From: Plantactinospora sp. BC1
Lineage (GTDB): Bacteria > Actinomycetota > Actinomycetes > Mycobacteriales > Micromonosporaceae
Length of the DNA: 64,000 nt
Assembly: GCF_003030345.1 (NCBI RefSeq)
Contig: NZ_CP028158.1
Coordinates: 4,774,001-4,838,000, forward strand
Reading direction: 5' to 3'
Shown: positions 1 to 64,000 of the stretch, one piece after another
Layout of the letters: each line of letters opens with the position of its first letter
Numbering within the stretch: the first letter of the stretch is position 1
Made by a program: the position numbers and the translations under genes
The notes under the pieces: model-generated
Databases searched by the model: none
What the model was told of the DNA's origin: nothing
Seen by the model: the letters and a program-made list of their open reading frames with translations, nothing else

Positions 1-44
1 CGGCGCGAGCAGGCCGCCGTCCAACAGTGCTCAGGACCAGTCAT
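1..44 (-). CDS. 5' end of a gene continuing off the left edge
   Basis: An ATG at position 44 on the minus strand overlaps the TGA of the flippase gene in an ATGA arrangement, and the frame stays open to the window edge, reading MTGPEHCWTAACSRR. The same kind of start/stop overlap links almost every gene pair in this cluster, so this is probably the next translationally coupled gene of the leftward glycan operon. Fourteen codons are too few to suggest a function. Confidence 0.5.
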   Translation of the reverse strand, partial: MTGPEHCWTAACSR

Positions 45-1603
45 CCGTCGGTGTCGCCGCCTCTGGCGCTTTGGCGGCGGGGGAGTCGGGTCAGCACGAG
101 TCGGCGTAGCCGGGCGTCGGTGGCCCAGAGCAGCACCCCGGCGACCAGCCCGGCCGCCCCGCCCAGCACCAGCAGCTCGACCACCGGGCCGGCGTCCAGC
201 CCGGTCCGGGCCACCGCCAGCGGCACCAGTGCGGCGGCCACCGCTGCCACGATCGCCGGCACCGTCGGGGCGAGGAAGGCCGCCAGCGACGCGTTCGCGG
301 CCCGGCGCACCGTGACCCAGACCGCGAGGGCGGTCACCACGACCTGCATGCCGACCCCGGCCAGCGCCACCGCCGTCGCCTCGGCCACGTCGCCGTACCC
401 GGTGAAGAGGGTGCCGACGGCGGCCAGGGTCGCCACCCCGAGTACGCCCCGGGTCCAGAGGATCGCGGCGAGCTTGCCCGGCTGGCCGATCGCCTGGAGC
501 GCCGGACCGAGCAGCACCCCGTACACGTTGACGGCGCCGAAGAGGCAGAGCAGCCGGAGCGGCACCTCGGTGCCGGCCCACTGCGGACCCAGGAGCGTGA
601 CCAGCGGATGCGCCACCGCCGCGAGTATGCCGAGCACCGGCAGCCCGGCCAGCGCGCCGAGGTGCTGGAGTTGGTTGAGCTGCGCGGCCAGCGCCGCCCG
701 GTCCCGCTGCAACCGGGACAGCGACGGCAGCGCCACCTGCTGGAGCGACCGGACCGTCACGTCGACCAGCATGTCCGGCAGCCGGGCCGCCAGCCGGTAG
801 ACCCCGGTCGCCACCGGTCCGAAGAAGAGGCCGGTGAAGAGGATGTCGGCCTTGGAGCTGAGCATCAGCCCCAGCCCGGCGTTGGCCGAGTGCGCGGAGA
901 AGACCAGCAGGTCCCGGATGCCGGCCAGCCGGGGCCGACGGCTCGGCCGCCACGGGCAGACCCACCAGAGCACCACCAGGCCGACCGCCGCGTTCACCAA
1001 CTGCTGCGCCACCAGGGCCCAGATGCCCGCCCCGGCCAGCGCCAGCACCACCCCGACGGCTCCGCTGAGCAGCGAGGCGAGCAGGGTACGGATGGCGACC
1101 GCCCGGAACCGCAGCTCCCGGCGCAGCACCGCCTCGGGCACGATCGACAGCCCCTGCAACAGCACCAGCGGGGATAGCGCGACGCAGATGGCGGTCAGCT
1201 CGGGCGCCCGGTTGGCCATCGCCCACAGTGGGCTCGCGGCGGCGGTGAGCCCACCGATCACCACCCCGGCCAGCACCAGCACCACGAAGGCGCCGTCCAG
1301 ATGCTCCGGGGTGAGCCTGTCCCGCTGCACGATCGCGGAGACCAGCCCCTGCTGGATCAGCGTCTGCGCCACCGTGATGAAGACGGTGGCCATCGCCACC
1401 AGGCCGAACTCGCTCGGGCCGAGCAGCCGGGCCAGCAGAAAGGTGACCAGGATCGACGAGCCGATCCGGCCGGCGGTGAGCACGTACGACCAGCCGATCG
1501 CCGAGCGCAGCCGGCCGCCACCTTCCGACGGGGAGGACGTGGGGTCGGCGAGCGGGGTACCGGCCGGGTCCGGAGCCGTCCGGGCGGGCTGGACCGGGGC
1601 CAC
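41..1603 (-). CDS. Wzx/MOP-type polysaccharide flippase
   Basis: Integral membrane protein of about 520 residues. After a Pro-rich cytoplasmic N-terminus it consists almost entirely of alternating hydrophobic helices, about 12-14 spans, starting near SAIGWSYVLTAGRIGSSILV with the GPSEFGLVAMATVF segment typical of the lipopolysaccharide/teichuronic acid translocase branch (WzxC-like) of the MOP exporter superfamily. It should flip lipid-linked glycan units across the membrane. I prefer the GTG at 1603 because AAGGGAAG lies about 10 nt upstream and it falls just after the stop of the glycosyltransferase gene. A GTG at 1627 would add eight residues but has no visible ribosome site. It is the last complete gene of a leftward operon with a glycosyltransferase, a C-methyltransferase and an epimerase, which supports export of a decorated surface polymer. 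Confidence 0.88.
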   Translation of the reverse strand: MAPVQPARTAPDPAGTPLADPTSSPSEGGGRLRSAIGWSYVLTAGRIGSSILVTFLLARLLGPSEFGLVAMATVFITVAQTLIQQGLVSAIVQRDRLTPEHLDGAFVVLVLAGVVIGGLTAAASPLWAMANRAPELTAICVALSPLVLLQGLSIVPEAVLRRELRFRAVAIRTLLASLLSGAVGVVLALAGAGIWALVAQQLVNAAVGLVVLWWVCPWRPSRRPRLAGIRDLLVFSAHSANAGLGLMLSSKADILFTGLFFGPVATGVYRLAARLPDMLVDVTVRSLQQVALPSLSRLQRDRAALAAQLNQLQHLGALAGLPVLGILAAVAHPLVTLLGPQWAGTEVPLRLLCLFGAVNVYGVLLGPALQAIGQPGKLAAILWTRGVLGVATLAAVGTLFTGYGDVAEATAVALAGVGMQVVVTALAVWVTVRRAANASLAAFLAPTVPAIVAAVAAALVPLAVARTGLDAGPVVELLVLGGAAGLVAGVLLWATDARLRRLVLTRLPRRQSARGGDTDG

Positions 1604-1604
1604 C

Positions 1605-2537
1605 CTAGGCGCTTCCCTTCGCCGCACTGGCCCGCCGCCGGATCAGCCGGCCCAGCCAGACCGGGGCCCGGCGGCGCAGCCGGCCGAGCCGGACCCGGAC
1701 CCGGCGGGCCCACCAGATGGCCAGGAACGCCACCGCCGAACTGAGCCGGGTGCCGAGCGGCTCGGAACCGGTGGAGAGCGTCCGCAGCGTCTCGGCGAGC
1801 ATCCGCAACCTCGGCGCCCGGACCCGCTTGCCGCTCTGCGCGAACCAGGCCAGCGCCGAGGCCGGGGTGGCGTCCTTGGCCTGCCGGGTCGAGGCGCCGT
1901 GCATCCGGCGCAGGAAGAGCGGCTCGGCCACCTCGTGGATCTCGCCGAGCCGGGCCACCTCGGCGATCAGCGTGTAGTCGGAGGAGAGGAACGGGCGGAT
2001 CATCCCGGTCCGGCGCAGCGCCGACATCCGGAACACCCCGAAGTGCGCGTGGCAGAGGTTGATGTTCCGGGCCACCCCGGCCACCCGGCGCCACGGCCGC
2101 CGGTCGCGCAGGTCCAGCCGGTCGGCGTACGGGCCGATCACCTCGCCGGCCTCGTCGATGAGTACGGTGCGCGGATAGGCGAGTACGGCGTGCGGCCCGG
2201 CCGCGTCCAGCGCCGCCACACAGGTGCGCAGGTACGCCGGCAGGCAGACGTCGTCGTACGCCACCCACTTGAACAGCTCGCCCCGGGCCAGCTCGACCAC
2301 CCGGGCGTAGTTGACGTGCCCGCCGAAGTTGCGCGGATTGCGGTAGAGCCGGATCCGTGGGTCCCGCGCGGCGTAGCGCTGGCAGATCTCCCAGGTCCGG
2401 TCGGTGGAGGCGTTGTCGCTGATGATGATCTCGAAGTCCGGGTAGTCCTGGGCGAGCAGGGCGTCGAGGCAGCCTTCGAGGTAGCGCTCGGCGTTGTAGA
2501 GGGGTACGCCCAGACTCACCCGTGGCGCTGGCTCCAT
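1605..2537 (-). CDS. GT2 family glycosyltransferase
   Basis: 310 residues with the GT-A fold of glycosyltransferase family 2. The N-terminus VSLGVPLYNAERYLEGCLDA is the nucleotide-binding strand-turn. IIISDNASTDRTWE is the conserved DNASTD box, and WVAYDDV near residue 90 supplies the acidic metal-binding pair. A basic Arg-rich C-terminal tail after residue 275 may sit on the membrane. The start is supported by GGAGGAG just upstream of ATG 2537. The gene lies 12 bp downstream of the C-methyltransferase and runs into the flippase gene, so it is one operon. It should transfer a sugar from a nucleotide donor to a lipid-linked acceptor. Donor and acceptor cannot be read from the sequence. Confidence 0.9.
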   Translation of the reverse strand: MEPAPRVSLGVPLYNAERYLEGCLDALLAQDYPDFEIIISDNASTDRTWEICQRYAARDPRIRLYRNPRNFGGHVNYARVVELARGELFKWVAYDDVCLPAYLRTCVAALDAAGPHAVLAYPRTVLIDEAGEVIGPYADRLDLRDRRPWRRVAGVARNINLCHAHFGVFRMSALRRTGMIRPFLSSDYTLIAEVARLGEIHEVAEPLFLRRMHGASTRQAKDATPASALAWFAQSGKRVRAPRLRMLAETLRTLSTGSEPLGTRLSSAVAFLAIWWARRVRVRLGRLRRRAPVWLGRLIRRRASAAKGSA

Positions 2538-2549
2538 CGTCTCCTCCGC

Positions 2550-3767
2550 TCAGGCGACCAGCAGCTCGGCCCGTACGCCGAGCTGGCGCAGCGCGGCGTC
2601 GATCTCGTCCCGGTAGGCCGGGTTGGTGATGATCACCGAGCGGGTGCCGGAGCCGGCGAGCGTGGCCGGATCCCGCACCTGGTGCCCGGTCACCGGCAGG
2701 TAGCGGCCCCACTTGCGCGGGTTGACGTCCACCACGGCGGCGAGCCGGCCGTCCGGGTCGGCCAGGTGCAGGAACTGCACCCCGCGCGAACCGGCCCCCC
2801 AGAGCACCGGCCGGTCACCGGCGGCCACCAGCCGGTCGATGGTGCTCCGCCAGCGCTCCCGTTCGGCGGCGTGCCGGTCGGCGAAGCCGGCGATCGAGGC
2901 GAGCTGCCGGTCCCGGTCGGCCGGGCCCGGCGACTCGGCGCCGGGCAGCGCGGTGCCGGTCGCCGGGGGTGCCGCGTTGACCGAGATCTCGACGTACCGG
3001 AACATGCCGGAGAAGAGCCGCCCGGTGGCGACGACCCGCCAGCCGGCCCGCTCGACGATCCGGCAGAGCGAGTAGCCGTCGAAGTAGGAGACGTGCGGAT
3101 AGATCACCTCCCAGCCGGCGGTGCCCAGGTCGTAGCCGGCGTCCGGTACCTCCAGGTAGCCGTGGACCGGCCGGTCGCCGGCCAGCTCGCGGAGCCGGAC
3201 GAGGAAGGCGTACGGGTCGTCCAGGTGCTCGAACCAGTGCCGGGAGGTGACCAGGTCGAAGGCGGGAGTGTCGGCGTCCAGCGGGGCGTGGCCCCGGACG
3301 AAGGTCGCGCCGGAGGGGTCCGGGCCGGGCGGGCCGGCGTACATCGCGTCGTAGCCGACACCCCGGCAACCGGCGACGTGGCACAGCTCGCGGAGGAACT
3401 CGCCCTGACCGCAGCCGACGTCCAGCACCGTACCGCCGCGCAGCGGGAACCGCCCGGCGAGGTGCTTGACCAGTTCCGCCGAGAAGACGCCGAAGGCGGG
3501 CGAGTGGTGCAGGTTGGTGTCCATGGTGGTGTCGTAGACCAGAACGGCCGGGTCGAAGGCGAGGTTGCGGACGTACCCGCATTCCGGGCAGTACGCCAGC
3601 CACATCCGGCCGAGCGGACTCGCCAGCGCCTCGGCCCGGCTGGCCCAGTGCACCCCGCAGTAGACCGGGATCTCGCCCAGGTCGGCGAAGGGCACCAGGT
3701 CGTGCCGCCCGCAGGCCGTGCACCGGTGCACCGGCTGCCGGCCGCCGGAGCCCTCGGCACCGGTCAC
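2550..3767 (-). CDS. Sugar C-methyltransferase with zinc-binding N-terminus
   Basis: 405 residues in the three-part layout of nucleotide-sugar C-methyltransferases (the TylCIII/NovU/TcaB9 group). There is an N-terminal Cys-rich zinc site (HRCTACG near the start, YCPECGYVRN near residue 55), a class I SAM-binding domain (GTVLDVGCGQGEFLRELC), and a C-terminal Rossmann-like domain (RPVLWGAGSRGVQFLHLAD). SRHWFEHLDDPYAFL is the usual post-II motif of the SAM domain. The start is set at GTG 3767, where GTGA overlaps the epimerase stop. A longer upstream frame exists but runs entirely through the epimerase gene. It should add a methyl branch to a keto-deoxysugar nucleotide. A second protein of the same build lies across the divergent promoter (4975-6204). 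Confidence 0.87.
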   Translation of the reverse strand: MTGAEGSGGRQPVHRCTACGRHDLVPFADLGEIPVYCGVHWASRAEALASPLGRMWLAYCPECGYVRNLAFDPAVLVYDTTMDTNLHHSPAFGVFSAELVKHLAGRFPLRGGTVLDVGCGQGEFLRELCHVAGCRGVGYDAMYAGPPGPDPSGATFVRGHAPLDADTPAFDLVTSRHWFEHLDDPYAFLVRLRELAGDRPVHGYLEVPDAGYDLGTAGWEVIYPHVSYFDGYSLCRIVERAGWRVVATGRLFSGMFRYVEISVNAAPPATGTALPGAESPGPADRDRQLASIAGFADRHAAERERWRSTIDRLVAAGDRPVLWGAGSRGVQFLHLADPDGRLAAVVDVNPRKWGRYLPVTGHQVRDPATLAGSGTRSVIITNPAYRDEIDAALRQLGVRAELLVA

Positions 3768-4795
3768 CGTGCCCTCCAGCGCAGCTCGGCGTCGAGCCGA
3801 CCCGCCTCGATCAGCGCCCGGATCCGGCGCAGCCGCTGGTGCCGCTCGCCCCGGAACGACTCGATGGTCAGCCCGTACCGCTGGTACGCCTCGACCAGCT
3901 CCTCGATCCCCTTGCGTACCGTCCAGCGGGGCCGGAAGCCCGGCACCTCGGCGGCGACCAGGTCGCAGCTCACCCGGTAGTTGCGGGTGTCCGCCGAGGC
4001 GCCACCGGCGAAGGTGACCCGGGAGCCCGGCACCACCTCGGCGACGAGTTCGGCGACGTCCCGGATCAGGTAGTTCTCCCCGGTGACCCCGATGTTGTAC
4101 GCCCGGCCGTGCACCCGCTCCCGGGGCGCTTCGAGCAGGGCCAGGAAGGCCGCGCAGATGTCCTCGGCGTGCACCAGCGGCCGCCAGGCCGAGCCGTCGG
4201 AGAGCAGCCGTACCTCGCCGGTGAGCAGGGCGTGCGCGGTGAGGTCGTTGACCACCAGGTCGCCGCGGAGCCGGGGCGAGAAGCCGTACGCGGTGGCGTT
4301 GCGCAGGAAGACCGGGGAGAAGTCGTCGTCGACGAGCGCCGCGACGTCCAGCTCGGCCCGGATCTTCGACTCGCCGTACGGGGTGACCGGCGCGAAGCCG
4401 GCCGTCTCGTCCAGCGGCCGGTCGTCGGTGCCCGCCCCGTAGAGGCTGCACGAGGAGGAGAAGAGGAACCGGCTCACCCGGGCGGCCTTGGCGGCCTCGG
4501 CCAGCCGTACCGTCGCCCGGTGGTTGACCTCGTACGTCAGCTGAGGATTGAGGTTGCCGATCGGGTCGTTGCAGAGCGCGGCGAGATGGCAGACCGCGTC
4601 GAACCCGGCGAGCTGCTCCGCGCCGACGTCCCGCAGGTCCAGCGGGAGGGAGGGTACGGCCGCCGGTGCGGGACCGAGTAGGCAGTCGGAGAAGTAATCG
4701 GTGTCCAGGCCGGTCACGTCGTGCCCGGCGGCGCGCAGCATCGGGGTGAGTACGCCGCCGAGGTAACCATGGTGGCCGGTCACGAGAACACGCAC
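3764..4795 (-). CDS. NAD-dependent epimerase/dehydratase (SDR)
   Basis: 343 residues of the extended short-chain dehydrogenase family. The Rossmann loop VTGHHGYLGG is at residues 5-14, the SSCSLYGAGTDD strand holds the catalytic Ser/Thr region, and VTPYGESKIRAE contains the YxxxK catalytic pair. CHLAALCNDPIGNLNPQLT resembles GDP- or UDP-sugar epimerases and dTDP-glucose dehydratase relatives. It probably interconverts or dehydrates a nucleotide sugar feeding the neighbouring C-methyltransferase. GTG 4795 has GGGAG seven bases upstream. It is the first gene of the leftward operon, divergent from the gene at 4975. Substrate specificity is not resolvable here. Confidence 0.87.
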   Translation of the reverse strand: MRVLVTGHHGYLGGVLTPMLRAAGHDVTGLDTDYFSDCLLGPAPAAVPSLPLDLRDVGAEQLAGFDAVCHLAALCNDPIGNLNPQLTYEVNHRATVRLAEAAKAARVSRFLFSSSCSLYGAGTDDRPLDETAGFAPVTPYGESKIRAELDVAALVDDDFSPVFLRNATAYGFSPRLRGDLVVNDLTAHALLTGEVRLLSDGSAWRPLVHAEDICAAFLALLEAPRERVHGRAYNIGVTGENYLIRDVAELVAEVVPGSRVTFAGGASADTRNYRVSCDLVAAEVPGFRPRWTVRKGIEELVEAYQRYGLTIESFRGERHQRLRRIRALIEAGRLDAELRWRAR

Positions 4796-4974
4796 GGCAA
4801 AGCTCCCGTCGTCGCCCGGGTGAGAAGGCGAGTTTATGGGTGGCCCACTGACCGGCCGGGCTATTGTCGGACTTTTTACTCAAGCGCTCCCGCCGCGCCG
4901 GAGTGCTGGTTAGCGTGGCGCGCAGGCGGGCGGGCGCCGCGCCGGTATTCCGATCATATCGGGGTGGGTGGGGC
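4796..4974. promoter_or_regulatory. Divergent promoter region of the glycan cluster
   Basis: 179 bp between two divergent operons. It is less GC-rich than its surroundings, with runs such as CGGACTTTTTACTCAAG around 4868-4884 and GTTTATGGG near 4831. No confident -35/-10 pair can be assigned by eye, but both operons must start here because there is no other non-coding stretch nearby. Confidence 0.5.
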
Positions 4975-6204
4975 ATGACCGATGCCAAATGCCGGCTGTG
5001 TGCGGCGGCATTGACCGAAACGTTTGTCGACCTCGGCATGTCGCCGCTCTGCGAGAGCTATCTCGACGCCGACCGGCTGGATTCGGCCGAGACGTTCTAT
5101 CCACTGCACGTCCGAATCTGTTCCACCTGTCTGCTCGTGCAACTTCCGGCGTACGTGTCCGGAGAGGAAATCTTTTCCGACTATGCCTATTTCTCGTCGT
5201 ATTCCGACTCGTGGGTGGCGCACGCCAGGCGGTACGCGGACACGATGACCGAGGCGCTCGGGCTCGGGCCGGACAGCCTGGTGACCGAGGTGGCGAGCAA
5301 CGACGGGTACCTGCTCCAGCACTTCGTCGCCAGCGGCGTGCCGGTGCTCGGGGTGGAGCCGGCCGGCAACGTCGCCGAGGTGGCCCGGCGCCGGGGCATC
5401 CGGACCGAGGTGCGGTTCCTGGGCGCCGAGACCGGTGCCGAGCTGGCCCAGCGCTACGGCCGGGCCGACCTGGTGGCGGCCAACAACGTCTACGCGCACG
5501 TGCCGGACCTGATCGGCTTCACCGCCGGACTGGCCGCGCTGGTCAAGCCGACCGGGCTGGTCACCTGCGAGGTGCCGCACCTGCTCCGGCTGATCGAGCG
5601 CCGGCAGTACGACACCATTTACCACGAGCACTATCAGTACCTGACGCTGCGTACGGCGATGCGCGCGCTGGCCACCGCCGGGCTGATCGTGGTCGACGTG
5701 GACGAACTCTCGTCGCACGGCGGTTCGCTGCGGGTGCACGCCCGGCCGGCCGCGGCGGCGGGGGAGCCGTCCGGCAACGTCAAGTCGGTGCTGGACGCCG
5801 AGACCGAGGCCGGGCTGCACACCGTCGCCGGGCACCTCGGCTTCGCCGACGCGGTCTTCGAGATCAAGCGGGAGCTGCTCGACTTCCTGCTCACCGCCCG
5901 CGCCCAGGGTCTGAAGGTGGTCGGGTACGGGGCGCCGGGCAAGGGCAACACCCTGCTCAACCACTGCGGCATCCGCGCCGACCTGCTCGAATACACCGTG
6001 GACCGGAGCCCGCACAAGCAGGGGAAGTTCCTGCCCGGCACGCACATCCCGATCCACCCGCCGGAGCGGATCGCCGAGGACCGTCCCGACTACGTACTCG
6101 TGCTGCCGTGGAACCTGCGCACCGAGATCTCCGCGCAGCTCGCCTACGTACGCCACTGGGGCGGGCGGCTGGTCTTCCCGATCCCCGCCCTGGAGGTGGT
6201 CTGA
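4975..6204 (+). CDS. Sugar C-methyltransferase with zinc-binding N-terminus
   Basis: 409 residues. It has an N-terminal zinc site (CRLCAAAL at residues 5-12, then RICSTCLLVQLP), a SAM domain (LVTEVASNDGYLLQHFV, then AANNVYAHVPD), a YHEHYQYLTLRTA segment typical of this methyltransferase class, and a C-terminal domain starting VVGYGAPGKGNTLLNHC that is shared with NovU/TylCIII-like C-methyltransferases. ATG 4975 follows a G-rich site (GGGGTGGGTGGGG); an upstream in-frame ATG at 4864 has none. It is the first gene of the rightward operon, and its TGA overlaps the next ATG by one base. It has the same domain order as the protein at 2550-3767 but is clearly diverged, so the pathway probably makes a C-methyl-branched deoxysugar. 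Confidence 0.9.
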   Translation: MTDAKCRLCAAALTETFVDLGMSPLCESYLDADRLDSAETFYPLHVRICSTCLLVQLPAYVSGEEIFSDYAYFSSYSDSWVAHARRYADTMTEALGLGPDSLVTEVASNDGYLLQHFVASGVPVLGVEPAGNVAEVARRRGIRTEVRFLGAETGAELAQRYGRADLVAANNVYAHVPDLIGFTAGLAALVKPTGLVTCEVPHLLRLIERRQYDTIYHEHYQYLTLRTAMRALATAGLIVVDVDELSSHGGSLRVHARPAAAAGEPSGNVKSVLDAETEAGLHTVAGHLGFADAVFEIKRELLDFLLTARAQGLKVVGYGAPGKGNTLLNHCGIRADLLEYTVDRSPHKQGKFLPGTHIPIHPPERIAEDRPDYVLVLPWNLRTEISAQLAYVRHWGGRLVFPIPALEVV

Positions 6205-7073
6205 TGAAGGTGGTGCTCTTCTGCGGCGGCCTCGGGATGCGGATGCGCGAGGACGCCGCCTCGGCGCCGAAACCGATGGCGATGATCGGGGACCGCCCGC
6301 TGCTCTGGCACGTGATGCGCTACTACGCCCACTTCGGGCACACCGACTTCATCCTCTGCCTCGGCTACGGTGCCGTCGCGGTCAAGGACTACTTCCTCCG
6401 GTACGACGAGACGCTCTCCAACGACTTCAGCCTGGCCATGCACGGCCGGGACGTGCGGCTGCACTCGGCCGACATCACCGACTGGAACATCACCTTCATC
6501 GACACCGGCCTCGGCACCAGCATCGGCGAGCGGCTGATGCGGGTCCGCAAGTACGTCGAGGACGAGCCGATGTTCCTGGCCAACTACGCGGACACCCTGA
6601 CCGACGCGCCGCTGCCGGAGATGGTCGACCGGTTCCGCTACACCGACGCGGTGGCCAGCCTGCTCGCCGTACCGGTGCAGTCCACCCACCACGTCATCGA
6701 CATCGCCCCCGGCGACCAGGTCACCCGGGTACGCCCGATCCGCGAGCTGATGCAGTGGGAGAACGGCGGCTACTTCATCCTCCGCCCGGGGATCTTCGAC
6801 GTGCTCCGCGAGGGGGAGGACCTGGTGCCGCACGGCTTCGACCGGCTGCTGCCGGAGCAGCGGCTGATCGCCCAGCGCTACACCGGGTTCTGGCGGGCCG
6901 CCGACACCTTCAAGGACCGGGCCGAGCTGGAGCAGCTCTACCACTCGGCTCGCTGCCCGTGGATGCTCTGGGACGCCAACCGCAACCGGGGCCGCCGGCC
7001 GGCGACGCTGGAACCGGTACTCGCCGCCGCCGGCACCGCCGGGGGAGCCCGCGACCTGGGACTGACCGGCTGA
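6204..7073 (+). CDS. Glucose-1-phosphate cytidylyltransferase-like nucleotidyltransferase
   Basis: 289 residues with the sugar nucleotidyltransferase signature FCGGLGMRMRE...PKPMAMIGDRPLLWHVM at the N-terminus. It matches the RfbF/DdhA type that activates glucose-1-phosphate with CTP, including WNITFIDTGLGTSIGERLMRV. The family's YGDG acidic site is replaced by NYADTLTD, which keeps the Asp. The start ATG sits in TGATG with the upstream stop, and the TGA again overlaps the next ATG, so translation is coupled. It would supply an NDP-hexose for the C-methylated deoxysugar branch. The exact NTP and sugar are inferred from family resemblance only. Confidence 0.82.
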   Translation: MKVVLFCGGLGMRMREDAASAPKPMAMIGDRPLLWHVMRYYAHFGHTDFILCLGYGAVAVKDYFLRYDETLSNDFSLAMHGRDVRLHSADITDWNITFIDTGLGTSIGERLMRVRKYVEDEPMFLANYADTLTDAPLPEMVDRFRYTDAVASLLAVPVQSTHHVIDIAPGDQVTRVRPIRELMQWENGGYFILRPGIFDVLREGEDLVPHGFDRLLPEQRLIAQRYTGFWRAADTFKDRAELEQLYHSARCPWMLWDANRNRGRRPATLEPVLAAAGTAGGARDLGLTG

Positions 7074-7708
7074 TGATGCCGCTGCGCCTCTCCGCGGCCC
7101 GCTCGGTGGTGCTGCTCGGGGCACATCCGGACGACATCGAGATCGGCGCCGGTGGGCTGCTGCTCGCCCTCGGCGACGTACCCGGGCTCCGGGTGCACTA
7201 CGTGCTGCTCACCGGAAGTCCCGCCCGGCAGGCCGAGGCGCGGGCGGCGGCCGCGGCCTTCCTGCCCGCCGCCCGGCTCAGCTTCGCCCTGCACGACCTG
7301 CCGGACGGCCGGGTGCCGGCCCGCTGGGGCGAGGCGAAGGAGATCGTGAACGCCGCCGCCGCGACCCTGAACGCCGACCTGGTGCTGGCGCCGAGCCCCG
7401 ACGACGCGCACCAGGACCACCACACACTCGCCGCCCTGGCGCCCACGTCGTTTCGGGACGCCACGGTGTTGTACTACGAGATTCCCAAGTGGGACGGCGA
7501 CCTGGGTCGGCGCAACGTCTACCTGCCCCTGACCGAGCAGCGGGTACGCCGCAAGGTCGAGTTGCTGCACGCGAGCTATCCGTCCCAGAAGGCCCGGGAC
7601 TGGTGGGACGACGAGGTCTTCCTCGGGCTGGCCCGGCTGCGGGGGATGGAGTGCCGATCCCGGTACGCCGAGGCGTTCCGGTGCGAGAAAGCGGTGATCG
7701 AGCAGTGA
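7073..7708 (+). CDS. PIG-L family N-deacetylase
   Basis: 211 residues of the LmbE/PIG-L zinc-dependent deacetylase family. It has the diagnostic AHPDDIEIGAGG motif near residue 17, whose His/Asp bind zinc, and the second His cluster DDAHQDHHT near residue 110. Family members remove acetyl groups from GlcNAc-containing lipids or antibiotic and thiol precursors. Here the operon context suggests deacetylation of an amino sugar in the surface polymer or its nucleotide donor. The start is fixed by the TGATG overlap with the cytidylyltransferase gene. The stop overlaps the GTG of the pyruvyl transferase gene. Confidence 0.88.
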   Translation: MMPLRLSAARSVVLLGAHPDDIEIGAGGLLLALGDVPGLRVHYVLLTGSPARQAEARAAAAAFLPAARLSFALHDLPDGRVPARWGEAKEIVNAAAATLNADLVLAPSPDDAHQDHHTLAALAPTSFRDATVLYYEIPKWDGDLGRRNVYLPLTEQRVRRKVELLHASYPSQKARDWWDDEVFLGLARLRGMECRSRYAEAFRCEKAVIEQ

Positions 7709-9039
7709 CCGAGCTGACCGAGACGACCGGGTCGGGTACCCGGACCAGAGCCTTGTCGGCCTGCCTCTTCGGGGTGCCCGGCGCACACCTGAACCTGGGG
7801 GTCGGCGCGCTGCGGGCGGCCACCGTGGGCGGACTGCTGGCCCGGGAGCCGGGCGCGGACGTCACCGTCTTCGACGACGGCTGGGGGCAGCGCACCGGGC
7901 ACGCCTTCGTGGCCGGTCGGCCGGTGCCGATCTCGCTGGCCGGTGCCCGGCACTCGCGCCGCTACCACCGGCCCGAGTCCTATCTGAACATGCGGATCAG
8001 CGCCGCGCTGGGCGGGCTCGGCAACGCCGGGCTGGCCCGGATCGACGCCGCCGACGTGGTGCTCGACGTCAGCGGCGGGGACAGCTTCAGCGACATCTAC
8101 GGCGAGCACCGGTTCCGCACCGTGGCCTGGCCGAAGCGGCTGGCCCTGCTCCGGCGCCGCCCGCTGGTGCTGCTGCCGCAGACGTACGGGCCGTTCCGGT
8201 CGGCGCGGCTGCGGGCCGAGGCGGCGGCACTGGTCCGGGGCGCGCGTACGGCCTGGGCCCGGGATCCGGAGAGCTACGCCGCGCTGGCCGACCTGCTCGG
8301 CCCCGACCTCGACCCGAGGCGGCACCGGGAGGGCGTGGACGTGGCCTTCGCGCTGGAGCCGAGGGTGCCGGACGAGCCGGCGTACCAGCGGTTGGTCGGA
8401 TGGTTCGAGGCGGATCCGGGGCCGGTGGCCGGGATCAACGTCAGCGGGCTGATGTCCCGGCCGGAGGGTCGGGTCCAGTTCGGACTCGCCGGGGATACCT
8501 CCCGGGTGGCCAACCGGCTCTGCGAACGCCTGCTGGAGCACTCCGACACCCGGGTGATCATCGTCCCGCACGTGCTCACCCCCGGCGGGGCCGACGACGA
8601 CCGGGTCGCCAGCGAACGGCTCTACGCGGCGCTCGCGCCCCGGTACGGCGACCGGGTCGCGCTCGCCCCCTCCGGCCTCGACCCGCACCAGAGCAAGTGG
8701 GTGATCGGGCACACGAGCTGGTTCTGCGGGATGCGGATGCACTCGACGATCGCGGCGCTCTCCTCGGGCGTACCGGCGGCGGTGGTGGCGTACAGCGACA
8801 AGGCCCGGGGCGTCTTCGCCAGCGTGGGGCAGCGCCGGCACGTCGCCGACGCCCGGCGGCTCGCCGACGACGCGCTGCTCGACGCCCTCTGGACCTCCTG
8901 GACCGGCCGGGCCGAGACCTCGGCCGAGCTGGCGGTGCGTACCCCGGCCGCGGTCGGCCGGGCCGCCGCCCAGATGGACGAGTTCGTGGCGCTGGCCCGG
9001 GCCGAGCGGGACCGCCGGGCGCCGGCCGGGGTGCGCTGA
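7705..9039 (+). CDS. Polysaccharide pyruvyl transferase family protein
   Basis: 444 residues, starting at GTG 7705 in a GTGA overlap. The fold is that of the polysaccharide pyruvyl transferase family (CsaB/WcaK). It has an N-terminal GVPGAHLNLGVGALRAATVGG motif, the nucleotide-sugar-like VVLDVSGGDSFSDIYG loop, LLPQTYGPFRS, and a C-terminal HTSWFCGMRMHSTIAALS segment in which RMHS is the signature of the family. Members transfer pyruvate from PEP to form a ketal on glycans, adding negative charge. This places an anionic modification in the cluster. It sits between the deacetylase and the Fe-S protein, both with overlapping start/stop codons. Confidence 0.88.
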   Translation: MTELTETTGSGTRTRALSACLFGVPGAHLNLGVGALRAATVGGLLAREPGADVTVFDDGWGQRTGHAFVAGRPVPISLAGARHSRRYHRPESYLNMRISAALGGLGNAGLARIDAADVVLDVSGGDSFSDIYGEHRFRTVAWPKRLALLRRRPLVLLPQTYGPFRSARLRAEAAALVRGARTAWARDPESYAALADLLGPDLDPRRHREGVDVAFALEPRVPDEPAYQRLVGWFEADPGPVAGINVSGLMSRPEGRVQFGLAGDTSRVANRLCERLLEHSDTRVIIVPHVLTPGGADDDRVASERLYAALAPRYGDRVALAPSGLDPHQSKWVIGHTSWFCGMRMHSTIAALSSGVPAAVVAYSDKARGVFASVGQRRHVADARRLADDALLDALWTSWTGRAETSAELAVRTPAAVGRAAAQMDEFVALARAERDRRAPAGVR

Positions 9040-10394
9040 TGGCGCGGCCCCGCACCGTGCACGACGTCGCGGCCGGCAAGCTCTGCACCGGCTGCGGGGT
9101 CTGCGCCTATCTGGCGCCGGACGAGGTGCGGATGGTCGACGTCCTCGACCACGGCCGGCGGCCGTTGCCGATCACCCCGGTCGGGGCGGCGGCCCGGCCG
9201 GCGGCGGCCGGCGGCGGCGCGGCGGCTGCCCTGGACTGCTGCCCGGGGGTACGGCTGGAGCACGACAGCGGCCGGCCGGCGCCGGGCGAGATCGCCGAGC
9301 TGCGCGCGGCCTGGGGACCGGTCCGGGCCATCTGGGAGGGGTACGCCGCCGACCCGGCGATCCGGTACGCCGGCTCCAGCGGCGGGGTGGCGACCGCGCT
9401 GGCCGGATACTGCCTGACCGGCGAGGAGATGGCCGGGGTGTTGCACATCGGCGCCCGGGCCGACGTGCCGTACCTGAACGAGACCCGGCTCTCCCGCACC
9501 CCGGCCGAACTGCTCGGCAACGCCGGCTCCCGGTACGCCCCGGCCAGCCCGTGCGACCGGCTGGACCTGGTCGAGTCGGCCGACGGGCCGTGCGTCTTCG
9601 TCGGCAAGCCCTGCGACGTGGCGGCGGTCCGGATGGCCCGGCGGGTCCGGCCGGAGCTGGACCGGAAGCTCGGGCTGACCATCGCGATCTTCTGCGCCGG
9701 CACCCCGACCACCCGGGGCACCCTGGAGATGCTGGACCGGCTCGGTGTGCCCGACCCGACCCGGCTGGAGTCGGTGCACTACCGGGGGGCCGGCTGGCCC
9801 GGCTCCGCCCGGGCCCGGCTCACCGACGACCCGCCGGACGAGCGGCGCGAGCTGAGCTACGCCGAGTCCTGGGGCGACATCCTGCAGAAGCACCGGCAGT
9901 GGCGCTGCTACCTCTGCGCCGACCACACCGGCGAGTTCGCCGACGTGGCGGTCGGCGACCCGTGGTACAGGCCGACCGGCGACGACCCGGGCCAGTCCCT
10001 GGTGCTGGCCCGCACCGAGCGCGGCGTACGGCTGGTCGAGGCGGCCGTCGCGGCCGGAGCGCTGGTGCTGACCCCGGTGACCGCCGACATCCTGCCCGCC
10101 TCGCAGCCGAACCTGCTCCGGGCCCGGGGTGCCGTGTGGGGGCGGCTGCGCACGCTGCGGGCCGCCGGGCTGATGACGCCCCGGCTGCGTCACCTGCCGA
10201 TGGCCGGGATCTGGTGGCGGCACCTGTCGACGGTCGAGAAGCTCCGCTCCACCCTCGGCACACTGCGCCGGATCGGGCGCAAGCGGCTGCGGGAGCCGGC
10301 CGTGCTGGAGGCGTACCGGCCGCCGGTCGGGGGCGGGGCGCCAGCGGTTCCGGCACCCGGCCCGGCGGCCGAGTCGGCTCAGACCACCGGCTGA
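9039..10394 (+). CDS. F420H2 dehydrogenase/hydrogenase beta-subunit-like Fe-S flavoprotein
   Basis: 451 residues. The N-terminus KLCTGCGVCAYLAPDEVRM carries three Cys of a ferredoxin-like motif, as in glycan-cluster relatives of the FrhB family. It is followed by the FrhB N-terminal domain (YAGSSGGVATALAGYCL, FVGKPCDVAAVR, IFCAGTPTTRGTLEML) and the C-terminal domain (CYLCADHTGEFADVAVGDPW). In other bacteria such proteins sit beside pyruvyl transferases in exopolysaccharide clusters, where their redox role is undefined. A basic and then Pro/Ala-rich tail follows residue 400. The ATG sits in TGATG with the upstream stop. Its 3' end overlaps the convergent beta-helix gene by 16 bp. The electron donor could be F420 or a flavin; this cannot be decided. 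Confidence 0.86.
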   Translation: MARPRTVHDVAAGKLCTGCGVCAYLAPDEVRMVDVLDHGRRPLPITPVGAAARPAAAGGGAAAALDCCPGVRLEHDSGRPAPGEIAELRAAWGPVRAIWEGYAADPAIRYAGSSGGVATALAGYCLTGEEMAGVLHIGARADVPYLNETRLSRTPAELLGNAGSRYAPASPCDRLDLVESADGPCVFVGKPCDVAAVRMARRVRPELDRKLGLTIAIFCAGTPTTRGTLEMLDRLGVPDPTRLESVHYRGAGWPGSARARLTDDPPDERRELSYAESWGDILQKHRQWRCYLCADHTGEFADVAVGDPWYRPTGDDPGQSLVLARTERGVRLVEAAVAAGALVLTPVTADILPASQPNLLRARGAVWGRLRTLRAAGLMTPRLRHLPMAGIWWRHLSTVEKLRSTLGTLRRIGRKRLREPAVLEAYRPPVGGGAPAVPAPGPAAESAQTTG

Positions 10395-11725
10395 CCGTTG
10401 TCGAAGTAGACGTTGGTGGGCCGGTCCCAGGTCACTCCGGGCCGGTTCCAGCCGGAGACCACCCCGTACCGGTAGTCGCGGCCGTACTTGTTGTTCCGGA
10501 ACAGGATGTTGGAGCCGACCAGCCGGGGACTGATCCCGATCGAGTAGTTGCCGCCGTTGCAGTAGTTGTCCTCGAAGGTCAGGTTCGTCAGCGACGGGGC
10601 GGTCTCCGAGCCGATGGTGAGGCAGGAGTTGAACGGGTCCCGGGTCGCCGGGTTGTACGACAGCAGCGTGTTGTGCCGGATGATGATGTTGTTGCCGCCG
10701 GTGCTCTGCAGGATGTCGTTGTGCGAGCCGGCGACCCGGGCCAGGCTGTGCAGGTACGAGTCGAAGATCCTGGTGTTGTCGGCCAGCCGTGGGCCGTCGA
10801 TCATGTTGTAGACGTTGGCCCGGCGCAGGGTGTAGTTGCCGCAGCAGATCGAGGCGGAGTTCTTCGCCATGCCGTTGATCTCGACATCCTGGATCAGCAG
10901 GTTCGTCGCCCCGGCCAGGGTGCGGATCGAGTACGTGGTGCTGTTGCAGGTGATCTTGGATTTCAGGATCTGCACGTTGGCGGCGGCGACGGTGACACAG
11001 CCGACGATGTTCAGCCCGCTCACCACCTGCCCGGCGGTACGCAGGCTCAGCGATCCGGAGTTGCGCAGCGCCGTACCGGCCGGCACGCCGGTGTTGCCCG
11101 GTCCGGGCCAGTACGTGATCGGGGTCGGCGGGGCGGCGGCCGGTGCGTACGGCGGCCGCTCCGCCATCGCCCGGGAGTCGGGGTCGGGCGCGGGTGGCGG
11201 TACCGATCCGCTCGGCCCGCTCGGCCCACCCGGGTACGGCTTGCCGTCCTGGGAGGACTCGACGATGGTGGCCGGGTTGGCGTCGGTCTGCCGGAACGCC
11301 TGACGGCAGCCGGTGACCCGGACCCGCAGCGCCGAGTATCCGCCCGGCACCACCCCGTCGGTACCGGCGGAGGTGCACCGGATCTCGGTGTCCTCGATCA
11401 GGGTGCCGACCACGCCGGGCCGGATCACGATGGCGGCGGTGCCGCCGGTGCGCACCTTCACCCGCCGGATGGTGACGTTGTCGGCCGCGACCTCGATCGG
11501 GCGGTCGACCGTCTGTCCCCAGAGGACGCCGGCGGGCTGGTCGAGCACCATCGGCTCGGCCCGGACCGGCTGCCCGGCGACGTTGAGCACGAGATAGCCG
11601 CTGGCGGCGAGGAGGGCGGCGGTGGCGCCGAAGGTCGCGGCGACGGTGGCGCGGCGCCGGTTGCGGTGTGGCGGGCGGGCGAGGCTCGCTGGCTCGATCG
11701 GAGGTCCGGCGTTGGTGTCGGTCAC
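10379..11725 (-). CDS. Membrane-anchored right-handed beta-helix protein
   Basis: About 448 residues. A basic cytoplasmic tail (PPHRNRRRATVAA) is followed by one hydrophobic segment near residues 28-48, then an exported domain rich in short Ile/Val/Asn repeats such as NVTIRRVKV, NVQILKSKITCN, NLLIQDVEING, NNIIIRHNTLL and NLTFEDNYCN. These are rungs of a parallel beta-helix as in pectate-lyase-like and polysaccharide-lyase folds. A Pro-rich loop lies near residues 175-205. I place the start at GTG 11725 because GGGGGG precedes it; a further upstream ATG at 11854 lacks one. It converges with the glycan operon and may bind, trim or modify that polymer. No catalytic residues could be assigned. 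Confidence 0.8.
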   Translation of the reverse strand: MTDTNAGPPIEPASLARPPHRNRRRATVAATFGATAALLAASGYLVLNVAGQPVRAEPMVLDQPAGVLWGQTVDRPIEVAADNVTIRRVKVRTGGTAAIVIRPGVVGTLIEDTEIRCTSAGTDGVVPGGYSALRVRVTGCRQAFRQTDANPATIVESSQDGKPYPGGPSGPSGSVPPPAPDPDSRAMAERPPYAPAAAPPTPITYWPGPGNTGVPAGTALRNSGSLSLRTAGQVVSGLNIVGCVTVAAANVQILKSKITCNSTTYSIRTLAGATNLLIQDVEINGMAKNSASICCGNYTLRRANVYNMIDGPRLADNTRIFDSYLHSLARVAGSHNDILQSTGGNNIIIRHNTLLSYNPATRDPFNSCLTIGSETAPSLTNLTFEDNYCNGGNYSIGISPRLVGSNILFRNNKYGRDYRYGVVSGWNRPGVTWDRPTNVYFDNGQPVV

Positions 11726-12010
11726 GGCTACCCCCCACGGGCGCGTCGCACACGAGCGGGGGCCACCGCTCCTGCGCTCCGGGGCGCCCACCGCCGATAT
11801 CGGCCTGTCGGCGTCGACTCCCCCCGAGTCGACATGATCGTGCGGTCGAGACACCTTCCCTGGTCAGGAGGGGTGCGATCTCGATCGTCTCGATCTACCG
11901 GCCATGAATGAATACTACAAGCCGTATTGAAGGGGTTACTATTCTCGATTCAGACGGATTACGGACAGAAGTTGCGGCTCGGCGGGTCAAGATCCCGGCC
12001 CGGCGCCGGG
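11726..12010. promoter_or_regulatory. Leader/promoter of the beta-helix gene
   Basis: 285 bp without a credible gene. It contains an unusually AT-rich patch at about 11905-11965, including an AATAC...GTATT inverted repeat (11911-11928), on the upstream side of the leftward beta-helix gene. A repeated GATCGAGA element is read on the minus strand near 11875-11895. This is likely the promoter of the beta-helix gene plus the 3' flank of the AI-2E transporter gene. No firm promoter hexamers. Confidence 0.35.
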
Positions 12011-13252
12011 TCAGCGGTGTTGCTGGCGGGGGAGGACCACCTCGCGGAGCACCAGTTGGATCGCCGCCACCGCCGGGATCGCCACCAGGGCGCCGATCAC
12101 CCCGAACAGGGCCACCCCGAGCAGGGCAGCGACGATCGCCGCCACGTCGGCGACCTGCACCGAGCGGCGCATCACCCGGGGATAGACGAGGTAGTTCTCC
12201 ACCTGCTGGTAGACCAGGAAGAAGACCACGCAGGCGATCCCGGTCGGCACGTCGGTGGCGAAGCCGACCAGGCTGACCACCACCGCCCCGATGGTCGCGC
12301 CGATCTGCGGGATGAGGTCGCAGATCGCCACCACCACGGCGAGGGCGAACGGGTACGCCAGGCCGACGACGACGGCGAAGACGAAGGTGCTCACCCCGGC
12401 CAGCAGGGCGATCGCCAGCGCACCCACCATGTAGGCGCCGACCTTGGCGAGGATCTCGTCACCGATCAGCCGTACCCGGTCCCGCCGGGTCGCCGGGACC
12501 AGGCCGTAGCCGAGGTCGCGGAGCCGGTCGAAGGTGGCCATGAAATAGATGGTCAGCACGATCACGGTGACGATGTTGAAGACCGCGCCGAAGATGAACC
12601 CGGCGGCCCCGAAGACCCCGCCCAGGGCCCGGGTGATGTTCTCGGTGGTGGCCGCCGACTCGATCTTGCCCGCCAGGTCGTACTGCTCGATCAGGTCGTC
12701 GACGGTGCCGTTGCGGCGCAGTTGGGTGACGTAGTCGGGCACCTGCCCGATCAACTCACCGGTCTGGCTGACCACCGGCGGGACCAGCGCGTACACCGCA
12801 CCGGTGATGACCGCGAGCAGGGTCAGCGTCACCGCCGCCACGGCGAGGCCCCGGGGCAGCCCCCAGGAGCGCAGCCGGACCACCGCCGGGTGCAGGCCGA
12901 TCGCCAGGAAGAGCGCGATGAAGACCAGCACCAGCACCGAGCCCGCGTTGCGGACCGCGAGGAAGATCGCGTACGCCACCAGCACGCCCAGCCCGCCGGT
13001 GAGCCCGACCAGGAACGGACTGAGCCGCAGCGGCTGCCCCGGTCGGCCGAACCGGCCGGGGTGCTCGTCGGCCGGCTGCTCGTCGGGGCCGGCGTCGGCC
13101 GACGGCGGGGGTGTCGTGCGGTCCTCGTCGGCCGGATTGCGGCTCTGCGGAGGTGCGCCGCCGGTTGGCGCGGTCACTCCGGCAGGAGCCTCCGACCCCT
13201 CGCCCGGGTCGCCCCGCCGCTCGCCGTGCACCGCTGGTTGCTCGCTTCCCAC
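12011..13252 (-). CDS. AI-2E family transporter (PerM-like)
   Basis: 413 residues. A disordered, Pro/Asp/Glu-rich N-terminal tail of about 75 residues is followed by the eight-helix core of the AI-2E exporter (YdiK/PerM) superfamily. It has an early hydrophobic pair (FLVGLTGGLGVLVAYAIFLAV, LVLVFIALFLAIGLHPAV), a long amphipathic stretch, and the conserved YPFALAVVVAICDLIPQIGATIGAVVV and VYQQVENYLVYPRVM motifs. GTG 13252 has GGGAGG upstream. Most family members have unknown cargo and some act as Na/Li-H antiporters, so the quorum-signal name should not be read literally. It stands alone between the beta-helix gene and the coiled-coil gene. Confidence 0.9.
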   Translation of the reverse strand: MGSEQPAVHGERRGDPGEGSEAPAGVTAPTGGAPPQSRNPADEDRTTPPPSADAGPDEQPADEHPGRFGRPGQPLRLSPFLVGLTGGLGVLVAYAIFLAVRNAGSVLVLVFIALFLAIGLHPAVVRLRSWGLPRGLAVAAVTLTLLAVITGAVYALVPPVVSQTGELIGQVPDYVTQLRRNGTVDDLIEQYDLAGKIESAATTENITRALGGVFGAAGFIFGAVFNIVTVIVLTIYFMATFDRLRDLGYGLVPATRRDRVRLIGDEILAKVGAYMVGALAIALLAGVSTFVFAVVVGLAYPFALAVVVAICDLIPQIGATIGAVVVSLVGFATDVPTGIACVVFFLVYQQVENYLVYPRVMRRSVQVADVAAIVAALLGVALFGVIGALVAIPAVAAIQLVLREVVLPRQQHR

Positions 13253-13326
13253 CCCGACCTCCCACCGATCGTCCCGGCAGAGGTTATCGGGCGGGCGCCA
13301 GGGTGGGGCGCCCCGCGCTACGGAAC

Positions 13327-15549
13327 CTACTCCGAGTCGACGGTGACCTTGCTCGACTTGGTGCCCTGGTCCTCGACGGTCGGCTTGCCGCTGCGCTTGC
13401 CCGAGTCACCGGTACTGGTGATCCGGGTCGGCATCGGCTCCCGCCCGCCGGTGCCGGGCACCGCCGCCACGGTCGGCTCGCCGTCGATGCCGCCACCGTC
13501 GGCCCCGCCGGTCACCGGCTCGGTCACCCGGCCCGGCGCGGCCTTCCCACCGCCCGCCGCGTGCTGGTCGGCGGCGACCTGCTCGGCGGCGGCCTCGACG
13601 ATCTGCTGCATGTCCGCCTCGGCCTGCGCGAGCTGCTGCTCGGCCTGCTGGGCCGACTGCTCCGTGCCGGTCAACCGGTCCCGCTCACCCGCGAGCTGGT
13701 CCCGCGCGGCGGCGAGCTGCCGCTGGATCCGGTCGGACTCCTGCCGGGACGCGACCGTCTCCTGCCGGATGTCGGCGAGCGCCTGCTGCGCCTCGGCGAT
13801 CTCCTGCATCACCTCGGCCAACTGCTGCCGGCCGGCGGCCGCCTCCTGCTGGGTGCTCGCCAGGTGCTGCTGGGTGGTGGCCAGGTGCTGCTGCGCGGTC
13901 GCCATGTACTCCTCGAACTGGCGGCGGGACGTGGCGGCCTGCTCGTCGGCCTGCCGCTGCAACTCGGCGAGGCGCTCCTCGGCCTCCCGCCGGACCTGCT
14001 CGGCGTGCTCGTCGGCCTCCCGGCGCACCCGCTCGGCGTACTCGTCGGCCTCCAGGCGGACCCGGTCGGCACCGCCCTCGATCTCCGCCCGGCGGGTCTC
14101 GTACGACTCCTCCAGCTCCGCGCGCCGCTGGTCGAACTGCTGCTCCAGCTCGGCCTGCCGCTCCTGGAACTGCTGCTCCAGCTCGGACTTGCGCTGGTTG
14201 AACTCCCGGTCGGCCCCGGCCCGGTAGGCGGCGAGTTCCTCCTCCAGCGCGGCCCGGCCGGCGGCGAGTTCCTGCTCGGCCGCGCTCCGCTGGGCGGCGA
14301 TCTCCGCCTCGGCGGCGGTACGGCGCCGGTTCACCTCCTGCTCGACACCGGACCGCCAGGCGCCCAGCTCCTGCTGCGTCTCCGCCCGCACCTTCTGGGC
14401 GTACTCCTCGACCTCGGCCCGGGACTTGCGGACGTACTCGGCGGTCTCCTCGTTGATCCGGGCCGCCTCCTGCTGGGCCTTGGCGTGCGCCGCCTGGCCG
14501 GCCTCGCGGAGCTGGGTCGCCTCGTGCTTCGCCTTCGCGTGCAGCCCCTGGCCGGCCTCGCGCAGCCGGGTGGCCTCCTGCTTGGCCAGCTCGATCATGC
14601 GGTCGGCCTCCTGGCTCGCCGCGTCGGTGAGCCGCTGCGCCTCCTGCTGGGCCTTGACGTGCGCCGCCTGGCCGGCCTCGCGCAGCCGGGTCGCCTCCTG
14701 CTGCGCGGCGTCGCGCAGCCGGTTGGCCTCGTGCTGGGCCGCGTGCCGCAGCCGGGCGGACTCCTGGCGGGCGCGCTCGACGACCTGCTGGCTCTCCCGC
14801 TCGGTCCGCTCGGTCAGCTCCTGGGCCTGTCGGGCCGTCAGTTCGGTGAGCCGCTGCGCCTCCTGCTCGGCGGTGTCCCGGAGCTGCTTCGCCTCCTGTA
14901 CGGCCTTGGCGTGCGCCGCCTGGCTCGCCTCGCGCAGCCGGTTCGCCTCCTCGGCGGCCCGGTTGCGCAGCTCCGAACCCTCCTGCTTGGCCTTCTCCAG
15001 CGCGGCCTGTGCGGCCTCGCGGAGCCGGGTGGCCTCCTCGGCGGCGGCGGTGACGGCGGCGTCCGCCTCCGCCCGGCGGGCCGTGTTGACCTTCTCCTCC
15101 TCCGCGCGGCGGGCGGCGAGGGCGAGTTCGAAGTCGCGCAGCGCGTCGGCGGCCTGCGTCCGGGCGTCCTCGAGCACCTGCTCCGCCTCGGCCCGGCGGG
15201 CCTCGATCTCCTGGAGGGTGTCCCGGTGGATGATCTCGGCCTGTTCCTCGGCGAGGGTCAGGATCTGTTCGACCACCGGACCGAGATGCCGGAACGACGC
15301 CCGGTCGACGACGCCGACCTGCCGGCGTACCGCCGTCAGGTCGCGTTGCAACACCTCGACCTGGCCCGCCAGGTTGTGGATCTGGGTGTACGCGTGCTCA
15401 CGCTGGGCCGCCAGGGTGGCGATCTCGTTCTCTGCGCGAGCGACGTATCGGTCCACCTGCCCCCTGTCGTAGCCCCGAAAGGCCGGCTCGAAGCTCGGCT
15501 CCGTAGCCACATCCCCGTTCAGGGCAAACAGTTCCTCGCCGTGCGACAT
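13327..15549 (-). CDS. Scy-like DivIVA-domain coiled-coil polarity protein
   Basis: 740 residues, nearly all Gln/Glu/Ala/Arg-rich coiled coil. The N-terminus has a DivIVA-like membrane-curvature motif (FRGYDRGQVDRYVARAENEI, residues 26-45). The middle contains repeated units such as REAGQAAHAKAQQEA, separated by short breaks. A Gly/Pro/Thr-rich tail follows residue 650. ATG 15549 is chosen because GAGGATGGGAGC precedes it and the protein then starts MSHGEELFAL. This is the arrangement of Streptomyces Scy, the scaffold of the tip-organising centre for polar growth, though it is shorter than Streptomyces Scy. It is paired with a second DivIVA-like protein downstream on the map and lies close to the epimerase/thiolase/meaB genes, a neighbourhood I recall from Streptomyces. 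Confidence 0.85.
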   Translation of the reverse strand: MSHGEELFALNGDVATEPSFEPAFRGYDRGQVDRYVARAENEIATLAAQREHAYTQIHNLAGQVEVLQRDLTAVRRQVGVVDRASFRHLGPVVEQILTLAEEQAEIIHRDTLQEIEARRAEAEQVLEDARTQAADALRDFELALAARRAEEEKVNTARRAEADAAVTAAAEEATRLREAAQAALEKAKQEGSELRNRAAEEANRLREASQAAHAKAVQEAKQLRDTAEQEAQRLTELTARQAQELTERTERESQQVVERARQESARLRHAAQHEANRLRDAAQQEATRLREAGQAAHVKAQQEAQRLTDAASQEADRMIELAKQEATRLREAGQGLHAKAKHEATQLREAGQAAHAKAQQEAARINEETAEYVRKSRAEVEEYAQKVRAETQQELGAWRSGVEQEVNRRRTAAEAEIAAQRSAAEQELAAGRAALEEELAAYRAGADREFNQRKSELEQQFQERQAELEQQFDQRRAELEESYETRRAEIEGGADRVRLEADEYAERVRREADEHAEQVRREAEERLAELQRQADEQAATSRRQFEEYMATAQQHLATTQQHLASTQQEAAAGRQQLAEVMQEIAEAQQALADIRQETVASRQESDRIQRQLAAARDQLAGERDRLTGTEQSAQQAEQQLAQAEADMQQIVEAAAEQVAADQHAAGGGKAAPGRVTEPVTGGADGGGIDGEPTVAAVPGTGGREPMPTRITSTGDSGKRSGKPTVEDQGTKSSKVTVDSE

Positions 15550-15665
15550 GCTCCCATCCTCACACGCGGTGGCTGGTTCTGCGGCGATACCCGGCGGGGC
15601 TGATGGGACGAAGCTCACTGGTGGTGACATTGCCAGATCTATCGGACCGTACGCCGCGCAGCGCT

Positions 15666-15698
15666 CGGGGCCGTACCGGAACTTCCGGTACGGCCCCG
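15666..15698 (-). terminator. Strong hairpin terminator of the FilP-like gene
   Basis: A near-perfect inverted repeat: CGGGGCCGTACCGGAA, one base, then TTCCGGTACGGCCCCG. It lies between the stop of the FilP-like gene and the start of the Scy-like gene, both leftward, so it should separate the two transcripts. There is no T-run, as usual in high-GC actinobacteria. Confidence 0.75.
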
Positions 15699-15741
15699 GC
15701 CGTGCTGCTGCCCCGCAGTCCGACCCGCGCCCGTCGTCGGG

Positions 15742-17013
15742 TCAGCTCGTGGCGTCGGCGGGAACCCGCTCCTCCGCCTCGGTCTTCTCGGCGGCGGCGG
15801 CCGGCTTGGCCGCCTCGGGCTTGGCGGCCGCCCCACCCACGCCCGGCACGATGCCGGCGAGGCCGGAGAGCATCTGGCCGAGCTGCGAGGTGACGGCGTC
15901 CTTCTGCCGGGTGAGGTCCTCGACCTCGCGGCGGGCCGCCTGCGTGGTCAGGTCGGCCTCGGTACGCGCCTCGGTGAGCAGGCGGTGCGCCTCGGCGCGG
16001 GCCTCGTTGAGGGTCTTGTCGGCGAGCGCCTTCGCCTTGTCGATCGTCTCGTTGGCGTTCCGCTCCGACTCGACCCGACGGGCCTCGGCGCGCTGCTCGA
16101 TCTCCTTGGCGCGGTCCTGCGCCGCCCGGGCCCGCTGCTCGGCCTCGGCGACCAGCTTCTGGGTCTGGGCCACCTGCGCGGCGTGCCGCTCCGACTCCTC
16201 GCGCTCGGCCTTCTCCCGGCGCTCGGCGAGCTGGAGTTCCAGCGCCTGGAGGTCCTTGTCGCGCTTGTCCCGGGCGTCGGTGAGCAGCTTGGTCGCCTCG
16301 GCGCGCTTCTCCTCGGCCTCCCGGGCCGCCTTGGCGCGCTGCTGGGTGATCTCCCGCTCGGCGGTGGCCCGCAGGGTGGCGACCTCCCGCTCGACGGTGG
16401 ACTTCAGCTCGGCGACCTCGTGGGCGGTCACCGTACGGAGCTGCTTGGTCTCCCGCTCGGCGTCGGCGCGCAGGGTGTCCGCCTCCCGGCGGGCCTGCAC
16501 CCGGACCTCGGCGGCCTCCCGCTCGGCGGCGGTGCGGACGCTGCCCGCCTCCCGCTCGGCGGAGGCCTTCATCGCGGCGGCCTCGGCGCGGGCCTTGTCG
16601 GTGATCTCCCGCGCCTCCAGCCGGGCGGCCGAGAGGATGCCCTCCGACTCGCGCTTGGCCTCGCCGCGGTGGTCGTTCGCCTGCTCCTCGGCGAGGCGGA
16701 GGATCTGCTCGACCCGGGTGCCCAGGCCGGAGAGGGTGGGGCGGTTGTTCTCCTCGAGCTGCTTGTTGGTGTCGGTGAGCTTCTGCTCGACCGACGCGAG
16801 GCGCTGCTCGGCCTGCCGGAGTCGACGCTGGGCGTCGTTCATCCGCTGCTCGGCCTCGGCGCGGGCCTGCTCGGACTGGTTCAGAGCGGCGTTCAACCGG
16901 CCCAGGTGGCTGTTGACCTGCTCACGGTCGTAGCCGCGCAGGGCAACCGTGAAGTCTGGCTGCGAGTTCGCGTTGTCGAAGAACGCGAGAGGGGAGGACT
17001 GCTGCTGGGGCAT
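15742..17013 (-). CDS. FilP-like DivIVA-domain coiled-coil protein
   Basis: 423 residues. The N-terminal FTVALRGYDREQVNSHLGRLN matches the DivIVA-type membrane-binding motif and parallels the Scy-like neighbour. Residues 40-380 are continuous coiled coil with heptads broken by AEREA and ARREA repeats (GSVRTAAEREAAEVRVQARR and similar), followed by a short hydrophobic LGQMLSGLAGIVPGVGG patch and an Ala/Lys/Glu tail. The family includes Streptomyces FilP, an intermediate-filament-like protein formerly called cellulose-binding protein, which supports hyphal rigidity. There is no clear ribosome site ahead of ATG 17013; an AAGTAT sequence eight bases upstream would suit a leaderless transcript. 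A strong hairpin follows the stop. The role is inferred from family and pairing. Confidence 0.83.
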   Translation of the reverse strand: MPQQQSSPLAFFDNANSQPDFTVALRGYDREQVNSHLGRLNAALNQSEQARAEAEQRMNDAQRRLRQAEQRLASVEQKLTDTNKQLEENNRPTLSGLGTRVEQILRLAEEQANDHRGEAKRESEGILSAARLEAREITDKARAEAAAMKASAEREAGSVRTAAEREAAEVRVQARREADTLRADAERETKQLRTVTAHEVAELKSTVEREVATLRATAEREITQQRAKAAREAEEKRAEATKLLTDARDKRDKDLQALELQLAERREKAEREESERHAAQVAQTQKLVAEAEQRARAAQDRAKEIEQRAEARRVESERNANETIDKAKALADKTLNEARAEAHRLLTEARTEADLTTQAARREVEDLTRQKDAVTSQLGQMLSGLAGIVPGVGGAAAKPEAAKPAAAAEKTEAEERVPADATS

Positions 17014-17204
17014 TGGGACATACTTGCAGACTTACCGGGGTGCTTCGCAAGAGCCGTGCCGTACTATCGCGCCCAGTTCACAAGGTCAACTCAACCCGCC
17101 GGGCGGCGGTGCTGTTTGCCGGATCTACTGTGCTCGAAGCGCCCCCGGATCATGTCGTCGCGGCCGGTTCCGGAGCACCCCGGTACGCCCGGGATTCGCC
17201 GCCG

Positions 17205-18245
17205 TCATCGTCCCGCCAGCCGGGCCACGATCGGTGCCGCGGCGTCCAGGTTGCCGCCGAGGTGCAGATAGCTGACGCCGTACCGGTCGCGGAGCGCGAG
17301 GAGCCTGTCGACGCACTCGTCCACGCTGCCGTGCAACACCGACGGGGAAGCGGCCAGCGTGGCCGGGTCGACCCCTCGGGCGTGACTGGACGAGGCCCGG
17401 TGCTCCACGCCCCGGTGCCGCACCCGTACGTCGAACATCCGGGTCTGGAACTCCAGGCCGGCCGGATCCCGCCCGGCGGCCGTCGCGGCGTCCCGGGCCC
17501 AGGCCACCTTCCGGGCGAAGCGCTCCGGACTCATCTCGGCGAGCGCGGCGAGCGGGTCGACGTCCGGGGCGAGTCGCGGGTTGATCCCGACGATGTCGGC
17601 GCAGCGGCCGGCGAGTTCGAGGATCCGCCGGCTGCCGCCGCCGACCAGCAGCGGCGGCCGGGGGCGCTGTGCCGGAGCCGGCAGCCCGAGCAGTCCGGTG
17701 ATCCGGTAGTGCCGGCCGGTGAAGTCGACCGGCTCGTCGCCGAAGAGCCGCAGCAGGATCTCGATCGACTCGGCGAGCCGCTCGACGCGTACCGCCGGGG
17801 GGTCGAACGGCAGTCCGGCCGCGTCGTGGTCGGCACGCAGCCAGCCGGCGCCGAGCCCGATCTCCACCCGGCCGCCGGAGAAGACGTCGAGGTTGGCCAG
17901 TGCCTTGTGCAGGAGTACCGGATGCCGGAAGTCGTTGCAGAAGACCATGCCCAGCACCCGGAGCCGGCTGGTGGCCTCGGCGGCCACCGTCATCGCCACC
18001 AGCGGGTCCATCGCCCAGCCGCCGGTGAGGTGGTCGGAGACCGAGACCGAGTCGAAACCGAGGTCCTCGATCCGGCGGATCTCGTCGCGCCACCGCCCCG
18101 CCGGCCGGTCCAGCCCGGGCATCGCGGCGGTGAACCGGAAGGGGCGTACCCCGACGGGGCCGGGACCCGGTGCGGCGGACGACCCGGTACGCGGGGTCGG
18201 CGGCGCCGGGGCGGCGGTGGGCGCGGGGGACTGCGCGGGCGGCAT
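17205..18245 (-). CDS. LLM-class F420-dependent oxidoreductase
   Basis: 346 residues of the luciferase-like monooxygenase (LLM) family, F420-type TIGR-class. After a low-complexity Pro/Ala N-terminus of about 35 residues the TIM barrel begins RFTAAMPGLDRPAGRWRDEI. It includes LGFDSVSVSDHL, VLGMVFCNDFRHPVLLHKALA, the signature LDVFSGGRVEIGLGAGW, and VLHGSVDECVDRLLALRDRYG near the C-terminus. It should reduce or oxidise a small substrate using coenzyme F420, the usual cofactor for this group in actinobacteria. It stands alone and divergent from the putative oxygenase at 18447. The Pro-rich N-terminus may be over-extended; no better start with a ribosome site was seen. Confidence 0.87.
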   Translation of the reverse strand: MPPAQSPAPTAAPAPPTPRTGSSAAPGPGPVGVRPFRFTAAMPGLDRPAGRWRDEIRRIEDLGFDSVSVSDHLTGGWAMDPLVAMTVAAEATSRLRVLGMVFCNDFRHPVLLHKALANLDVFSGGRVEIGLGAGWLRADHDAAGLPFDPPAVRVERLAESIEILLRLFGDEPVDFTGRHYRITGLLGLPAPAQRPRPPLLVGGGSRRILELAGRCADIVGINPRLAPDVDPLAALAEMSPERFARKVAWARDAATAAGRDPAGLEFQTRMFDVRVRHRGVEHRASSSHARGVDPATLAASPSVLHGSVDECVDRLLALRDRYGVSYLHLGGNLDAAAPIVARLAGR

Positions 18246-18446
18246 CGCCCGACTCTATTGGTCCCGGGGCGCCGCACCCGGCGTTCCCGGCCGGTCACCG
18301 GGGCGAAGTCGGATTGTCGACACGGGCCCCGGCCCGACCGGACGGCGCATTCCGGGCGGCCGGCCGGCGGCCTACCGTGACCGCTGCGCAGACCCAGCGT
18401 GACCCGCTGGGCTCAGACCTACCGGGAGCTACCGCAGGAGGCCGCA

Positions 18447-19328
18447 GTGACGGTGCTGCACTTCGACTCGCCGATGTCCGACGACGAGCGTCGGGCACGG
18501 CTCTTCGCCGGGGACCTGTTCGTCTACTCGCCGACGCCGCACTCGATGGCGCTGGTCGCCTTCGCCCGGCAGATGACCGAGACCGCGTTCGCGCCGTACT
18601 TCCCGCCGGAGGCCCAGCACCACCTGGCCGGCCCGGACTACGTCTCGGTGCTGGCCGAGCTGAAGCCCAGCTTCATCAACCACCCGCGCAGCGCCGAACT
18701 CGTCCGGGGGCTCCTGGCCGACCTCGGCGCCGACCCGGTGCAGACCTACTTCGACGTACCCCGGCTGCGCTCGATGACCAGCGAATACCTCAACGCCGGG
18801 CTGACGCTCCAGTTCGAGTCGCACCGGGACACCTGGTTCTCCGCACCGATGTCCCAGCTCAACTTCTGGATCCCGGTGTACGAGGTGACCGAGGCGAACG
18901 TGATGGCCTTCCACCCGAGGTACTTCGACACCGGGGTGCGGAACAGCTCCCGGGACTACAACTACGCGCAGTGGGTGGCGCACGGCCGGACCGCCGCCGC
19001 CGCGCAGGTGCACGCCGAGACCCGCAGGCAGCCCGGGCTGGAGCAGGAGCTGGAGCGGGAGCCCGACCTGCGGGTGCTCACGCCGCCCGGCGGGGTCCTG
19101 GTCTTCTCCGGTGCCCAATTGCACACCACCGTGCCGAACACGTCGGGCCGGACCCGGTTCTCCATCGACTTCCGCGCGGTCAACCTGCACGACGTACGGG
19201 CCCGGGCCGGTGCCCGCAACGTCGACTCGGAGTGCACCGGCACCACCCTCGGCGACTTCCGCCGGGCCACCGACCTGGCGCCGCTGCCGGCCGAGCTGGT
19301 CGAGGCGTACGACACCGTGCCGGCCTGA
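18447..19328 (+). CDS. Putative Fe(II)/2-oxoglutarate-type oxygenase
   Basis: 293 residues. GTG 18447 is chosen over an upstream GTG (18399) because AGGAGG lies seven bases ahead of it. No whole-length family is recognised with certainty, but the double-stranded beta-helix iron site can be read: ESHRDTWF gives His126-x-Asp128, LHTTVPNTSG gives His226, and TRFSIDFR supplies an Arg about 10 residues later for 2-oxoglutarate. NFWIPVYEVTEANVMAFHPRYF between them fits the phytanoyl-CoA dioxygenase/cupin-like pattern. It is convergent with the methylmalonyl-CoA epimerase gene, with only 12 bp between the stops. The substrate is unknown. Confidence 0.65.
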   Translation: MTVLHFDSPMSDDERRARLFAGDLFVYSPTPHSMALVAFARQMTETAFAPYFPPEAQHHLAGPDYVSVLAELKPSFINHPRSAELVRGLLADLGADPVQTYFDVPRLRSMTSEYLNAGLTLQFESHRDTWFSAPMSQLNFWIPVYEVTEANVMAFHPRYFDTGVRNSSRDYNYAQWVAHGRTAAAAQVHAETRRQPGLEQELEREPDLRVLTPPGGVLVFSGAQLHTTVPNTSGRTRFSIDFRAVNLHDVRARAGARNVDSECTGTTLGDFRRATDLAPLPAELVEAYDTVPA

Positions 19329-19340
19329 GCCGGAGCCGGG

Positions 19341-19811
19341 TCAGGAGGCGGCGGGTTCGACCAGTTCCACCAGTACGCCGCCGGCGTCCCGGGGGTGCAC
19401 GAAGTTGACCCGGGAGCCGGCGGTACCCCGCTTCGGCGTCTCGTAGAGCACCCGTACGCCCCGGTCGCGCAGCGCGGCGCAGGCGGCGTCGACGTCCGCG
19501 ACCCGGTACGCGACCTGCTGCACCCCCGGCCCGCTGCGGTCCAGGAACTTCGCGATGGTGGAGTCCGGGGTCAGCGGCGCGAGCAGTTGCACGCAGCCGC
19601 CGTCCGGTGTCGGGCCGACCTGGAGCATCGCCTCCCGGACGCCCTGTTCGGGGTTGGTTTCGGTGTGCACGCAGCGCATCCCGAAGACCCGCTGGTAGAA
19701 CTCGATCGTGGCGTCGAGGTCGGCCACCGCCACCCCGACGTGATCGATGCCGAGCAGGCCGATGCCTGTGAGATAGTCGGCAGCCGGGCTGTCCGGGTTG
19801 TCGTCGTCCAC
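19341..19811 (-). CDS. mce: Methylmalonyl-CoA epimerase
   Basis: 156 residues of the glyoxalase/VOC fold. The first strand LLGIDHVGVAVADLDATIEFY carries the metal-binding His. CVHTETNPEQGVREAMLQVG, VQLLAPLTPDSTIAKFLDRSGPGVQQVAYRV and VNFVHPRDAGGVLVELVE match methylmalonyl-CoA epimerases, with His and Glu ligands in the last three segments. It converts (2S)- to (2R)-methylmalonyl-CoA for propionate, odd-chain and branched-chain catabolism. It is divergent from the thiolase gene across a 65-bp region and near meaB and icmA. The corresponding methylmalonyl-CoA mutase genes are not in this window. Confidence 0.9.
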   Translation of the reverse strand: MDDDNPDSPAADYLTGIGLLGIDHVGVAVADLDATIEFYQRVFGMRCVHTETNPEQGVREAMLQVGPTPDGGCVQLLAPLTPDSTIAKFLDRSGPGVQQVAYRVADVDAACAALRDRGVRVLYETPKRGTAGSRVNFVHPRDAGGVLVELVEPAAS

Positions 19812-19824
19812 CAGGATAGTCTGA

Positions 19825-19840
19825 CCTAACCGACGTTAAG
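19825..19840. promoter_or_regulatory. Candidate operator between mce and the thiolase gene
   Basis: The 65-bp divergent gap holds CCTAACCGACGTTAAG, with TAAC-CGAC-GTTA arms, next to a TAGTCT hexamer at 19818-19823 that could serve as a rightward -10. TAAC-N4-GTTA is typical of small dimeric repressors. The regulator is unknown. Confidence 0.35.
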
Positions 19841-19876
19841 GCGCTCCGCCAGGTCCCCCCGGAGGCGACAGTTCCC

Positions 19877-21076
19877 ATGGCATCCGTGATCGTGAACGGC
19901 GCCCGTACCCCGATGGGTCGGCTGCTCGGCAACCTCAAGGACTTTTCGGCGACTAAGCTCGGCGGCATCGCCATCCGGGCCGCCCTGGAACGCTCCGGCG
20001 TCGCCGCCGACCAGGTGCAGTACGTGATCATGGGGCAGGTGCTCCAGGCCGGTGCCGGACAGATCCCGGCCCGGCAGGCGGCGGTGGAGGCGGGCATCCC
20101 GATGTCCGTACCGGCGCTGACCATCAACAAGGTCTGCCTCTCCGGCCTGGACGCGATCGCCCTGGCCGACCAGCTCATCCGGGCCGGCGAGTTCGACATC
20201 GTGGTGGCCGGCGGCATGGAGTCGATGACCAACGCCCCGCACCTGCTGCTCGGCCAGCGGGCCGGCTACAAGTACGGCGACGTGACCGTGAAGGACCACA
20301 TGGCGCTGGACGGGCTCACCGACCCGTGGGACTGCTGCGCGATGGGCGAGTCCACCGAGCGGCACAACGCCCGGCACGCGATCAGCCGGGCCGAGCAGGA
20401 CGCCTTCGCCGCCGCCAGCCACCAGCGGGCCGCCGCCGCGCAGAAGAACGGCGCCTTCGCCGAGGAGATCGTCCCGGTGACGGTGCCGCAGCGTAAGGGC
20501 GACCCGCTGGTGATCAGCGAGGACGAGGGCGTACGCCCGGACACCACCGCCGAGTCGCTGGCCCGGCTCCGCCCGGCGTTCACCCCGGACGGGACGATCA
20601 CGGCCGGCAGTTCGTCGCCGATCTCGGACGGCGCCTGCGCGGTGGTGGTGATGAGCAAGGCGAAGGCGACCGAGCTGGGGTTGACCTGGCTGGCCGAGGT
20701 CGGTGCGCACGGCAACGTGGCCGGCCCGGACAACTCCCTGCACTCGCAGCCGGCCAACGCCATCGCGCACGCGCTGCGCAAGGCCGGGCTGACCGTCGGC
20801 GACCTCGACCTGATCGAGATCAACGAGGCGTTCGCGCAGGTGGGTGTCAAGTCCGCCCGGGACCTCGGCGTCTCCGACGAGATCGTCAACGTCAACGGCG
20901 GCGCGATCGCGCTGGGCCACCCGATCGGGATGTCCGGGGCCCGCCTGGTGCTCACCCTGGCTATGGAGCTGCGCCGCCGGGGCGGCGGCACGGGCGCGGC
21001 CGCGCTCTGCGGCGGCGGTGGCCAGGGTGACGCGCTGATCGTGCACGTGCCGGTACAGGCCGGCGGGCGGGAGTGA
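19877..21076 (+). CDS. Acetyl-CoA C-acetyltransferase (thiolase)
   Basis: 399 residues, standard thiolase II length. The nucleophile is Cys87 in [12 protein letters not shown]. The remaining catalytic motifs are [28 protein letters not shown] (His) and [12 protein letters not shown] (second Cys). The N-terminus [21 protein letters not shown] matches actinobacterial acetoacetyl-CoA thiolases. It condenses two acetyl-CoA or cleaves acetoacetyl-CoA. GGAGGCGAC precedes ATG 19877. The stop overlaps the meaB GTG (GTGA), so the two are co-translated. Confidence 0.93.
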
Positions 21077-22152
21077 CGGCGGAGTCCGCCGCGGACCGCC
21101 CCGAGCCCAACCCGGCCGGGTCGGCGCGGCCCGAGTCGGAGCCGGCCGGGTCGGTGCGGCCAGAGTCGCAGCCGGCCGGGTCGGTGCGGCGCAGCCGGGA
21201 CGTGCCGATGCTGGTCGACCGGGCCCGGCAGGGCGATCCCCGGGCGGTGGCCCGGCTGATCACCCTGGTCGAGTCCGGCGACGAACTGCTGCCGCGGGTC
21301 GCGGCGGCGCTCGCCCCGCACACCGGGCGGGCCCAGGTGATCGGGCTGACCGGTTCGCCCGGGGTGGGGAAGTCGACCACCACCAACGAACTCGTCCGGG
21401 CGCTGCGGGCCCGGGACCACCGGGTCGGTGTGCTCGCGGTGGACCCGTCCAGCCCGTTCACCGGCGGGGCGATCCTCGGCGACCGGGTCCGGATGCAGGA
21501 CCACGCCACCGATCCCGGGGTCTACATCCGCTCCATGTCCAGCCGGGGACACCTGGGCGGGCTGGCGGCGGCGACCCCGCAGGCGGTCCGGGTGCTGGAG
21601 GGGGCCGGCTGCGACGTCGTACTCGTGGAGACCGTCGGGGTCGGCCAGGCCGAGGTGGAGGTCGCCTCGCTGGCCGACACCACCCTGGTGCTGCTGGCGC
21701 CGGGGATGGGTGACGCGATCCAGGCGGTCAAGGCCGGCATCCTGGAGATCGCCGACGTCTTCGTGGTCAACAAGGCCGACCGGGACGGCGCCGACGCCAC
21801 CGTGCGGGACATCAACGGCATGATCGCGTTGGGCGAGCGCGGGCCGGGGGAGTGGCGGCCGCGCGTGGTGCGCACGGTCGCGGCCCGGGGCGAGGGGATC
21901 GACGACCTGGTCACGGCGGTGGAGAAGCACCGCGGCTGGCTGGTCGAGCACGGCGAGCTGCGCCGCCGCCGCGAGGCCCGGGCCGCCGCCGAGGTCGAGG
22001 CGATCGCGCTGGGCACCCTCCGGGACCGGATCGGTTCGCTCCGCGCGGGTACGTCGCTCGCGGCGCTCGCCGCCCGGGTGGCCGACGGTTCGCTCGACCC
22101 GTACGCGGCGGCCGGCGAGCTGCTCGACCAGCTCGGTCGGTCCGCCGGCTGA
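21073..22152 (+). CDS. meaB: Methylmalonyl-CoA mutase-associated GTPase MeaB
   Basis: 359 residues. The G3E-type P-loop GTPase has Walker [14 protein letters not shown] (residues 94-102), the switch region [18 protein letters not shown], the DxxG-like ETVGVGQAE box and NKAD for guanine specificity. These are the hallmarks of MeaB/ArgK proteins, which load and protect the adenosylcobalamin of acyl-CoA mutases. The N-terminal 40 residues are an extra low-complexity tail built of three 10-residue repeats (PAGSxRPESx). The gene overlaps the thiolase gene by four bases and ends 32 bp before the convergent DUF2000 gene. The client in this neighbourhood is probably the isobutyryl-CoA mutase at 23471. 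Confidence 0.93.
21112..21201 (+). repeat. Three tandem 30-bp repeats inside meaB
   Basis: In-frame 30-bp units encode [20 protein letters not shown] and [10 protein letters not shown]. The first two and the start of the third are nearly identical at DNA level (CCGGCCGGGTCGG core). They extend the disordered N-terminus of MeaB and could vary in copy number between strains. Confidence 0.85.
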
Positions 22153-22184
22153 GCGACACCGCGCTCAGGGGTGCCCGGACGGGC

Positions 22185-22637
22185 TCAGGGGTGCAGGACG
22201 GCGCCCTTGAGCACCCTGTCGACGGCGTTCCTCGGCCCGTGCACGGCCAGTCCGACCAGGTCGAGCCGGTCCCGCCCGACCGCCCGGACGGCGGCCCGGT
22301 TGTCCCGGTCGTTGCCGGTGCCGAAGAGCTGCTCGGTGAAGATGGCGACACGCATCCCGCGCGAGACGGCCCGGCGGTGTGCCGCGACGACGACGTCCCG
22401 GCCGCCGGTGAAGACCAGCACCGGCTGGCGGAACATCGGCAGGTAGCGGGTGTCGTCGGCATCGAGGTAGTCGGCGCCGAGCAGCTCCGGCTCGGCCCCG
22501 GCGACGCCGCTGGTCAGGAAGGCCGTGACGTTGAGCCGTTGCCAGGTCGCGAGGTCGTCCCGGAGCAGAATGGCGATCTTGGTGTCGAAGCGGACCCGGG
22601 CCGGCTCCGGTCCGGCCGTCGGGACGGCTGTGGTCAT
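22185..22637 (-). CDS. DUF2000 family protein
   Basis: 150 residues matching the DUF2000 family. It begins MTTAVPTAGPEPARVRFDTK. The recognisable segments are KIAILLRDDLATWQRLNVTAFLTSG, a middle YLDADDTRYLPMFRQPVLVF, and VAIFTEQLFGTGNDRDNRAAV. Family members are small alpha/beta proteins structurally like peptidyl-tRNA hydrolases, with no assigned function. ATG 22637 follows AGGGGGAATCTCG. It converges on meaB and diverges from the Asp23 gene, so it is transcribed on its own. A 12-bp sequence GCTCAGGGGTGC occurs at its 3' end and again 22 bp away. Confidence 0.82.
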   Translation of the reverse strand: MTTAVPTAGPEPARVRFDTKIAILLRDDLATWQRLNVTAFLTSGVAGAEPELLGADYLDADDTRYLPMFRQPVLVFTGGRDVVVAAHRRAVSRGMRVAIFTEQLFGTGNDRDNRAAVRAVGRDRLDLVGLAVHGPRNAVDRVLKGAVLHP

Positions 22638-22850
22638 CGAGATTCCCCCTCGGTCGGTCGTCGCTCGATCCTGTCCCCGGTCGGCACCGTGGGTCTTGTA
22701 CGTTCCTCGCACCCCGCCGCCGGCCGGCGCGGCCAGACTCGACGGAGCCGAGAATGTGTCAGTTCCGCCGCTGGTTCGCCCACGGCGGATAGGCTCCGTC
22801 AACGCCGACGGCGCCGTACAGGCCGTCGAGACCAGGGGAGAGAGACGAGA

Positions 22851-23285
22851 ATGACCGAGGTTCAGAACGATTCCGGCCAGGCCACGGAGACGGCACCGGC
22901 GGCAGCGCCCGCGGCGGCGCCGAGGGGCGGCACCGAGGTGTCCGAAGAGGTCATCGAGAAGATCGCCGGTACGGCGGCCCGCTCGGTGCCCGGCGTCGCC
23001 GATCTCGGTGGCGACGTCGCCCGGTTCTTCAACAGCGTGCTGGACAAGGTCGGCCTGGACGAGGTGGGTGACGCCGGGCGGGGCGTCTCGGCCGAGGTGA
23101 AGGGGACCAGCGCGACCATCCGGGTGGTACTGGTGATCGAGGCCGGTCACGTCGTACAGGAGGTGACCGAGGCGGTCCGGGCGAAGGTCATCGAGGCGGT
23201 CGAGAAGTACGGCCTGACGGTCGCCGAGGTGAACGTCAAGGTGGACGACATCGAGCTGAAGACTCCGCCGGCCGCCGGGGCCTGA
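22851..23285 (+). CDS. Asp23/Gls24 family envelope stress protein
   Basis: 144 residues. A 27-residue Ala/Pro-rich tail precedes the Asp23 domain: VSEEVIEKIAGTAARSVPGVADLGG, then GRGVSAEVKGTSATIRVVLVIEAGH, then EVTEAVRAKVIEAVEKYGLTVAEVNVKVDDIEL. These match the alkaline-shock (Amap/Asp23) family, peripheral proteins under the cell membrane linked to envelope stress. ATG 22851 has GGGGAGAGAG nearby. It stands alone, with its own hairpin terminator and a divergent DUF2000 gene upstream. Confidence 0.9.
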   Translation: MTEVQNDSGQATETAPAAAPAAAPRGGTEVSEEVIEKIAGTAARSVPGVADLGGDVARFFNSVLDKVGLDEVGDAGRGVSAEVKGTSATIRVVLVIEAGHVVQEVTEAVRAKVIEAVEKYGLTVAEVNVKVDDIELKTPPAAGA

Positions 23286-23314
23286 CCGCGTGCCGGCCCG
23301 GCCGCAATTGCCGT

Positions 23315-23372
23315 GATCAGGGATCTTCCGCCCGGAAGCCGTACCGCCCCGGTGTCGGAAGGTCCCTGGATC
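23315..23372 (+). terminator. Hairpin terminator of the Asp23 gene
   Basis: Left arm GATCAGGGATCTTCCG and right arm CGGAAGGTCCCTGGATC pair over about 15 bases, with an inner CTTCCGCCCGGAAG hairpin. It lies 30 bp after the stop. Downstream, GATCGCGGG occurs twice (23370 and 23392 area), which may belong to the icmA promoter. Confidence 0.6.
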
Positions 23373-23404
23373 GCGGGACACTCCCGCCTTGATCGCGGGC
23401 GACC

Positions 23405-23434
23405 TTAGCGATCGTTCAGGGACCCCTCTACACT
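23405..23434 (+). promoter_or_regulatory. Possible promoter of icmA
   Basis: TACACT (23429-23434) is a fair -10 hexamer, and TTAGCG (23405-23410) sits 18 bp upstream as a weak -35. The icmA start is 37 bp downstream of the -10, with AGGAGG in between. Judged by eye only. Confidence 0.3.
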
Positions 23435-23470
23435 CGGGCTCAGTCAAGGAGCGCGAGGAGGCCCCCTGCG

Positions 23471-25159
23471 ATGAACGCCGAGGAGATAGCCGCCGGCCGA
23501 GCCCGCTGGCAGGCCAGGTACGACGCGGCACGCAAGCGGGAGGCGGACTTCACCACCCTCTCCGGGATGCCCGTCGAACCGGTCTACGGCCCGCCCGAGG
23601 GGAGCGCGGATCCCCGGTTCGCCCGGATCGGCTGGCCGGGCGAATACCCGTACACCCGGGGGTTGTATCCGACCGGCTACCGGGGACGGACCTGGACCAT
23701 CCGGCAGTTCGCCGGCTTCGGCAACGCCCGGCAGACCAACGAGCGCTACCGGATGATCCTCGGCGCGGGCGGCGGTGGCCTCTCCGTCGCCTTCGACATG
23801 CCGACCCTGATGGGCCGGGACTCCGACGACCCGCAGGCGCTCGGCGAGGTCGGGCACTGCGGCGTCGCCGTCGACTCCGCCGCCGACATGGAGGTGCTCT
23901 TCGACGGCATCGACCTGGCCGCCGTCACCACCTCGATGACCATCTCCGGCCCGGCGGTGCCGGTCTTCTGCATGTACCTGGTCGCCGCCGAGCGGCAGGG
24001 CGCCGACATCTCCACACTGGACGGCACCCTCCAGACGGACATCTTCAAGGAGTACATCGCGCAGAAGGAGTGGCTCTTCGACCCCGAGCCGCACCTGCGG
24101 CTGATCGGCGACCTGATGGAGTACTGCGCCCGGGAGATCCCGCGCTACAAGCCGCTCTCGGTCTCCGGCTACCACATCCGGGAGGCGGGGTCGACCGCCG
24201 CGCAGGAGCTGGCGTACACCCTGGCGGACGGGTTCGGCTACGTCGAGCTGGGGCTGAGCCGGGGACTCGACGTCAACGTCTTCGCCCCCGGGCTGAGCTT
24301 CTTCTTCGACTCGCACCTCGACTTCTTCGAGGAGATCGCCAAGTTCCGGGCCGCCCGCCGGATCTGGGCCCGCTGGCTGCGCGAGGTGTACGGCGCCACC
24401 GACGAACGGGCACTCTGGCTGCGCTTCCACACCCAGACCGCCGGGGTCTCGCTGACCGCTCAGCAGCCGGTCAACAACGTGGTGCGGACCGCCGTCGAGG
24501 CGCTGGCGGCGGTGCTCGGCGGCACCAACTCGCTGCACACCAACGCGCTGGACGAGACCCTCGCGCTGCCCAGCGACTCGTCGGCGGAGATCGCGCTGCG
24601 TACCCAGCAGGTGCTGATGGAGGAGACCGGGGTGGTCAACGTGGCCGACCCGCTCGGCGGCTCCTGGTACGTCGAGGCGCTGACCGACCGGATCGAGGCG
24701 GAGGCGGAGGAGATCTTCGCCCGGATCCGGCAGCTCGGCGGCGACGGTCCGCACCCGATCGGGCCGATGACCTCCGGCATCCTGCGCGGCATCGAGGACG
24801 GCTGGTTCACCGGTCAGATCGCCGAGTCGGCCTTCACCTACCAGCAGGCGCTGGAGAAGGGCGAGAAGAAGATCGTCGGCGTGAACTGCCACACCGGCAC
24901 GGTCGCCAAGGAGCTGGAGATCCTGCGCGTCTCGCACGAGGTGGAGCTGGAGCAGCGCCGGGTGCTCGCCGACCGCAAGGCCGGCCGGGACGCGGCGGCG
25001 GTCACCGAGGCGCTGACCCGGATGGTCGAGGTCGCCCGGACCGGCGAGAACATGATCCCGCCGATGCTCGACGCCGTACGCGCCGAGGCCACCCTCGGGG
25101 AGATCTGCGACGCGCTGCGCGCCGAGTGGGGCGTCTACCGCGAGCCGGCCCGGTTCTGA
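23471..25159 (+). CDS. icmA: Isobutyryl-CoA mutase large subunit
   Basis: 562 residues: the TIM-barrel, substrate-binding half of an adenosylcobalamin-dependent acyl-CoA mutase, without the C-terminal B12 domain. The two residues that separate mutase classes are readable. Phe80 in [10 protein letters not shown] replaces the Tyr89 of methylmalonyl-CoA mutase, and Gln198 in EYIAQKEW replaces its Arg207. Phe80/Gln198 are exactly the isobutyryl-CoA mutase residues and numbering known from Streptomyces IcmA. It interconverts isobutyryl-CoA and n-butyryl-CoA, linking valine breakdown to butyryl- and ethylmalonyl-CoA supply. The small B12-binding partner IcmB must be encoded elsewhere, as in Streptomyces. 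AGGAGG lies 12 nt before ATG 23471. MeaB and the epimerase are close by. Confidence 0.92.
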
Positions 25160-25262
25160 CCGTCGCGTACACCCGGCCGGTCGGCCGATCGGCCGGGTTG
25201 GCATCTGTCGGGCAGCGGCGCTTGGGCAGGGTTCCCGGCGCCGCGTGCGAGACTAGGGAACC

Positions 25263-26201
25263 ATGAGCGACCCACGGATCACCTCGTCGATCTTCACCCG
25301 CGGCGCGGTCGACCTCGGCGCACTGCGCGCCGCACAGACACCCGCGAAGCCGGCGGCGGCAGCGACCCCGCCGGGCGGCCCCGGCACCCCCAGCGCGACA
25401 CCGCCGAGCACACCTCCCGGGGGCGGGGGCGGAGTCGCGGTGATCGACGTCACCGAAGCCACGTTCCAGTCCGAGGTGCTGGAGCGCTCCCTCACCACGC
25501 CAGTGGTGATCGACTTCTGGGCCGAGTGGTGCGAGCCCTGCAAGCAGCTCTCCCCGGTGCTGGAACGGCTCGCCGCCGAGGGCGCCGGTGCGTGGGTACT
25601 GGCCAAGGTCGACGTCGACGCCAACCCGCGGCTCGCGCAGATGTTCCGGGTGCAGAGCATCCCGATGGTCTACGCGGTGGTGGGCGGCCAGCCGGTCGAC
25701 GCCTTCGCCGGAGTGGTGCCCGAGGCGCAGTTGCGACAGTGGATCGGCGCCGTGCTGAAGGCCGGCGGGGTCTCGGTGGAGGCACCGGAGGACCCCCGGC
25801 TCGGCGAGGCCGACGAGGCGCTGATCAGCGGTGACCTGGACGCGGCCGAGCGGGCGTACAAGAAGATCCTCTCGGACGCGCCGTCGGACGCGGCGGCCGA
25901 GGCCGGCCTGGCGCACGTCGCGCTGGCCCGCCGGGTGAGCGGTGCGGACCCGGCGGCGGCGCTGGCCGCGGCCGAGGCGGGCCCCGACGACGTACCCGCG
26001 CAGTTGCTCGCCGCCGACATCGAGGTGCTCAGCGGTCAGGCCGAGCAGGCGTACGCCCGGCTGGTCGACCTGGTCCGTCGGACGGCCGGCGATGACCGGG
26101 AGGCCGCCCGACAGCACCTGGTGTCCCTGTTCACCATCGCCGGTCCGGACGATCCTGCGGTGGCCAACGCGCGGAGGGCGCTCTCGCGTGCACTCTTCTA
26201 G
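25263..26201 (+). CDS. Thioredoxin-TPR protein (CnoX/YbbN-like)
   Basis: 312 residues. A disordered Pro/Gly/Thr N-terminus (residues 25-57) precedes a thioredoxin domain with the CxxC site WCEPCK (Cys90, Cys93) and the cis-Pro loop [10 protein letters not shown]. Residues 180-312 are tetratricopeptide-like helices ([21 protein letters not shown], then [27 protein letters not shown]). E. coli CnoX (YbbN) has this build and works as a redox-regulated holdase that passes clients to DnaK and GroEL. The middle EP dipeptide is intermediate between redox-active CGPC and the inactive SQHC of E. coli CnoX, so thiol redox activity is possible. It stands alone after icmA. Confidence 0.88.
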
Positions 26202-26267
26202 ACAATAGGCAGCTACGAGCAGCGCGCGTGCCGGCCTGGCAGCCGCGATACCGGACGGGAGCACAGT

Positions 26268-27557
26268 ATGCGCCGGATCGCCGTCCTGGACGCCCCGTCC
26301 AACCTGGGCCTGCGTCCGCCGACCCCCACGTCGGTGCCGGGCTGCGCCAAGGCCCCGGGCGCGCTGCGTGACCACGACCTGATCGCCCGGCTCGCGGCCC
26401 GGGACGCCGGCTGCCTCACCCCGCCCCGGTACGACCCGGGCGACTGGCGTCCCGGGGACGGGGTGTGCCACGCCGGCTCGATCGCGCAGTACTCGATGGA
26501 GCTGGCCGAGCGGATCGGCGGCATCATCGACCAGGGCGAGTTTCCGCTGGTGCTCGGCGGGGACTGTTCGATCCTGCTCGGCTCGGCGCTCGCCATGCAC
26601 CGGCTCGGCGAGGCGGTCGGCGGCCGGATCGGGCTGGTCTTCGTGGACGGCCACTCCGATTTCCGGCACCCGGGCAACGCCTCCTACGTCGGTGCTGCGG
26701 CCGGTGAGGACCTGGCCCTGGTCACCGGGCGGGGCCAGGCCGACCTGGCCGCGATCGAGGGGCGCCGGCCGTACTTCCGGGACATCGACGTGGTGGTGCT
26801 CGGGATCCGCGCGCACGACGAGTACCGGCTCGACCTCCAGGCGGCCGGGATCGTCACCCGGCCGGTGCCGGCGCTGCGGGTCGAGGGGGCGGCCCGGACC
26901 GCCCAGTGGGCGCACGACCAGTTGACCGACTGCGCCGGCTACTGGGTGCACGTCGACGTCGACGTGCTCGACCCGGCGGTGATGCCGGCGGTGGACGCGC
27001 CGGACCCGGGCGGGATCGCCTTCGCCGAGCTGGAACTGCTGCTGGCCGGGTTGGTCGACACCCCGCACTGCCTGGGCGTGGAGATCACCGTCTTCGACCC
27101 CGACTACGACCCGGAGGGGGGCTACGCGGCCGAGATCGTCGACACGCTGGTCGCCGGCCTGGCTCCGGTCGCCGCGCCCGAGGCGGTGCCGCCCCGGTTG
27201 CTCCCGAGCCGTCCGGTCGGTCCGGAGCGCGGCCTGACGGTCCCGGGGCCTCGAACGGTCCTGCCCGGCACGCCGTCGACACCGGCCCGGCCGTCGGCGG
27301 AACCGCCGGCCGGGGTGGCGGACGAGCCGGCCGCCAACGGCGCCCGGGTCGGGGTACCCGAGCTGGCCGCCCGCTGGTCGGAGCCGGTCGGCCCGCCCGC
27401 CTCGGCCGGTCCGGGGCGGCTCCGTCGCAACCCGCCGCCGGCCGAGGATCCGACCGACGGTGCCGCCCAGCCCACCCGCGCCGTCGACGGGGAGCCCGGG
27501 GTGTCGGCGGCGGCGCCGACGCCGGACCCCGAGCCGGGGTCGGCGGAGATCGCCTGA
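26268..27557 (+). CDS. Arginase/agmatinase family protein with disordered tail
   Basis: 429 residues. Residues 1-300 are a ureohydrolase fold. The metal-binding motifs are GGDCSILLGS, FVDGHSDF and HVDVDVLDPAVMPAVDAPDPGG, with the late EITVFDPDYDPEGGYAAE. The first motif is GGDCS instead of the usual GGDHS, so one manganese ligand is Cys rather than His. Residues 305-429 are a Pro/Ala/Gly-rich tail without predicted structure, unusual for arginases of about 300 residues. Substrate (arginine, agmatine, guanidino acid or formiminoglutamate) cannot be named. There is no partner in an operon; the gene ends just before a minisatellite. Confidence 0.8.
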   Translation: MRRIAVLDAPSNLGLRPPTPTSVPGCAKAPGALRDHDLIARLAARDAGCLTPPRYDPGDWRPGDGVCHAGSIAQYSMELAERIGGIIDQGEFPLVLGGDCSILLGSALAMHRLGEAVGGRIGLVFVDGHSDFRHPGNASYVGAAAGEDLALVTGRGQADLAAIEGRRPYFRDIDVVVLGIRAHDEYRLDLQAAGIVTRPVPALRVEGAARTAQWAHDQLTDCAGYWVHVDVDVLDPAVMPAVDAPDPGGIAFAELELLLAGLVDTPHCLGVEITVFDPDYDPEGGYAAEIVDTLVAGLAPVAAPEAVPPRLLPSRPVGPERGLTVPGPRTVLPGTPSTPARPSAEPPAGVADEPAANGARVGVPELAARWSEPVGPPASAGPGRLRRNPPPAEDPTDGAAQPTRAVDGEPGVSAAAPTPDPEPGSAEIA

Positions 27558-27721
27558 ACCTCGGCGCACGCTCTCGACCGGTGCTCGGCGAACCCGCCCG
27601 CCTGGTCGACAACCCGACCGGGAGACCGGAACTGCTACGCCGGCCCGGCCGGCTCGACACCATTCCGGCGGAAGACTGTCGAGCTGGGTGCACGGACGGG
27701 GCACCGGCCGTATCGGGTCGC

Positions 27722-27851
27722 CGAAGACCTCGGGCGGCCGGACGAGATCGGGCGGACGACCTCGGGTGGCGGACGACCTCGGGCGGCCGGACGAGATCGG
27801 CCGGACGACATCGGGCGGCGGACGACATCGGGTGGCGGACGACATCGGGTC
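27722..27851. repeat. Degenerate 14-18 bp tandem repeat
   Basis: Eight head-to-tail copies of a unit close to CGGACGACATCGGGCGG, with 14- and 18-bp variants. They occupy about 130 bp of the 485-bp gap between the arginase-family gene and the TetR gene. The units vary at two or three positions (GAGATCGG, GACCTCGG, GACATCGG). The array makes long spurious reading frames on both strands. Confidence 0.8.
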
Positions 27852-27966
27852 TCGCCCGAGCGCGGACGCACCGACGGGGCAGCTCGACAGGCTCGACGAG
27901 AGGTGTACTCCCGCGGCTGGCGAACACCCTGCGTAGCCTGGAATTCGGCTCGATTTGACAGCGGGA

Positions 27967-28002
27967 GCTAGCGTCACTAGCTTTTTGGCTATTGTGACTA
28001 GC
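27967..28002 (+). promoter_or_regulatory. Candidate operator of the TetR-family gene
   Basis: In a locally AT-rich stretch just upstream of the regulator are two near-identical 9-mers, GTCACTAGC (27973-27981) and GTGACTAGC (27994-28002), whose starts are 21 bp apart, two helical turns. The first lies within GCTAG-CGTCA-CTAGC, an inverted repeat. Between them is TTTTTGGCTATT. The spacing and position suit autoregulation by the adjacent TetR protein. Confidence 0.45.
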
Positions 28003-28042
28003 GAACTGTCGAGCCGCCGACGAGCACCACACGGGCGGTGCG

Positions 28043-28600
28043 GTGCCTAGGGCCGGGCTCTCCACGGCGGCGGTGGTCAGCGCGGCGATCGAGGTGATCG
28101 ACGAGCAGGGCGTCGACGCGCTGACCCTGGCGGCCGTCGCCGCACGCACCGGGGTCGCCCCGCCCTCGCTCTACAAGCACGTCGCCGGCCTTGCCGAGCT
28201 GCGCACCCTGGTGGGCATCCGGCTGATGACCGAGCTGACCGACCGGGCCGTGGCCGCCGTACTCGGCCGCAGCGGCGACGAGGCGGTGGCGATGCTGTTG
28301 CGCGCCTACCGCGCCTACGTCCGCGAGCACCCGGCCCGGTACGCGGCGCTGCCGCCCGATCCGCTGCACGAGCCGGCCATGGTCGAGGCGGGTACCCGGA
28401 TGTTGCAGGTCTTCCTCGCCACGCTGCGCGGGTACGGGCTCACCGACTCGGCGGCGATCCACGCCGTACGGTGCGGCCGGGCCATCGCGCACGGCTTCTC
28501 CTCGCTGGAGGCCAGTGGCGGCTTCGGGTTGCCGGAGGACCTGGACGAGACGTACGAGCAACTGATCGCGATGTTCGTGGCCAGCCTGCCGCGCCGATGA
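28043..28600 (+). CDS. TetR/AcrR family transcriptional regulator
   Basis: 185 residues. The N-terminal helix-turn-helix TLAAVAARTGVAPPSLYKHVAGLAELRTL is textbook TetR. The C-terminal domain (LLRAYRAYVREHPARYAALPP ... GRAIAHGFSSLEASGGFGLPEDLDETYEQLIAMFV) matches the WHG-type ligand domain of this family. The start is GTG 28043. Direct repeats suited to an operator lie 40-75 bp upstream. The target genes are not evident: the neighbours are a tandem repeat and a TM2 protein, so it may mainly control itself and distant genes. Confidence 0.88.
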   Translation: MPRAGLSTAAVVSAAIEVIDEQGVDALTLAAVAARTGVAPPSLYKHVAGLAELRTLVGIRLMTELTDRAVAAVLGRSGDEAVAMLLRAYRAYVREHPARYAALPPDPLHEPAMVEAGTRMLQVFLATLRGYGLTDSAAIHAVRCGRAIAHGFSSLEASGGFGLPEDLDETYEQLIAMFVASLPRR

Positions 28601-28706
28601 CTTTCGGCTGATCAGGACGGCGGACCGGGACAGCGGCTCCGGACGGATTCCGGTAAGGTGCGCGAGCGCTGTGCTCTTCCTGAGAATGTCCTGAAAGGAA
28701 TAATCC

Positions 28707-28940
28707 ATGTCCACAACCGCCGCCGGTCCGGCCGTCGGGCAGAAGTCCTGGATCGCCGCCCTGCTGCTCTGCCTCTTCCTCGGCACCATCGGCGTGCACC
28801 GGTTCTACGTCGGCAAGGTCGGCACCGGCATCCTGATGATCCTGACGTTCGGCGGGTTCGGCATCTGGACCCTGATCGACCTCATCATGATCGCGGTCGG
28901 CAAGTTCACCGACAAGCAGGGCCAGGCGCTCGCCCGCTGA
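28707..28940 (+). CDS. TM2 domain membrane protein
   Basis: 77 residues. After a short soluble N-terminus, KSWIAALLLCLFLGTIGVHRFYVGK and GILMILTFGGFGIWTLIDLIMIAVGK form the two-helix TM2 domain with the GxHRFYxGK and WxxxDLxxI motifs. Function is unknown across bacteria. AAAGGAATAATCC precedes ATG 28707. A strong hairpin follows the gene and is shared with the convergent PBP gene. Confidence 0.9.
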   Translation: MSTTAAGPAVGQKSWIAALLLCLFLGTIGVHRFYVGKVGTGILMILTFGGFGIWTLIDLIMIAVGKFTDKQGQALAR

Positions 28941-28953
28941 GCGGACGCGCAGC

Positions 28954-28995
28954 GGCCGGGGCGGTCCGGGGGATACCCCGTCGACCGCCCCGGCC
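28954..28995. terminator. Bidirectional hairpin terminator (TM2 gene / PBP gene)
   Basis: GGCCGGGGCGGTC and GACCGCCCCGGCC form a perfect 13-bp stem around a 16-nt loop, between two convergent genes ending at 28940 and 29023. Confidence 0.8.
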
Positions 28996-29022
28996 GGCGC
29001 GTTTCCGGGCCGGTACCCGCAC

Positions 29023-30987
29023 TCAGCGGAGGCCGCGGAGGAACTTCTCGGCGATCGGCACGGCGGTGGCGGTACTCGATCCGCCCTTCTCGACGAAGAC
29101 CGCGAACGCGACGTCCCCCTGCCAGCCCACGAACCAGGCGTGGGTGTGCGCCGGGTTGTCGTCGTACTCGGCGGTGCCGGTCTTGCCGTACACCGGGTCG
29201 CCCGGCACGTCGGCCAGGGCGCTGCCGGTCCCCTTGGTGACCACCTCGCGCATCATCGTGCGCAGCGGCTCGACCGAGCCGGTCTTCAGTTGCGGGCCGG
29301 GCGGGGCGGGCTCGCCGGGCGCCGGCTCCAGCACCAGCTTCGGCTGCTGCCACTGGCCCCGGGCGACCCCGGCGGTCGCCGCCGCCATGACCAACGGACT
29401 GACCACCGTGGTGCCCTGACCGAACGACGCGGCCGCCCGCTCGGCCGCCGAACCGCCGGCCGACACCTTCCCGGTGAACGCGTCGATCCCGAGCTTCCAC
29501 TCGGCCTCCAGACCGAGGCTCCGGCCGGCGTTGGCCAACCCGTCCGGCCCCAGCTTCGGCGCCAGCGCGGCGAACGCGGTGTTGCAGGACTTCGCGAAGT
29601 CGGTCCGGAACGGCACCGTGCCGAGGGCGAAGTTGTCCGAGTTCTTGAACGAGCGCCCGTCGACGGTGAACGTCTTCGGGCAGGCGACCGGCGCGTCCAG
29701 GGTGACCGCCCCGGCGTCGAGCAGGCCGAGCGCGCTGACCATCTTGAAGGTCGAGCCGGGCGGGACCTGGGCGGTGAAGGCGAGGTTCTCGGCGCTGCCG
29801 CCGTTCGCCGCGGCGAGTACCGCGCCGTCGCTGATCCGTACCGCGACCAGGGCGGCCCGCTGCCGGGACCCGCGTACCGCGTCGTCGGCGGCGTTCTGGG
29901 TGGCCACGTCGAGGGTGGTCTTCAGGGGTACCCCGGCCTGCGGCTCGCGCCGGAACACCTCGGTACCGGTCGGCGTGACCGTACCGTCCGGGCGCTTGCT
30001 GGTGATGATCACGCTCAGCCCGGTACCGCCGCGCAACTGCTTGTCGTAGCGGCCCTGGAGGCCGCCGTGTCCGACCAGGTCACCCTCTTCGAAGAGGCCC
30101 GGGTTGGCGGCCATGTCGTCGGCCTGCACCGGGTCGACCGAGCCGAGCAGGGCCCGGGCGAAGTCCCGGGTCGGCGCGAGCTCCCGCTCCTCCTCGCGGA
30201 ACTTCGTGCCCGGGAGTTCGTGGATGCGCGGTTTGATCTGGAGGTACGCCTCCCGGCGCAGGGTCACCACGTCGACGAAGTGTTCCGGTTCCGCCTCCCG
30301 GATCCGGGTCGGCAGGTCGGTCAGGTCGACCGGCGGGGTGATCGGCGGGCGGATCGCCTTGAACGCGGCGTCGAGCTGGCGTACCAGGCCGGGTAGGTCG
30401 GTGACCTCGTTGGGCTGTACCCCGACCAGCACCACCGGCCGGGGCGCGACGATGGGCTTGCCGGCCCCGTCGGCCACCGCCGCCCGCCTGGCGGGGAGCC
30501 GGCGCACCGCCAGCTCGTCTCCGCTGGTGAGGCGCGGCTCGACGACCTTCGGTTCCCAGATCACCTGCCACTCGTCGTCCTCGCCACGCTTGAGGTGGAT
30601 CTCCGACGGGTACGTCCAGTGCGTGTCGCCGGGCAGTGTCCAGTCCACCCGTACCGTCGCGGTCGCGGTGTCCTCCGTGATCTTCGGGTCCCCCTCCCGA
30701 CGGAGCTCGGGTGGCGTCTTGGCCAGCTCGCCGGAGAGCTGTTTGATCTCCTCGGCCACCTCGCCGGCGGGTACCCGCTCGCCCGCCGGGTTGCGGAATC
30801 CGACCTTGTTGAGGTCGCCGCCGCGCCAACCGGCCAGGAACGCGTCGACCGCGCGGTCGGGGCCGTCCGAGTCCGAGCAGCCGGCCAGGCCCCCGGCGGC
30901 GAGCAACACGCCGGCAAGAACGGTGGCCGTCCCTCGACGGGCGGTTTGCCGGAAGTGGGGGCGTTGGGAGGGATTCGGAAAGCGCAT
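29023..30987 (-). CDS. Class B penicillin-binding lipoprotein with MecA-N-like domain
   Basis: 654 residues. The N-terminus has a Tat/Sec-like signal with a lipobox ending in LAGC (Cys37), so it is probably a lipoprotein. Residues 40-150 resemble the NTF2-like MecA N-terminal domain, and about 155-335 the PBP dimerisation domain. The transpeptidase domain has the active serine in STFK (Ser412), SCN (467-469) and KTGTAE (602-607). It should cross-link peptidoglycan with low beta-lactam affinity, as for PBP2a-like and actinobacterial PbpA-like enzymes. It is transcribed alone, divergent from the glutamate dehydrogenase gene. Confidence 0.92.
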   Translation of the reverse strand: MRFPNPSQRPHFRQTARRGTATVLAGVLLAAGGLAGCSDSDGPDRAVDAFLAGWRGGDLNKVGFRNPAGERVPAGEVAEEIKQLSGELAKTPPELRREGDPKITEDTATATVRVDWTLPGDTHWTYPSEIHLKRGEDDEWQVIWEPKVVEPRLTSGDELAVRRLPARRAAVADGAGKPIVAPRPVVLVGVQPNEVTDLPGLVRQLDAAFKAIRPPITPPVDLTDLPTRIREAEPEHFVDVVTLRREAYLQIKPRIHELPGTKFREEERELAPTRDFARALLGSVDPVQADDMAANPGLFEEGDLVGHGGLQGRYDKQLRGGTGLSVIITSKRPDGTVTPTGTEVFRREPQAGVPLKTTLDVATQNAADDAVRGSRQRAALVAVRISDGAVLAAANGGSAENLAFTAQVPPGSTFKMVSALGLLDAGAVTLDAPVACPKTFTVDGRSFKNSDNFALGTVPFRTDFAKSCNTAFAALAPKLGPDGLANAGRSLGLEAEWKLGIDAFTGKVSAGGSAAERAAASFGQGTTVVSPLVMAAATAGVARGQWQQPKLVLEPAPGEPAPPGPQLKTGSVEPLRTMMREVVTKGTGSALADVPGDPVYGKTGTAEYDDNPAHTHAWFVGWQGDVAFAVFVEKGGSSTATAVPIAEKFLRGLR

Positions 30988-31380
30988 GCCGCGGTTACCT
31001 TCCAGCTCAAGGCACCGCCGGACGTTGCTCCGGCGGCAGACCGACGGTAGTACGCGATGCCGAATCGGGGCTGCCCCGGTGCGGTCGGGGAGGCGTGCAG
31101 CACGGCCGCCGACGGCCCGTCTCGACGCGCTCCGCCGCAGGTCAGGGCATATATGGCTGCCCGGTGGGCGGTCCGGTCACGGGTCCGGCGAGGCGGATCG
31201 GGTGATGGCCGAGCGTGCGTGGGTACTCCGGGGCGGGCGTGTCGGGCGTCCGCAACGGATGAAGGGACAGATCTCAGAACCGACATCCGGCCGCCGGTCC
31301 ACCGGCAGAGGGGCTTATCGGTAGGGCCTAGTCTGGGCGGAGAGTGACCCACGGCGTGGTGGGTCGAGGGGAGTGGCACG
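30988..31380. promoter_or_regulatory. Divergent region between the PBP and glutamate dehydrogenase genes
   Basis: 393 bp without a supportable gene; short open frames here lack ribosome sites and family features. Near 31145-31163, GGGCATATATGGCTGCCC forms a small hairpin. TAGTCT at 31328-31333 is a plausible -10 for the rightward dehydrogenase gene, whose ATG follows GAGGGGAG. Confidence 0.4.
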
Positions 31381-34300
31381 ATGGACCGGCGTCCGGCGAT
31401 CAAACCGGAACCCGTTCTCCGGCCGGCGGATGCCGGCCGAGACGACAGTTACGACGCGGCGATCGACGACGACGGGGCGGGCTCTCGACTCGCCTCCGGC
31501 GCGACCGGCGTGCCGGGGGCCAGCATCGACACCCTCTATGACCTGGGACTGCCTCCGGAGGCCCTCGCCGACGACGTCGAGGACGCGGATCTGGACGAGC
31601 CGGTCCCGAACGCCGAACGGCTGGTGGCCCAGGCGGTGGCGCTGGCCGGTGACGACCACGACGCGGCGACGCTGGTCGACCGGTTCTGGCGGTTCGCCCC
31701 GGACGAGGAGCTGATCGGTTTCACCCCGGCGGAGATGCTCGCCGCCGCGAAGGCGCACCGGGATCTCGCCCAGCAGCGGGTGCCGGGCGAGCTCAAGCTG
31801 CGGATCCACGAGCCGGACGAGGAGCAGCAGCACACCGTAATTGAGATAGTTACGGACGATATGCCCTTTTTGGTGGATTCGGTCACGGCGCTGCTGACCG
31901 GCCACCACCTCGACGTGCACATGCTGGTCCACCCGCTCGTGGTGGTCCGCCGCGAACCACTCGGCCGGCTGACCGAGGTCGCCGCCGACGTCGAACCGGA
32001 CGACGCGATCGACGGCGACATCGTCGAGAGCTGGATGCGGATCGAGATCGACCCGGTACGCGGCGCCGCGGACCGGGACCGATTGCGCGCCGAGTTGCAG
32101 CGGGTGCTCACCGACGTACGCGAGGCGGTGGAGGACTGGCCGAAAATGCGGCAGCGCGCCCTCTCCCTCGCCGACGAGCTGGCCGCCGCACGCACCTCGG
32201 AGAACCGCCCACCCGTACCAGAAAAGGACATCACCGACTCGGTGGAGCTGCTCCGCTGGCTGGCGCACGAGCACTTCACCTTCCTCGGCTACCGGGAGTA
32301 CCGGCTGATCCAGACCGAGCAGGGGCCGGCGTTGGAGGCGATCCTCGGCACCGGGCTGGGCATCCTGCGCCAGGACTCCACCACCCCCCGGGCGCTCTCC
32401 TCGATGACCCCCGAGGCGCACCAGAAGGTGACCGAGAAGCGGCTGCTCATCATCACCAAGGCGAACTCGCGGGCCACCGTGCACCGATCGGCCTATCTGG
32501 ACTACATCGGCTTCAAGGTCTTCAACGCCGACGGCGAGGTGGTGGGGGAGCGCCGCTTCCTCGGCCTGCTCGCCACGGCGGCGTACCGGACCAGCGTCCG
32601 CGAGCTGCCGGTGGTCCGGCGCAAGGTCGCCGAGGTGCTGGACCGGTCCGGGCTCAGCCCGCGCAGCCACTCCGGCAAGGACCTGTTGCAGATCCTGGAG
32701 ACCTATCCCCGGGACGAGCTGTTCCAGATCAAGACCGACGACCTCTACCACGCCGTCGTCGGGGTGCTGCGGATGGCGGGCCGCCGCCAGCTCCGGGTCT
32801 TCCTGCGCCGCGACGGGTACGGCCGGTTCATCTCCTGCCTGATCTACCTGCCCCGGGACCGGTTCACCACGCAGAACCGGCTGCGCATGCAGGAGATCCT
32901 GCTCCGCGAGCTGAACGGGATCGGGGTCGACTACACCACCCGGGTCACCGAGTCGATGCTGGCCCGGGTGCACTTCATCGTCCGGACCGACCCGGCCAGC
33001 CCGCCCGGCGAGGTGGACGCGGACCTGCTCGCCGAGGAACTCGCCGACGCGACCCGGCTCTGGGACGACGACTACCGGCTGGTGCTGGAACGCAAGCTCG
33101 GCGACGAGCAGGCGAAGCGGCTCTTCACCCGGTACGCCGACGCGTTCCCGGAGGGCTACAAGGACGGGCACACCCCGTACGAGGCGATGAAGGACCTCGC
33201 CAAGCTGGAGCTGCTGGAGGAGCCGGGCCAGCTCGAAATGCACATGTTCCGCAAGCAGCAGCCGGTCCGGCCGGGCGGCCCGGCCCCGGCCACCGCGGTC
33301 GAGGACGTCCGGTTCAAGGTCTACCGGTACGGCGAGCCGATGGTGCTCTCCGCGGTGCTGCCGGTGCTGCACTCCCTCGGCGTACGGGTGGTCGACGAGC
33401 ACCCGTACGAGGTGGACCGGATCGACGGCCGGATCTACCTCTACGACTTCGGTCTCGAACTGCCCGACGGCGCCCGGGACCTGGCCGAGGTACGCCCGCA
33501 CGTGGAGAACGCCTTCTCCGCCACCTGGCGGGGCGAGGCCGAGGTCGACGGCTTCAACGAGCTGGTGCTGCGCGGCGGACTCACCTGGCGGCAGGTGGTG
33601 GTGCTCCGGGCGTACGCGAAGTACCTGCGGCAGGCCGGCACGGTCTTCTCGCAGGACTACATGGAGTCCACCTTCATCGCGTACCCGCAGGTCGCCGCCT
33701 CGCTGGTGGAACTCTTCGAGGTGCGGTTCTCGCCGACACTCGGGCTGGGCGCCGAGGAGCGCAACCTGCGGAGCAAGGAACTGGTCACCTCGATCAACCA
33801 GCAGCTCGACGACGTGAGCAGTCTGGACCAGGACCGGATCCTGCGGTCGTACCTGACGCTGATCCAGGCGACCCAGCGGACCAGCTTCTACCAGCGGCGT
33901 ACCGACGGGCGCCCCAAGCCCTACGTGGCGTTCAAGCTCGACCCGCAGATGGTGCCGGACCTGCCGGAGCCCCGGCCGAAGTACGAGATCTTCGTCTACT
34001 CGCCGCGCTTCGAGGGCGTACACCTGCGGTTCGGGCCGGTGGCCCGGGGCGGCATTCGCTGGTCGGACCGGCGGGAGGACTTCCGGACCGAGGTGCTGGG
34101 CCTGGTCAAGGCGCAGATGGTGAAGAACGCCGTGATCGTGCCGGTGGGCGCCAAGGGCGGCTTCGTGCTCAAGCAGAAGCCGGGCGACCGGGACGAGGCG
34201 GTGGAGTGCTACAAGGGCTTCATCTCGGCCCTGCTGGACGTGACGGACAACCTGGTCGGCGGGCAGATCGTGCCGCCGTCCGACGTGGTCCGGCACGACG

Positions 34301-36432
34301 CCGACGACCCGTACCTGGTGGTGGCGGCGGACAAGGGCACCGCCAGCTTCTCCGACATCGCCAACGAGATCTCGGTGCGCAACGGCTTCTGGCTGGCCGA
34401 CGCGTTCGCCTCCGGCGGCTCGGCCGGCTACGACCACAAGAAGATGGGGATCACTGCCCGGGGCGCCTGGGAGTCGGTGAAGCGGCACTTCCGGGACATG
34501 GGGATCGACACCCAGACCCAGGACTTCACGGTGGTCGGCGTCGGGGACATGTCCGGTGACGTCTTCGGCAACGGGATGCTGCTCTCCGAGCACATCAAGC
34601 TGGTGGCCGCCTTCGATCACCGGCACATCTTCCTGGACCCGGATCCGGACCCGGCCGTCTCCTATGTGGAGCGTCGCCGGCTCTTCGACCAGCCGCGTTC
34701 CTCCTGGGCGGACTACAACGCCGAGCTGATCAGTTCCGGTGGCGGGATCTATCCGCGTACCGCGAAGTCGATCCCGATCAGCCCACAGGTCCGCGCGGTG
34801 CTCGACCTCGGCGCCGGCGCCGAGTCGATGTCGCCGCAGGAGCTGATGAAGGCGATCCTCTCCGCCCCGGTCGACCTGTTCTGGAACGGCGGGATCGGCA
34901 CCTACGTCAAGGCGTCGTCGGAGTCGAACGCGCAGGTCGGGGACAAGTCCAACGACGCGATCCGGGTGGACGGCCGGGACCTTCGCTGCCGGGTGGTCGG
35001 CGAGGGCGGCAACCTGGGCTTCACCCAGGTCGGCCGGATCGAGTACGCCCTCGGCGGCGGCCGGATCTTCACCGACTTCATCGACAACGCGGCCGGGGTG
35101 GACACCTCGGACCACGAGGTCAACATCAAGATCCTGCTCGGTGCGGCGGTGGCCGACGGCGAGCTGAGCGTGCCGGACCGGGACGCGCTGCTGGCCGAGA
35201 TGACCGACGAGGTCACCCAGCTCGTGCTCCGGGACAACTACGACCAGGCCCGGGCGATCGGCAACGCGCTGGCCCAGGCGGCCTCGCTGCTGCCGGTACA
35301 CCGGCGGATGATCTCCGACTTCGAGCGGGCCGGACACCTCAACCGGGAGCTGGAGGCGCTGCCGCCGGACGAGGAGCTGGCCACCCGTACCGACATCGGG
35401 CTGACCGCGCCGGAGTTCGCGGTGCTGCTCGCGTACGTCAAGATCGTGCTGGAGCGGGAGATCCTGGCCGACGGGCTGCCGGACGAGGAGTGGACCTTCG
35501 AGGTGCTCTCCAGCTATTTCCCGACTCCGCTGCGCGAGCGGTACGCCGACCGGATGCCGGAGCACCGGCTGCACCGGGACATCGTCACCACCATGCTGGT
35601 GAACGAGGCGGTGAACCGGGGCGGCATCTCCTTCATCTACCGGGTGGTGGAGGAGACCGGCGCCACCCCGGCCGACGTGATCCGGGCGTACGTGGTGGTC
35701 CGCGAGGTCTTCGGGCTGCGGGAGATCTGGGCCGACATCGAGGCGCTGGACAACCGGGTGCCGACCGAGGTGCAGACCGCCGTCTACCTGGACACCCGGC
35801 GGCTGCTCGACCGGGCGGTCCGGTGGCTGGTGACGAACCGCCGGTCCCCGATCGACGTGCCGGCCGAGACGGCCCGGCTCCGCGACGGGGTCTCCCGGCT
35901 CCTGCCCGAGCTGGGCAACCTCTTCTACGGCAGCGAGCGCGAGGCGCTGGAGGCGCACGTCGAGATGTGCGTGCGGCGCGGGCTGCCCCGGGAGCTGGCC
36001 GAGCGCTCCACCCGGCTGATGTACAGCTTCGGCCTGCTCGACGTGGTGGAGACGGCGAGGGCGACCGGGCGGGACGTCGGCGAGGTGGCGGCGGTCTACT
36101 TCGTCCTCTCCGACCGGTTCCGGGTCGACTCGCTGCTGTCGAAGATCTCGCTGCTGCCCCGGGAGGACCGCTGGCAGACGCTGGCCCGGATGGCGCTGCG
36201 CTACGACCTCTACGCCGCGCTGGCCGCGCTCACCGCCGAGGTGCTCGGCGGGACTCCCGCCGACCTGTCGCCGGACGAGCGGGTGCAGGAGTGGGAGCGG
36301 TCGAACTCGATCTCGATCGGCCGTACCCGAAAAGCGATGGGGGAGTTCGACGAGTCCCGGGCGGATCTGGCCGCGCTCTCCGTACTGCTGCGGCAGATCC
36401 GTACCCTGGTCCGGACCTCGGCGGCCGGCTGA
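31381..36432 (+). CDS. gdh: NAD-glutamate dehydrogenase, large (180 kDa) class
   Basis: 1683 residues, the size of the NAD-specific GDH class first described in Streptomyces. A long N-terminal regulatory region with ACT-like segments spans residues 1-800. The catalytic core includes [20 protein letters not shown] near residue 890, [19 protein letters not shown] with the catalytic Lys, and the NAD-binding [17 protein letters not shown] near 1055. A helical C-terminal domain runs from about 1300. It deaminates glutamate to 2-oxoglutarate with NAD. GAGGGGAG precedes ATG 31381. It is a single-gene unit, ended by a hairpin shared with the convergent sortase gene. The complementary strand is open for more than 1500 codons but has no family features. 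Confidence 0.96.
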   Translation: [1683 protein letters not shown]

Positions 36433-36446
36433 GCGGACGGGCCGCG

Positions 36447-36492
36447 TCGGCGGCGTACCGGGCCGGGTTCTGCCGGTCCGGAACGCCGCCGA
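36447..36492. terminator. Bidirectional hairpin terminator (gdh / sortase operon)
   Basis: TCGGCGGCGT (36447-36456) and ACGCCGCCGA (36483-36492) form a perfect 10-bp stem, with an inner ACCGG/CCGGT pairing. It lies between two convergent genes. Confidence 0.65.
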
Positions 36493-36532
36493 TCCGGCGT
36501 CCGGTCCCCGTCGCCAGCGACCGGGCGTTCGG

Positions 36533-37294
36533 TCAGGGGATCCGGGTGGCGGAGACGATCACGTTGTTGCGGTAACTGCCCTTCTTGCGGTCGAAGGTGC
36601 CGCCGCAGGTCACCACCTGGAGCCGGGCGGTGTCCGCCGAACCGTAGACCAGCTCGGACGGGAAGGACGTCTTCGGGTACGACTTCACCGAGTCCACCGC
36701 GAACCGGACGACCCTGCCGTCCTGCCGGGTGACCTCGACCCGGTCGCCGCGCTTGAGCGCCCCGAGTCGGAAGAAGACCGCCGGCCCCATCGCGGCCGAG
36801 TCGACGTGCCCGACCACGACCGCGTTGCCGAACTCGCCGGGGCTGGCCCCCAGCCGGTACCAGCCGGCGAGCTGGGCCTGCTTGAGCGGGGGCACCTGCA
36901 CGGTCCCGTCGTCGTTCACGCCGACCGACATGATCTTCGCGTTCACCTTGATCTTCGGGATGGTGATCCGGACCGGTTCCGAGCGGGGCAATTCGGCCGG
37001 CCGGGACGGCTCGACGACCGGGCTGCCGGCGGCCGGGCTGCCCGGCGTGGGCGACGGCGCTACCGCCTGCGGGGTCCACTGGGCCTCCGGGGTCTCCTCG
37101 GGCTGCGGCGGCGCCTCGCCGGTCTCGATCTCGGCGGGCTGCGGCGGCTGCGCCGGGGGCGGGTTCAGGCCGGCGGTGAGCAGGGCGGTGCCGCCGAGTG
37201 CGAGCAGGACGACCAGGGCGGAGCCGGCGGCACGCCACGGTTTCCCGTGCCGGCCGCCGGCGCGCCTGGTCGACACCTCAGGCGGGTGAGCCAT
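36533..37294 (-). CDS. Class F sortase, cassette 1
   Basis: 253 residues. A short cytoplasmic tail, one membrane span (GSALVVLLALGGTALLTAGL, residues 24-43) and a Pro-rich linker to about residue 105 precede the sortase beta-barrel VRITIPKIKVNAKIMSVGV. The catalytic triad is readable: His163 in VVGHVDS, Cys230 in VVTCGG and Arg242 in GSYRNNVIV. Class F enzymes of actinobacteria anchor proteins to the wall, usually at LPXTG-like signals. The gene start overlaps the 3' end of the upstream surface-protein gene by 17 bp, so that protein is the likely substrate. The same arrangement recurs at 38275-40126. Confidence 0.93.
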   Translation of the reverse strand: MAHPPEVSTRRAGGRHGKPWRAAGSALVVLLALGGTALLTAGLNPPPAQPPQPAEIETGEAPPQPEETPEAQWTPQAVAPSPTPGSPAAGSPVVEPSRPAELPRSEPVRITIPKIKVNAKIMSVGVNDDGTVQVPPLKQAQLAGWYRLGASPGEFGNAVVVGHVDSAAMGPAVFFRLGALKRGDRVEVTRQDGRVVRFAVDSVKSYPKTSFPSELVYGSADTARLQVVTCGGTFDRKKGSYRNNVIVSATRIP

Positions 37295-38024
37295 CGGTAC
37301 GACGCCGGCGGATCATCAGGAAGCCACCGATCGCGGCCGCGCCCAGCATGCCCGCGCCGGCTGCCGCCCGACCCGAGTCCGTGCTGGCGGCGCCGCCGTC
37401 ACCACCGGGTACGGAACCCCGGGGCAGTACGACGATCTTGCCCGTCGCCTCGCACGCGCCCCAGGCCCGGTAGTGCCCCGGCTTGGTCTTGTACGGCACC
37501 TTCGCCCAGGCCCAGTAGACGGCCTCGTCGCCGTAGGCGGCCGCCTGGCCGCCCTGACCGCCGTCGGGCTGCCCGTCGCCCGTCCCCGGCTGGCCGCCCT
37601 CCTCGGGCAGCGGTGGCTGCCCACCGTCCGGCGGCAGCGGGGGCTGACCACCGTTCGGCGGAAGCGGCGGCTGCTCGCCGTTCGGCGGGACCGGCGGCTG
37701 ACCGTCGTCGTCCGGCTGACCGCCGTCCGCCGGTGGGCGCTGCCGCTCCGGTACTCGAACGCCGTCCTCCTCGACGGGCTTGAGCCAGAGCTTGCCGGTG
37801 ACCTTCGACGACACCCAGGCTTTCTCCACCCGGTGCTCGCACTTCAGGATGACCTTGAACTTGTGTCCCGGCTTCACCCCCTTCGGCACGGTGTGGATGT
37901 GGCCGTTGTTCTCCCGCTCGTGTGGGGCGTCGTCCGCCAGAGCGGTTCCGGGCGCGCAGATCAGCAGGGACGCGGCACCGAGACCGGCGACCGCCACCAC
38001 CTTCCCCAGCAACTTCCTACTCAT
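37278..38024 (-). CDS. Secreted surface protein, proposed sortase substrate 1
   Basis: 248 residues; no known whole-protein family recognised. There is a signal peptide with cleavage after ALA30. The first conserved half has VKPGHKFKVILKC (Cys62) then AWVSSKVTGKLWLKP. Four 9-residue Pro-rich repeats (QPPLPPNGG type) occupy residues 109-144. The second conserved half has VPYKTKPGHYRAWGAC (Cys191). The C-terminus is VPGGDGGAAS, a hydrophobic span (AAAGAGMLGAAAIGGFLMI) and RRRRTD, the layout of a cell-wall sorting signal but without LPXTG. The two Cys may form a disulfide joining the halves in an Ig-like fold. AAGGAG lies 12 nt before ATG 38024. Its paralogue is at 39023-40126. Confidence 0.85.
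   Translation of the reverse strand: MSRKLLGKVVAVAGLGAASLLICAPGTALADDAPHERENNGHIHTVPKGVKPGHKFKVILKCEHRVEKAWVSSKVTGKLWLKPVEEDGVRVPERQRPPADGGQPDDDGQPPVPPNGEQPPLPPNGGQPPLPPDGGQPPLPEEGGQPGTGDGQPDGGQGGQAAAYGDEAVYWAWAKVPYKTKPGHYRAWGACEATGKIVVLPRGSVPGGDGGAASTDSGRAAAGAGMLGAAAIGGFLMIRRRRTDGSPA
37593..37700 (-). repeat. Four 27-bp in-frame repeats in surface protein 1
   Basis: 108 bp encode QPPVPPNGE, QPPLPPNGG, QPPLPPDGG and QPPLPEEGG. They form a stiff, Pro-rich spacer between the two conserved halves of the protein. Copy number could vary between strains. Confidence 0.85.
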
Positions 38025-38079
38025 GACTCGTAGTCACTCCTTCCCCGTTGGTTGTGCTCGACGGCGAGCCGAGCCAGAA

Positions 38080-38101
38080 CCGACGCTAGCTAGTTTGTGA
38101 G
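38080..38101 (-). promoter_or_regulatory. Box shared by both sortase cassettes, copy 1
   Basis: This 22-bp element matches 40179-40200 at 16 positions, including TTTGTGAG at its right end and TAGC in the middle. Each copy ends 74-77 bp upstream of the surface-protein start codon. It is probably part of a common promoter or operator, so the cassettes are likely expressed under the same control. Confidence 0.5.
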
Positions 38102-38215
38102 GAGATGTCGGGATTATGGGTGTTCCTTCGGAAACATCGCCTGTGAGTGGTAGAGAGCTCTTCACATCGGCCCTGTCCGGATCGGGTCCCGCCGCCGGCC
38201 CGGGCAGACGGCGAC

Positions 38216-38243
38216 GGGGGACAGCGGCGTACCGCTGTCCCCC
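38216..38243 (-). terminator. Hairpin terminator of sortase cassette 2
   Basis: GGGGGACAGCGG and CCGCTGTCCCCC pair perfectly over 12 bp around a CGTA tetraloop, 32 bp past the stop of the second sortase gene. It separates the two cassettes. Confidence 0.85.
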
Positions 38244-38274
38244 GTACCGCCCGGCCGGGCGCCCGGCTACCCGG

Positions 38275-39039
38275 CTACCCGGCGAGCCGGGCGAAGGCGA
38301 TGACGTTGTCCGGATAGGAGCCGGTCCGCTCGTCGAAGTCCCCGCCACAGGTCACCAGGCGCAGCCCCGGCGCCTCCGTCGGGCCGTAGACGAGTTCGGT
38401 GGGAAACTCGCTCTTCGGGTACGACTTCACGCCCTCCACCGCGAAGGTGGCCAGGCTGCCGTCCTCGCGGATCACCTGGATGCTGTCGCCGGGCAGCAGG
38501 GCGCCGAGCCGGAAGAAGACCGCCGGCCCGATCTCCTTCGAGTCGACGTGGCCGACGATCACGGAGTTGCCCGGCTCACCCGGGGTCGGACCCGGCCGGT
38601 ACCAGCCGGCCAGCTCCGCCTTGGCCAACGGCGGCACCTGCACCATGCCCTCCGGGGTAAGCCCCACGGGCATGATGGTGGCGTTCACCCCGATCTTCGG
38701 GATCGTGATCTTGATCGGTTCCGACCTGGTCAGTACCCGTGCGGCGGGCACCGGTGCCGGTGTCGCATCGGGTCCGCCCTCCGGCGCCGTGGTGGGTGCC
38801 GGTGCGGCAGGCCCGAGATCGCTCCCGGTGTCACCGGCAGCCGACCGGTCCGGGTCGTGCGATGCGGCACCGGCGCTCGGCTGCGGCGGCGCGACCGGGT
38901 CCGGCGCGTTGAGTGCGGCCCCGACCAGGCCGGCGCCGACCAGGGCCAGCAGTGCGACGAGGACGGTGCCGGCGATCCGCCACGGTCTCCCGTGACGGCC
39001 GCCGGCACCGCTCGCCGTCGCGTCAGACGGCCGACTCAT
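38275..39039 (-). CDS. Class F sortase, cassette 2, catalytic Arg replaced
   Basis: 254 residues, clearly paralogous to the sortase at 36533. It has an equivalent membrane span (IAGTVLVALLALVGAGLVGA), a Pro/Ala linker and a barrel starting IKITIPKIGVNATIMPVGL. His164 (IVGHVDS) and Cys231 (LVTCGG) are present. Where the first sortase has SYRNNVIV, this one reads SYPDNVIA, so the position of the catalytic Arg is Pro243. The next Arg is Arg251, eight residues on. The enzyme may be inactive, use another Arg or have altered specificity. The start overlaps the 3' end of surface protein 2 by 17 bp, the same overlap as in cassette 1. Confidence 0.9.
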   Translation of the reverse strand: MSRPSDATASGAGGRHGRPWRIAGTVLVALLALVGAGLVGAALNAPDPVAPPQPSAGAASHDPDRSAAGDTGSDLGPAAPAPTTAPEGGPDATPAPVPAARVLTRSEPIKITIPKIGVNATIMPVGLTPEGMVQVPPLAKAELAGWYRPGPTPGEPGNSVIVGHVDSKEIGPAVFFRLGALLPGDSIQVIREDGSLATFAVEGVKSYPKSEFPTELVYGPTEAPGLRLVTCGGDFDERTGSYPDNVIAFARLAG

Positions 39040-40126
39040 CGGTGCGGCGCTGCCGCATCAGCACCAACCCGCCGAGCCCGGCCAACCCGAGCATCCCGAC
39101 CCCGGCGACCGCGAGATTGTCGCTGCTGCCGGAGGTCGCCCCGCCGTCACCGCCGTCGACCCAGCCCTTCGGCAGGATGATCAGCTCACCCTCGCCGCAG
39201 GAGCCCTTGAGTTCGTACGACCCCGGCTTGGCGTCCCACGGGATGGTGACGCTGGTCCAGTACTCGTGGCCGGCCTTCTTCTCCGTCCAGCCGCCCTTGC
39301 TCTCCTCGGCCTTCTTGCTCTCCTCGGCCTTCTTGCTCTCTTCCCAGCCGCCCTTGCTCTGCTCGGCCTTCTCCCAGCCGTGCTTGCTCTCCTCGGCCTT
39401 CCTGTCCTCTTCCCAGCCGTGCCCGCCGTCATCCAGGGCCATTCCGCCGGTACCGCCCGGTGCCGCCGGTTGCCCGCCGGGCGGCTGGTAGCCCCCGGGC
39501 TGCTGAGGCTGGCCGCTGGTCGAGGGCGAGGGTGCCGGTACCGCGTCGGCCGACGGGCCGGGTGCCGCGGGCGCCTCCTCGGCGGTCGACGGGGCGGATT
39601 CGGCGCCGTACGCCCCGTTCTCCGCCGGGGCCGACCCGTGCTTCTCCTTGTAGCGGCGGTACTCCTGGTATTCCTGGTACTCCTTGTACTTCAGGAACTC
39701 CTGGTACTCGCGCTCCTTCTTGTAGTCCTCCCCGCCCTGGTACGCCTCGCCGCCGCTGGAGTGGCCGCCGGACTCCTCGGGCTTCCGGTCGGCCTTGTGG
39801 TCGTCCTTCTGCTCGCCCTTGTGGTCGTCCTTCTGATCGGCCTTGTAGTCGTCCTTGTGGTCCTTCGGGGCGAGGTCCACCTTTCCGGTGACCTTCGACC
39901 ACAGCCACGCGTGCTGTTGCGCCTCGGGGCAGACCTCGATGAGGTCCACCTTCTCCCCGGGCTTCGCGGCGTGTGGTTTCGCGTACGCCCGGCCCGAGCC
40001 GTCCCGCTGGTGCCCCTCGGGGTGGTAGCCGCCGTCCGCGAGCGCGGCCGAGGGGGAGAAAACGAGTAGAGAAGCGCCGCCGAGCGCGGCTCCTGCGATC
40101 ATCCTGCCGAGGAACTTCTTGGACAT
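39023..40126 (-). CDS. Secreted surface protein, proposed sortase substrate 2
   Basis: 367 residues, paralogous to the protein at 37278. The signal peptide is MSKKFLGRMIAGAALGGASL onward, cleaved after ALA30. A first half has AAKPGEKVDLIEVC (Cys66) and AWLWSKVTGKVDLAP. Then come charged low-complexity blocks (KDDHK repeats at 88-113, a Tyr/Glu-rich EYQEYQEYRRYKE block at 137-161, a Pro-rich part, WEE/KAEESK repeats at 238-281). A second half has IPWDAKPGSYELKGSC (Cys310). The end is WVDGGDGGATS, a hydrophobic span and RQRRTD. ATG 40126 is preferred over ATG 40138 because its leader aligns with that of surface protein 1. No LPXTG is present. Confidence 0.83.
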   Translation of the reverse strand: MSKKFLGRMIAGAALGGASLLVFSPSAALADGGYHPEGHQRDGSGRAYAKPHAAKPGEKVDLIEVCPEAQQHAWLWSKVTGKVDLAPKDHKDDYKADQKDDHKGEQKDDHKADRKPEESGGHSSGGEAYQGGEDYKKEREYQEFLKYKEYQEYQEYRRYKEKHGSAPAENGAYGAESAPSTAEEAPAAPGPSADAVPAPSPSTSGQPQQPGGYQPPGGQPAAPGGTGGMALDDGGHGWEEDRKAEESKHGWEKAEQSKGGWEESKKAEESKKAEESKGGWTEKKAGHEYWTSVTIPWDAKPGSYELKGSCGEGELIILPKGWVDGGDGGATSGSSDNLAVAGVGMLGLAGLGGLVLMRQRRTDESAV

Positions 40127-40178
40127 GACTTTCGTCATCCTTCCCTCTTGCCTCAGCCCGTCGGGAGACGAGCCATGA

Positions 40179-40200
40179 CCGAGATTAGCGAATTTGTGAG
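40179..40200 (-). promoter_or_regulatory. Box shared by both sortase cassettes, copy 2
   Basis: Partner of the element at 38080-38101, with 16 of 22 positions identical, ending in TTTGTGAG. It lies 74 bp upstream of surface protein 2. Next to it, at 40201-40225, is an AT-rich stretch (GGATTTTCTCACCATTT) rare in this genome and likely part of the promoter. Confidence 0.5.
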
Positions 40201-40225
40201 CTTTCATCGGATTTTCTCACCATTT

Positions 40226-40798
40226 CCCCGAACGGGTGCCGAGGCACCGGAAGGGCCGGCTGGGACGTCTGGCGGTTACCGAACGGCTCGGGCCCCGCTG
40301 CGTCGGCTCGGCGGGGTCGGGCGGATTCCGCTTCCGGTGTCCCCGCTCGGCCGGAACGGCTGTTGCGGCCGGTAGCACCGCGCTCGGGTCGATCCGGGCG
40401 ATCGTGCGCACTCGTCCGGTTCCGAGCCCGCCCCGTCGCCCCAGGCATCCCGCGCCGCCCGGCGTCCCGGCGTCATCCCGTGCCGCCCGGCGGCCCGGCG
40501 GCATCCGTCGGAGCCGCTGGAGTGCTCGCGCCGCGCCGCCGGGTGTCACGGCAGCGGCGAGGCTCCAGGGTGGACGGAGACGGCGGCCGACCGCCGGGGG
40601 CGGCCGTTCTCCGGTCCGCGCCGACCGCGCCCGAGCGTGCCGCTTTCTGTACCCGGACCCGGGCGGGGCGCGAGGTAGGATCCGGTCCGGAGCGGGTCCA
40701 CTGTGCCCGGCCGGCCACGCCGCCGCAGGTCGTGGCGGTGGCCGGCGACGGACGCCGCGAGCAGGGAATCGTCATCCATCGGTATCGAGGTGTTGTGA
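40226..40798. other. Long GC-rich intergenic stretch
   Basis: About 570 bp between the sortase cassette promoter and the CebR box. Open frames exist on both strands but have no ribosome sites, no family features and Arg/Pro/Gly-only composition, so I call no gene. It contains a 28-bp tandem duplication at 40446-40501. Confidence 0.5.
40446..40501. repeat. 28-bp tandem duplication
   Basis: Two adjacent 28-bp units beginning CATCCCG match at 25 of 28 positions, and a third copy begins (CATCCG) before the similarity ends. It lies in non-coding sequence. Confidence 0.75.
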
Positions 40799-40812
40799 TG
40801 GAAGCGCTCCCA
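40799..40812 (+). promoter_or_regulatory. CebR/CelR-type operator upstream of the cellulase gene
   Basis: TGGAAGCGCTCCCA matches 13 of 14 bases of the palindrome TGGGAGCGCTCCCA. That palindrome is bound by the LacI-family cellobiose/cellulose regulators CebR of Streptomyces and CelR of Thermobifida. It lies 250 bp upstream of the cellulase ATG. The likely meaning is repression released by cellobiose or cellotriose. Confidence 0.75.
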
Positions 40813-41061
40813 TGCAAGAATTCATCCACTGTGCTGGGGGAGCCACACCGCGCAGCGGACGTCGAGGGCAGCCGGTTCGCCGGACGGCGTCGTCACGGTC
40901 GCTGACCCGAGCGGCCGGCACCACCACCAGTTCCGCCCGTCCGGGTCGGGCATACCGCAGTCCCCCATGGCGTGCACGGACGTACCCACCTGGCGCGTCG
41001 CCGTGTGACCGCCGCGCCGGTTCCGCCTAACGTGACCGGCTGGCTCAAGGAGATCAGTGGC

Positions 41062-42813
41062 ATGAATTTACCGAGTAGATTGTCCGTCCGGCAGAAAGCC
41101 GTCGCGGTGGCCGGTGCGAGCGCTTTGGTCGCCGCCGGTCTGGTCACCATCCCGGCGTCCGTGGCACAGGCGGCACCCGGGTGCAGCGTCACCTACAGTG
41201 CCAACCAGTGGCAGGGTGGTTTCAGCGCCAACATCACCATCCGGAACGTCGGCGACGCGATCAACGGCTGGACCCTCCGGTTCAGCTTCGCGGACGCGGG
41301 ACAGCGGGTGACCCAGGGCTGGTCGGCCAACTGGACGCAGTCCGGCACCCAGGTGACCGCCACGAACGTGTCGTGGAACGGCAACCTCGCCACCGGCGCC
41401 TCCACCGGCATCGGCTTCAACGGTTCGTTCAGCGGCAGCAACCCGGCGCCGACGTCCTTCAGCATCAACGGGACGACCTGCAACGGCACCGCGCCGACCA
41501 CCCCGCCCACCGGCGGACCGACGGGCAACCCGACCAACCCGCCGACCACGAACCCGACCAGCAACCCCGCGGCCCGGGTGGACAACCCGTACGCGGGCGC
41601 CCGTGGTTACGTGAACCCGGAGTGGAAGGCCAAGGCGGAGAGCGTCTCCGGCGGCAACCGGATCTCCAGCAACCCGACCGGTGTCTGGCTGGACCGGATC
41701 GCCGCGATCGAGGGCACCCCGGACAGCAGCTCGAACGGCTCGATGGGCCTGCGGGACCACCTGGACGAGGCGCTGGCGCAGGGCGCCGGCTACATCCAGC
41801 TCGTCATCTACAACCTGCCCGGCCGGGACTGTGCGGCGCTCGCCTCCAACGGTGAGCTGAAGGCGGACGAGCTGCCCAAGTACAAGACGCAGTACATCGA
41901 CCCGATCGCCGCGATCATGGGTGACAGCAAGTACAGCAGCCTGCGGATCATCGCGATCATCGAGATCGACTCGCTGCCGAACCTGGTCACCAACGTGGCG
42001 CCGCGGGAGACCGCGACGGCGCAGTGCGACACGATGAAGGCCAACGGCAACTACGTCAAGGGTGTCGGCTACGCCCTGGCCAAGCTCGGTGCGGTCCCGA
42101 ACGTCTACAACTACATCGACGCCGGCCACCACGGCTGGATCGGGTGGGACGACAACTTCCGGGCCTCCGCGCAGATCTTCGCCGAGGCCGCCCGCGCCGA
42201 GGGCAGCACCCAGGCCAACGTGCACGGCTTCATCGCCAACACCGCCAACTACTCGGCCACCGTCGAGCCCTACCTCAACGTGACCGAGCAGAACCGGCTC
42301 TCGAAGTGGATCGACTACAACCGGTACGTGGACGAGCAGCGCTTCGCCCAGGCACTCCGTACCGAGCTGGTCTCGCAGGGCTTCAGCTCCAGCATCGGCA
42401 TGCTGATCGACACCTCGCGTAACGGTTGGGGCGGCTCGGCCCGGCCCACCGGCCCGAGGACCTCGGGCACCGTCGACGAGCAGGTGGACGGCTCCCGGAT
42501 CGACCGCCGGATCCACCTCGGCAACTGGTGCAACCAGAGCGGTGCCGGCATCGGTGAGCGGCCGCGGTCCGCCCCGGCCAGCGGGATCGACGCGTACGTC
42601 TGGATCAAGCCCCCGGGCGAGTCGGACGGCTCCAGCACCCAGATCGACAACGACGAGGGCAAGGGCTTCGACCGGATGTGCGACCCGACCTACACCGGTA
42701 ACCCGCGCAACAACAACAACATGAGCGGCGCGCTCTCCGGTGCCCCGATCTCGGGTGCCTGGTTCCCGGCGCAGCTCACCCAGCTGATGCAGAACGCCTA
42801 CCCGGCGCTCTGA
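41062..42813 (+). CDS. Secreted cellulase: CBM2 plus GH6 catalytic domain
   Basis: 583 residues. The signal peptide is cleaved after AQA near residue 37. A family 2 carbohydrate-binding module spans about 38-139 (GCSVTYSANQWQGGFSANIT, paired Cys, exposed Trp residues). A Pro/Thr/Asn-rich linker (PPTGGPTGNPTNPPTTNPTS) leads to a glycoside hydrolase family 6 domain. GH6 signatures are VIYNLPGRDCAALASNGEL and IIEIDSLPNLV, with the likely acid Asp303, then DAGHHGWIGW. It hydrolyses beta-1,4-glucan with inversion, as endoglucanase or cellobiohydrolase; long loop segments near the C-terminus (GAGIGERPRSAPASGIDAY) are compatible with an exo-acting enzyme. AAGGAGA precedes ATG 41062. It is a single-gene unit with a CebR box and a strong terminator. 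Confidence 0.95.
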   Translation: MNLPSRLSVRQKAVAVAGASALVAAGLVTIPASVAQAAPGCSVTYSANQWQGGFSANITIRNVGDAINGWTLRFSFADAGQRVTQGWSANWTQSGTQVTATNVSWNGNLATGASTGIGFNGSFSGSNPAPTSFSINGTTCNGTAPTTPPTGGPTGNPTNPPTTNPTSNPAARVDNPYAGARGYVNPEWKAKAESVSGGNRISSNPTGVWLDRIAAIEGTPDSSSNGSMGLRDHLDEALAQGAGYIQLVIYNLPGRDCAALASNGELKADELPKYKTQYIDPIAAIMGDSKYSSLRIIAIIEIDSLPNLVTNVAPRETATAQCDTMKANGNYVKGVGYALAKLGAVPNVYNYIDAGHHGWIGWDDNFRASAQIFAEAARAEGSTQANVHGFIANTANYSATVEPYLNVTEQNRLSKWIDYNRYVDEQRFAQALRTELVSQGFSSSIGMLIDTSRNGWGGSARPTGPRTSGTVDEQVDGSRIDRRIHLGNWCNQSGAGIGERPRSAPASGIDAYVWIKPPGESDGSSTQIDNDEGKGFDRMCDPTYTGNPRNNNNMSGALSGAPISGAWFPAQLTQLMQNAYPAL

Positions 42814-42857
42814 ACCGGCTGGTAAGACTGGGGTAACAGCACGACATCACCACCAAT

Positions 42858-42901
42858 GGCGGTCCCCGTCCGGAGCGGCAACGCGTCGGACGGGGACCGC
42901 C
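42858..42901 (+). terminator. Hairpin terminator of the cellulase gene
   Basis: GGCGGTCCCCGTCCG and CGGACGGGGACCGCC form a perfect 15-bp stem with a 14-nt loop, 44 bp after the cellulase stop. It can also serve the convergent gene ending at 42937. Confidence 0.85.
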
Positions 42902-42936
42902 GCGGTGTGCTGCCCCGACGGTTCCGGGTACCCCGG

Positions 42937-43305
42937 TCAGGGCACCGTCTTCTCCACCGCGGTCGCCGTACCCTCCCGGTCCAGCTCCTCGCCGGCCCGC
43001 CGTACGTTCTCCGGTGTCGGGTCCCGGCCCTGTGCCGCCGCCAGGTCCTCCGGGTCCCACGGCTGTTCCGCTCCGGTACGCGCGTCACCCGCGCCCCCCG
43101 TACCCTGCCCGTACGGGTCGCCGAGCAGGTCGTCGGTGGGCGGGAAATCGCCCGGAACGTCCTCCGGGTCGACGAAGTCCGGGTTCTCGGCGCCCGGCCC
43201 GCCGTCGGCGGCGAGCTGCGGTACGGCGGCGTCGTCCTCGATCGCGGCGGCCACCTCCGGGCTCTCCTCCAGCGGCCGGTTGCGGGTCGGATCGCGCTCG
43301 GTCAT
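42937..43305 (-). CDS. Small acidic hypothetical protein
   Basis: 122 residues, rich in Asp, Glu, Pro and Gly, no hydrophobic segment, no family recognised. It begins MTERDPTRNRPLEESPEVAA and contains DPEDVPGDFPPTDDLLGDPYGQ. ATG 43305 is chosen because AGGAGGGCAGCACGC precedes it; the frame extends further upstream through low-complexity sequence with no site. Codon third positions are strongly GC-biased, as expected for a real gene. Probably an intrinsically disordered cytosolic protein. Confidence 0.65.
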   Translation of the reverse strand: MTERDPTRNRPLEESPEVAAAIEDDAAVPQLAADGGPGAENPDFVDPEDVPGDFPPTDDLLGDPYGQGTGGAGDARTGAEQPWDPEDLAAAQGRDPTPENVRRAGEELDREGTATAVEKTVP

Positions 43306-43420
43306 GCGTGCTGCCCTCCTGTGGCGGATGCGACGTGCGACTGACCGGTCTTCCGGATCGATACCCCGGAGGACCCGCGCCATGCCTGCCGGCCGCCATC
43401 GCCCGTCCGACCGACGGGCC

Positions 43421-43468
43421 GCCCATCCGTCCGCCCGTCTGCCCGTCCGCCCGTCCGCTCGTCCGGCG
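43421..43468. repeat. 8-bp tandem repeat (GTCCGCCC)
   Basis: About five to six copies of GTCCGCCC with single changes (GTCTGCCC, GTCCGCTC), in the 211-bp gap between two small leftward genes. The rest of that gap has no notable feature. Confidence 0.7.
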
Positions 43469-43516
43469 GCCCGGGGCACCCCGGCGCCGGGAGCCGTGCC
43501 AGGTCGGGGCGCCGGC

Positions 43517-43795
43517 TCACTCCCGGTCGATCGGGCGCAGCCACTGCCAGAGCAGGAAGCCCAGGCCGAGCGCCAGCATGGCGAGCCCGGCCCAGAGGTT
43601 GATCCGGATGCCCTGGGCCTTCTCCACCGCCGACGCGCCGTCGAAGACGCCGACCAGGCCGACGATCACGCCGTACGCGACGAAGAGCCCGCCGATCACC
43701 CGGCGGATGTCGAAGAGCCGGGCGGCGGCCGACCGGCGCTCCTGCTCGGCGGAGTCCACCGGCGTCCCGGCCGGCGGCCGGTTCTGGTCTTCCAT
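43517..43795 (-). CDS. Small two-span membrane protein next to the symporter
   Basis: 92 residues. A polar N-terminus (MEDQNRPPAGTPVDSAEQER) is followed by VIGGLFVAYGVIVGLVGVFDG and NLWAGLAMLALGLGFLLWQWL, two clear membrane spans. No named family recognised. ATG 43795 has GGGACGAGG just upstream. It lies 64 bp downstream of the sodium:solute symporter gene in the same direction, so it is probably in the same transcript and may be an accessory subunit. Confidence 0.75.
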   Translation of the reverse strand: MEDQNRPPAGTPVDSAEQERRSAAARLFDIRRVIGGLFVAYGVIVGLVGVFDGASAVEKAQGIRINLWAGLAMLALGLGFLLWQWLRPIDRE

Positions 43796-43859
43796 CGCCT
43801 CGTCCCTTCTCACTGTCGCAGCTGGCGCGCGTCCCGGTCGGATCCTGCGGTGTGCCGCC

Positions 43860-45515
43860 TCAGAGCACCGGCAGGTAGAGCAGTGCGGAGAGCACCACCG
43901 CGATCCCGCCGAGCAGCAGCGGCGAGCGGTACCAGCGGGCGTCGCCGCCGAGCAGGGCCTGCCGGCCGTCGGTGCCGGCGAGCCCGTACACCAGGCCGCG
44001 CAGCTCGTCGTCGGACTTGCGGGCGGTCAGCGGGGTGACGACCACCGCGACGATCGCGACCAGCACGAACGCGACGCCGGCACCCCAGAAGCTCTCCTCC
44101 AGGTCGGAGTCGAACGGCAGCACCCCGGCCTGGTAGAGCAGATAGGTGGCGAGCGCGCCGAGGGTGCCGGTCAGCAGCGACCAGAACCCCGCCCAGGCGG
44201 TCATCCGCTTCCAGAACATGCCGATGATGAAGGCGGCGAAGAGCGGCGCGTTGAAGACCGAGAAGAGCACCTGGATGTAGTTCATGATGTTGTTGAAGCC
44301 GGCCGCGATGAACGCGGTGCCGATCCCGACCAGCACCCCGCCGATGGTGGCGATCCGGCCGATCCGCAGGTAGTAGTCGTCCGGCCGGTCCCTGCGGACG
44401 TACGTCTGCCAGATGTCGTAGGTGAAGACGGTGTTGAAGCCGCTGACGTTGGCCGCCATGCCGGCCATGAACGAGGCCAGCAGCCCGGTCACCGCCACCC
44501 CGAGTACGCCGGTCGGCAGCAGGTCGCGCATCAGCAGCGGGATCGCGTTGTTGTAGGTCAGGTCGCCGGTCTCCGCGCCGAGCCCGTTGACCGTGACCAC
44601 CGCGACCAGGCCGGGGATCACCGTGACCAGCGGGATCACCATCTTCGGGTACGCGGCGATGATCGGTGTACGCCGGGCCGCGCTCATGTCCTTCGCCGAG
44701 ATCGCCCGCTGCACCTCGGCGAAGTTGGTGGTCCAGTAGCCGAACGAGAGGACGAAGCCGAGCCCGAAGACGATGCCGATCCAGCTCGCGCCGAGCGGGT
44801 TGTCGGCGCTGCCGGTGTCCGCCCAGGTGTGCAGCCCGGCCTCGCCGAGGTCGGAGCCGCGTACGGCGTCCCAGAGCCCGTCGATCCCGCCGACCTTGGC
44901 CAGCCCGATGACGGTGATCGGGACCAGGCCGGCGAGGATCACGAAGAACTGGAGCACCTCGTTGTAGATCGCCGAGCTGAGCCCGCCGATCGTGATGTAG
45001 GCCAGCACGATCAGCGCGCCGACCACGATGGAGAGCCAGAGCGGCCAGCCGAGCAGGGCCTGCATGATCAGGGCGAGTGCGTAGAGGTTGACCCCGGCGA
45101 TCAGCACCTGGGCGACCGCGAAGCTGAGCGCGTTGAGCAGGTGGGCCGGCCGGTTGAAGCGCAGCCGCAGGTACTCCGGCACGCTGCGTACCTTGGAGCC
45201 GTAGTAGAAGGGCATCATCACGATGCCGAGGAAGACCATCGCCGGTACGGCGCCGATCCAGTAGTAGTGCAGCGTCATCAGGCCGTACTGGGCGCCGTTG
45301 GCGGCCATCCCGATGATCTCCAGCGCCCCGAGGTTGGCGGAGACGAAGGCGAGTCCGGTGACCCAGGCCGGCAGCGACCGGCCGGAGAGGAAGAAGTCCA
45401 CACTGGTCTTGATCGCTCGCCGGGCGGCGAAGCCGACCCCGAGTACGGTGCCGAAATACAGCGCCAGGATCAGATAGTCCAGTGGGCTCATGTCCAGCCG
45501 CAGGCCGCCGTCCAC
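43860..45515 (-). CDS. Sodium:solute symporter (SSS family)
   Basis: 551 residues with about 13 membrane spans. It begins LDYLILALYFGTVLGVGFAARR and contains the SSS core motifs SVDFFLSGRSLPAWVTGLAFVSANLG, GLSSAIYNEVLQFFVILAGLVP and FMAGMAANVSGFNTVFTYDIWQ. The last includes the GMAANVS/SFNT sodium-site region. Related proteins carry sugars, vitamins or carboxylates; the substrate is not identifiable. GTG 45515 is chosen because GAAGG lies about nine bases upstream; ATG 45491 lacks one. It forms an operon with the small membrane protein at 43517. Confidence 0.9.
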   Translation of the reverse strand: MDGGLRLDMSPLDYLILALYFGTVLGVGFAARRAIKTSVDFFLSGRSLPAWVTGLAFVSANLGALEIIGMAANGAQYGLMTLHYYWIGAVPAMVFLGIVMMPFYYGSKVRSVPEYLRLRFNRPAHLLNALSFAVAQVLIAGVNLYALALIMQALLGWPLWLSIVVGALIVLAYITIGGLSSAIYNEVLQFFVILAGLVPITVIGLAKVGGIDGLWDAVRGSDLGEAGLHTWADTGSADNPLGASWIGIVFGLGFVLSFGYWTTNFAEVQRAISAKDMSAARRTPIIAAYPKMVIPLVTVIPGLVAVVTVNGLGAETGDLTYNNAIPLLMRDLLPTGVLGVAVTGLLASFMAGMAANVSGFNTVFTYDIWQTYVRRDRPDDYYLRIGRIATIGGVLVGIGTAFIAAGFNNIMNYIQVLFSVFNAPLFAAFIIGMFWKRMTAWAGFWSLLTGTLGALATYLLYQAGVLPFDSDLEESFWGAGVAFVLVAIVAVVVTPLTARKSDDELRGLVYGLAGTDGRQALLGGDARWYRSPLLLGGIAVVLSALLYLPVL

Positions 45516-45638
45516 GCCGTCACCTTCGTCCGTACGCTCGGTCCGTGTCCCGGCGACAGGTTCGTCGGGGGCGAGGGGCCTACTACCCGAGGTGAAGAGT
45601 TTTCACTCCTGTCCCCGGCGTACCCGGATGCCTGATCG

Positions 45639-45688
45639 CCGACGGCTCCCCGGCGCCCGCCGGTTGGCGGGCCTCGGGGAGCCGTCGG
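45639..45688 (-). terminator. Hairpin terminator downstream of the paired domain genes
   Basis: CCGACGGCTCCCCG and CGGGGAGCCGTCGG form a perfect 14-bp stem with a 22-nt loop, 28 bp past the stop of the gene at 45716. The rest of the 200-bp gap, to the symporter start, should hold the symporter promoter. Confidence 0.8.
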
Positions 45689-45715
45689 GAGTCGGGTCGC
45701 GCCGGTCGGCGCCGG

Positions 45716-47185
45716 CTACCGGCCGAGCAGGCGGTCCAGGAAGTCCCGGTGCCGGCGGACCACCATCCGCAGCTGTTCGGTGTCGGCGGCGCCGTCGTCC
45801 TGCCAGCCGCCGAGTTCGTCACGCTGCCGGGTCAGGGCGGCGGTGACCGCCTCCACGGACTCCCGGACCAGCCGGTGGGCCTCCTCGGTGGCGCCCGGCG
45901 GGTCGTCGACGAAGCGGAGCTGCACGTCCCGCCACCGGTCCCGCAGGCCCCGCACGGTCTCCTCGTCGAGGATCGCGACGATCGGCTCGGCCGGCGCGGC
46001 ACCGGGCGGCAGGTTGCCGTCCGCCGTCCCCGTCGTGGCCGTGCCGTCCGCCGTGCCGGTCTCGTCCGGCCCGCCGGCCTCCGCCCGGGCAGGGGTACCG
46101 CCGGTCAGCGCGTCGGGGTTGCCCGCGCTGAGCACGTCCGGGTTCACCGGGTGCGCCACCCCGACCGCCGAGCCCTCCGGCACGGGCCGGCCGAACGGGT
46201 CCGACTCGACCCCGTCGGCGGCCGGTACGCCGCCCCGGTCGGCGGTGGCGGCGTCGGCCGCACCGAGGCTGCGATCCGGTACCTCCTGCGGGGCGACGGC
46301 CCGCTCGTCGTCGATCCCGTCGGTCCGCTCGTCGTCGATCCCGTCGATCCGGTCGTCGACCGGACCGTCCCCGGAGCGGACGGTGTCCTCGTTGCGCGGG
46401 TCGCGGTGGCTGCCGGCCAGCGCGGAGGCCGCGACCGCACCGCCGACGCTGGTGGCGCCGAAGCTGGTGGGCAGCGGCGCCGGCTCGTGGAACTCCGGCG
46501 CACCCGAGCGGTCCCGGGGGTCGCCTCCGGCGTCGTCGGCGTGGTCGGCCCGCGCGGTCTCGTCGGCCGGCGTCTCGTCGACCCGCTCCGGGTCGTCGAC
46601 CCGGGCGGTGGCGTCCGGGTCGACGACCGCGTCCTTGCCGGCGTCCGCCCCGGCGGTCGCGGGCACCTTCCGGGTGTCGTCCCGGATGTCGTCCTCGTCG
46701 GACCCGGCCGCGGGGTCGGCGGATTCGCCGGTACCGGTGCCGCCGGTGACGTCGGCCTGGCTGGCGTGCGCCTGGCTGGCGTCGGCGAGGTCGCCCCGGT
46801 CACCGATGCCCGCGCTGTCGCGGTCGGCGTCACCGGAGCGGCCCGCCGGGGAGCGCTCGGTCAGCGCGTCGTCGTCCAGCGCCGCGTCCTCGGCCTCCTC
46901 CTCCGCCGACCGGTCCTCGCCGCGCCGGTCGTCCCGGGCCCGTGCCGGTGCGGCCGGGTCGGACGAGAAGGCCGGCCCCGAACCGCTGGTGGCGAGGTCG
47001 TTGTCGTAGGAGCCGCGCTCGTCGAGCGCGTCCGGGCCCTGGTCGCCGGTGCCCTCCGGATACCGGTCCCGCTGCCGGCCCTCGGCCCCGCCGGCCTCGA
47101 CCTGGCCGGGGCCGGTCACGGGTACCGGCTCGGAACGGATCACGTCGGTGCCGCCGTTGTCGGTCTGCTGTTCCTGGTGACGCAT
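45716..47185 (-). CDS. Large disordered protein with C-terminal domain shared with its neighbour
   Basis: 489 residues. Residues 1-390 are intrinsically disordered, rich in Asp, Ala, Gly, Arg and Thr, with short repeats such as DGIDDER. Residues 395-489 form a helical domain: VRGLRDRWRDVQLRFVDDPPGAT ... RLVRESVEAVTAALTRQR ... TEQLRMVVRRHRDFLDRLLG. The same pattern (W-x-x-(V/I)-Q-x-RFVD-x-P, then EQLR-x-x-V-x-H/R-(Y/H)-R-x-LLG) ends the neighbouring protein at 47200. ATG 47185 is chosen because GGAGG lies 11 bases upstream. The stop of the neighbour is 14 bp upstream, so they form an operon. No function known. Confidence 0.75.
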   Translation of the reverse strand: MRHQEQQTDNGGTDVIRSEPVPVTGPGQVEAGGAEGRQRDRYPEGTGDQGPDALDERGSYDNDLATSGSGPAFSSDPAAPARARDDRRGEDRSAEEEAEDAALDDDALTERSPAGRSGDADRDSAGIGDRGDLADASQAHASQADVTGGTGTGESADPAAGSDEDDIRDDTRKVPATAGADAGKDAVVDPDATARVDDPERVDETPADETARADHADDAGGDPRDRSGAPEFHEPAPLPTSFGATSVGGAVAASALAGSHRDPRNEDTVRSGDGPVDDRIDGIDDERTDGIDDERAVAPQEVPDRSLGAADAATADRGGVPAADGVESDPFGRPVPEGSAVGVAHPVNPDVLSAGNPDALTGGTPARAEAGGPDETGTADGTATTGTADGNLPPGAAPAEPIVAILDEETVRGLRDRWRDVQLRFVDDPPGATEEAHRLVRESVEAVTAALTRQRDELGGWQDDGAADTEQLRMVVRRHRDFLDRLLGR

Positions 47186-47199
47186 GGCGAAGTGCCTCC

Positions 47200-47790
47200 T
47201 CACCGGCTCGGTACGTCCTGCGGGGTGTCCGGACGGGTCCCGTCCGAGGACTGGCGTACGGGGTCCTCGCCGAGCAGGTCGGCGAAGAGTTCCCGGTAGT
47301 GCACGACGGCCTGGCGGAGCTGCTCGGTGCTGGCCTCGCCGCGCTCGTTGCGTAGCTGGATCTCATGCGCGTCCCGGTAGTGGGTCAGGGTGCGGGCGTG
47401 CTCGACGGAGAGGTGGGCGAGCTGCTCGTCGTACTCGCCGACCGGATAGCCGCGCTCGGCGATCAGCCGGGTGACCAGTTCGTCCGCCGCGCCCACCGCC
47501 TCGGCCGGGGAGTCGACGAAACGGGCCTGGATCTCCTCCCAGTCGGCCGCGTACCGCTGGCGGGACTCGGCGGAGAGCGGAGTGAGCGTCAACTCGGCAT
47601 GGCGGCGTTCACGTTCCCGGAGTTCCTGCTCGGCGGCGGACCGGCTCTGCTGCTCGGCGACCACCCGGTCGTACTCGGGACCGAAGCGGCTGCGCAGGGC
47701 ACGGCGGCGGCTGGCCACCCAGATGGCCGGTACGGCGGCGGCGACGGCGAGGACCACAAGGATGATGAGGACGACTTCTATGGGCGACAT
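47200..47790 (-). CDS. Membrane-anchored protein with the shared helical domain
   Basis: 196 residues. An N-terminal membrane span (IEVVLIILVVLAVAAAVPAIW) and basic stop-transfer sequence (ASRRRALRSRF) lead to a cytoplasmic helical region. The domain shared with the next gene is WEEIQARFVDSPAEAVGAADELV ... STEQLRQAVVHYRELFADLLG. AAGGAGGAG sits two bases before ATG 47790. Together the pair gives one membrane-bound and one soluble copy of the same domain, with the soluble one carrying a long disordered extension. Related membrane-anchored proteins are common in actinobacteria as uncharacterised secreted or membrane proteins. Confidence 0.8.
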   Translation of the reverse strand: MSPIEVVLIILVVLAVAAAVPAIWVASRRRALRSRFGPEYDRVVAEQQSRSAAEQELRERERRHAELTLTPLSAESRQRYAADWEEIQARFVDSPAEAVGAADELVTRLIAERGYPVGEYDEQLAHLSVEHARTLTHYRDAHEIQLRNERGEASTEQLRQAVVHYRELFADLLGEDPVRQSSDGTRPDTPQDVPSR

Positions 47791-48327
47791 GGCTCCTCCT
47801 TCGTCTCCTGCTATTCCCGCTCGGCCCTGATCACCAATCCAGATCTGGCACACTTTCGTGCCCGCCGGCGGGAACCGGCGCGCGGCGGCAGGAACCGGTC
47901 GAGGGCTGCCTGACCGGGCAGAACGCCCCGAACCGCCGCGCCGGGGGAGGAGGGTCGCCGCCGACGCCGCGCGGCACCCCCGCGCCGAGCGCCCGGCCGA
48001 GTGGCACGCGCGACAAAACTTGACTCATTCCAGAAAACGCGGTTGGCTGGTCTGGTGCCGCTCGGGACGGCACCGGTCGGAGCGTCCGAACCGCCCGTCC
48101 CCGACACCCGGCCGGTCGCCCGACCGACCTGCCGGCGACCCCGCCCCGGGACGCACGCCGCCCCGGTGCCGGGGCACCACCTCGGCCACGACGGCGTGCC
48201 CGACGATCCGGGCCGTGCGGTGGACGGCCGCGTTGAACCGGACGGAACATCCGCTCTCCGGGCGGACGACGTCGCGTACCCGGCCGTTGCCCGACTGCCA
48301 GGAAGAGCACGGACAGGAGGAGACCTG
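47791..48327. promoter_or_regulatory. Divergent region and long catalase leader
   Basis: 537 bp. The left part holds the promoter of the membrane protein gene; the right part has a FurA-like box (48020-48035) and then nearly 300 bp before the catalase start. The catalase frame is open back to about 48001, but that extension is Pro/Arg-rich, with nothing like a catalase N-terminus, and AGGAGGAG immediately precedes ATG 48328. I therefore treat it as leader, not coding. Confidence 0.5.
48020..48035 (+). promoter_or_regulatory. FurA-type operator/promoter of the catalase gene
   Basis: TTGACTCATTCCAGAA, followed by AACGCGG, closely resembles the sequence bound by the peroxide-sensing repressor FurA upstream of mycobacterial furA-katG (TTGACT...ATTCCAGAA) and related sites upstream of Streptomyces catalase genes. 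TTGACT may double as the -35. Matching is from memory of the published element, by eye. Confidence 0.6.
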
Positions 48328-49818
48328 ATGAGTGATCCCCAGGAGAAGAAGCCGACGCTCACGACCCGGCAGGGTCACCCCGTACACAACAACCAGCAAC
48401 AGCGGACGGTGGGCTCGCGCGGCCCGGCCACCCTGGAGAACTACCACTTCCTCGAAAAGATCAGCCACTTCGACCGGGAGCGCATCCCGGAGCGCGTGGT
48501 GCACGCGCGCGGCTTCGTCGCGCACGGCGAGTTCGAGGCGTACGGGACGATCGGCGACGAACCGGCCTCGACGTACACCCGGGCCAAGCTCTTTCAGAGC
48601 CCCGGCAAGAAGACCCCGGTCTCGGTCCGCTTCTCCACCGTGATCGGCGGGCGGGACTCCTCCGAGGCGACCCGCGACCCGCGCGGCTTCGCGGTGAAGT
48701 TCCGCACCGACGACGGCAACTGGGACCTGGTCGGAAACAACCTGCCGGTCTTCTTCATCCGGGACGCGATCAAGTTCCCGGACGTGATCCACGCGCTGAA
48801 GCCGGACCCGGTCACCTTCCGGCAGGAGCCGAACCGGATCTTCGACTTCATGTCCAACACGCCGGAGTCGATGCACATGCTCAGCTGGCTGTTCAGCCCG
48901 CGCGGCATCCCGGCCAACTACCGGACCCAGGACGGGTTCGGGGTGAACACCTACCGGATGGTCAACGCGGCCGGCGAGGGCGTACTCGTCAAGTACCACT
49001 GGAAGTCGCAGCAGGGCATCGAGTCGCTGACCGAGGAGCAGGCCGCCGCCATCCAGGCGACCGAACTGGGGCACGCCTCGAAGGACCTCTACGAGGCGAT
49101 CGAGCGCGGCGACTACCCGAGGTGGGAGCTGAACGTCCAGATCATGAGCGACGACGAGCACCCCGAACTGGACTTCGACCCGCTCGACGACACCAAGACC
49201 TGGCCGGAGGACGTCTTCCCGCTCCGCCCGGTCGGGATGATGACGTTGAACCGCAACGTCGACAACTTCCACAACGAGAACGAGCAGATCGCCTTCGGCA
49301 CCGGCGTACTGGTCGACGGGCTGGACTTCAGCGACGACAAGATGCTGGTCGGCCGGACGTTCTCCTACTCCGACACCCAGCGCTACCGGGTCGGCCCGAA
49401 CTACCTCCAGTTGCCGGTCAACGCGCCCCGGCCGGACGTCGCGGTCCACACCAACCAGGACGGTGGGCAGATGTCGTACGGGGTGGACCACCGGGGCGGC
49501 AACCCGCACATCAACTACGAGCCCTCCTCGGTGGCCGGGCTGGCCGAGGCCGACGAGTCGTACCGGGAGTACCGGCCGCACGTCTCGGGGCAGGTCATGC
49601 GGGCCCCGATCGAGCGGCAGAACGACTACGCGCAGGCCGGCGAGCGGTTCCGCACCATGCCCGACTGGGAGCGGGACGACCTGGTGAAGAACCTGGTCAA
49701 CCAGCTCGGCCAGTGCGACAAGCACATCCAGGAGCGGATGGTCTGGCACCTGCGGCAGTGCGACGAGGCGTACGGGCGGCGGGTCGCCGAGGGACTCGGG
49801 CTGGCCGCCGGCGCCTGA
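48328..49818 (+). CDS. katA: Monofunctional heme catalase
   Basis: 496 residues, the small-subunit clade of heme catalases. The distal His59 lies in [15 protein letters not shown]. The distal Asn lies in [20 protein letters not shown]. The proximal Tyr lies in [19 protein letters not shown] (the R-x-F-x-Y motif). The N-terminus [20 protein letters not shown] is standard. It disproportionates hydrogen peroxide in the cytoplasm. AGGAGGAG five bases before ATG 48328 fixes the start. A FurA-like box about 290 bp upstream suggests induction by peroxide. A strong terminator follows. Confidence 0.96.
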
Positions 49819-49856
49819 TCGGGGCGTACCCGGAAATCACCTCACGGCAGTCGGAC

Positions 49857-49897
49857 GGGGCGTCCCCCGGCGCGAGCACGCGCCCGGGGGACGCCCC
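49857..49897 (+). terminator. Hairpin terminator of the catalase gene
   Basis: GGGGCGTCCCCCGG and CCGGGGGACGCCCC pair perfectly over 14 bases, with further CG pairing toward the loop, 38 bp after the catalase stop. Confidence 0.85.
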
Positions 49898-49929
49898 CTG
49901 CCCGGCTCCCGCCGGGGCCGCCGACCGCC

Positions 49930-49935
49930 TAGACT
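49930..49935 (+). promoter_or_regulatory. Possible -10 of the MFS transporter transcript
   Basis: TAGACT stands out in GC-rich sequence, 7 nt upstream of an ATG (49943). Transcription starting at the usual distance would begin on that ATG, giving a leaderless mini-ORF. No good -35 is seen. Confidence 0.4.
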
Positions 49936-49942
49936 GCCCGGC

Positions 49943-49960
49943 ATGACGCACCGACATTAA
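49943..49960 (+). CDS. Possible leader peptide MTHRH
   Basis: ATG-ACG-CAC-CGA-CAT-TAA encodes five residues. It starts 7 nt after a TAGACT hexamer and lies about 100 nt upstream of the MFS gene. Such leaderless mini-ORFs in actinobacteria often control the next gene by attenuation. The support is position only. Confidence 0.3.
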   Translation: MTHRH

Positions 49961-50058
49961 TTCCCCGCCGGAGGCCGGCCCGGCCCGCGCTGCCGGGGCC
50001 CGCCCGGGACGTTCGTGACCCGATTTCCGAGTCCGAATCGTCCCCGTGGGAAGGCCTC

Positions 50059-51396
50059 ATGCCCGTCACCTCGTCACCCGCGCCGACCGCTCGTGCGCGG
50101 CGTTTGACCACCACCTTCTACCTCTACGCGTTCCTGGACGACTTCGTCCTGCTCTACCCGGTGTACGCGCTGCTCTTCACCGACACCGGGTTGTCGGTCG
50201 CGCAGATCTCCTCGCTCTTCGTCATCTGGTCGCTGACCGGGATCCTCCTGGAGGTTCCCTCCGGGGTCTGGGCCGACGCCGTGTCCCGGCGGCTGCTGCT
50301 CGCCGTCGCCCCGCTGCTCGGCGCCGTCGGCTTCGGGCTCTGGGTCGCGGCACCCTCCTACTGGGTCTTCGCGCTCGGCTTCGTGCTCTGGGGGGTACGC
50401 GGCGCGCTCCAGTCCGGCGCCGCCGAGGCCCTGCTCTACGACGAACTCGACCGGCTCGGCCTGGCCGACCGGTACGGCCGGGTGATCGGCCGGGCCAGCA
50501 CCGTCAGCCTGCTCGGCGCACTGCTGGCCATCGCGGTCGCCACCCCGGTCTTCGCGGCCGGCGGCTACCCCGCGGTCGGGGTCGCCAGCGTGCTGGCCAG
50601 CCTGCTCTGCGCGGTCGTGGGACTGGCGCTGCCGGAACACCGGACGCCGGCACCGGGCGTCGGCGTCCCGACCGGCCCGGAGACCGCCGGCCCCGGGCTC
50701 GGCCGGGGGTCCGGTGTCGTCGTCGCCCCGTCCGGGGAGCTGGTCCGGGTCGCCCCGGCACAGCCGGCGACCGAGGACCCGTCGCCCGGCCCCCTCGCGA
50801 TCCTCCGGGTGGCGCTGGCCGAGGCCCGGAACAGTCGGGCGGTACGCCGGGCCCTGCTGCTGCTGCCGGCGATGCTCGGCATCTGGGGCGGGCTGGAGGA
50901 GTACCTGCCGCTGCTGGCCGGCGAGGTCACCCCGACGGCCGGCGTGCCGCTGCTGGTGCTGCTGGTCTGGGCCGGGGTGATGCTGGGCGGCCTGCTCACC
51001 CCGCTCGGGCAGCGGCTGACGGCGCGGCGGTTCGGCGCGGCGGTCGGGGCGGCCTCGATCGCCCTGGCCGTGGGGGCGCTGGCCGGCCGGCCGGCGGGCT
51101 TCGTACTGGTGGCGGCGGCGTTCTGCGTCCTCCAGATGGCCAGCCTGGTGGCCGACGTACGCCTCCAGGAGAGCATCACCGGACCGGCCAGGGCCACCGT
51201 GACCTCGCTGGCCGGGCTCGGCACCGAACTGGTCACCATCGGGGTGTACGGCGGGTACGCCCTCGCCTCGGCGGTCGCCGGGCACGGGGTGGTCTTCGCG
51301 CTGCTCGCGTGCCCGTACCTGGTGCTGGCGGTGGCGTTGCGCCGGGCCGGAGCGAGCTGGGACCGGCGGCGGCCGGTGCCCGGCGGGCGGCGCTGA
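50059..51396 (+). CDS. MFS transporter
   Basis: 445 residues with about 12 membrane spans in two halves, joined by a Pro/Gly/Thr-rich cytoplasmic loop (residues 195-250). RLTTTFYLYAFLDDFVLLYPVYALLF starts the first helix. LEVPSGVWADAVSRRLLLA is the conserved loop 2-3 motif (G-x-x-x-D-x-x-x-R-R). LWGVRGALQSGAAEALLYDEL follows. This subgroup resembles multidrug/macrolide-type efflux MFS proteins of actinobacteria; the substrate is unknown. ATG 50059 follows GGGAAGG. It is a single-gene unit between two hairpins. Confidence 0.88.
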   Translation: MPVTSSPAPTARARRLTTTFYLYAFLDDFVLLYPVYALLFTDTGLSVAQISSLFVIWSLTGILLEVPSGVWADAVSRRLLLAVAPLLGAVGFGLWVAAPSYWVFALGFVLWGVRGALQSGAAEALLYDELDRLGLADRYGRVIGRASTVSLLGALLAIAVATPVFAAGGYPAVGVASVLASLLCAVVGLALPEHRTPAPGVGVPTGPETAGPGLGRGSGVVVAPSGELVRVAPAQPATEDPSPGPLAILRVALAEARNSRAVRRALLLLPAMLGIWGGLEEYLPLLAGEVTPTAGVPLLVLLVWAGVMLGGLLTPLGQRLTARRFGAAVGAASIALAVGALAGRPAGFVLVAAAFCVLQMASLVADVRLQESITGPARATVTSLAGLGTELVTIGVYGGYALASAVAGHGVVFALLACPYLVLAVALRRAGASWDRRRPVPGGRR

Positions 51397-51433
51397 CGCC
51401 GCCGTTGTGATTTGTCCGGCCGGAATTGCTGGT

Positions 51434-51464
51434 GGGGGTGGGTCGGTCCGAACGGCCCACCCCC
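51434..51464 (+). terminator. Hairpin terminator of the MFS gene
   Basis: GGGGGTGGG and CCCACCCCC form a perfect 9-bp stem with a 13-nt loop, 38 bp after the stop. Confidence 0.65.
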
Positions 51465-51503
51465 GGTCACCGCATTGGCCCATCGACGGAAGTCGAGATC
51501 AAT

Positions 51504-51533
51504 TGGCAAAGACAGTTATCAATTTATTTGCCA
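51504..51533. promoter_or_regulatory. AT-rich inverted repeat upstream of the conservon
   Basis: TGGCAAA (51504-51510) and TTTGCCA (51527-51533) form perfect 7-bp arms around 16 AT-rich bases. This is the only AT-rich stretch in the 295-bp gap before cvnA. It is likely a promoter/operator site for the cvn operon. The regulator is unknown. Confidence 0.45.
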
Positions 51534-51691
51534 GATTGGATCAACCAGAGACCCGTTGTCCGGTAGTGCGCGCGGCTTTGATTACGTATCCTGCCGAAGG
51601 CACGCGCGCCCGTGACCCTCGGACTCTGGCCGGAGCCGCGGGCCGCCGGTGCGGGTGTCGACCCTGACACATCCCCTTCCGGCGAGGTCTG

Positions 51692-54544
51692 ATGGAAACC
51701 CAGAACTGGCCGATCCGCTCGAAGATCGTCGCGCTGGTCGCCGTGCCGATCCTCGCGTTGTCGGCGCTCTGGATCTTCGCGACCACGCTCACCGTCGGAC
51801 CCGCGTCGAACCTGCTCGCCACCCAGACCCTGCTGGACGAGGTCGGGCGGCCGGGGGAGACGCTGGTGGTGGAGTTGCAGCAGGAGCGCCGGCTCTCGGT
51901 GCGGCAACTGGTCGACCCGAGCGCCGCCACCGTCCTCGCCGAGCAGCGGATCCGCACCGACCGGGCGATCGCCGACTTCCGTCGCCGGACCTCCGACGCC
52001 GACCTGCGGGACACCACCGGCGCGCTGCTCGACGCCCGGATCGACCAACTGCTCACCGCGGTCGACGCGCTGCGCTCCGGACGCGTCTTCATCGACCGCC
52101 GGACCGTCGACGCCAGCGGAGCGCTCGGCCTCTACAGCGGGATCATCGACGCCGCGTTCCGGACCTTCTCCGCGCTGAACACGCTGCCGGACGAGACGCT
52201 GGCCCGGGAGGCCCGGAGCCTGACCGAACTCGGCCGGGCCCGGGAGGTGCTCGCCCAGGCCGACGCGCTGCTCGCCGGGGTGTTCAGCGCGGGGCGCTTC
52301 GCGCCGGGCGAGCACGCCCAGTTCGTCCAGATCGTCGGCACCCAGCGCTTCCTCTACTCGGCGGCGACGGCGGAGCTGCCGGACGCCGACCGGGTCGCAT
52401 ACCAGCAGCTCACCGAGGGGGACGCGTACGTCCGGCTGCGCCGGATGGAGGACGACCTGATCGCCCGGGGTGCCGGCGACAGCCTGCCGGTCGACGCCCG
52501 ACAGTGGCAGAGCAGCTACGACTCGGTCCAGCGGCAACTGCGCGACTTCGAGCTGACCGGTGCCGACGCGCTCGCCGACCGCAGCCGACCGGTCGCCGCC
52601 GGCATCCTGGTCCGGTTGGGTCTCGCCGGCCTGCTCGGCTTCGTCGCCGTACTCCTCTCGGCGATCATCGCGCTGCGGATCGGCCGTTCGCTGGTCCGGC
52701 GGCTGACCAGCCTGCGGGCCGCCGCGCTGAACATGGCCGACGAGCGGCTGCCCGACGTCGTCGGGCGGCTGCGCAAGGGCGAGGAGGTGGACGTCGAGAC
52801 CGAGGCGCCACCACTCGACTACGGGCAGGACGAGATCGGCCAGCTCGGTCAGGCGTTCAGCGAGGTGCAGCGCACCGCCATCGCCTCGGCGATCGACGAG
52901 GCCGCGCTGCGCCGAGGTCTGCGGGACGTCTTCCTCAACATCGCCCGGCGCAGCCAGACCCTGCTGCACCGCCAGCTCGCGCTGCTGGACCGGATGGAGC
53001 GGCGGGCGGCCCAGCCCGACGAGCTGGAGGACCTCTTCCGGCTCGACCACATGGCCACCCGGATGCGGCGGCACGCCGAGGACCTCGTCGTGCTCGCCGG
53101 GGCGGCACCCGGCCGGGGCTGGCGCAACCCGGTCTCCATGGTGGACGTCATCCGGGGCGCGATCTCCGAGGTCGAGGACTACGCCCGGGTCGACCTGGTC
53201 ACGGTGGCACCGGCGGCCACCGCCGGCCGGGCGGTCGGCGACGTCATCCACCTGCTGGCGGAGCTGATCGAGAACGCGACGTCGTTCTCACCGCCGCACA
53301 CCCGGGTGCAGGTCACCGGGCAGGTGGTCGCCAACGGGTACGCGATCGAGATCGAGGACCGGGGCCTGGGCATGGCCACCGAGGCGATCGAGCAGGCGAA
53401 CCGCCGACTCGCCGACCCACCGGACTTCGACCCGGCGAACAGCGCCCGGCTCGGGCTGTTCGTGGTCGCCCTGCTCGGCGCCCGGCACGGCGTACGGGTG
53501 CAGTTGCGTCCCTCCCCGTACGGCGGGGTGACGGCGGTGGCCCTCATCCCCGGCGACCTCGTGGTACCCGACACCTCCGCCCCGGCGGCCGACCGGGGTG
53601 ACGGGGCCGGTCCGGAGTCGGCGGGCCCGACCCGGGGCGGCGGTCCCCGCCGGACCGGCGGCGGCGCGGACGGCTCGGAGACGATCGAACTGCCGGCCCA
53701 GACCGGCCCGGCCGCCACCGTGCCGGCGGACGCTGCCGAGCCGCCCGCCGGACCCGGCACCACCACCGGGCTGGGGCCACGACGCAAGGCGGGTGCGGCG
53801 CTGGCGGCGCTGGTCGCCGCCGGCCGGCCGGAGACACCGCAACCTGACCCGGCGGCCGACGGCGCGGCGGAGCCCGCGGCTCCCCGACGGGACACCCCGA
53901 CCTCCGACCCGACCGACGCCGGCCAGCCGGACTCCACCGCCGGCCCCGGCGGCGCCGCCCCGGAGGACGGCCCGGAGACCGGCCCGCGATCCGGCGTACG
54001 GATGCCGAGGGCCGGTGCGCTGCGCCGACGCGGCGTCGACCCGACCACCGCCCCGACCCCGACCACCGCCCCGACCGGCGCCGCGTCGACCGCCCAGACC
54101 ACCGCCGCTCCGCCGCCCGCCGCACCGGCCGGTACGACGGCGCCCGCCGGACCGGTGTCCCGCCCAGCGATGGACGACGACACCGTGGTCCTCCCGGCGG
54201 TCCCGCCCAGCGGCGGACCGGTACGCCCGGCCACCGGCCCGGTCGGCCCGGACGGCCTGCCCCGGCGGGTCCGGCAGAAGAGTCTCGCGCCGCAACTGCG
54301 CAACGGACCCGTGGCCAACTCCGACCGCTCCCCGGGTGCCGCCGCCGGTGGCACCGTCGACGGCGAGTCGGACGAGCCGCAGCCGCGTACCCCGGAGCAG
54401 GTGCGGGCGGTGATGGCCGCGTTGCAGTCCGGCACGGCACGGGGACGGCGGGACGCCGAGGAGCTGACGCCGTCCGGCGACACCTCCGATGCCACCGCCC
54501 GGGTCGCCGATCCGGGTGTCACGAATTCTGAAGGGGACGGGTGA
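51692..54544 (+). CDS. cvnA: Conservon sensor histidine kinase-like protein CvnA
   Basis: 950 residues. Membrane span 1 is near residues 10-30. An extracellular all-helical nitrate/nitrite-sensor-like region extends to about 305. Span 2 (ILVRLGLAGLLGFVAVLLSAI) leads to a HAMP linker, then a dimerisation helix (IARRSQTLLHRQLALLDRME) and a GHKL ATPase domain with N-box LLAELIENATSFSPP (about 520-535) and G1 IEDRGLGM. Residues 640-950 are a disordered Pro/Thr/Ala tail. In S. coelicolor, CvnA-D form a membrane complex reminiscent of eukaryotic G-protein-coupled signalling. The phosphate-accepting His and any response regulator are not adjacent. First gene of cvnABCD. Confidence 0.93.
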   Translation: METQNWPIRSKIVALVAVPILALSALWIFATTLTVGPASNLLATQTLLDEVGRPGETLVVELQQERRLSVRQLVDPSAATVLAEQRIRTDRAIADFRRRTSDADLRDTTGALLDARIDQLLTAVDALRSGRVFIDRRTVDASGALGLYSGIIDAAFRTFSALNTLPDETLAREARSLTELGRAREVLAQADALLAGVFSAGRFAPGEHAQFVQIVGTQRFLYSAATAELPDADRVAYQQLTEGDAYVRLRRMEDDLIARGAGDSLPVDARQWQSSYDSVQRQLRDFELTGADALADRSRPVAAGILVRLGLAGLLGFVAVLLSAIIALRIGRSLVRRLTSLRAAALNMADERLPDVVGRLRKGEEVDVETEAPPLDYGQDEIGQLGQAFSEVQRTAIASAIDEAALRRGLRDVFLNIARRSQTLLHRQLALLDRMERRAAQPDELEDLFRLDHMATRMRRHAEDLVVLAGAAPGRGWRNPVSMVDVIRGAISEVEDYARVDLVTVAPAATAGRAVGDVIHLLAELIENATSFSPPHTRVQVTGQVVANGYAIEIEDRGLGMATEAIEQANRRLADPPDFDPANSARLGLFVVALLGARHGVRVQLRPSPYGGVTAVALIPGDLVVPDTSAPAADRGDGAGPESAGPTRGGGPRRTGGGADGSETIELPAQTGPAATVPADAAEPPAGPGTTTGLGPRRKAGAALAALVAAGRPETPQPDPAADGAAEPAAPRRDTPTSDPTDAGQPDSTAGPGGAAPEDGPETGPRSGVRMPRAGALRRRGVDPTTAPTPTTAPTGAASTAQTTAAPPPAAPAGTTAPAGPVSRPAMDDDTVVLPAVPPSGGPVRPATGPVGPDGLPRRVRQKSLAPQLRNGPVANSDRSPGAAAGGTVDGESDEPQPRTPEQVRAVMAALQSGTARGRRDAEELTPSGDTSDATARVADPGVTNSEGDG

Positions 54545-54967
54545 GTGGTGCACACGACGAAGGCGGGTGCGGACCTCAGTTGGCTGCTCGACGATCTCGT
54601 GGAGCGCGTACCGTCCGCGCAGCAGGCCGTACTGCTCTCCGCGGACGGACTGCTGATGGCCGCGTCGCGGGACCTGGGCCGGGAGGCCGCCGAACACATG
54701 GCGGCGATGGCGGCCGGCTTCCAGTCTCTGGCGAAGGGGGCCAGCCGGCACTTCCAGGCGGGACCGGTCCGGCAGACCGTGATCGAGATGGAGTCCGCGT
54801 TCCTCTTCGTCACCGCCGCCGGTCAGGGCGCCTGTCTCGCCGTACTGGCCAGCGCCGCGTCGGACATCGGCGTCATCGCGTACGAGATGGCGATGCTGGT
54901 GACCCGGGTCGGGCAGAACCTGTCCGCGCCGAGCCGAACATCGCGGGCGCCGGCAGATGCGGAGTGA
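54545..54967 (+). CDS. cvnB: Roadblock/LC7 protein CvnB
   Basis: 140 residues. LSWLLDDLVERVPSAQQAVLLSADGLLMAAS is the Roadblock/LC7 fold seen in CvnB and MglB-type GTPase regulators. The rest is HFQAGPVRQTVIEMESAFLFVTAAGQGACLAVLAS and VIAYEMAMLVTRVG. It probably modulates the GTPase CvnD or links it to CvnA. The start is GTG 54545 or the next GTG, 54548; the stop overlaps the cvnC ATG by 11 bp. Confidence 0.92.
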   Translation: MVHTTKAGADLSWLLDDLVERVPSAQQAVLLSADGLLMAASRDLGREAAEHMAAMAAGFQSLAKGASRHFQAGPVRQTVIEMESAFLFVTAAGQGACLAVLASAASDIGVIAYEMAMLVTRVGQNLSAPSRTSRAPADAE

Positions 54968-55349
54968 CGCACCGGGGCCGCACCACGACTGGCTGGACGA
55001 CGACGCCGGGCCGGTGGTCCGGCCGTACACCATGACCGGTGGTCGGGTCCAGCCGTCGGCCGGCCGGTTCGACCTGATGGCGTTCGTGGTGGCCGGTCCG
55101 CCGGAGGAGGACGGCGACGACGGTCCGCAGCCGCACCCGGAACAGCGGGCGATCATCGCCCGGGCGCAGCAGCCGATCACCGTCGCCGACCTCGCCGCCG
55201 ACCTCAACCTGCCGGTGGGGGTGGTCCGGGTGCTCCTCGGCGACCTGCTCACCAGCGGCCGGATCTCGATGTACGACCCACCCACCTCGCGCCAGTTCCC
55301 CGACGACGACATCCTCAAGGCGGTGGTCAATGGACTCCGGGCTCTCTGA
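54957..55349 (+). CDS. cvnC: DUF742 protein CvnC
   Basis: 130 residues. DUF742 winged-helix-like family: GPVVRPYTMTGGRVQPS at the N-terminus, then EQRAIIARAQQPITVADLAADLNLPVGVVRVLLGDLLTSGRISM, which has the look of a DNA-binding-type wing. It ends in FPDDDILKAVVNGLRAL. In conservons it binds CvnB/CvnD. It overlaps cvnB by 11 bp and cvnD by 20 bp. Confidence 0.92.
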   Translation: MRSDAPGPHHDWLDDDAGPVVRPYTMTGGRVQPSAGRFDLMAFVVAGPPEEDGDDGPQPHPEQRAIIARAQQPITVADLAADLNLPVGVVRVLLGDLLTSGRISMYDPPTSRQFPDDDILKAVVNGLRAL

Positions 55350-55932
55350 CCAGGGGACGGCGAAGCGGCGCATCCCGCTCGCGCTGAAGATCCTGATTGC
55401 CGGCGGCTTCGGCGTCGGCAAGACGACCCTGGTGGGCGCGGTGAGCGAGATCCGCCCGTTGCAGACCGAGGAGGTGCTCACCGACGCCGGTGCCGGCACC
55501 GACGACCTCTACGGCGTGGAGGGCAAGCAGACCACCACCGTCGCGATGGACTTCGGCCGGATCACCATCAACCCCGATCTCCAGGTCTATCTCTTCGGTA
55601 CGCCGGGGCAGGACCGGTTCTGGTTCCTCTGGGACGAGTTGGCGTTCGGCGCGCTCGGCGCGGTGGTGCTCGCCGACACCCGTCGGCTCGCCGACTGCTT
55701 TCCGTCGGTCGACTACTTCGAGCGCCGGGGGATCCCGTTCGTGGTCGGGGTCAACTGCTTCGACGGGGCGAAGCGGTTCGGTCCCGAGGCGGTGCGCAGC
55801 GCGCTCGACCTGGACGCGGACGTGCCGGTGGTGCTCTGCGACGCGCGGAGCCGGCAGTCCGGCAAGGTGGTGCTGGTCGCCCTGGTGGAGCACGTCGCCG
55901 CCCGCCGCGCCGAGCGGGTCTCGGCGAACTGA
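55330..55932 (+). CDS. cvnD: Conservon small GTPase CvnD
   Basis: 200 residues. Walker A is AGGFGVGKTTLVGAVSEI. Switch I region follows with TEEVLTD, the DxxG-like segment is LFGTPGQDRFWFLWDEL, and the guanine-specificity position reads GVNCFDG in place of NKxD, as in other CvnD proteins. It closes the cvnABCD set. No cytochrome P450 (cvnE/F) follows here, unlike some conservons. A hairpin ends the operon 18 bp downstream. Confidence 0.93.
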   Translation: MDSGLSDQGTAKRRIPLALKILIAGGFGVGKTTLVGAVSEIRPLQTEEVLTDAGAGTDDLYGVEGKQTTTVAMDFGRITINPDLQVYLFGTPGQDRFWFLWDELAFGALGAVVLADTRRLADCFPSVDYFERRGIPFVVGVNCFDGAKRFGPEAVRSALDLDADVPVVLCDARSRQSGKVVLVALVEHVAARRAERVSAN

Positions 55933-55950
55933 GCGGGCCGGTCCGCCGCC

Positions 55951-55979
55951 CCGGCCGGTCGATCGCGTCGACCGGCCGG
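55951..55979. terminator. Bidirectional hairpin terminator (cvn operon / lut operon)
   Basis: CCGGCCGGTCGA and TCGACCGGCCGG pair perfectly over 12 bp around TCGCG. It lies between convergent genes ending at 55932 and 55982. Confidence 0.85.
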
Positions 55980-55981
55980 GT

Positions 55982-56635
55982 TCAGCCGGTGACCACCAGC
56001 ACGTCCAGCCGGCGTGGCCCGTGCACGCCCTCGACCCGGTCGAGTTCGATGTCGCTGGTCGCCGAGGGCCCGGAGACCAGGGTGATCGGCCGGGTCGGGT
56101 CGGCGAGCCGGGCGAGCGCCTCCGGCACCCCGCCGACCACCTGCGCGGCGTGGACCACGCAGAGGTGGTGGTCGGGTACCAGGCTGAGCAGCCGGCGCCC
56201 CTGGTCCGGGCCGCCGTCCAGCAGCAGCGTGCCGGTCTGCGCGATCGCCACCGCGCAGCCGGTGACCACGGCCACGCCCGGTGCGTCGAGGTCGGCCACC
56301 GTCAGCGGCTCCGGGTCGCCGTCCCGCCGGATCCGGCCGAGGTACGTCGAGAGCCACTCTCCCGGCGCCTGCCCGGGTACGACCACGGTCGGCACCTCGC
56401 CCAGCAGGTCGGCCAGCGCCTCGGGCAGCTCCTGCGGCGCGCAGCGGCGTACCGTGGCCCGGTAGTCGACCAGGCGGTCGACCAGCAGTTCGAGCAGCTC
56501 CGCGTCGGCGGCTGCCGCCACCTGGTTGCCGGCCGGGGCGGTGCGGTAGTCCCGGGGCACCGGGACGGTCCCGCCGGGCCGGGCGGCGCGGATCCGGGCC
56601 AGGATCTCCTCCCGGGCCGACGTGGATGTCGCCAT
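55982..56635 (-). CDS. lutC: L-lactate utilisation protein LutC
   Basis: 217 residues. LUD domain (DUF162): REEILARIRAARPGGTVPVPRDY start, then ALADLLGEVPTVVVPGQAPGE, VVTGCAVAIAQTGTLLLDGG and DHHLCVVHAAQVVGGVPEALARLADPTRPITLVSGPSATSDIEL, which is the signature of LutC/YkgG. With LutA and LutB it makes the Fe-S complex that oxidises L-lactate to pyruvate. ATG 56635 overlaps the lutB stop in TGATG. Confidence 0.92.
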   Translation of the reverse strand: MATSTSAREEILARIRAARPGGTVPVPRDYRTAPAGNQVAAAADAELLELLVDRLVDYRATVRRCAPQELPEALADLLGEVPTVVVPGQAPGEWLSTYLGRIRRDGDPEPLTVADLDAPGVAVVTGCAVAIAQTGTLLLDGGPDQGRRLLSLVPDHHLCVVHAAQVVGGVPEALARLADPTRPITLVSGPSATSDIELDRVEGVHGPRRLDVLVVTG

Positions 56636-58104
56636 CACCGGTCCTCCTGCTCGCTCGTGCGGTCCCGCCCGGCCCACCAGTCCCGGAAGGTCTGGCTGGC
56701 CGGCAGCGGGGCGTCCCGGCTGGCGGTCCAGGCCGACAGTGGCCACGGCAGCCGGCGTACCTGTCCGCGTCGTCCGGCGGCCAGCCGCAGCGGGGCCGCG
56801 CCGCGCCGGGCGGCCCGGAGCGCGGCGGCGTACCGGCGGCGGTCCCGCATCGTCCAGGCCAGCGCCCGCATCGCGGTACGTTCCGCCGAGGGTCGGCCCC
56901 GGCGGGCGTCCACGCCAACCTGCCGCAGGTGCACCAGCACCTCGGGGATGTCGATCCGGACCGGGCAGGCGTCGAAGCAGGCGCCGCAGAGCGTCGAGGC
57001 GTACGGCAGGGTGCGGTTCGCGCCCGCCTCCGGGCCGGTCATCTGCGGGGAGAGGATGGCGCCGATCGGGCCCGGGTAGACCGACCCGTACGCGTGCCCG
57101 CCGACCCGCTCGTAGACCGGGCAGACGTTCAGGCAGGCGGAGCAGCGGATGCAGCGCAGCGCCTGCCGGCCCACCGGATCGGCCAGGGTCGCGGTACGCC
57201 CGTTGTCGACCAGCACGACGTGCATGGTCTGCGGCCCGTCCCCGGGGGTGACCCCGGTCCAGAGCGAGGTGTACGGGTTCATCCGCTCGCCGGTCGAGGA
57301 GCGGGGCAGCAGTTGCAGGAAGACCTCCAGGTCGCGGAAGGTCGGCAGCAGCTTCTCCACCCCCACCACGGAGATCAGCGTCTCGGGGAGGGTCAGGCAC
57401 ATCCGGCCGTTCCCCTCGGACTCCACCACGGCCAGCGTGCCGGTCTCGGCGATCGCGAAGTTGGCGCCGGAGATCGCCACCTTCGCACTGAGGAACTTGG
57501 CCCTCAGGTGTCGGCGGGCCGCCTCGGCGAGTGCGGGCGGGTCGTCGGTGAGCGTGTCGAGGTCGACCCCGGGCATCCGGCTGGCGAAGATGTCCCGGAT
57601 CTGCCGGCGGTTGTAGTGGATCGCCGGTACCAGGATGTGTGACGGGGTGTCGTCGGCGAGCTGCACGATCAGTTCGGCGAGGTCGGTCTCGACCGCCGCG
57701 ATGCCGGCCTCGTCGAGCGCCTCGTTGAGGCCGATCTCCTGGGTGGCCATCGACTTGATCTTGACCACCTCGGTGCTGCCGGTCCGCCGCACCAGCTCGG
57801 TGACCAGGGCACACGCCTCGGCCGAGTCCCGGGCCCAGTGCACGGTCGCCCCGGCGGCGGTGGCGGCGGCCTCGAACTGTTCGAGCAGCTCCGGCAAGCG
57901 GGCCAGTACGTCGTCCTTGATCGCCGCGCCGGCCCGGCGCAGCGCCTCCCAGTCCGGCACCTCGCCGACCACCCGCAGCCGCTTGTCCCGGATCGTGTGG
58001 GTGGCCCGGCGCAGGTTGGCCCGGAGCTGTCCGTCCGCCAGTTCGCGCCGGGCCGCCGTCGGAAACGGCAGCGGCGTGACGATGTTCCCGGTACCCGTGC
58101 TCAT
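56635..58104 (-). CDS. lutB: L-lactate utilisation iron-sulfur protein LutB
   Basis: 489 residues. A LUD domain spans residues 60-290 (KIKSMATQEIGLNEALDEAGI, ISGANFAIAETGTLAVVESEGNGR). Two [4Fe-4S] motifs follow: CIRCSACLNVCPVY near residue 320 and CGACFDACPVRIDIP near 370. A basic C-terminal tail ends TFRDWWAG, typical of LutB/YkgF. ATG 58104 overlaps the lutA stop by four bases (ATGA). A longer upstream frame runs through lutA and the regulator and is not the gene. Confidence 0.93.
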   Translation of the reverse strand: MSTGTGNIVTPLPFPTAARRELADGQLRANLRRATHTIRDKRLRVVGEVPDWEALRRAGAAIKDDVLARLPELLEQFEAAATAAGATVHWARDSAEACALVTELVRRTGSTEVVKIKSMATQEIGLNEALDEAGIAAVETDLAELIVQLADDTPSHILVPAIHYNRRQIRDIFASRMPGVDLDTLTDDPPALAEAARRHLRAKFLSAKVAISGANFAIAETGTLAVVESEGNGRMCLTLPETLISVVGVEKLLPTFRDLEVFLQLLPRSSTGERMNPYTSLWTGVTPGDGPQTMHVVLVDNGRTATLADPVGRQALRCIRCSACLNVCPVYERVGGHAYGSVYPGPIGAILSPQMTGPEAGANRTLPYASTLCGACFDACPVRIDIPEVLVHLRQVGVDARRGRPSAERTAMRALAWTMRDRRRYAAALRAARRGAAPLRLAAGRRGQVRRLPWPLSAWTASRDAPLPASQTFRDWWAGRDRTSEQEDR

Positions 58105-58844
58105 GCCCGCTCCCCGGTGCTCGCCAGGATCTCCGCGTAGTGGATGGCGCGCGGGCCGCCTGTCCCGGTGCCGTCGCGCCGGGACAGGCCGCCGCCGATG
58201 TGCGCCAGGCAGGAGTTGTCGGCCGCCGCCACGTACGCCGCCCCGGTGTCGCAGACCGCCGCGCACTTGTCGGCCAGCATCGCGGCGGAGACGTCGGCGT
58301 TCTTCACCGCGAAGGTGCCGCCGAAGCCGCAGCACTCCTCGGCGCCGGGCAGCGGCACCAGGTCCAGCCCGCGTACCGCGCGCAGCAGCCGCAGCGGCCG
58401 GTCGCCCAGCCGCAGCATCCGCAGGCCGTGGCAGGTCGGGTGGTAGGTCACCCGGTGCGGGAAGACGGCGCCGACGTCGGTCACCCCGAGCACGTCGACC
58501 AGCAGCTCGGAGAGTTCGTGCACCCGGGGCGCGAGGTCGGCGACCGCCGCCGCCAGGCCCGGGTCCGCCGCGGCGAGCCGGGGGTACGACTCCCGCACCA
58601 TCGCCACGCACGAGCCGGACGGGGCCACCACGGCGTCGTACCGGCCGAAGGTGTCGACGAAGCCGCGCACCAGGGGCAGCGCCTCGGCCCGGTAGCCGCT
58701 GTTGGCGTGCATCTGCCCGCAGCAGGACTGCTCGACCGGGAACTCGACGGTGTGGCCGAGCCGCTCCAGTACGCGTACCACGGCCCGGCCGGTGCCCGGA
58801 TAGACCAGGTCGTTGACGCAGGTGACGAAGAGAGCTATCCGCAT
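58101..58844 (-). CDS. lutA: L-lactate utilisation Fe-S oxidoreductase subunit LutA
   Basis: 247 residues. Two CCG domains of the heterodisulfide-reductase subunit B type: VEQSCCGQMHANSGY near residue 40 and EECCGFGGTFAVKN near 175, with ALFVTCVNDLVYPG at the N-terminus and YHPTCHGLRMLRLG. These Cys sets bind an unusual Fe-S centre in LutA/YkgE. It overlaps lldR by 10 bp and lutB by four, so lldR-lutABC is one transcript. No lactate permease gene is adjacent. Confidence 0.93.
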   Translation of the reverse strand: MRIALFVTCVNDLVYPGTGRAVVRVLERLGHTVEFPVEQSCCGQMHANSGYRAEALPLVRGFVDTFGRYDAVVAPSGSCVAMVRESYPRLAAADPGLAAAVADLAPRVHELSELLVDVLGVTDVGAVFPHRVTYHPTCHGLRMLRLGDRPLRLLRAVRGLDLVPLPGAEECCGFGGTFAVKNADVSAAMLADKCAAVCDTGAAYVAAADNSCLAHIGGGLSRRDGTGTGGPRAIHYAEILASTGERA

Positions 58845-59557
58845 CGGGTTCCTTCGAAGAACGGCAGGTGCCGGTCGGCGGCGGCGAGCAGGTGGTCGCG
58901 CATGGCGGTGCCGGCGGCGTCCGGGTCACCGGTGCCGATCGCGTCGACGATCCGCAGGTGCTCCCGGGTGCTGGTCCCGTAGTGCGCGGTGGGGAAGTGC
59001 AGCCGGAACAGGTGCAGGTGGGCGCGGAGCCGGACCACGGCCGCGTGCAGCATCCGGTTGCCGGACCGTTCGGCGAGCAGGTGGTGGAAGCGGGCGTCCT
59101 GGGCGGTGAAGGCGGCGATCGCGGCGAAGCCCTCGGTCCCGGGTGTCTGGTCGGGCAGCTCGGCCTCGCGGCGGAGTTCGGCCAGTTCGCCGGTGGGCCC
59201 GGCCGGGGCGTCGGCGGTGTCGGCGCCGGGCTGTCCGGCGAAGCGTTCGGCCAGCCGCCGCACCGAAGCGGTCTCCAGGACCAGCCGCATCTCCACCAGC
59301 TCGTCGAACTCGGTCCGGCTGAGCAGCGGGGCGGCGGTGTAGCCGGCCAGCGGCCGCTTCCGGACCAGTCCGTCGGACTCCAGCCGGGCCAGGGCCTCGC
59401 GGACCGGGGTCGGCGAGACCTCGAGCCGGCGGGCCAGCGCGTCGATGTTGATCCGCTCGCCGGGAGCCACGGCATGGTCCATCACGAGGGCGCGTACCGA
59501 CTCGTAGACGTCGTCGGCGAGGGTGGTCCGGCGAGCCGGTCGGAGCAACCCGTTCAC
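58835..59557 (-). CDS. lldR: GntR/FadR-family regulator (LldR-like)
   Basis: 240 residues. The N-terminal winged helix (MDHAVAPGERINIDALARRL, then EVSPTPVREALARLESDGL) belongs to GntR. The FCD ligand domain has AQDARFHHLLAERSGNRML, then HLRIVDAIGTGDPDAAGTAM with the metal-binding His/Asp positions. Being first gene of the lut operon, it is likely the lactate-responsive repressor. GTG 59557 lies 8 bp downstream of a CCTATAGG-centred palindrome that is a plausible autoregulatory operator. The symbol is by context. Confidence 0.85.
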   Translation of the reverse strand: MNGLLRPARRTTLADDVYESVRALVMDHAVAPGERINIDALARRLEVSPTPVREALARLESDGLVRKRPLAGYTAAPLLSRTEFDELVEMRLVLETASVRRLAERFAGQPGADTADAPAGPTGELAELRREAELPDQTPGTEGFAAIAAFTAQDARFHHLLAERSGNRMLHAAVVRLRAHLHLFRLHFPTAHYGTSTREHLRIVDAIGTGDPDAAGTAMRDHLLAAADRHLPFFEGTRCG

Positions 59558-59564
59558 GATCGAA

Positions 59565-59578
59565 GATCCTATAGGTTC
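59565..59578. promoter_or_regulatory. Candidate operator for the LldR-like regulator
   Basis: GATCCTATAGGTTC is palindromic at 12 of 14 positions with a perfect CCTATAGG core. It lies 8 bp before the regulator start and between divergent genes (lldR and the lactonase-fold gene). Confidence 0.45.
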
Positions 59579-59703
59579 CGGTCCGCAGCCGGAAGATCCT
59601 CGGGTCCGACCCGTCGTGATCGCCGGGCCGACGGCGCCGGGCTCTGGTTTGATCGGGCCGGAGCGGCGCGACCCGGGGCGGTCGGCCGGGAACGGAGCGA
59701 GGC

Positions 59704-60756
59704 ATGTCGAGCGGTGCCGAGATCGTCTACATCGGCTGCTACACGGCGCAGAGCGGGGGACGGGGCACCGGCATCGTCGCCGCCCGCCGGGACGCCCGGA
59801 CCGGCGGGCTCGACCCGCTCGGCGTGGTGGCCGGTACGCCGTCGCCGTCGTTCCTGGCCCGGCATCCCCGGCTACCCGTGCTCTACGCCGTCAACGAGCT
59901 GCCGGAGGGCACGGTCAGCGCCTGGACGATCCACCCCGACGGCGCGCTGACCCCGCTCGGGGTCCGCTCCACCGGCGGCGCCGAGCCCTGCCACCTCGCC
60001 GTCGACCCGGGCGGGGAGTTCCTCTTCGTGGCGAACTACGGCAGCGGCAGTGTCGCCGTACTCCCGCTCGACCCGACCGGGGCGCCCGGTGACCGGACCG
60101 ACCTGGTCCGGCACGACGGCGCCGGGCCGGTACCGGAGCGCCAGGCCGGGCCGCACGCGCACATGGTCTCGCCCGACCCGGCCGGCACCGGCCTGCTCGC
60201 GGTCGACCTCGGCACCGACACGCTCTACCGGTACGACCGGGACCCGCAGGGGCGGCTGCACGCCACCGCCCGGTACCCGACCCGTCCCGGCACCGGTCCC
60301 CGGCACCTGGCCCGGCACCCGGACGGTCGGCGCTGCTACCTCGCCGGCGAGCTGGACGCCTCGGTCACCGCGTACGCCTCGGACGGCACCGACCGGCTGG
60401 TCGAGCGGGGGCGGGTCGAGGCCAGCCGGCGCCCGGGTCACGTCCAGCCCTCGGAGATCGCGGTCGGCCCGGACGGCCGGTTCCTCTACCTGGCCAACCG
60501 GGGTGTCGGCACGGTGAGCGTCTTCGCGCTCGACGACGCGCTGCCCCGGCACCTGGCGGAGGTCCCCGGCGGCGGGGACTGGCCCCGGCACCTGGCGCTG
60601 CTCGGCGGGCACCTCTACGTTGCGCAGGAGCGGGCCGACGCGGTGCTGGTCTTCGCGGTGGACCCCGACTCCGGGATTCCGGCCGCCTCGCCCACCGAGG
60701 TGGCGGTGCCGAGTCCGACGTGCGTACTCGGGGCCGGGTCCTTAATTCTTGGATAA
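59704..60756 (+). CDS. Lactonase family beta-propeller protein
   Basis: 350 residues of the lactonase/6-phosphogluconolactonase (YbhE/Pgl) seven-bladed propeller family. VYIGCYTAQSGGRGTGIVAAR is the standard N-terminus. The blades contain HPRLPVLYAVNEL, CHLAVDPGGEFLFVANYGSG, GPHAHMVSPDP, GPRHLARHPDGRRCYL and IAVGPDGRFLYLANRG. Most family members hydrolyse sugar lactones; true Pgl activity is not assured. It is divergent from lldR across 146 bp, which could mean shared control. The stop codon lies inside an AT-rich palindrome (60750-60763). Confidence 0.85.
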   Translation: MSSGAEIVYIGCYTAQSGGRGTGIVAARRDARTGGLDPLGVVAGTPSPSFLARHPRLPVLYAVNELPEGTVSAWTIHPDGALTPLGVRSTGGAEPCHLAVDPGGEFLFVANYGSGSVAVLPLDPTGAPGDRTDLVRHDGAGPVPERQAGPHAHMVSPDPAGTGLLAVDLGTDTLYRYDRDPQGRLHATARYPTRPGTGPRHLARHPDGRRCYLAGELDASVTAYASDGTDRLVERGRVEASRRPGHVQPSEIAVGPDGRFLYLANRGVGTVSVFALDDALPRHLAEVPGGGDWPRHLALLGGHLYVAQERADAVLVFAVDPDSGIPAASPTEVAVPSPTCVLGAGSLILG

Positions 60757-60763
60757 ATATCCA
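60750..60763. promoter_or_regulatory. AT-rich palindrome over the lactonase stop codon
   Basis: TGGATA-AA-TATCCA is a 6-bp inverted repeat in a 35-bp AT-rich island (60740-60776) that ends in TTTTT. It may be a terminator for the lactonase gene or an operator for the next gene. The rest of the 180-bp gap shows no other clear site. Confidence 0.45.
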
Positions 60764-60936
60764 TAAGATCTTTTTGGCGGGTGGTGGGCCGATGGCGCCC
60801 TGTTGGGCGGCATTCTCGACGTTCCGGGGCCGGCCGACTACCTGAAGTGAACGATCTTCGGAAAGTCTGTGCTGCCTCGGTAACATTCCACCGTTCGCCC
60901 CTGGCACGACTTCGCAGAAGCCCTCAAGATGGTCAG

Positions 60937-62709
60937 GTGCCCGGCCGCCATCGCATGCGTAGAAGTATCCGAGGGGCGGGCGCCATCGCCAGCGCGATGG
61001 CGCTCGTCCTCGTCGCGGTGGGAGGGTGGTATGGCTATCAGCAGTGGGCGAGTTCCGACTGCTCCGGAGAGCTGACCCTCACCGTCGCCGCGGCGCCGGA
61101 GATCGCTCCGGCCATCGAGAAGACCGCCGCCGACCTGAGCACCGACGAGGTCGAGGTCGACGGTCTCTGCGTCGCCGTCCAGGTCACCGCCAGCGAGTCC
61201 GTGGACGTGGCTGCTGCCGTCGCCGGGCAGCACGGCGTGTCGCTCTCCGAGGTCGGACAACCCGGCGGCAGCACCACACTGCCCAACGTCTGGCTTCCCG
61301 ACTCCTCCACCTGGCTGCTGCGGCTGCGTCAGCAGGCACCCGCGTTCGCGCCGCAGAACAACGCCTCGGTGGCGCGCAGCCCCGTGGTGGTGGCCATGCC
61401 GGAGCCGCTGGCCACCACCGTCGGCTGGCCGGAGAAGAAGCTCGGCTGGAAGGACCTGCTCGGCAGGATCACCAGCGGACCGCAGCTCAAGACCGGCCTC
61501 GTCGAGCCGAGCCGGGACGCGGCCGGACTCTCCGGGCTGCTCTCGCTGGCCACCGCCGCCCAGTCCGGCGGCGGGGCGCAGGCCCAGCAGAAGACCACGG
61601 CCGCCCTGCGCGCCCTGGCCACCGGCGCCTCGGCGGTCCGCGAGGAGCTGATCGCCCGGTTCCCCCAGGCGACCGACCAGACGTCGATCGCCCGGGGACT
61701 GGGTGCCGCGGCACTCTCCGAAGAGGACGTCATCGAGTTCAACGCCAAGAAGCCGCCGGTTCCGCTCGCCGCCCTCTATCTGGAGCCCGCACCGATCTCG
61801 CTCGACTACCCGTACGCGGTGATGCCCGGCACCGAACCGGCCAAGGCGGCGGCCGCCGAGAAGCTCTTCGCCGCGCTCGACAGCGGAGCCTTCCGCCAGC
61901 AGTTGGCCGGGCAGGGGCTCCGGGCGCCGGACGGCACCTGGGCCGACGGCTTCGCGCCGCCCCGGGGCGCGCCGAGCCCCGCCGGCACCCAGCCGGCGCC
62001 GACCACCCCGGCACCCAACCCCGGCGGCACGGCCGGCGGCGGCGACGGCGCGACCATCGAGCGGGTGCTTTCGAGCTGGGCCGTCGCCACCCAGTCCGGT
62101 CGGATGCTGGCGATCATCGACATCTCCGGCTCGATGGCCGAGAAGGTGCCGACCGCCAACAACGCCACCCGGATGCAGGTGACCCTGGAGGCGGCCAAGC
62201 GCGGCCTGGCGCTCTTCGACGACTCCTGGGCACTCGGCCTCTGGGTCTTCTCCACCGAGTTGAACGGCTCCCGCGACTACCGTTCGCTGGTGCCGATCGG
62301 CCCGATGTCCGCCCAGCGGGAGCAGTTGGAGAGCAAGCTCGCCGGGATCACCCCCAAGCGGCTCGGCAACACCGGCCTCTTCGACACGATCCTCGCCGGC
62401 TACAAGGCGGTGCAGGAGGACTGGCAACCCGGCCGGGTCAACTCGGTGGTGATGCTCACCGACGGGAAGAACGAGGACGAGGACGGGGTCAGCCAGTCGC
62501 AACTGCTCGCCGAGCTGAAGCGGATCAACGACCCGGACCGCCCGGTCCAGGTGATCATCATCGGCATCGGGGCCGAGGTCAGCAAGGCCGAACTGGACTC
62601 GATCCCCAAGGTGACCGGCGGGGCCGCCTTCGTCACCGAGGACCCGGCCAAGATCGGCGACATCTTCCTTCAGGCGATCGCCGCCCGCAAGGAGTCCGCT
62701 CCGCGCTGA
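60937..62709 (+). CDS. Membrane-anchored substrate-binding/VWA fusion protein
   Basis: About 590 residues. A basic N-terminus and one membrane span (GAIASAMALVLVAVGGWYGY) act as uncleaved anchor. Residues 60-390 resemble a type 2 extracellular solute-binding protein (LTVAAAPEIAPAIEKTAADL, STTLPNVWLPDSSTWLLRL, YPYAVMPGTEPAKAAAAEKL). A Pro-rich linker then leads to a von Willebrand A domain with the MIDAS sequence AIIDISGSMAEK, LFDTILAGYKAVQ (Thr position Asp/Thr-like) and VVMLTDGKNEDEDG. It probably binds a ligand or partner protein outside the cell. Start is GTG 60937 or ATG 60955; neither has a strong ribosome site. Confidence 0.85.
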   Translation: MPGRHRMRRSIRGAGAIASAMALVLVAVGGWYGYQQWASSDCSGELTLTVAAAPEIAPAIEKTAADLSTDEVEVDGLCVAVQVTASESVDVAAAVAGQHGVSLSEVGQPGGSTTLPNVWLPDSSTWLLRLRQQAPAFAPQNNASVARSPVVVAMPEPLATTVGWPEKKLGWKDLLGRITSGPQLKTGLVEPSRDAAGLSGLLSLATAAQSGGGAQAQQKTTAALRALATGASAVREELIARFPQATDQTSIARGLGAAALSEEDVIEFNAKKPPVPLAALYLEPAPISLDYPYAVMPGTEPAKAAAAEKLFAALDSGAFRQQLAGQGLRAPDGTWADGFAPPRGAPSPAGTQPAPTTPAPNPGGTAGGGDGATIERVLSSWAVATQSGRMLAIIDISGSMAEKVPTANNATRMQVTLEAAKRGLALFDDSWALGLWVFSTELNGSRDYRSLVPIGPMSAQREQLESKLAGITPKRLGNTGLFDTILAGYKAVQEDWQPGRVNSVVMLTDGKNEDEDGVSQSQLLAELKRINDPDRPVQVIIIGIGAEVSKAELDSIPKVTGGAAFVTEDPAKIGDIFLQAIAARKESAPR

Positions 62710-62727
62710 CGCCGGCTCCGCTCGACC

Positions 62728-62766
62728 ACGCCCGCCGTACCCGGCCAGTGCCGGTACGGCGGGCGT
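62728..62766 (+). terminator. Hairpin terminator of the VWA fusion gene
   Basis: ACGCCCGCCGTACC and GGTACGGCGGGCGT form a perfect 14-bp stem around an 11-nt loop, 18 bp after the stop. Confidence 0.85.
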
Positions 62767-62855
62767 CGCGCTTCTCCGGCCGACGACATCACCGGCCGAC
62801 AGACATCACCGGCCCGAGAACGTGAGCAGCCGGAGCACCACCGACGCAAACAAAT

Positions 62856-62869
62856 GACAGTAATCTGTC
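62856..62869. promoter_or_regulatory. Small inverted repeat upstream of the glycosyltransferase
   Basis: GACAG-TAAT-CTGTC lies in the only AT-containing part of the 267-bp gap before the sugar transferase gene, about 110 bp from its start. It could be an operator or promoter element; nothing more can be said. Confidence 0.3.
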
Positions 62870-62976
62870 GGAAGCTCTCAGTGATGCCCCCGGTAGGTGA
62901 AGATGTCGGGGTGCCTCGGGGCCGCTCTGCCAGGGCGAGTGGCTGACCGGGTGTCCCCTGGAGCGAGGGAGGGCCG

Positions 62977-64000
62977 GTGACGTCGGCGACACTGCTGAGC
63001 CCCACCACGATGCCTCCGGAGCCCACCTCGGGGGCATCCGCCTCGTCATCCCGGACACGTCAGCGCGGCTACATCCGCGCGCTGCTGGCCCTCGACACCG
63101 TCATCCTGGTGCTCGCGGTGATCGGTGGCTACTTCGCCCGGTTCGGCGGCGACGAGCCGCGCGGCTCCGACATCCCGTACGTGATCGTCGGGCCGGCCCT
63201 GGTGGTCGCCTGGCTGGTCTCGCTCAAGGCGCTGCGCTGCTACGACCACCGGGTGCTCGGCTACGGCGCCGACGAGTACCGCCGGGTCACCTCGGCCAGC
63301 CTGCGGCTCGCCGGGGGAGTCGCGATCGCCGGCTACCTCGCCGACGTCGGGGTCTCCCGGGGATTCCTCGGCATCTCGTTCGCGGTCGGCACCGTCGGGC
63401 TGGTGATCGCCCGGTTCGCCGCCCGGAAACGACTGCACTGGTCCCGGTCCCGGGGGGCCGGCTGGTCCCGGCGGGTGCTGGCGGTCGGCGACACCGCACA
63501 CGTACTCGAACTGGTGCACACGCTGCGCCGCGAGCCGTACGCCGGCTACCAGGTGGTCGGCGCCTGCATCCCGGACGCGCTGCTCGCGCCGGTGCCGCAG
63601 CGCCTCGGCGACGTGCCGGTGCTCGGCTCGTTCCGGGCGATCGTCGACGCCGCCGCGGCGATCAACGCCGACACGGTCGCGGTGACCGCCTCCAACGAGC
63701 TGACCGCCACCCGGCTGCGCCGGCTCGGCTGGCAGTTGGAGGGCACCGGCGTGGACCTGGTGCTGGCCCCGGCGCTGACCGACGTCGCCGGGCCGCGGAT
63801 CCACACCCAGCCGGTCGCCGGGCTGCCGCTCATCCACGTCGAGGCGCCGGAGTTCCGGGGCGCCCGGAAGGTCGTCAAGGCCTTCGTGGACCGGGCACTG
63901 GCCGCCACGGCGCTCGCGGTCGCCCTGCCGCTGCTCGCCGTCATCGCCCTCGCCATCAAGCTGGACAGCCGGGGGCCGGTGATCTTCCGGCAGATCCGGG
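62977..64000 (+). CDS. Polyprenyl-phosphate sugar transferase (WcaJ/CpsE type), 5' part
   Basis: The first 341 codons of a gene that leaves the window. GTG 62977 follows GAGGGAGGG. Residues 28-150 contain several membrane spans (RALLALDTVILVLAVIGGYFA, YVIVGPALVVAWLVSLKAL), followed by a CoA-binding-like domain (RRVLAVGDTAHVLELVHTLR, YAGYQVVGACIPD). A final span (ALAATALAVALPLLAVIALAI) leads into the start of the bacterial sugar transferase domain (LDSRGPVIFRQIR). Enzymes of this type start exopolysaccharide synthesis by placing the first sugar phosphate on undecaprenyl phosphate. It likely opens a polysaccharide cluster beyond the edge. Confidence 0.92.
   Translation, partial: MTSATLLSPTTMPPEPTSGASASSSRTRQRGYIRALLALDTVILVLAVIGGYFARFGGDEPRGSDIPYVIVGPALVVAWLVSLKALRCYDHRVLGYGADEYRRVTSASLRLAGGVAIAGYLADVGVSRGFLGISFAVGTVGLVIARFAARKRLHWSRSRGAGWSRRVLAVGDTAHVLELVHTLRREPYAGYQVVGACIPDALLAPVPQRLGDVPVLGSFRAIVDAAAAINADTVAVTASNELTATRLRRLGWQLEGTGVDLVLAPALTDVAGPRIHTQPVAGLPLIHVEAPEFRGARKVVKAFVDRALAATALAVALPLLAVIALAIKLDSRGPVIFRQIR

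Follow-up and report, generated by a model that had tools for sequence, protein, structure and literature searches.

Paired class F sortase and surface protein genes in Plantactinospora sp. BC1, with a glycine-rich variant of a predicted class F sorting signal

Arrangement of the two gene pairs

Two genes for secreted proteins and two class F sortase genes lie together in Plantactinospora sp. BC1 (RefSeq assembly GCF_003030345.1, contig NZ_CP028158.1, forward-strand positions 4,774,001 to 4,838,000; this stretch of 64,000 nucleotides is referred to as the window, and all coordinates are counted within it). All features described here are on the minus strand. The ORF coordinates confirm the original prediction of two tandem units, each with a secreted-protein gene that overlaps a class F sortase gene. 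One unit comprises P1 (37278..38024, 248 aa) and S1 (36533..37294, 253 aa), and the other P2 (39023..40126, 367 aa) and S2 (38275..39039, 254 aa). P1 and P2 are putative Ig-like surface proteins and the predicted substrates of their partners S1 and S2, respectively; they are delimited by their ORFs and by matches to the GVDTG_CTERM profile (below cut-off by hmmscan for both), and for P1 also by a structure model.

The stop of each secreted-protein gene overlaps the start of its sortase gene by exactly 17 bp (37278..37294 for P1/S1, 39023..39039 for P2/S2). This identical overlap had been read as a sign of dedicated pairs. It is not peculiar to these two pairs: the in-frame ATG at −17 is typical of the clade, being present in 60/81 named orthologues. 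Among the family-draw matches listed, it is found in 17 of the 19 sortases of the P1/P2 signal type and in 2 of the 122 of other signal types. The sequences thus make the overlap look inherited by the clade. A recent duplication within this strain was rejected because S1 and S2 cluster apart, each joining its orthologues from other members of the genus (SH-aLRT 99 and 98); the two units are separate paralogous pairs, retained side by side in the genus.

Class F sortases and their active site

Both sortases exceed the 166-bit cut-off of the class F model NF033748 (S1, 204.1 bits; S2, 200.8 bits), and S1 also matches PF04203 with 79.9 bits. Consistent with class F membership, modelling predicts a sortase beta-barrel fold. 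The catalytic residues of S2 are H164 and C231, with N245 at the usual place of the catalytic Arg. Across the class F domains compared, His and Cys are present in 178/178 and Asn occupies the canonical Arg place in 177/178. A 2020 paper, as far as its accessible text goes, reports the Arg-to-Asn change in actinobacterial class F sortases and states that the class has no designated function (PMC6998099). Since the catalytic Arg is missing from its usual place, the activity of these enzymes could differ from that of other sortases. A class F sortase scoring above the family cut-off was found in at least 69 of the 81 genomes drawn from the Micromonosporaceae, and in 33/246 genomes drawn from the phylum.

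Architecture of the partner proteins

P1 and P2 have N termini that, judged by eye, resemble signal peptides, and their C termini consist of a hydrophobic span and an Arg-rich tail, with GGDGGA ahead of the span. The translations thus bear out two secreted proteins ending in a span and a basic tail, and devoid of LPXTG. The two-half, two-Cys core proposed to be common to both proteins is real: in the P1 model (seven strands, 71 residues at pLDDT ≥90) it forms a single seven-strand Ig-like sandwich. In P1, this sandwich is interrupted between strands 4 and 5 by a Pro/Gly/Gln-rich insert of low pLDDT and without strands, predicted to be disordered (residues ~85–165, 37530..37772). The corresponding insert of P2 is of low complexity, with Lys/Asp, Tyr/Glu and Glu/Ser/Lys blocks delimited by direct-repeat families D3–D5 and alignment A2 (residues ~89–285, 39272..39862). 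The variable inserts described originally proved to be hypervariable, ranging from 55 to 535 aa across 63 delimited partners within a conserved core.

With its halves joined by hand, the core matches a profile of the ectodomains encoded beside other class F sortases (hhalign: probability 97.4, E 1.4e-11). A recognisable core has been lost in 6/63 delimited partners, and the V, G, G and G of the signal are kept in 63/63. The class F-type tail is also found on unrelated ectodomains.

The C-terminal signal

The predicted sorting-signal core of P1, PRGSVPGGDGGA, spans residues 201–212 (37389..37424) and is followed by the span and an RRRR tail; that of P2, PKGWVDGGDGGA, spans residues 319–330 (39137..39172) and is followed by the span and an RQRR tail. 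Their letters read PRGSVPGGDGG and PKGWVDGGDGG, respectively. P201, G203, V205, G208, G210 and G211 of P1 are invariant columns in alignment A2, and the P2 core, at whose residue 319 the GVDTG_CTERM match begins, is conserved in orthologues. No L[PA]xTG pentapeptide occurs in either translation. With the LPXTG anchor model TIGR01167, P2 reached 15.5 bits in a match beginning at model position 6, or 16 with its neighbours, which counts as above the 15.9 cut-off; P1 was not among the matches listed up to E 1.

The original prediction named GGDGGA(A/T)S as the recognition motif. GGDGGA does precede both spans and a C-terminal motif is conserved: when orthologues beside these sortases were checked, 81/81 testable named pairs kept V-x-[GA]-G-[DE]-G-G, the span and the basic tail. 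The proposed register, however, was wrong, and GGDGGA(A/T)S was discarded as the complete motif, given that it is variable at its end and that conserved positions precede it. In 63 named orthologues, the residue after GGDGG can be M, A, V, I, L or T; the conserved upstream positions are Pro, then G/W/S/H/P, then Val, with Val in 63/63.

Nor is it a separate, new signal. A motif unique to the P1/P2 clade was ruled out, as other class F partners carry a wider signal, P-x-x-[GAW]-[PV]-x-[TAG]-G-x-G-[GS], of which the P1/P2 form is one variant, partly covered by NF058571. Unsupervised motif discovery recovered 16.4 bits, against 5.4–5.7 in shuffles, among the family-draw matches listed; in the 141 family partners among these matches, two signal places hold Gly in 140 and 138, and another holds P or V in 134. 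The signal letters track sortase phylogeny, with 18 residue changes at signal position P1 compared to 37–45 in shuffles. Linked genes are co-inherited, and therefore this phylogenetic coupling alone does not show recognition. Literature searches for GVDTG together with sortase, and for sortase together with DUF4397, found nothing. The general class F signal appears to be new, as does a sortase clade whose predicted signal carries Gly at the place of the Thr shared by the listed natural signals.

Linkage between sortases and tailed proteins

In the relatives examined, a class F sortase nearly always lies beside a partner with the same tail signal. The predicted co-occurrence was checked and holds in both directions. 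Starting from the sortases, 81/85 named class F domains have a partner, and the remaining 4 have just 13–111 bp of upstream sequence. The family draw held 150 class F domains (the matches listed, best first, plus the five of the strain's own genome), of which 141 have a same-strand upstream protein bearing a span and a basic tail. Among the other nine, three are cut by contig ends, three show the motif by eye (two without an in-frame span), and three of the matches listed (L162, L131 and L045) show no partner. In the phylum draw, a partner was present at 25/28 loci, the script yielding none at the other three.

In the reverse direction, 29/29 family genomes have a class F sortase no more than 1.5 kb from their best GVDTG_CTERM locus; the weakest class F match in this test had E 1.3e-35, and the strain's own class E sortase scores E 6.9e-7 with the same model. 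Twelve family genomes picked for having class F sortases carry the tail just upstream of 59/59 such sortases over the cut-off (56 by search, 3 by eye). Pairing in these 12 genomes is not strictly exclusive: one clear class F-type tail, on a multicopper oxidase (L346), and three weak candidates (L364, L365 and L370) have none of the listed class F sortases nearby. In ten genomes without a class F sortase over the cut-off, the tail model matched 45 times and never over its positions 1–5; the five closest matches start at positions 6–9 and are LPxTG-like.

Proposed function and alternatives

Motif conservation and two-way co-occurrence support dedicated enzyme–substrate pairs, as originally suggested, as the best reading. 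Each pair is probably a self-contained surface-display unit, made up of a dedicated substrate and its class F sortase. The product of the first gene would be exported, with a disordered and rapidly evolving insert in its Ig-like core; that of the second would be a membrane-bound sortase, probably produced by translational coupling at the overlap. Once the substrate is halted at its C-terminal span, the sortase would bind its P-x-x-[G/W/S]-V-[D/P]-G-G-D-G-G stretch close to the outer face of the membrane. By register with LPXT↓G, the sortase Cys is predicted to attack the carbonyl ahead of the invariant Gly (V-x-G↓G-D-G-G), and the released protein would be handed to an amino group of the cell wall and so become covalently attached.

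A simpler view would regard the Gly-rich stretch as a mere flexible juxtamembrane linker, with P1 and P2 membrane-anchored and the neighbouring sortase having another job or target. The region is indeed Gly-rich and modelled with low confidence, and a quadruple class F mutant of Actinoplanes missouriensis is described as lacking phenotypic change in the accessible text of PMC13251363. We nevertheless consider this improbable, since what is conserved is a set of fixed positions rather than composition alone, as seen in the motif discovery and the column counts among the family matches listed, and since no tail match covers the start of the model in the ten genomes lacking class F sortases over the cut-off, where the closest are LPxTG-like. 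Processing of P1 and P2 by the housekeeping class E sortase, with the linked class F enzyme acting later or elsewhere, is more doubtful still. In its favour, one class E sortase of the strain passes the cut-off, and the sortase phenotype described for A. missouriensis belongs to class E (PMC13251363, accessible text). Against it, the same genome encodes six proteins with L[PA]xTG that are natural candidates for class E; the class F signal, moreover, differs at P4 and, in the P1/P2 clade, at P3 and P1 too, and it occurs in linkage with class F genes.

Of greater weight, yet still unlikely, is that the sortase joins its partner to a non-peptidoglycan acceptor (a self-polymer, glycolipid or other protein), or merely releases it by hydrolysis; the Asn at the canonical Arg place (also in PMC6998099, accessible text) fits this view, and the accessible parts of the literature searched named no class F acceptor.

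Beyond dedicated surface display, we tentatively propose, at slightly less than an even chance, that a single class F sortase clade, found in Plantactinospora, Micromonospora and Salinispora, cuts between two Gly residues, V-x-G↓G-[DE]-G-G, having given up Thr, with its active-site Arg shifted to four residues before the Cys and the usual place taken by the almost invariant Asn; more broadly, class F would represent ‘one enzyme, one linked substrate’ display across actinobacteria, overlooked by LPXTG scans. The signal described here points to likely class F substrates genome by genome and supplies a testable peptide for S2, KGWVDGGDGGAT. A Thr-free sortase specificity, if borne out, could serve protein ligation.

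Comparison with known systems

The closest described signal is NF058571, GVDTG_CTERM (NCBIfam ‘GVDTG sorting domain’), which shares its register, span and basic tail with P1 and P2. Both match positions 2–44 of its 44, and have motif, span and basic tail within their last ~50 residues. The Thr at pentapeptide position 4 is replaced by Gly, giving SVPGG in P1 and WVDGG in P2. By hmmscan, P1 and P2 score 23.9 and 24.0 bits, below the cut-off of 29, and in a six-frame search 28.0 and 28.9 bits (29.3 for P2 with its neighbours, counted as over 29); this cut-off also misses 8/10 other class F partners tested.

Class F neighbours as possible substrates are already in print for A. missouriensis. A 2026 paper suggested this for two proteins, AMIS_11010 beside srtF1 and AMIS_36440 beside srtF4, which, compared here by their published description, are likewise secreted proteins with a span and a basic tail beside a class F sortase. 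According to its accessible text, a pentapeptide was not recognised in either, both neighbours were set aside for that reason, and deletion of all four class F sortases led to no phenotypic change (PMC13251363). The class F sortase of Cutibacterium acnes is said to read LPXTG (PMC13257024, accessible text), and SrtF of Corynebacterium diphtheriae (5UUS) matches the class F profile used here only weakly, with E 0.046.

The LPXTG and LAXTG signals of classes A and E likewise comprise a pentapeptide, a span and a basic tail, and the 141 class F partners among the matches listed resemble them further: P3 is Pro and P1 is Thr in most, and P1′ is Gly in 140. Unlike these signals, that of class F has Gly, Ala or Trp for Leu, continues with GxG[GS], and belongs to a substrate gene linked to its own sortase. 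The natural signals listed for classes A–E in the accessible text of PMC5148588 all retain Thr, in whose place the signal of the P1/P2 clade has Gly.

The two sortase–partner pairs

Both class F sortase genes of the window, S1 (36533-37294, minus strand) and S2 (38275-39039, minus strand), exceed the class F cut-off (NF033748, 166 bits) in an NCBIfam profile search. Their putative substrates are the secreted partners P1 (37278-38024, minus strand) and P2 (39023-40126, minus strand). The window sequence bears out the four open reading frames and both 17-bp overlaps of the original prediction, together with the signal-peptide-like N termini of P1 and P2, their C-terminal spans with basic tails, and GGDGGA ahead of the span in both. 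P1 and P2 have no Pfam match up to E 1. In NCBIfam, the sole match of P1 is NF058571, 'GVDTG sorting domain' (23.9 bits against a cut-off of 29), which is also matched by P2 (24.0 bits, cut-off 29); the P2 span is additionally matched by PVV_CTERM (16.5 bits, cut-off 27). A non-LPXTG signal of such shape has therefore already been conceived at NCBI. The signals read P-R-G-S-V-P-G-G-D-G-G in protein P1 and P-K-G-W-V-D-G-G-D-G-G in protein P2. The flanking genes, judged by eye to encode a large NAD-type glutamate dehydrogenase (31381-36432, plus strand) and a cellulose-binding glycoside hydrolase (40972-42813, plus strand), have no apparent functional link to the sortase pairs.

Conservation of the proposed sorting signal

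GGDGGA(A/T)S had been proposed as a sorting motif of dedicated enzyme-substrate pairs, and its core is conserved in orthologues. The 80 best of 421 relatives from named genomes (Micromonospora, Salinispora, Plantactinospora, Verrucosispora and one further Micromonosporaceae strain) contain 85 class F domains, with two sortases at each of five loci. An anchored partner lies upstream of 81 domains, and the remaining four have just 13 to 111 bp of upstream sequence. Every one of the 81 partners has V-x-[GA]-G-[DE]-G-G (GGDGG in 77, AGDGG in three, GGEGG in one), and 60 of the 81 orthologous pairs have an in-frame ATG at -17.

Class F sortases exceed the cut-off in 69 of 81 family genomes. The family draw comprised 150 class F domains of at least 100 aa, from among the matches listed (best first) and read with their flanks, plus the host genome's five; partners were identified without using the motif. 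A same-strand upstream protein with span and basic tail accompanies 141 of the 150. Contig ends truncate three of the other nine; in another three (L146, L046 and L206, the latter two without an in-frame span) the motif can be seen by eye, and the last three have nothing. These last (L162, L131, L045), with no anchored upstream partner found, may be exceptions or misassemblies. Random-start motif finding in the family partners returned nine positions, P-[ST]-x-[GAW]-[PV]-x-[TGA]-G-[GFD] (16.4 bits on average; shuffled tails, 5.4-5.7), to which a seeded run appends G-[GS]. Numbering around the presumed cut, the 141 partners have Pro (99) or Val (35) at position P3, Thr (96), Gly (26), Ala (18) or Ser (1) at position P1, and Gly at P1' in 140 and at P3' in 138. 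Their most frequent pentapeptide, GPATG, has the form of LPXTG with Leu replaced.

Across the phylum, 33 of 246 genomes drawn exceed the class F cut-off, and such a partner was found at 25 of 28 new loci read, one per genome (span and tail by script, motif by eye), with signals including SVKTGVGGA and GVATGAGGT. Partners at L199 and several of L166-L188 end in GGVDTGxGG, the namesake form of the NCBI model; that at L199 is a DUF4397 protein, and the others are similar by eye.

Co-occurrence of signal and sortase

Co-occurrence also holds in reverse: in all 29 genomes tested, a class F sortase lay no more than 1.5 kb from the best GVDTG_CTERM locus, the weakest sortase match reaching E 1.3e-35 with a five-sequence model built here (host class E sortase, 6.9e-7). 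In 12 genomes chosen for having class F, a same-strand tail match was found within 2.5 kb upstream of 56 of 59 above-cut-off sortases; the tail is present by eye at the three missed by the search, without an in-frame span at L348. The tail model caught none of eight sub-cut-off relatives. Of six such relatives inspected, five have a fitting tail (four of the P-x-G-V-P-S-G-x-G-G type), and that at L352 deviates (GVPGGSAG).

The negative set comprised those 10 of the 12 family genomes without above-cut-off class F that lack even a strong sub-cut-off match. None of their 45 tail matches spans model positions 1-5; five, starting at positions 6-9, are LPxTG-like (LPVSG, LPVTG, LPTTG, MPVTG, LPRTG), a reading that covers these only, and the other 40 begin at position 10 or later.

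One clear unlinked class F-type tail occurs in the 12 chosen genomes. It belongs to a 712-aa multicopper oxidase, so judged by eye (L346, G048:C1:2956000-2962000), whose tail reads GGAHTGDGG; none of the listed class F sortases lies nearby, and the protein is a candidate unlinked substrate. The same genomes yield three weak candidates, distant from listed class F sortases, at L364, L365 and L370 (class F-like cores GPAGDGS, LGTGEGG and APTAGEGA).

Coupling of signals to the sortase tree

Mapped onto the sortase tree, the linked signal shows 18 changes of its P1-position residue (37-45 with shuffled labels), nine of Pro/Val at P3 (26-35) and 12 of the residue after the Gly (42-54). This coupling supports dedicated pairs but falls short of proof of recognition, since close linkage alone gives co-inheritance. 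Gly at position P1 with Val at P3 typifies the one part of the tree that contains S1 and S2, except for two non-window members with Ala or no readable partner; a further GVPGG tail (L187) belongs to a sortase outside the tree. S1 and S2 each cluster with their own orthologues within the genus, so the tandem is older than the split of those species.

Domains of the putative substrates and probable sorting systems of the host

The AlphaFold2 model of P1 (with 34 relatives) has 71 residues at pLDDT of at least 90, with strands at 41-46, 55-62, 70-73 and 77-80, then disorder, then strands at 168-175, 183-189 and 194-199. The core matches ectodomains of GPATG-type partners. Delimitation was possible for 63 of the 81 named partners, 57 of which have an insert of 55 to 535 aa; in the other six the core is unrecognisable, DRKD-type repeats replace it and the motif is retained. 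At L223, L227, L231, L257, L263 and L285 the Ig-like core has given way to DRKD/DGKH low-complexity chains, with signal peptide, first Cys and motif kept. A Pfam scan of nine partners left seven unmatched up to E 0.01. The same tail is found on a DUF4397 protein, a multicopper oxidase and a protein with a weak CHRD match (below the Pfam cut-off), so its retention seems not to depend on the domain that it would display.

The host genome (8.33 Mb, single contig) encodes five above-cut-off class F sortases, each immediately preceded by a protein with a GVDTG-like tail; the fifth partner (GVDAG) scores E 1.7 with the NCBI model versus 6.3e-7 with the tail model built here. A single class E sortase also exceeds its cut-off, and six L[PA]xTG proteins are scattered over the genome. 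The host thus appears to have two sorting systems side by side: a class E enzyme whose classical candidate substrates lie unlinked to it, and five class F enzymes that are each linked to a candidate of their own.

Proposed mechanism and comparison with known sortases

On the best reading, the protein would be cleaved ahead of the invariant Gly and then transferred to the wall; we infer recognition, cut site and acceptor alike. Asn occupies the place of the canonical catalytic Arg in 177 of 178 class F domains (N245 in S2), and Arg lies at Cys-4 in 171 (R227 in S2) and at Cys-6 in four sub-cut-off relatives (L353-L356). Judged from sequence, the active-site Arg may have been relocated in class F.

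In an earlier study, a quadruple class F mutant had an unchanged phenotype, and two class F neighbours were proposed as possible substrates, with no pentapeptide found (PMC13251363). The natural signals listed for classes A-E all retain Thr (PMC5148588). Provided that the motif described here is the one class F enzymes recognise, the window clade would depart from this pattern.
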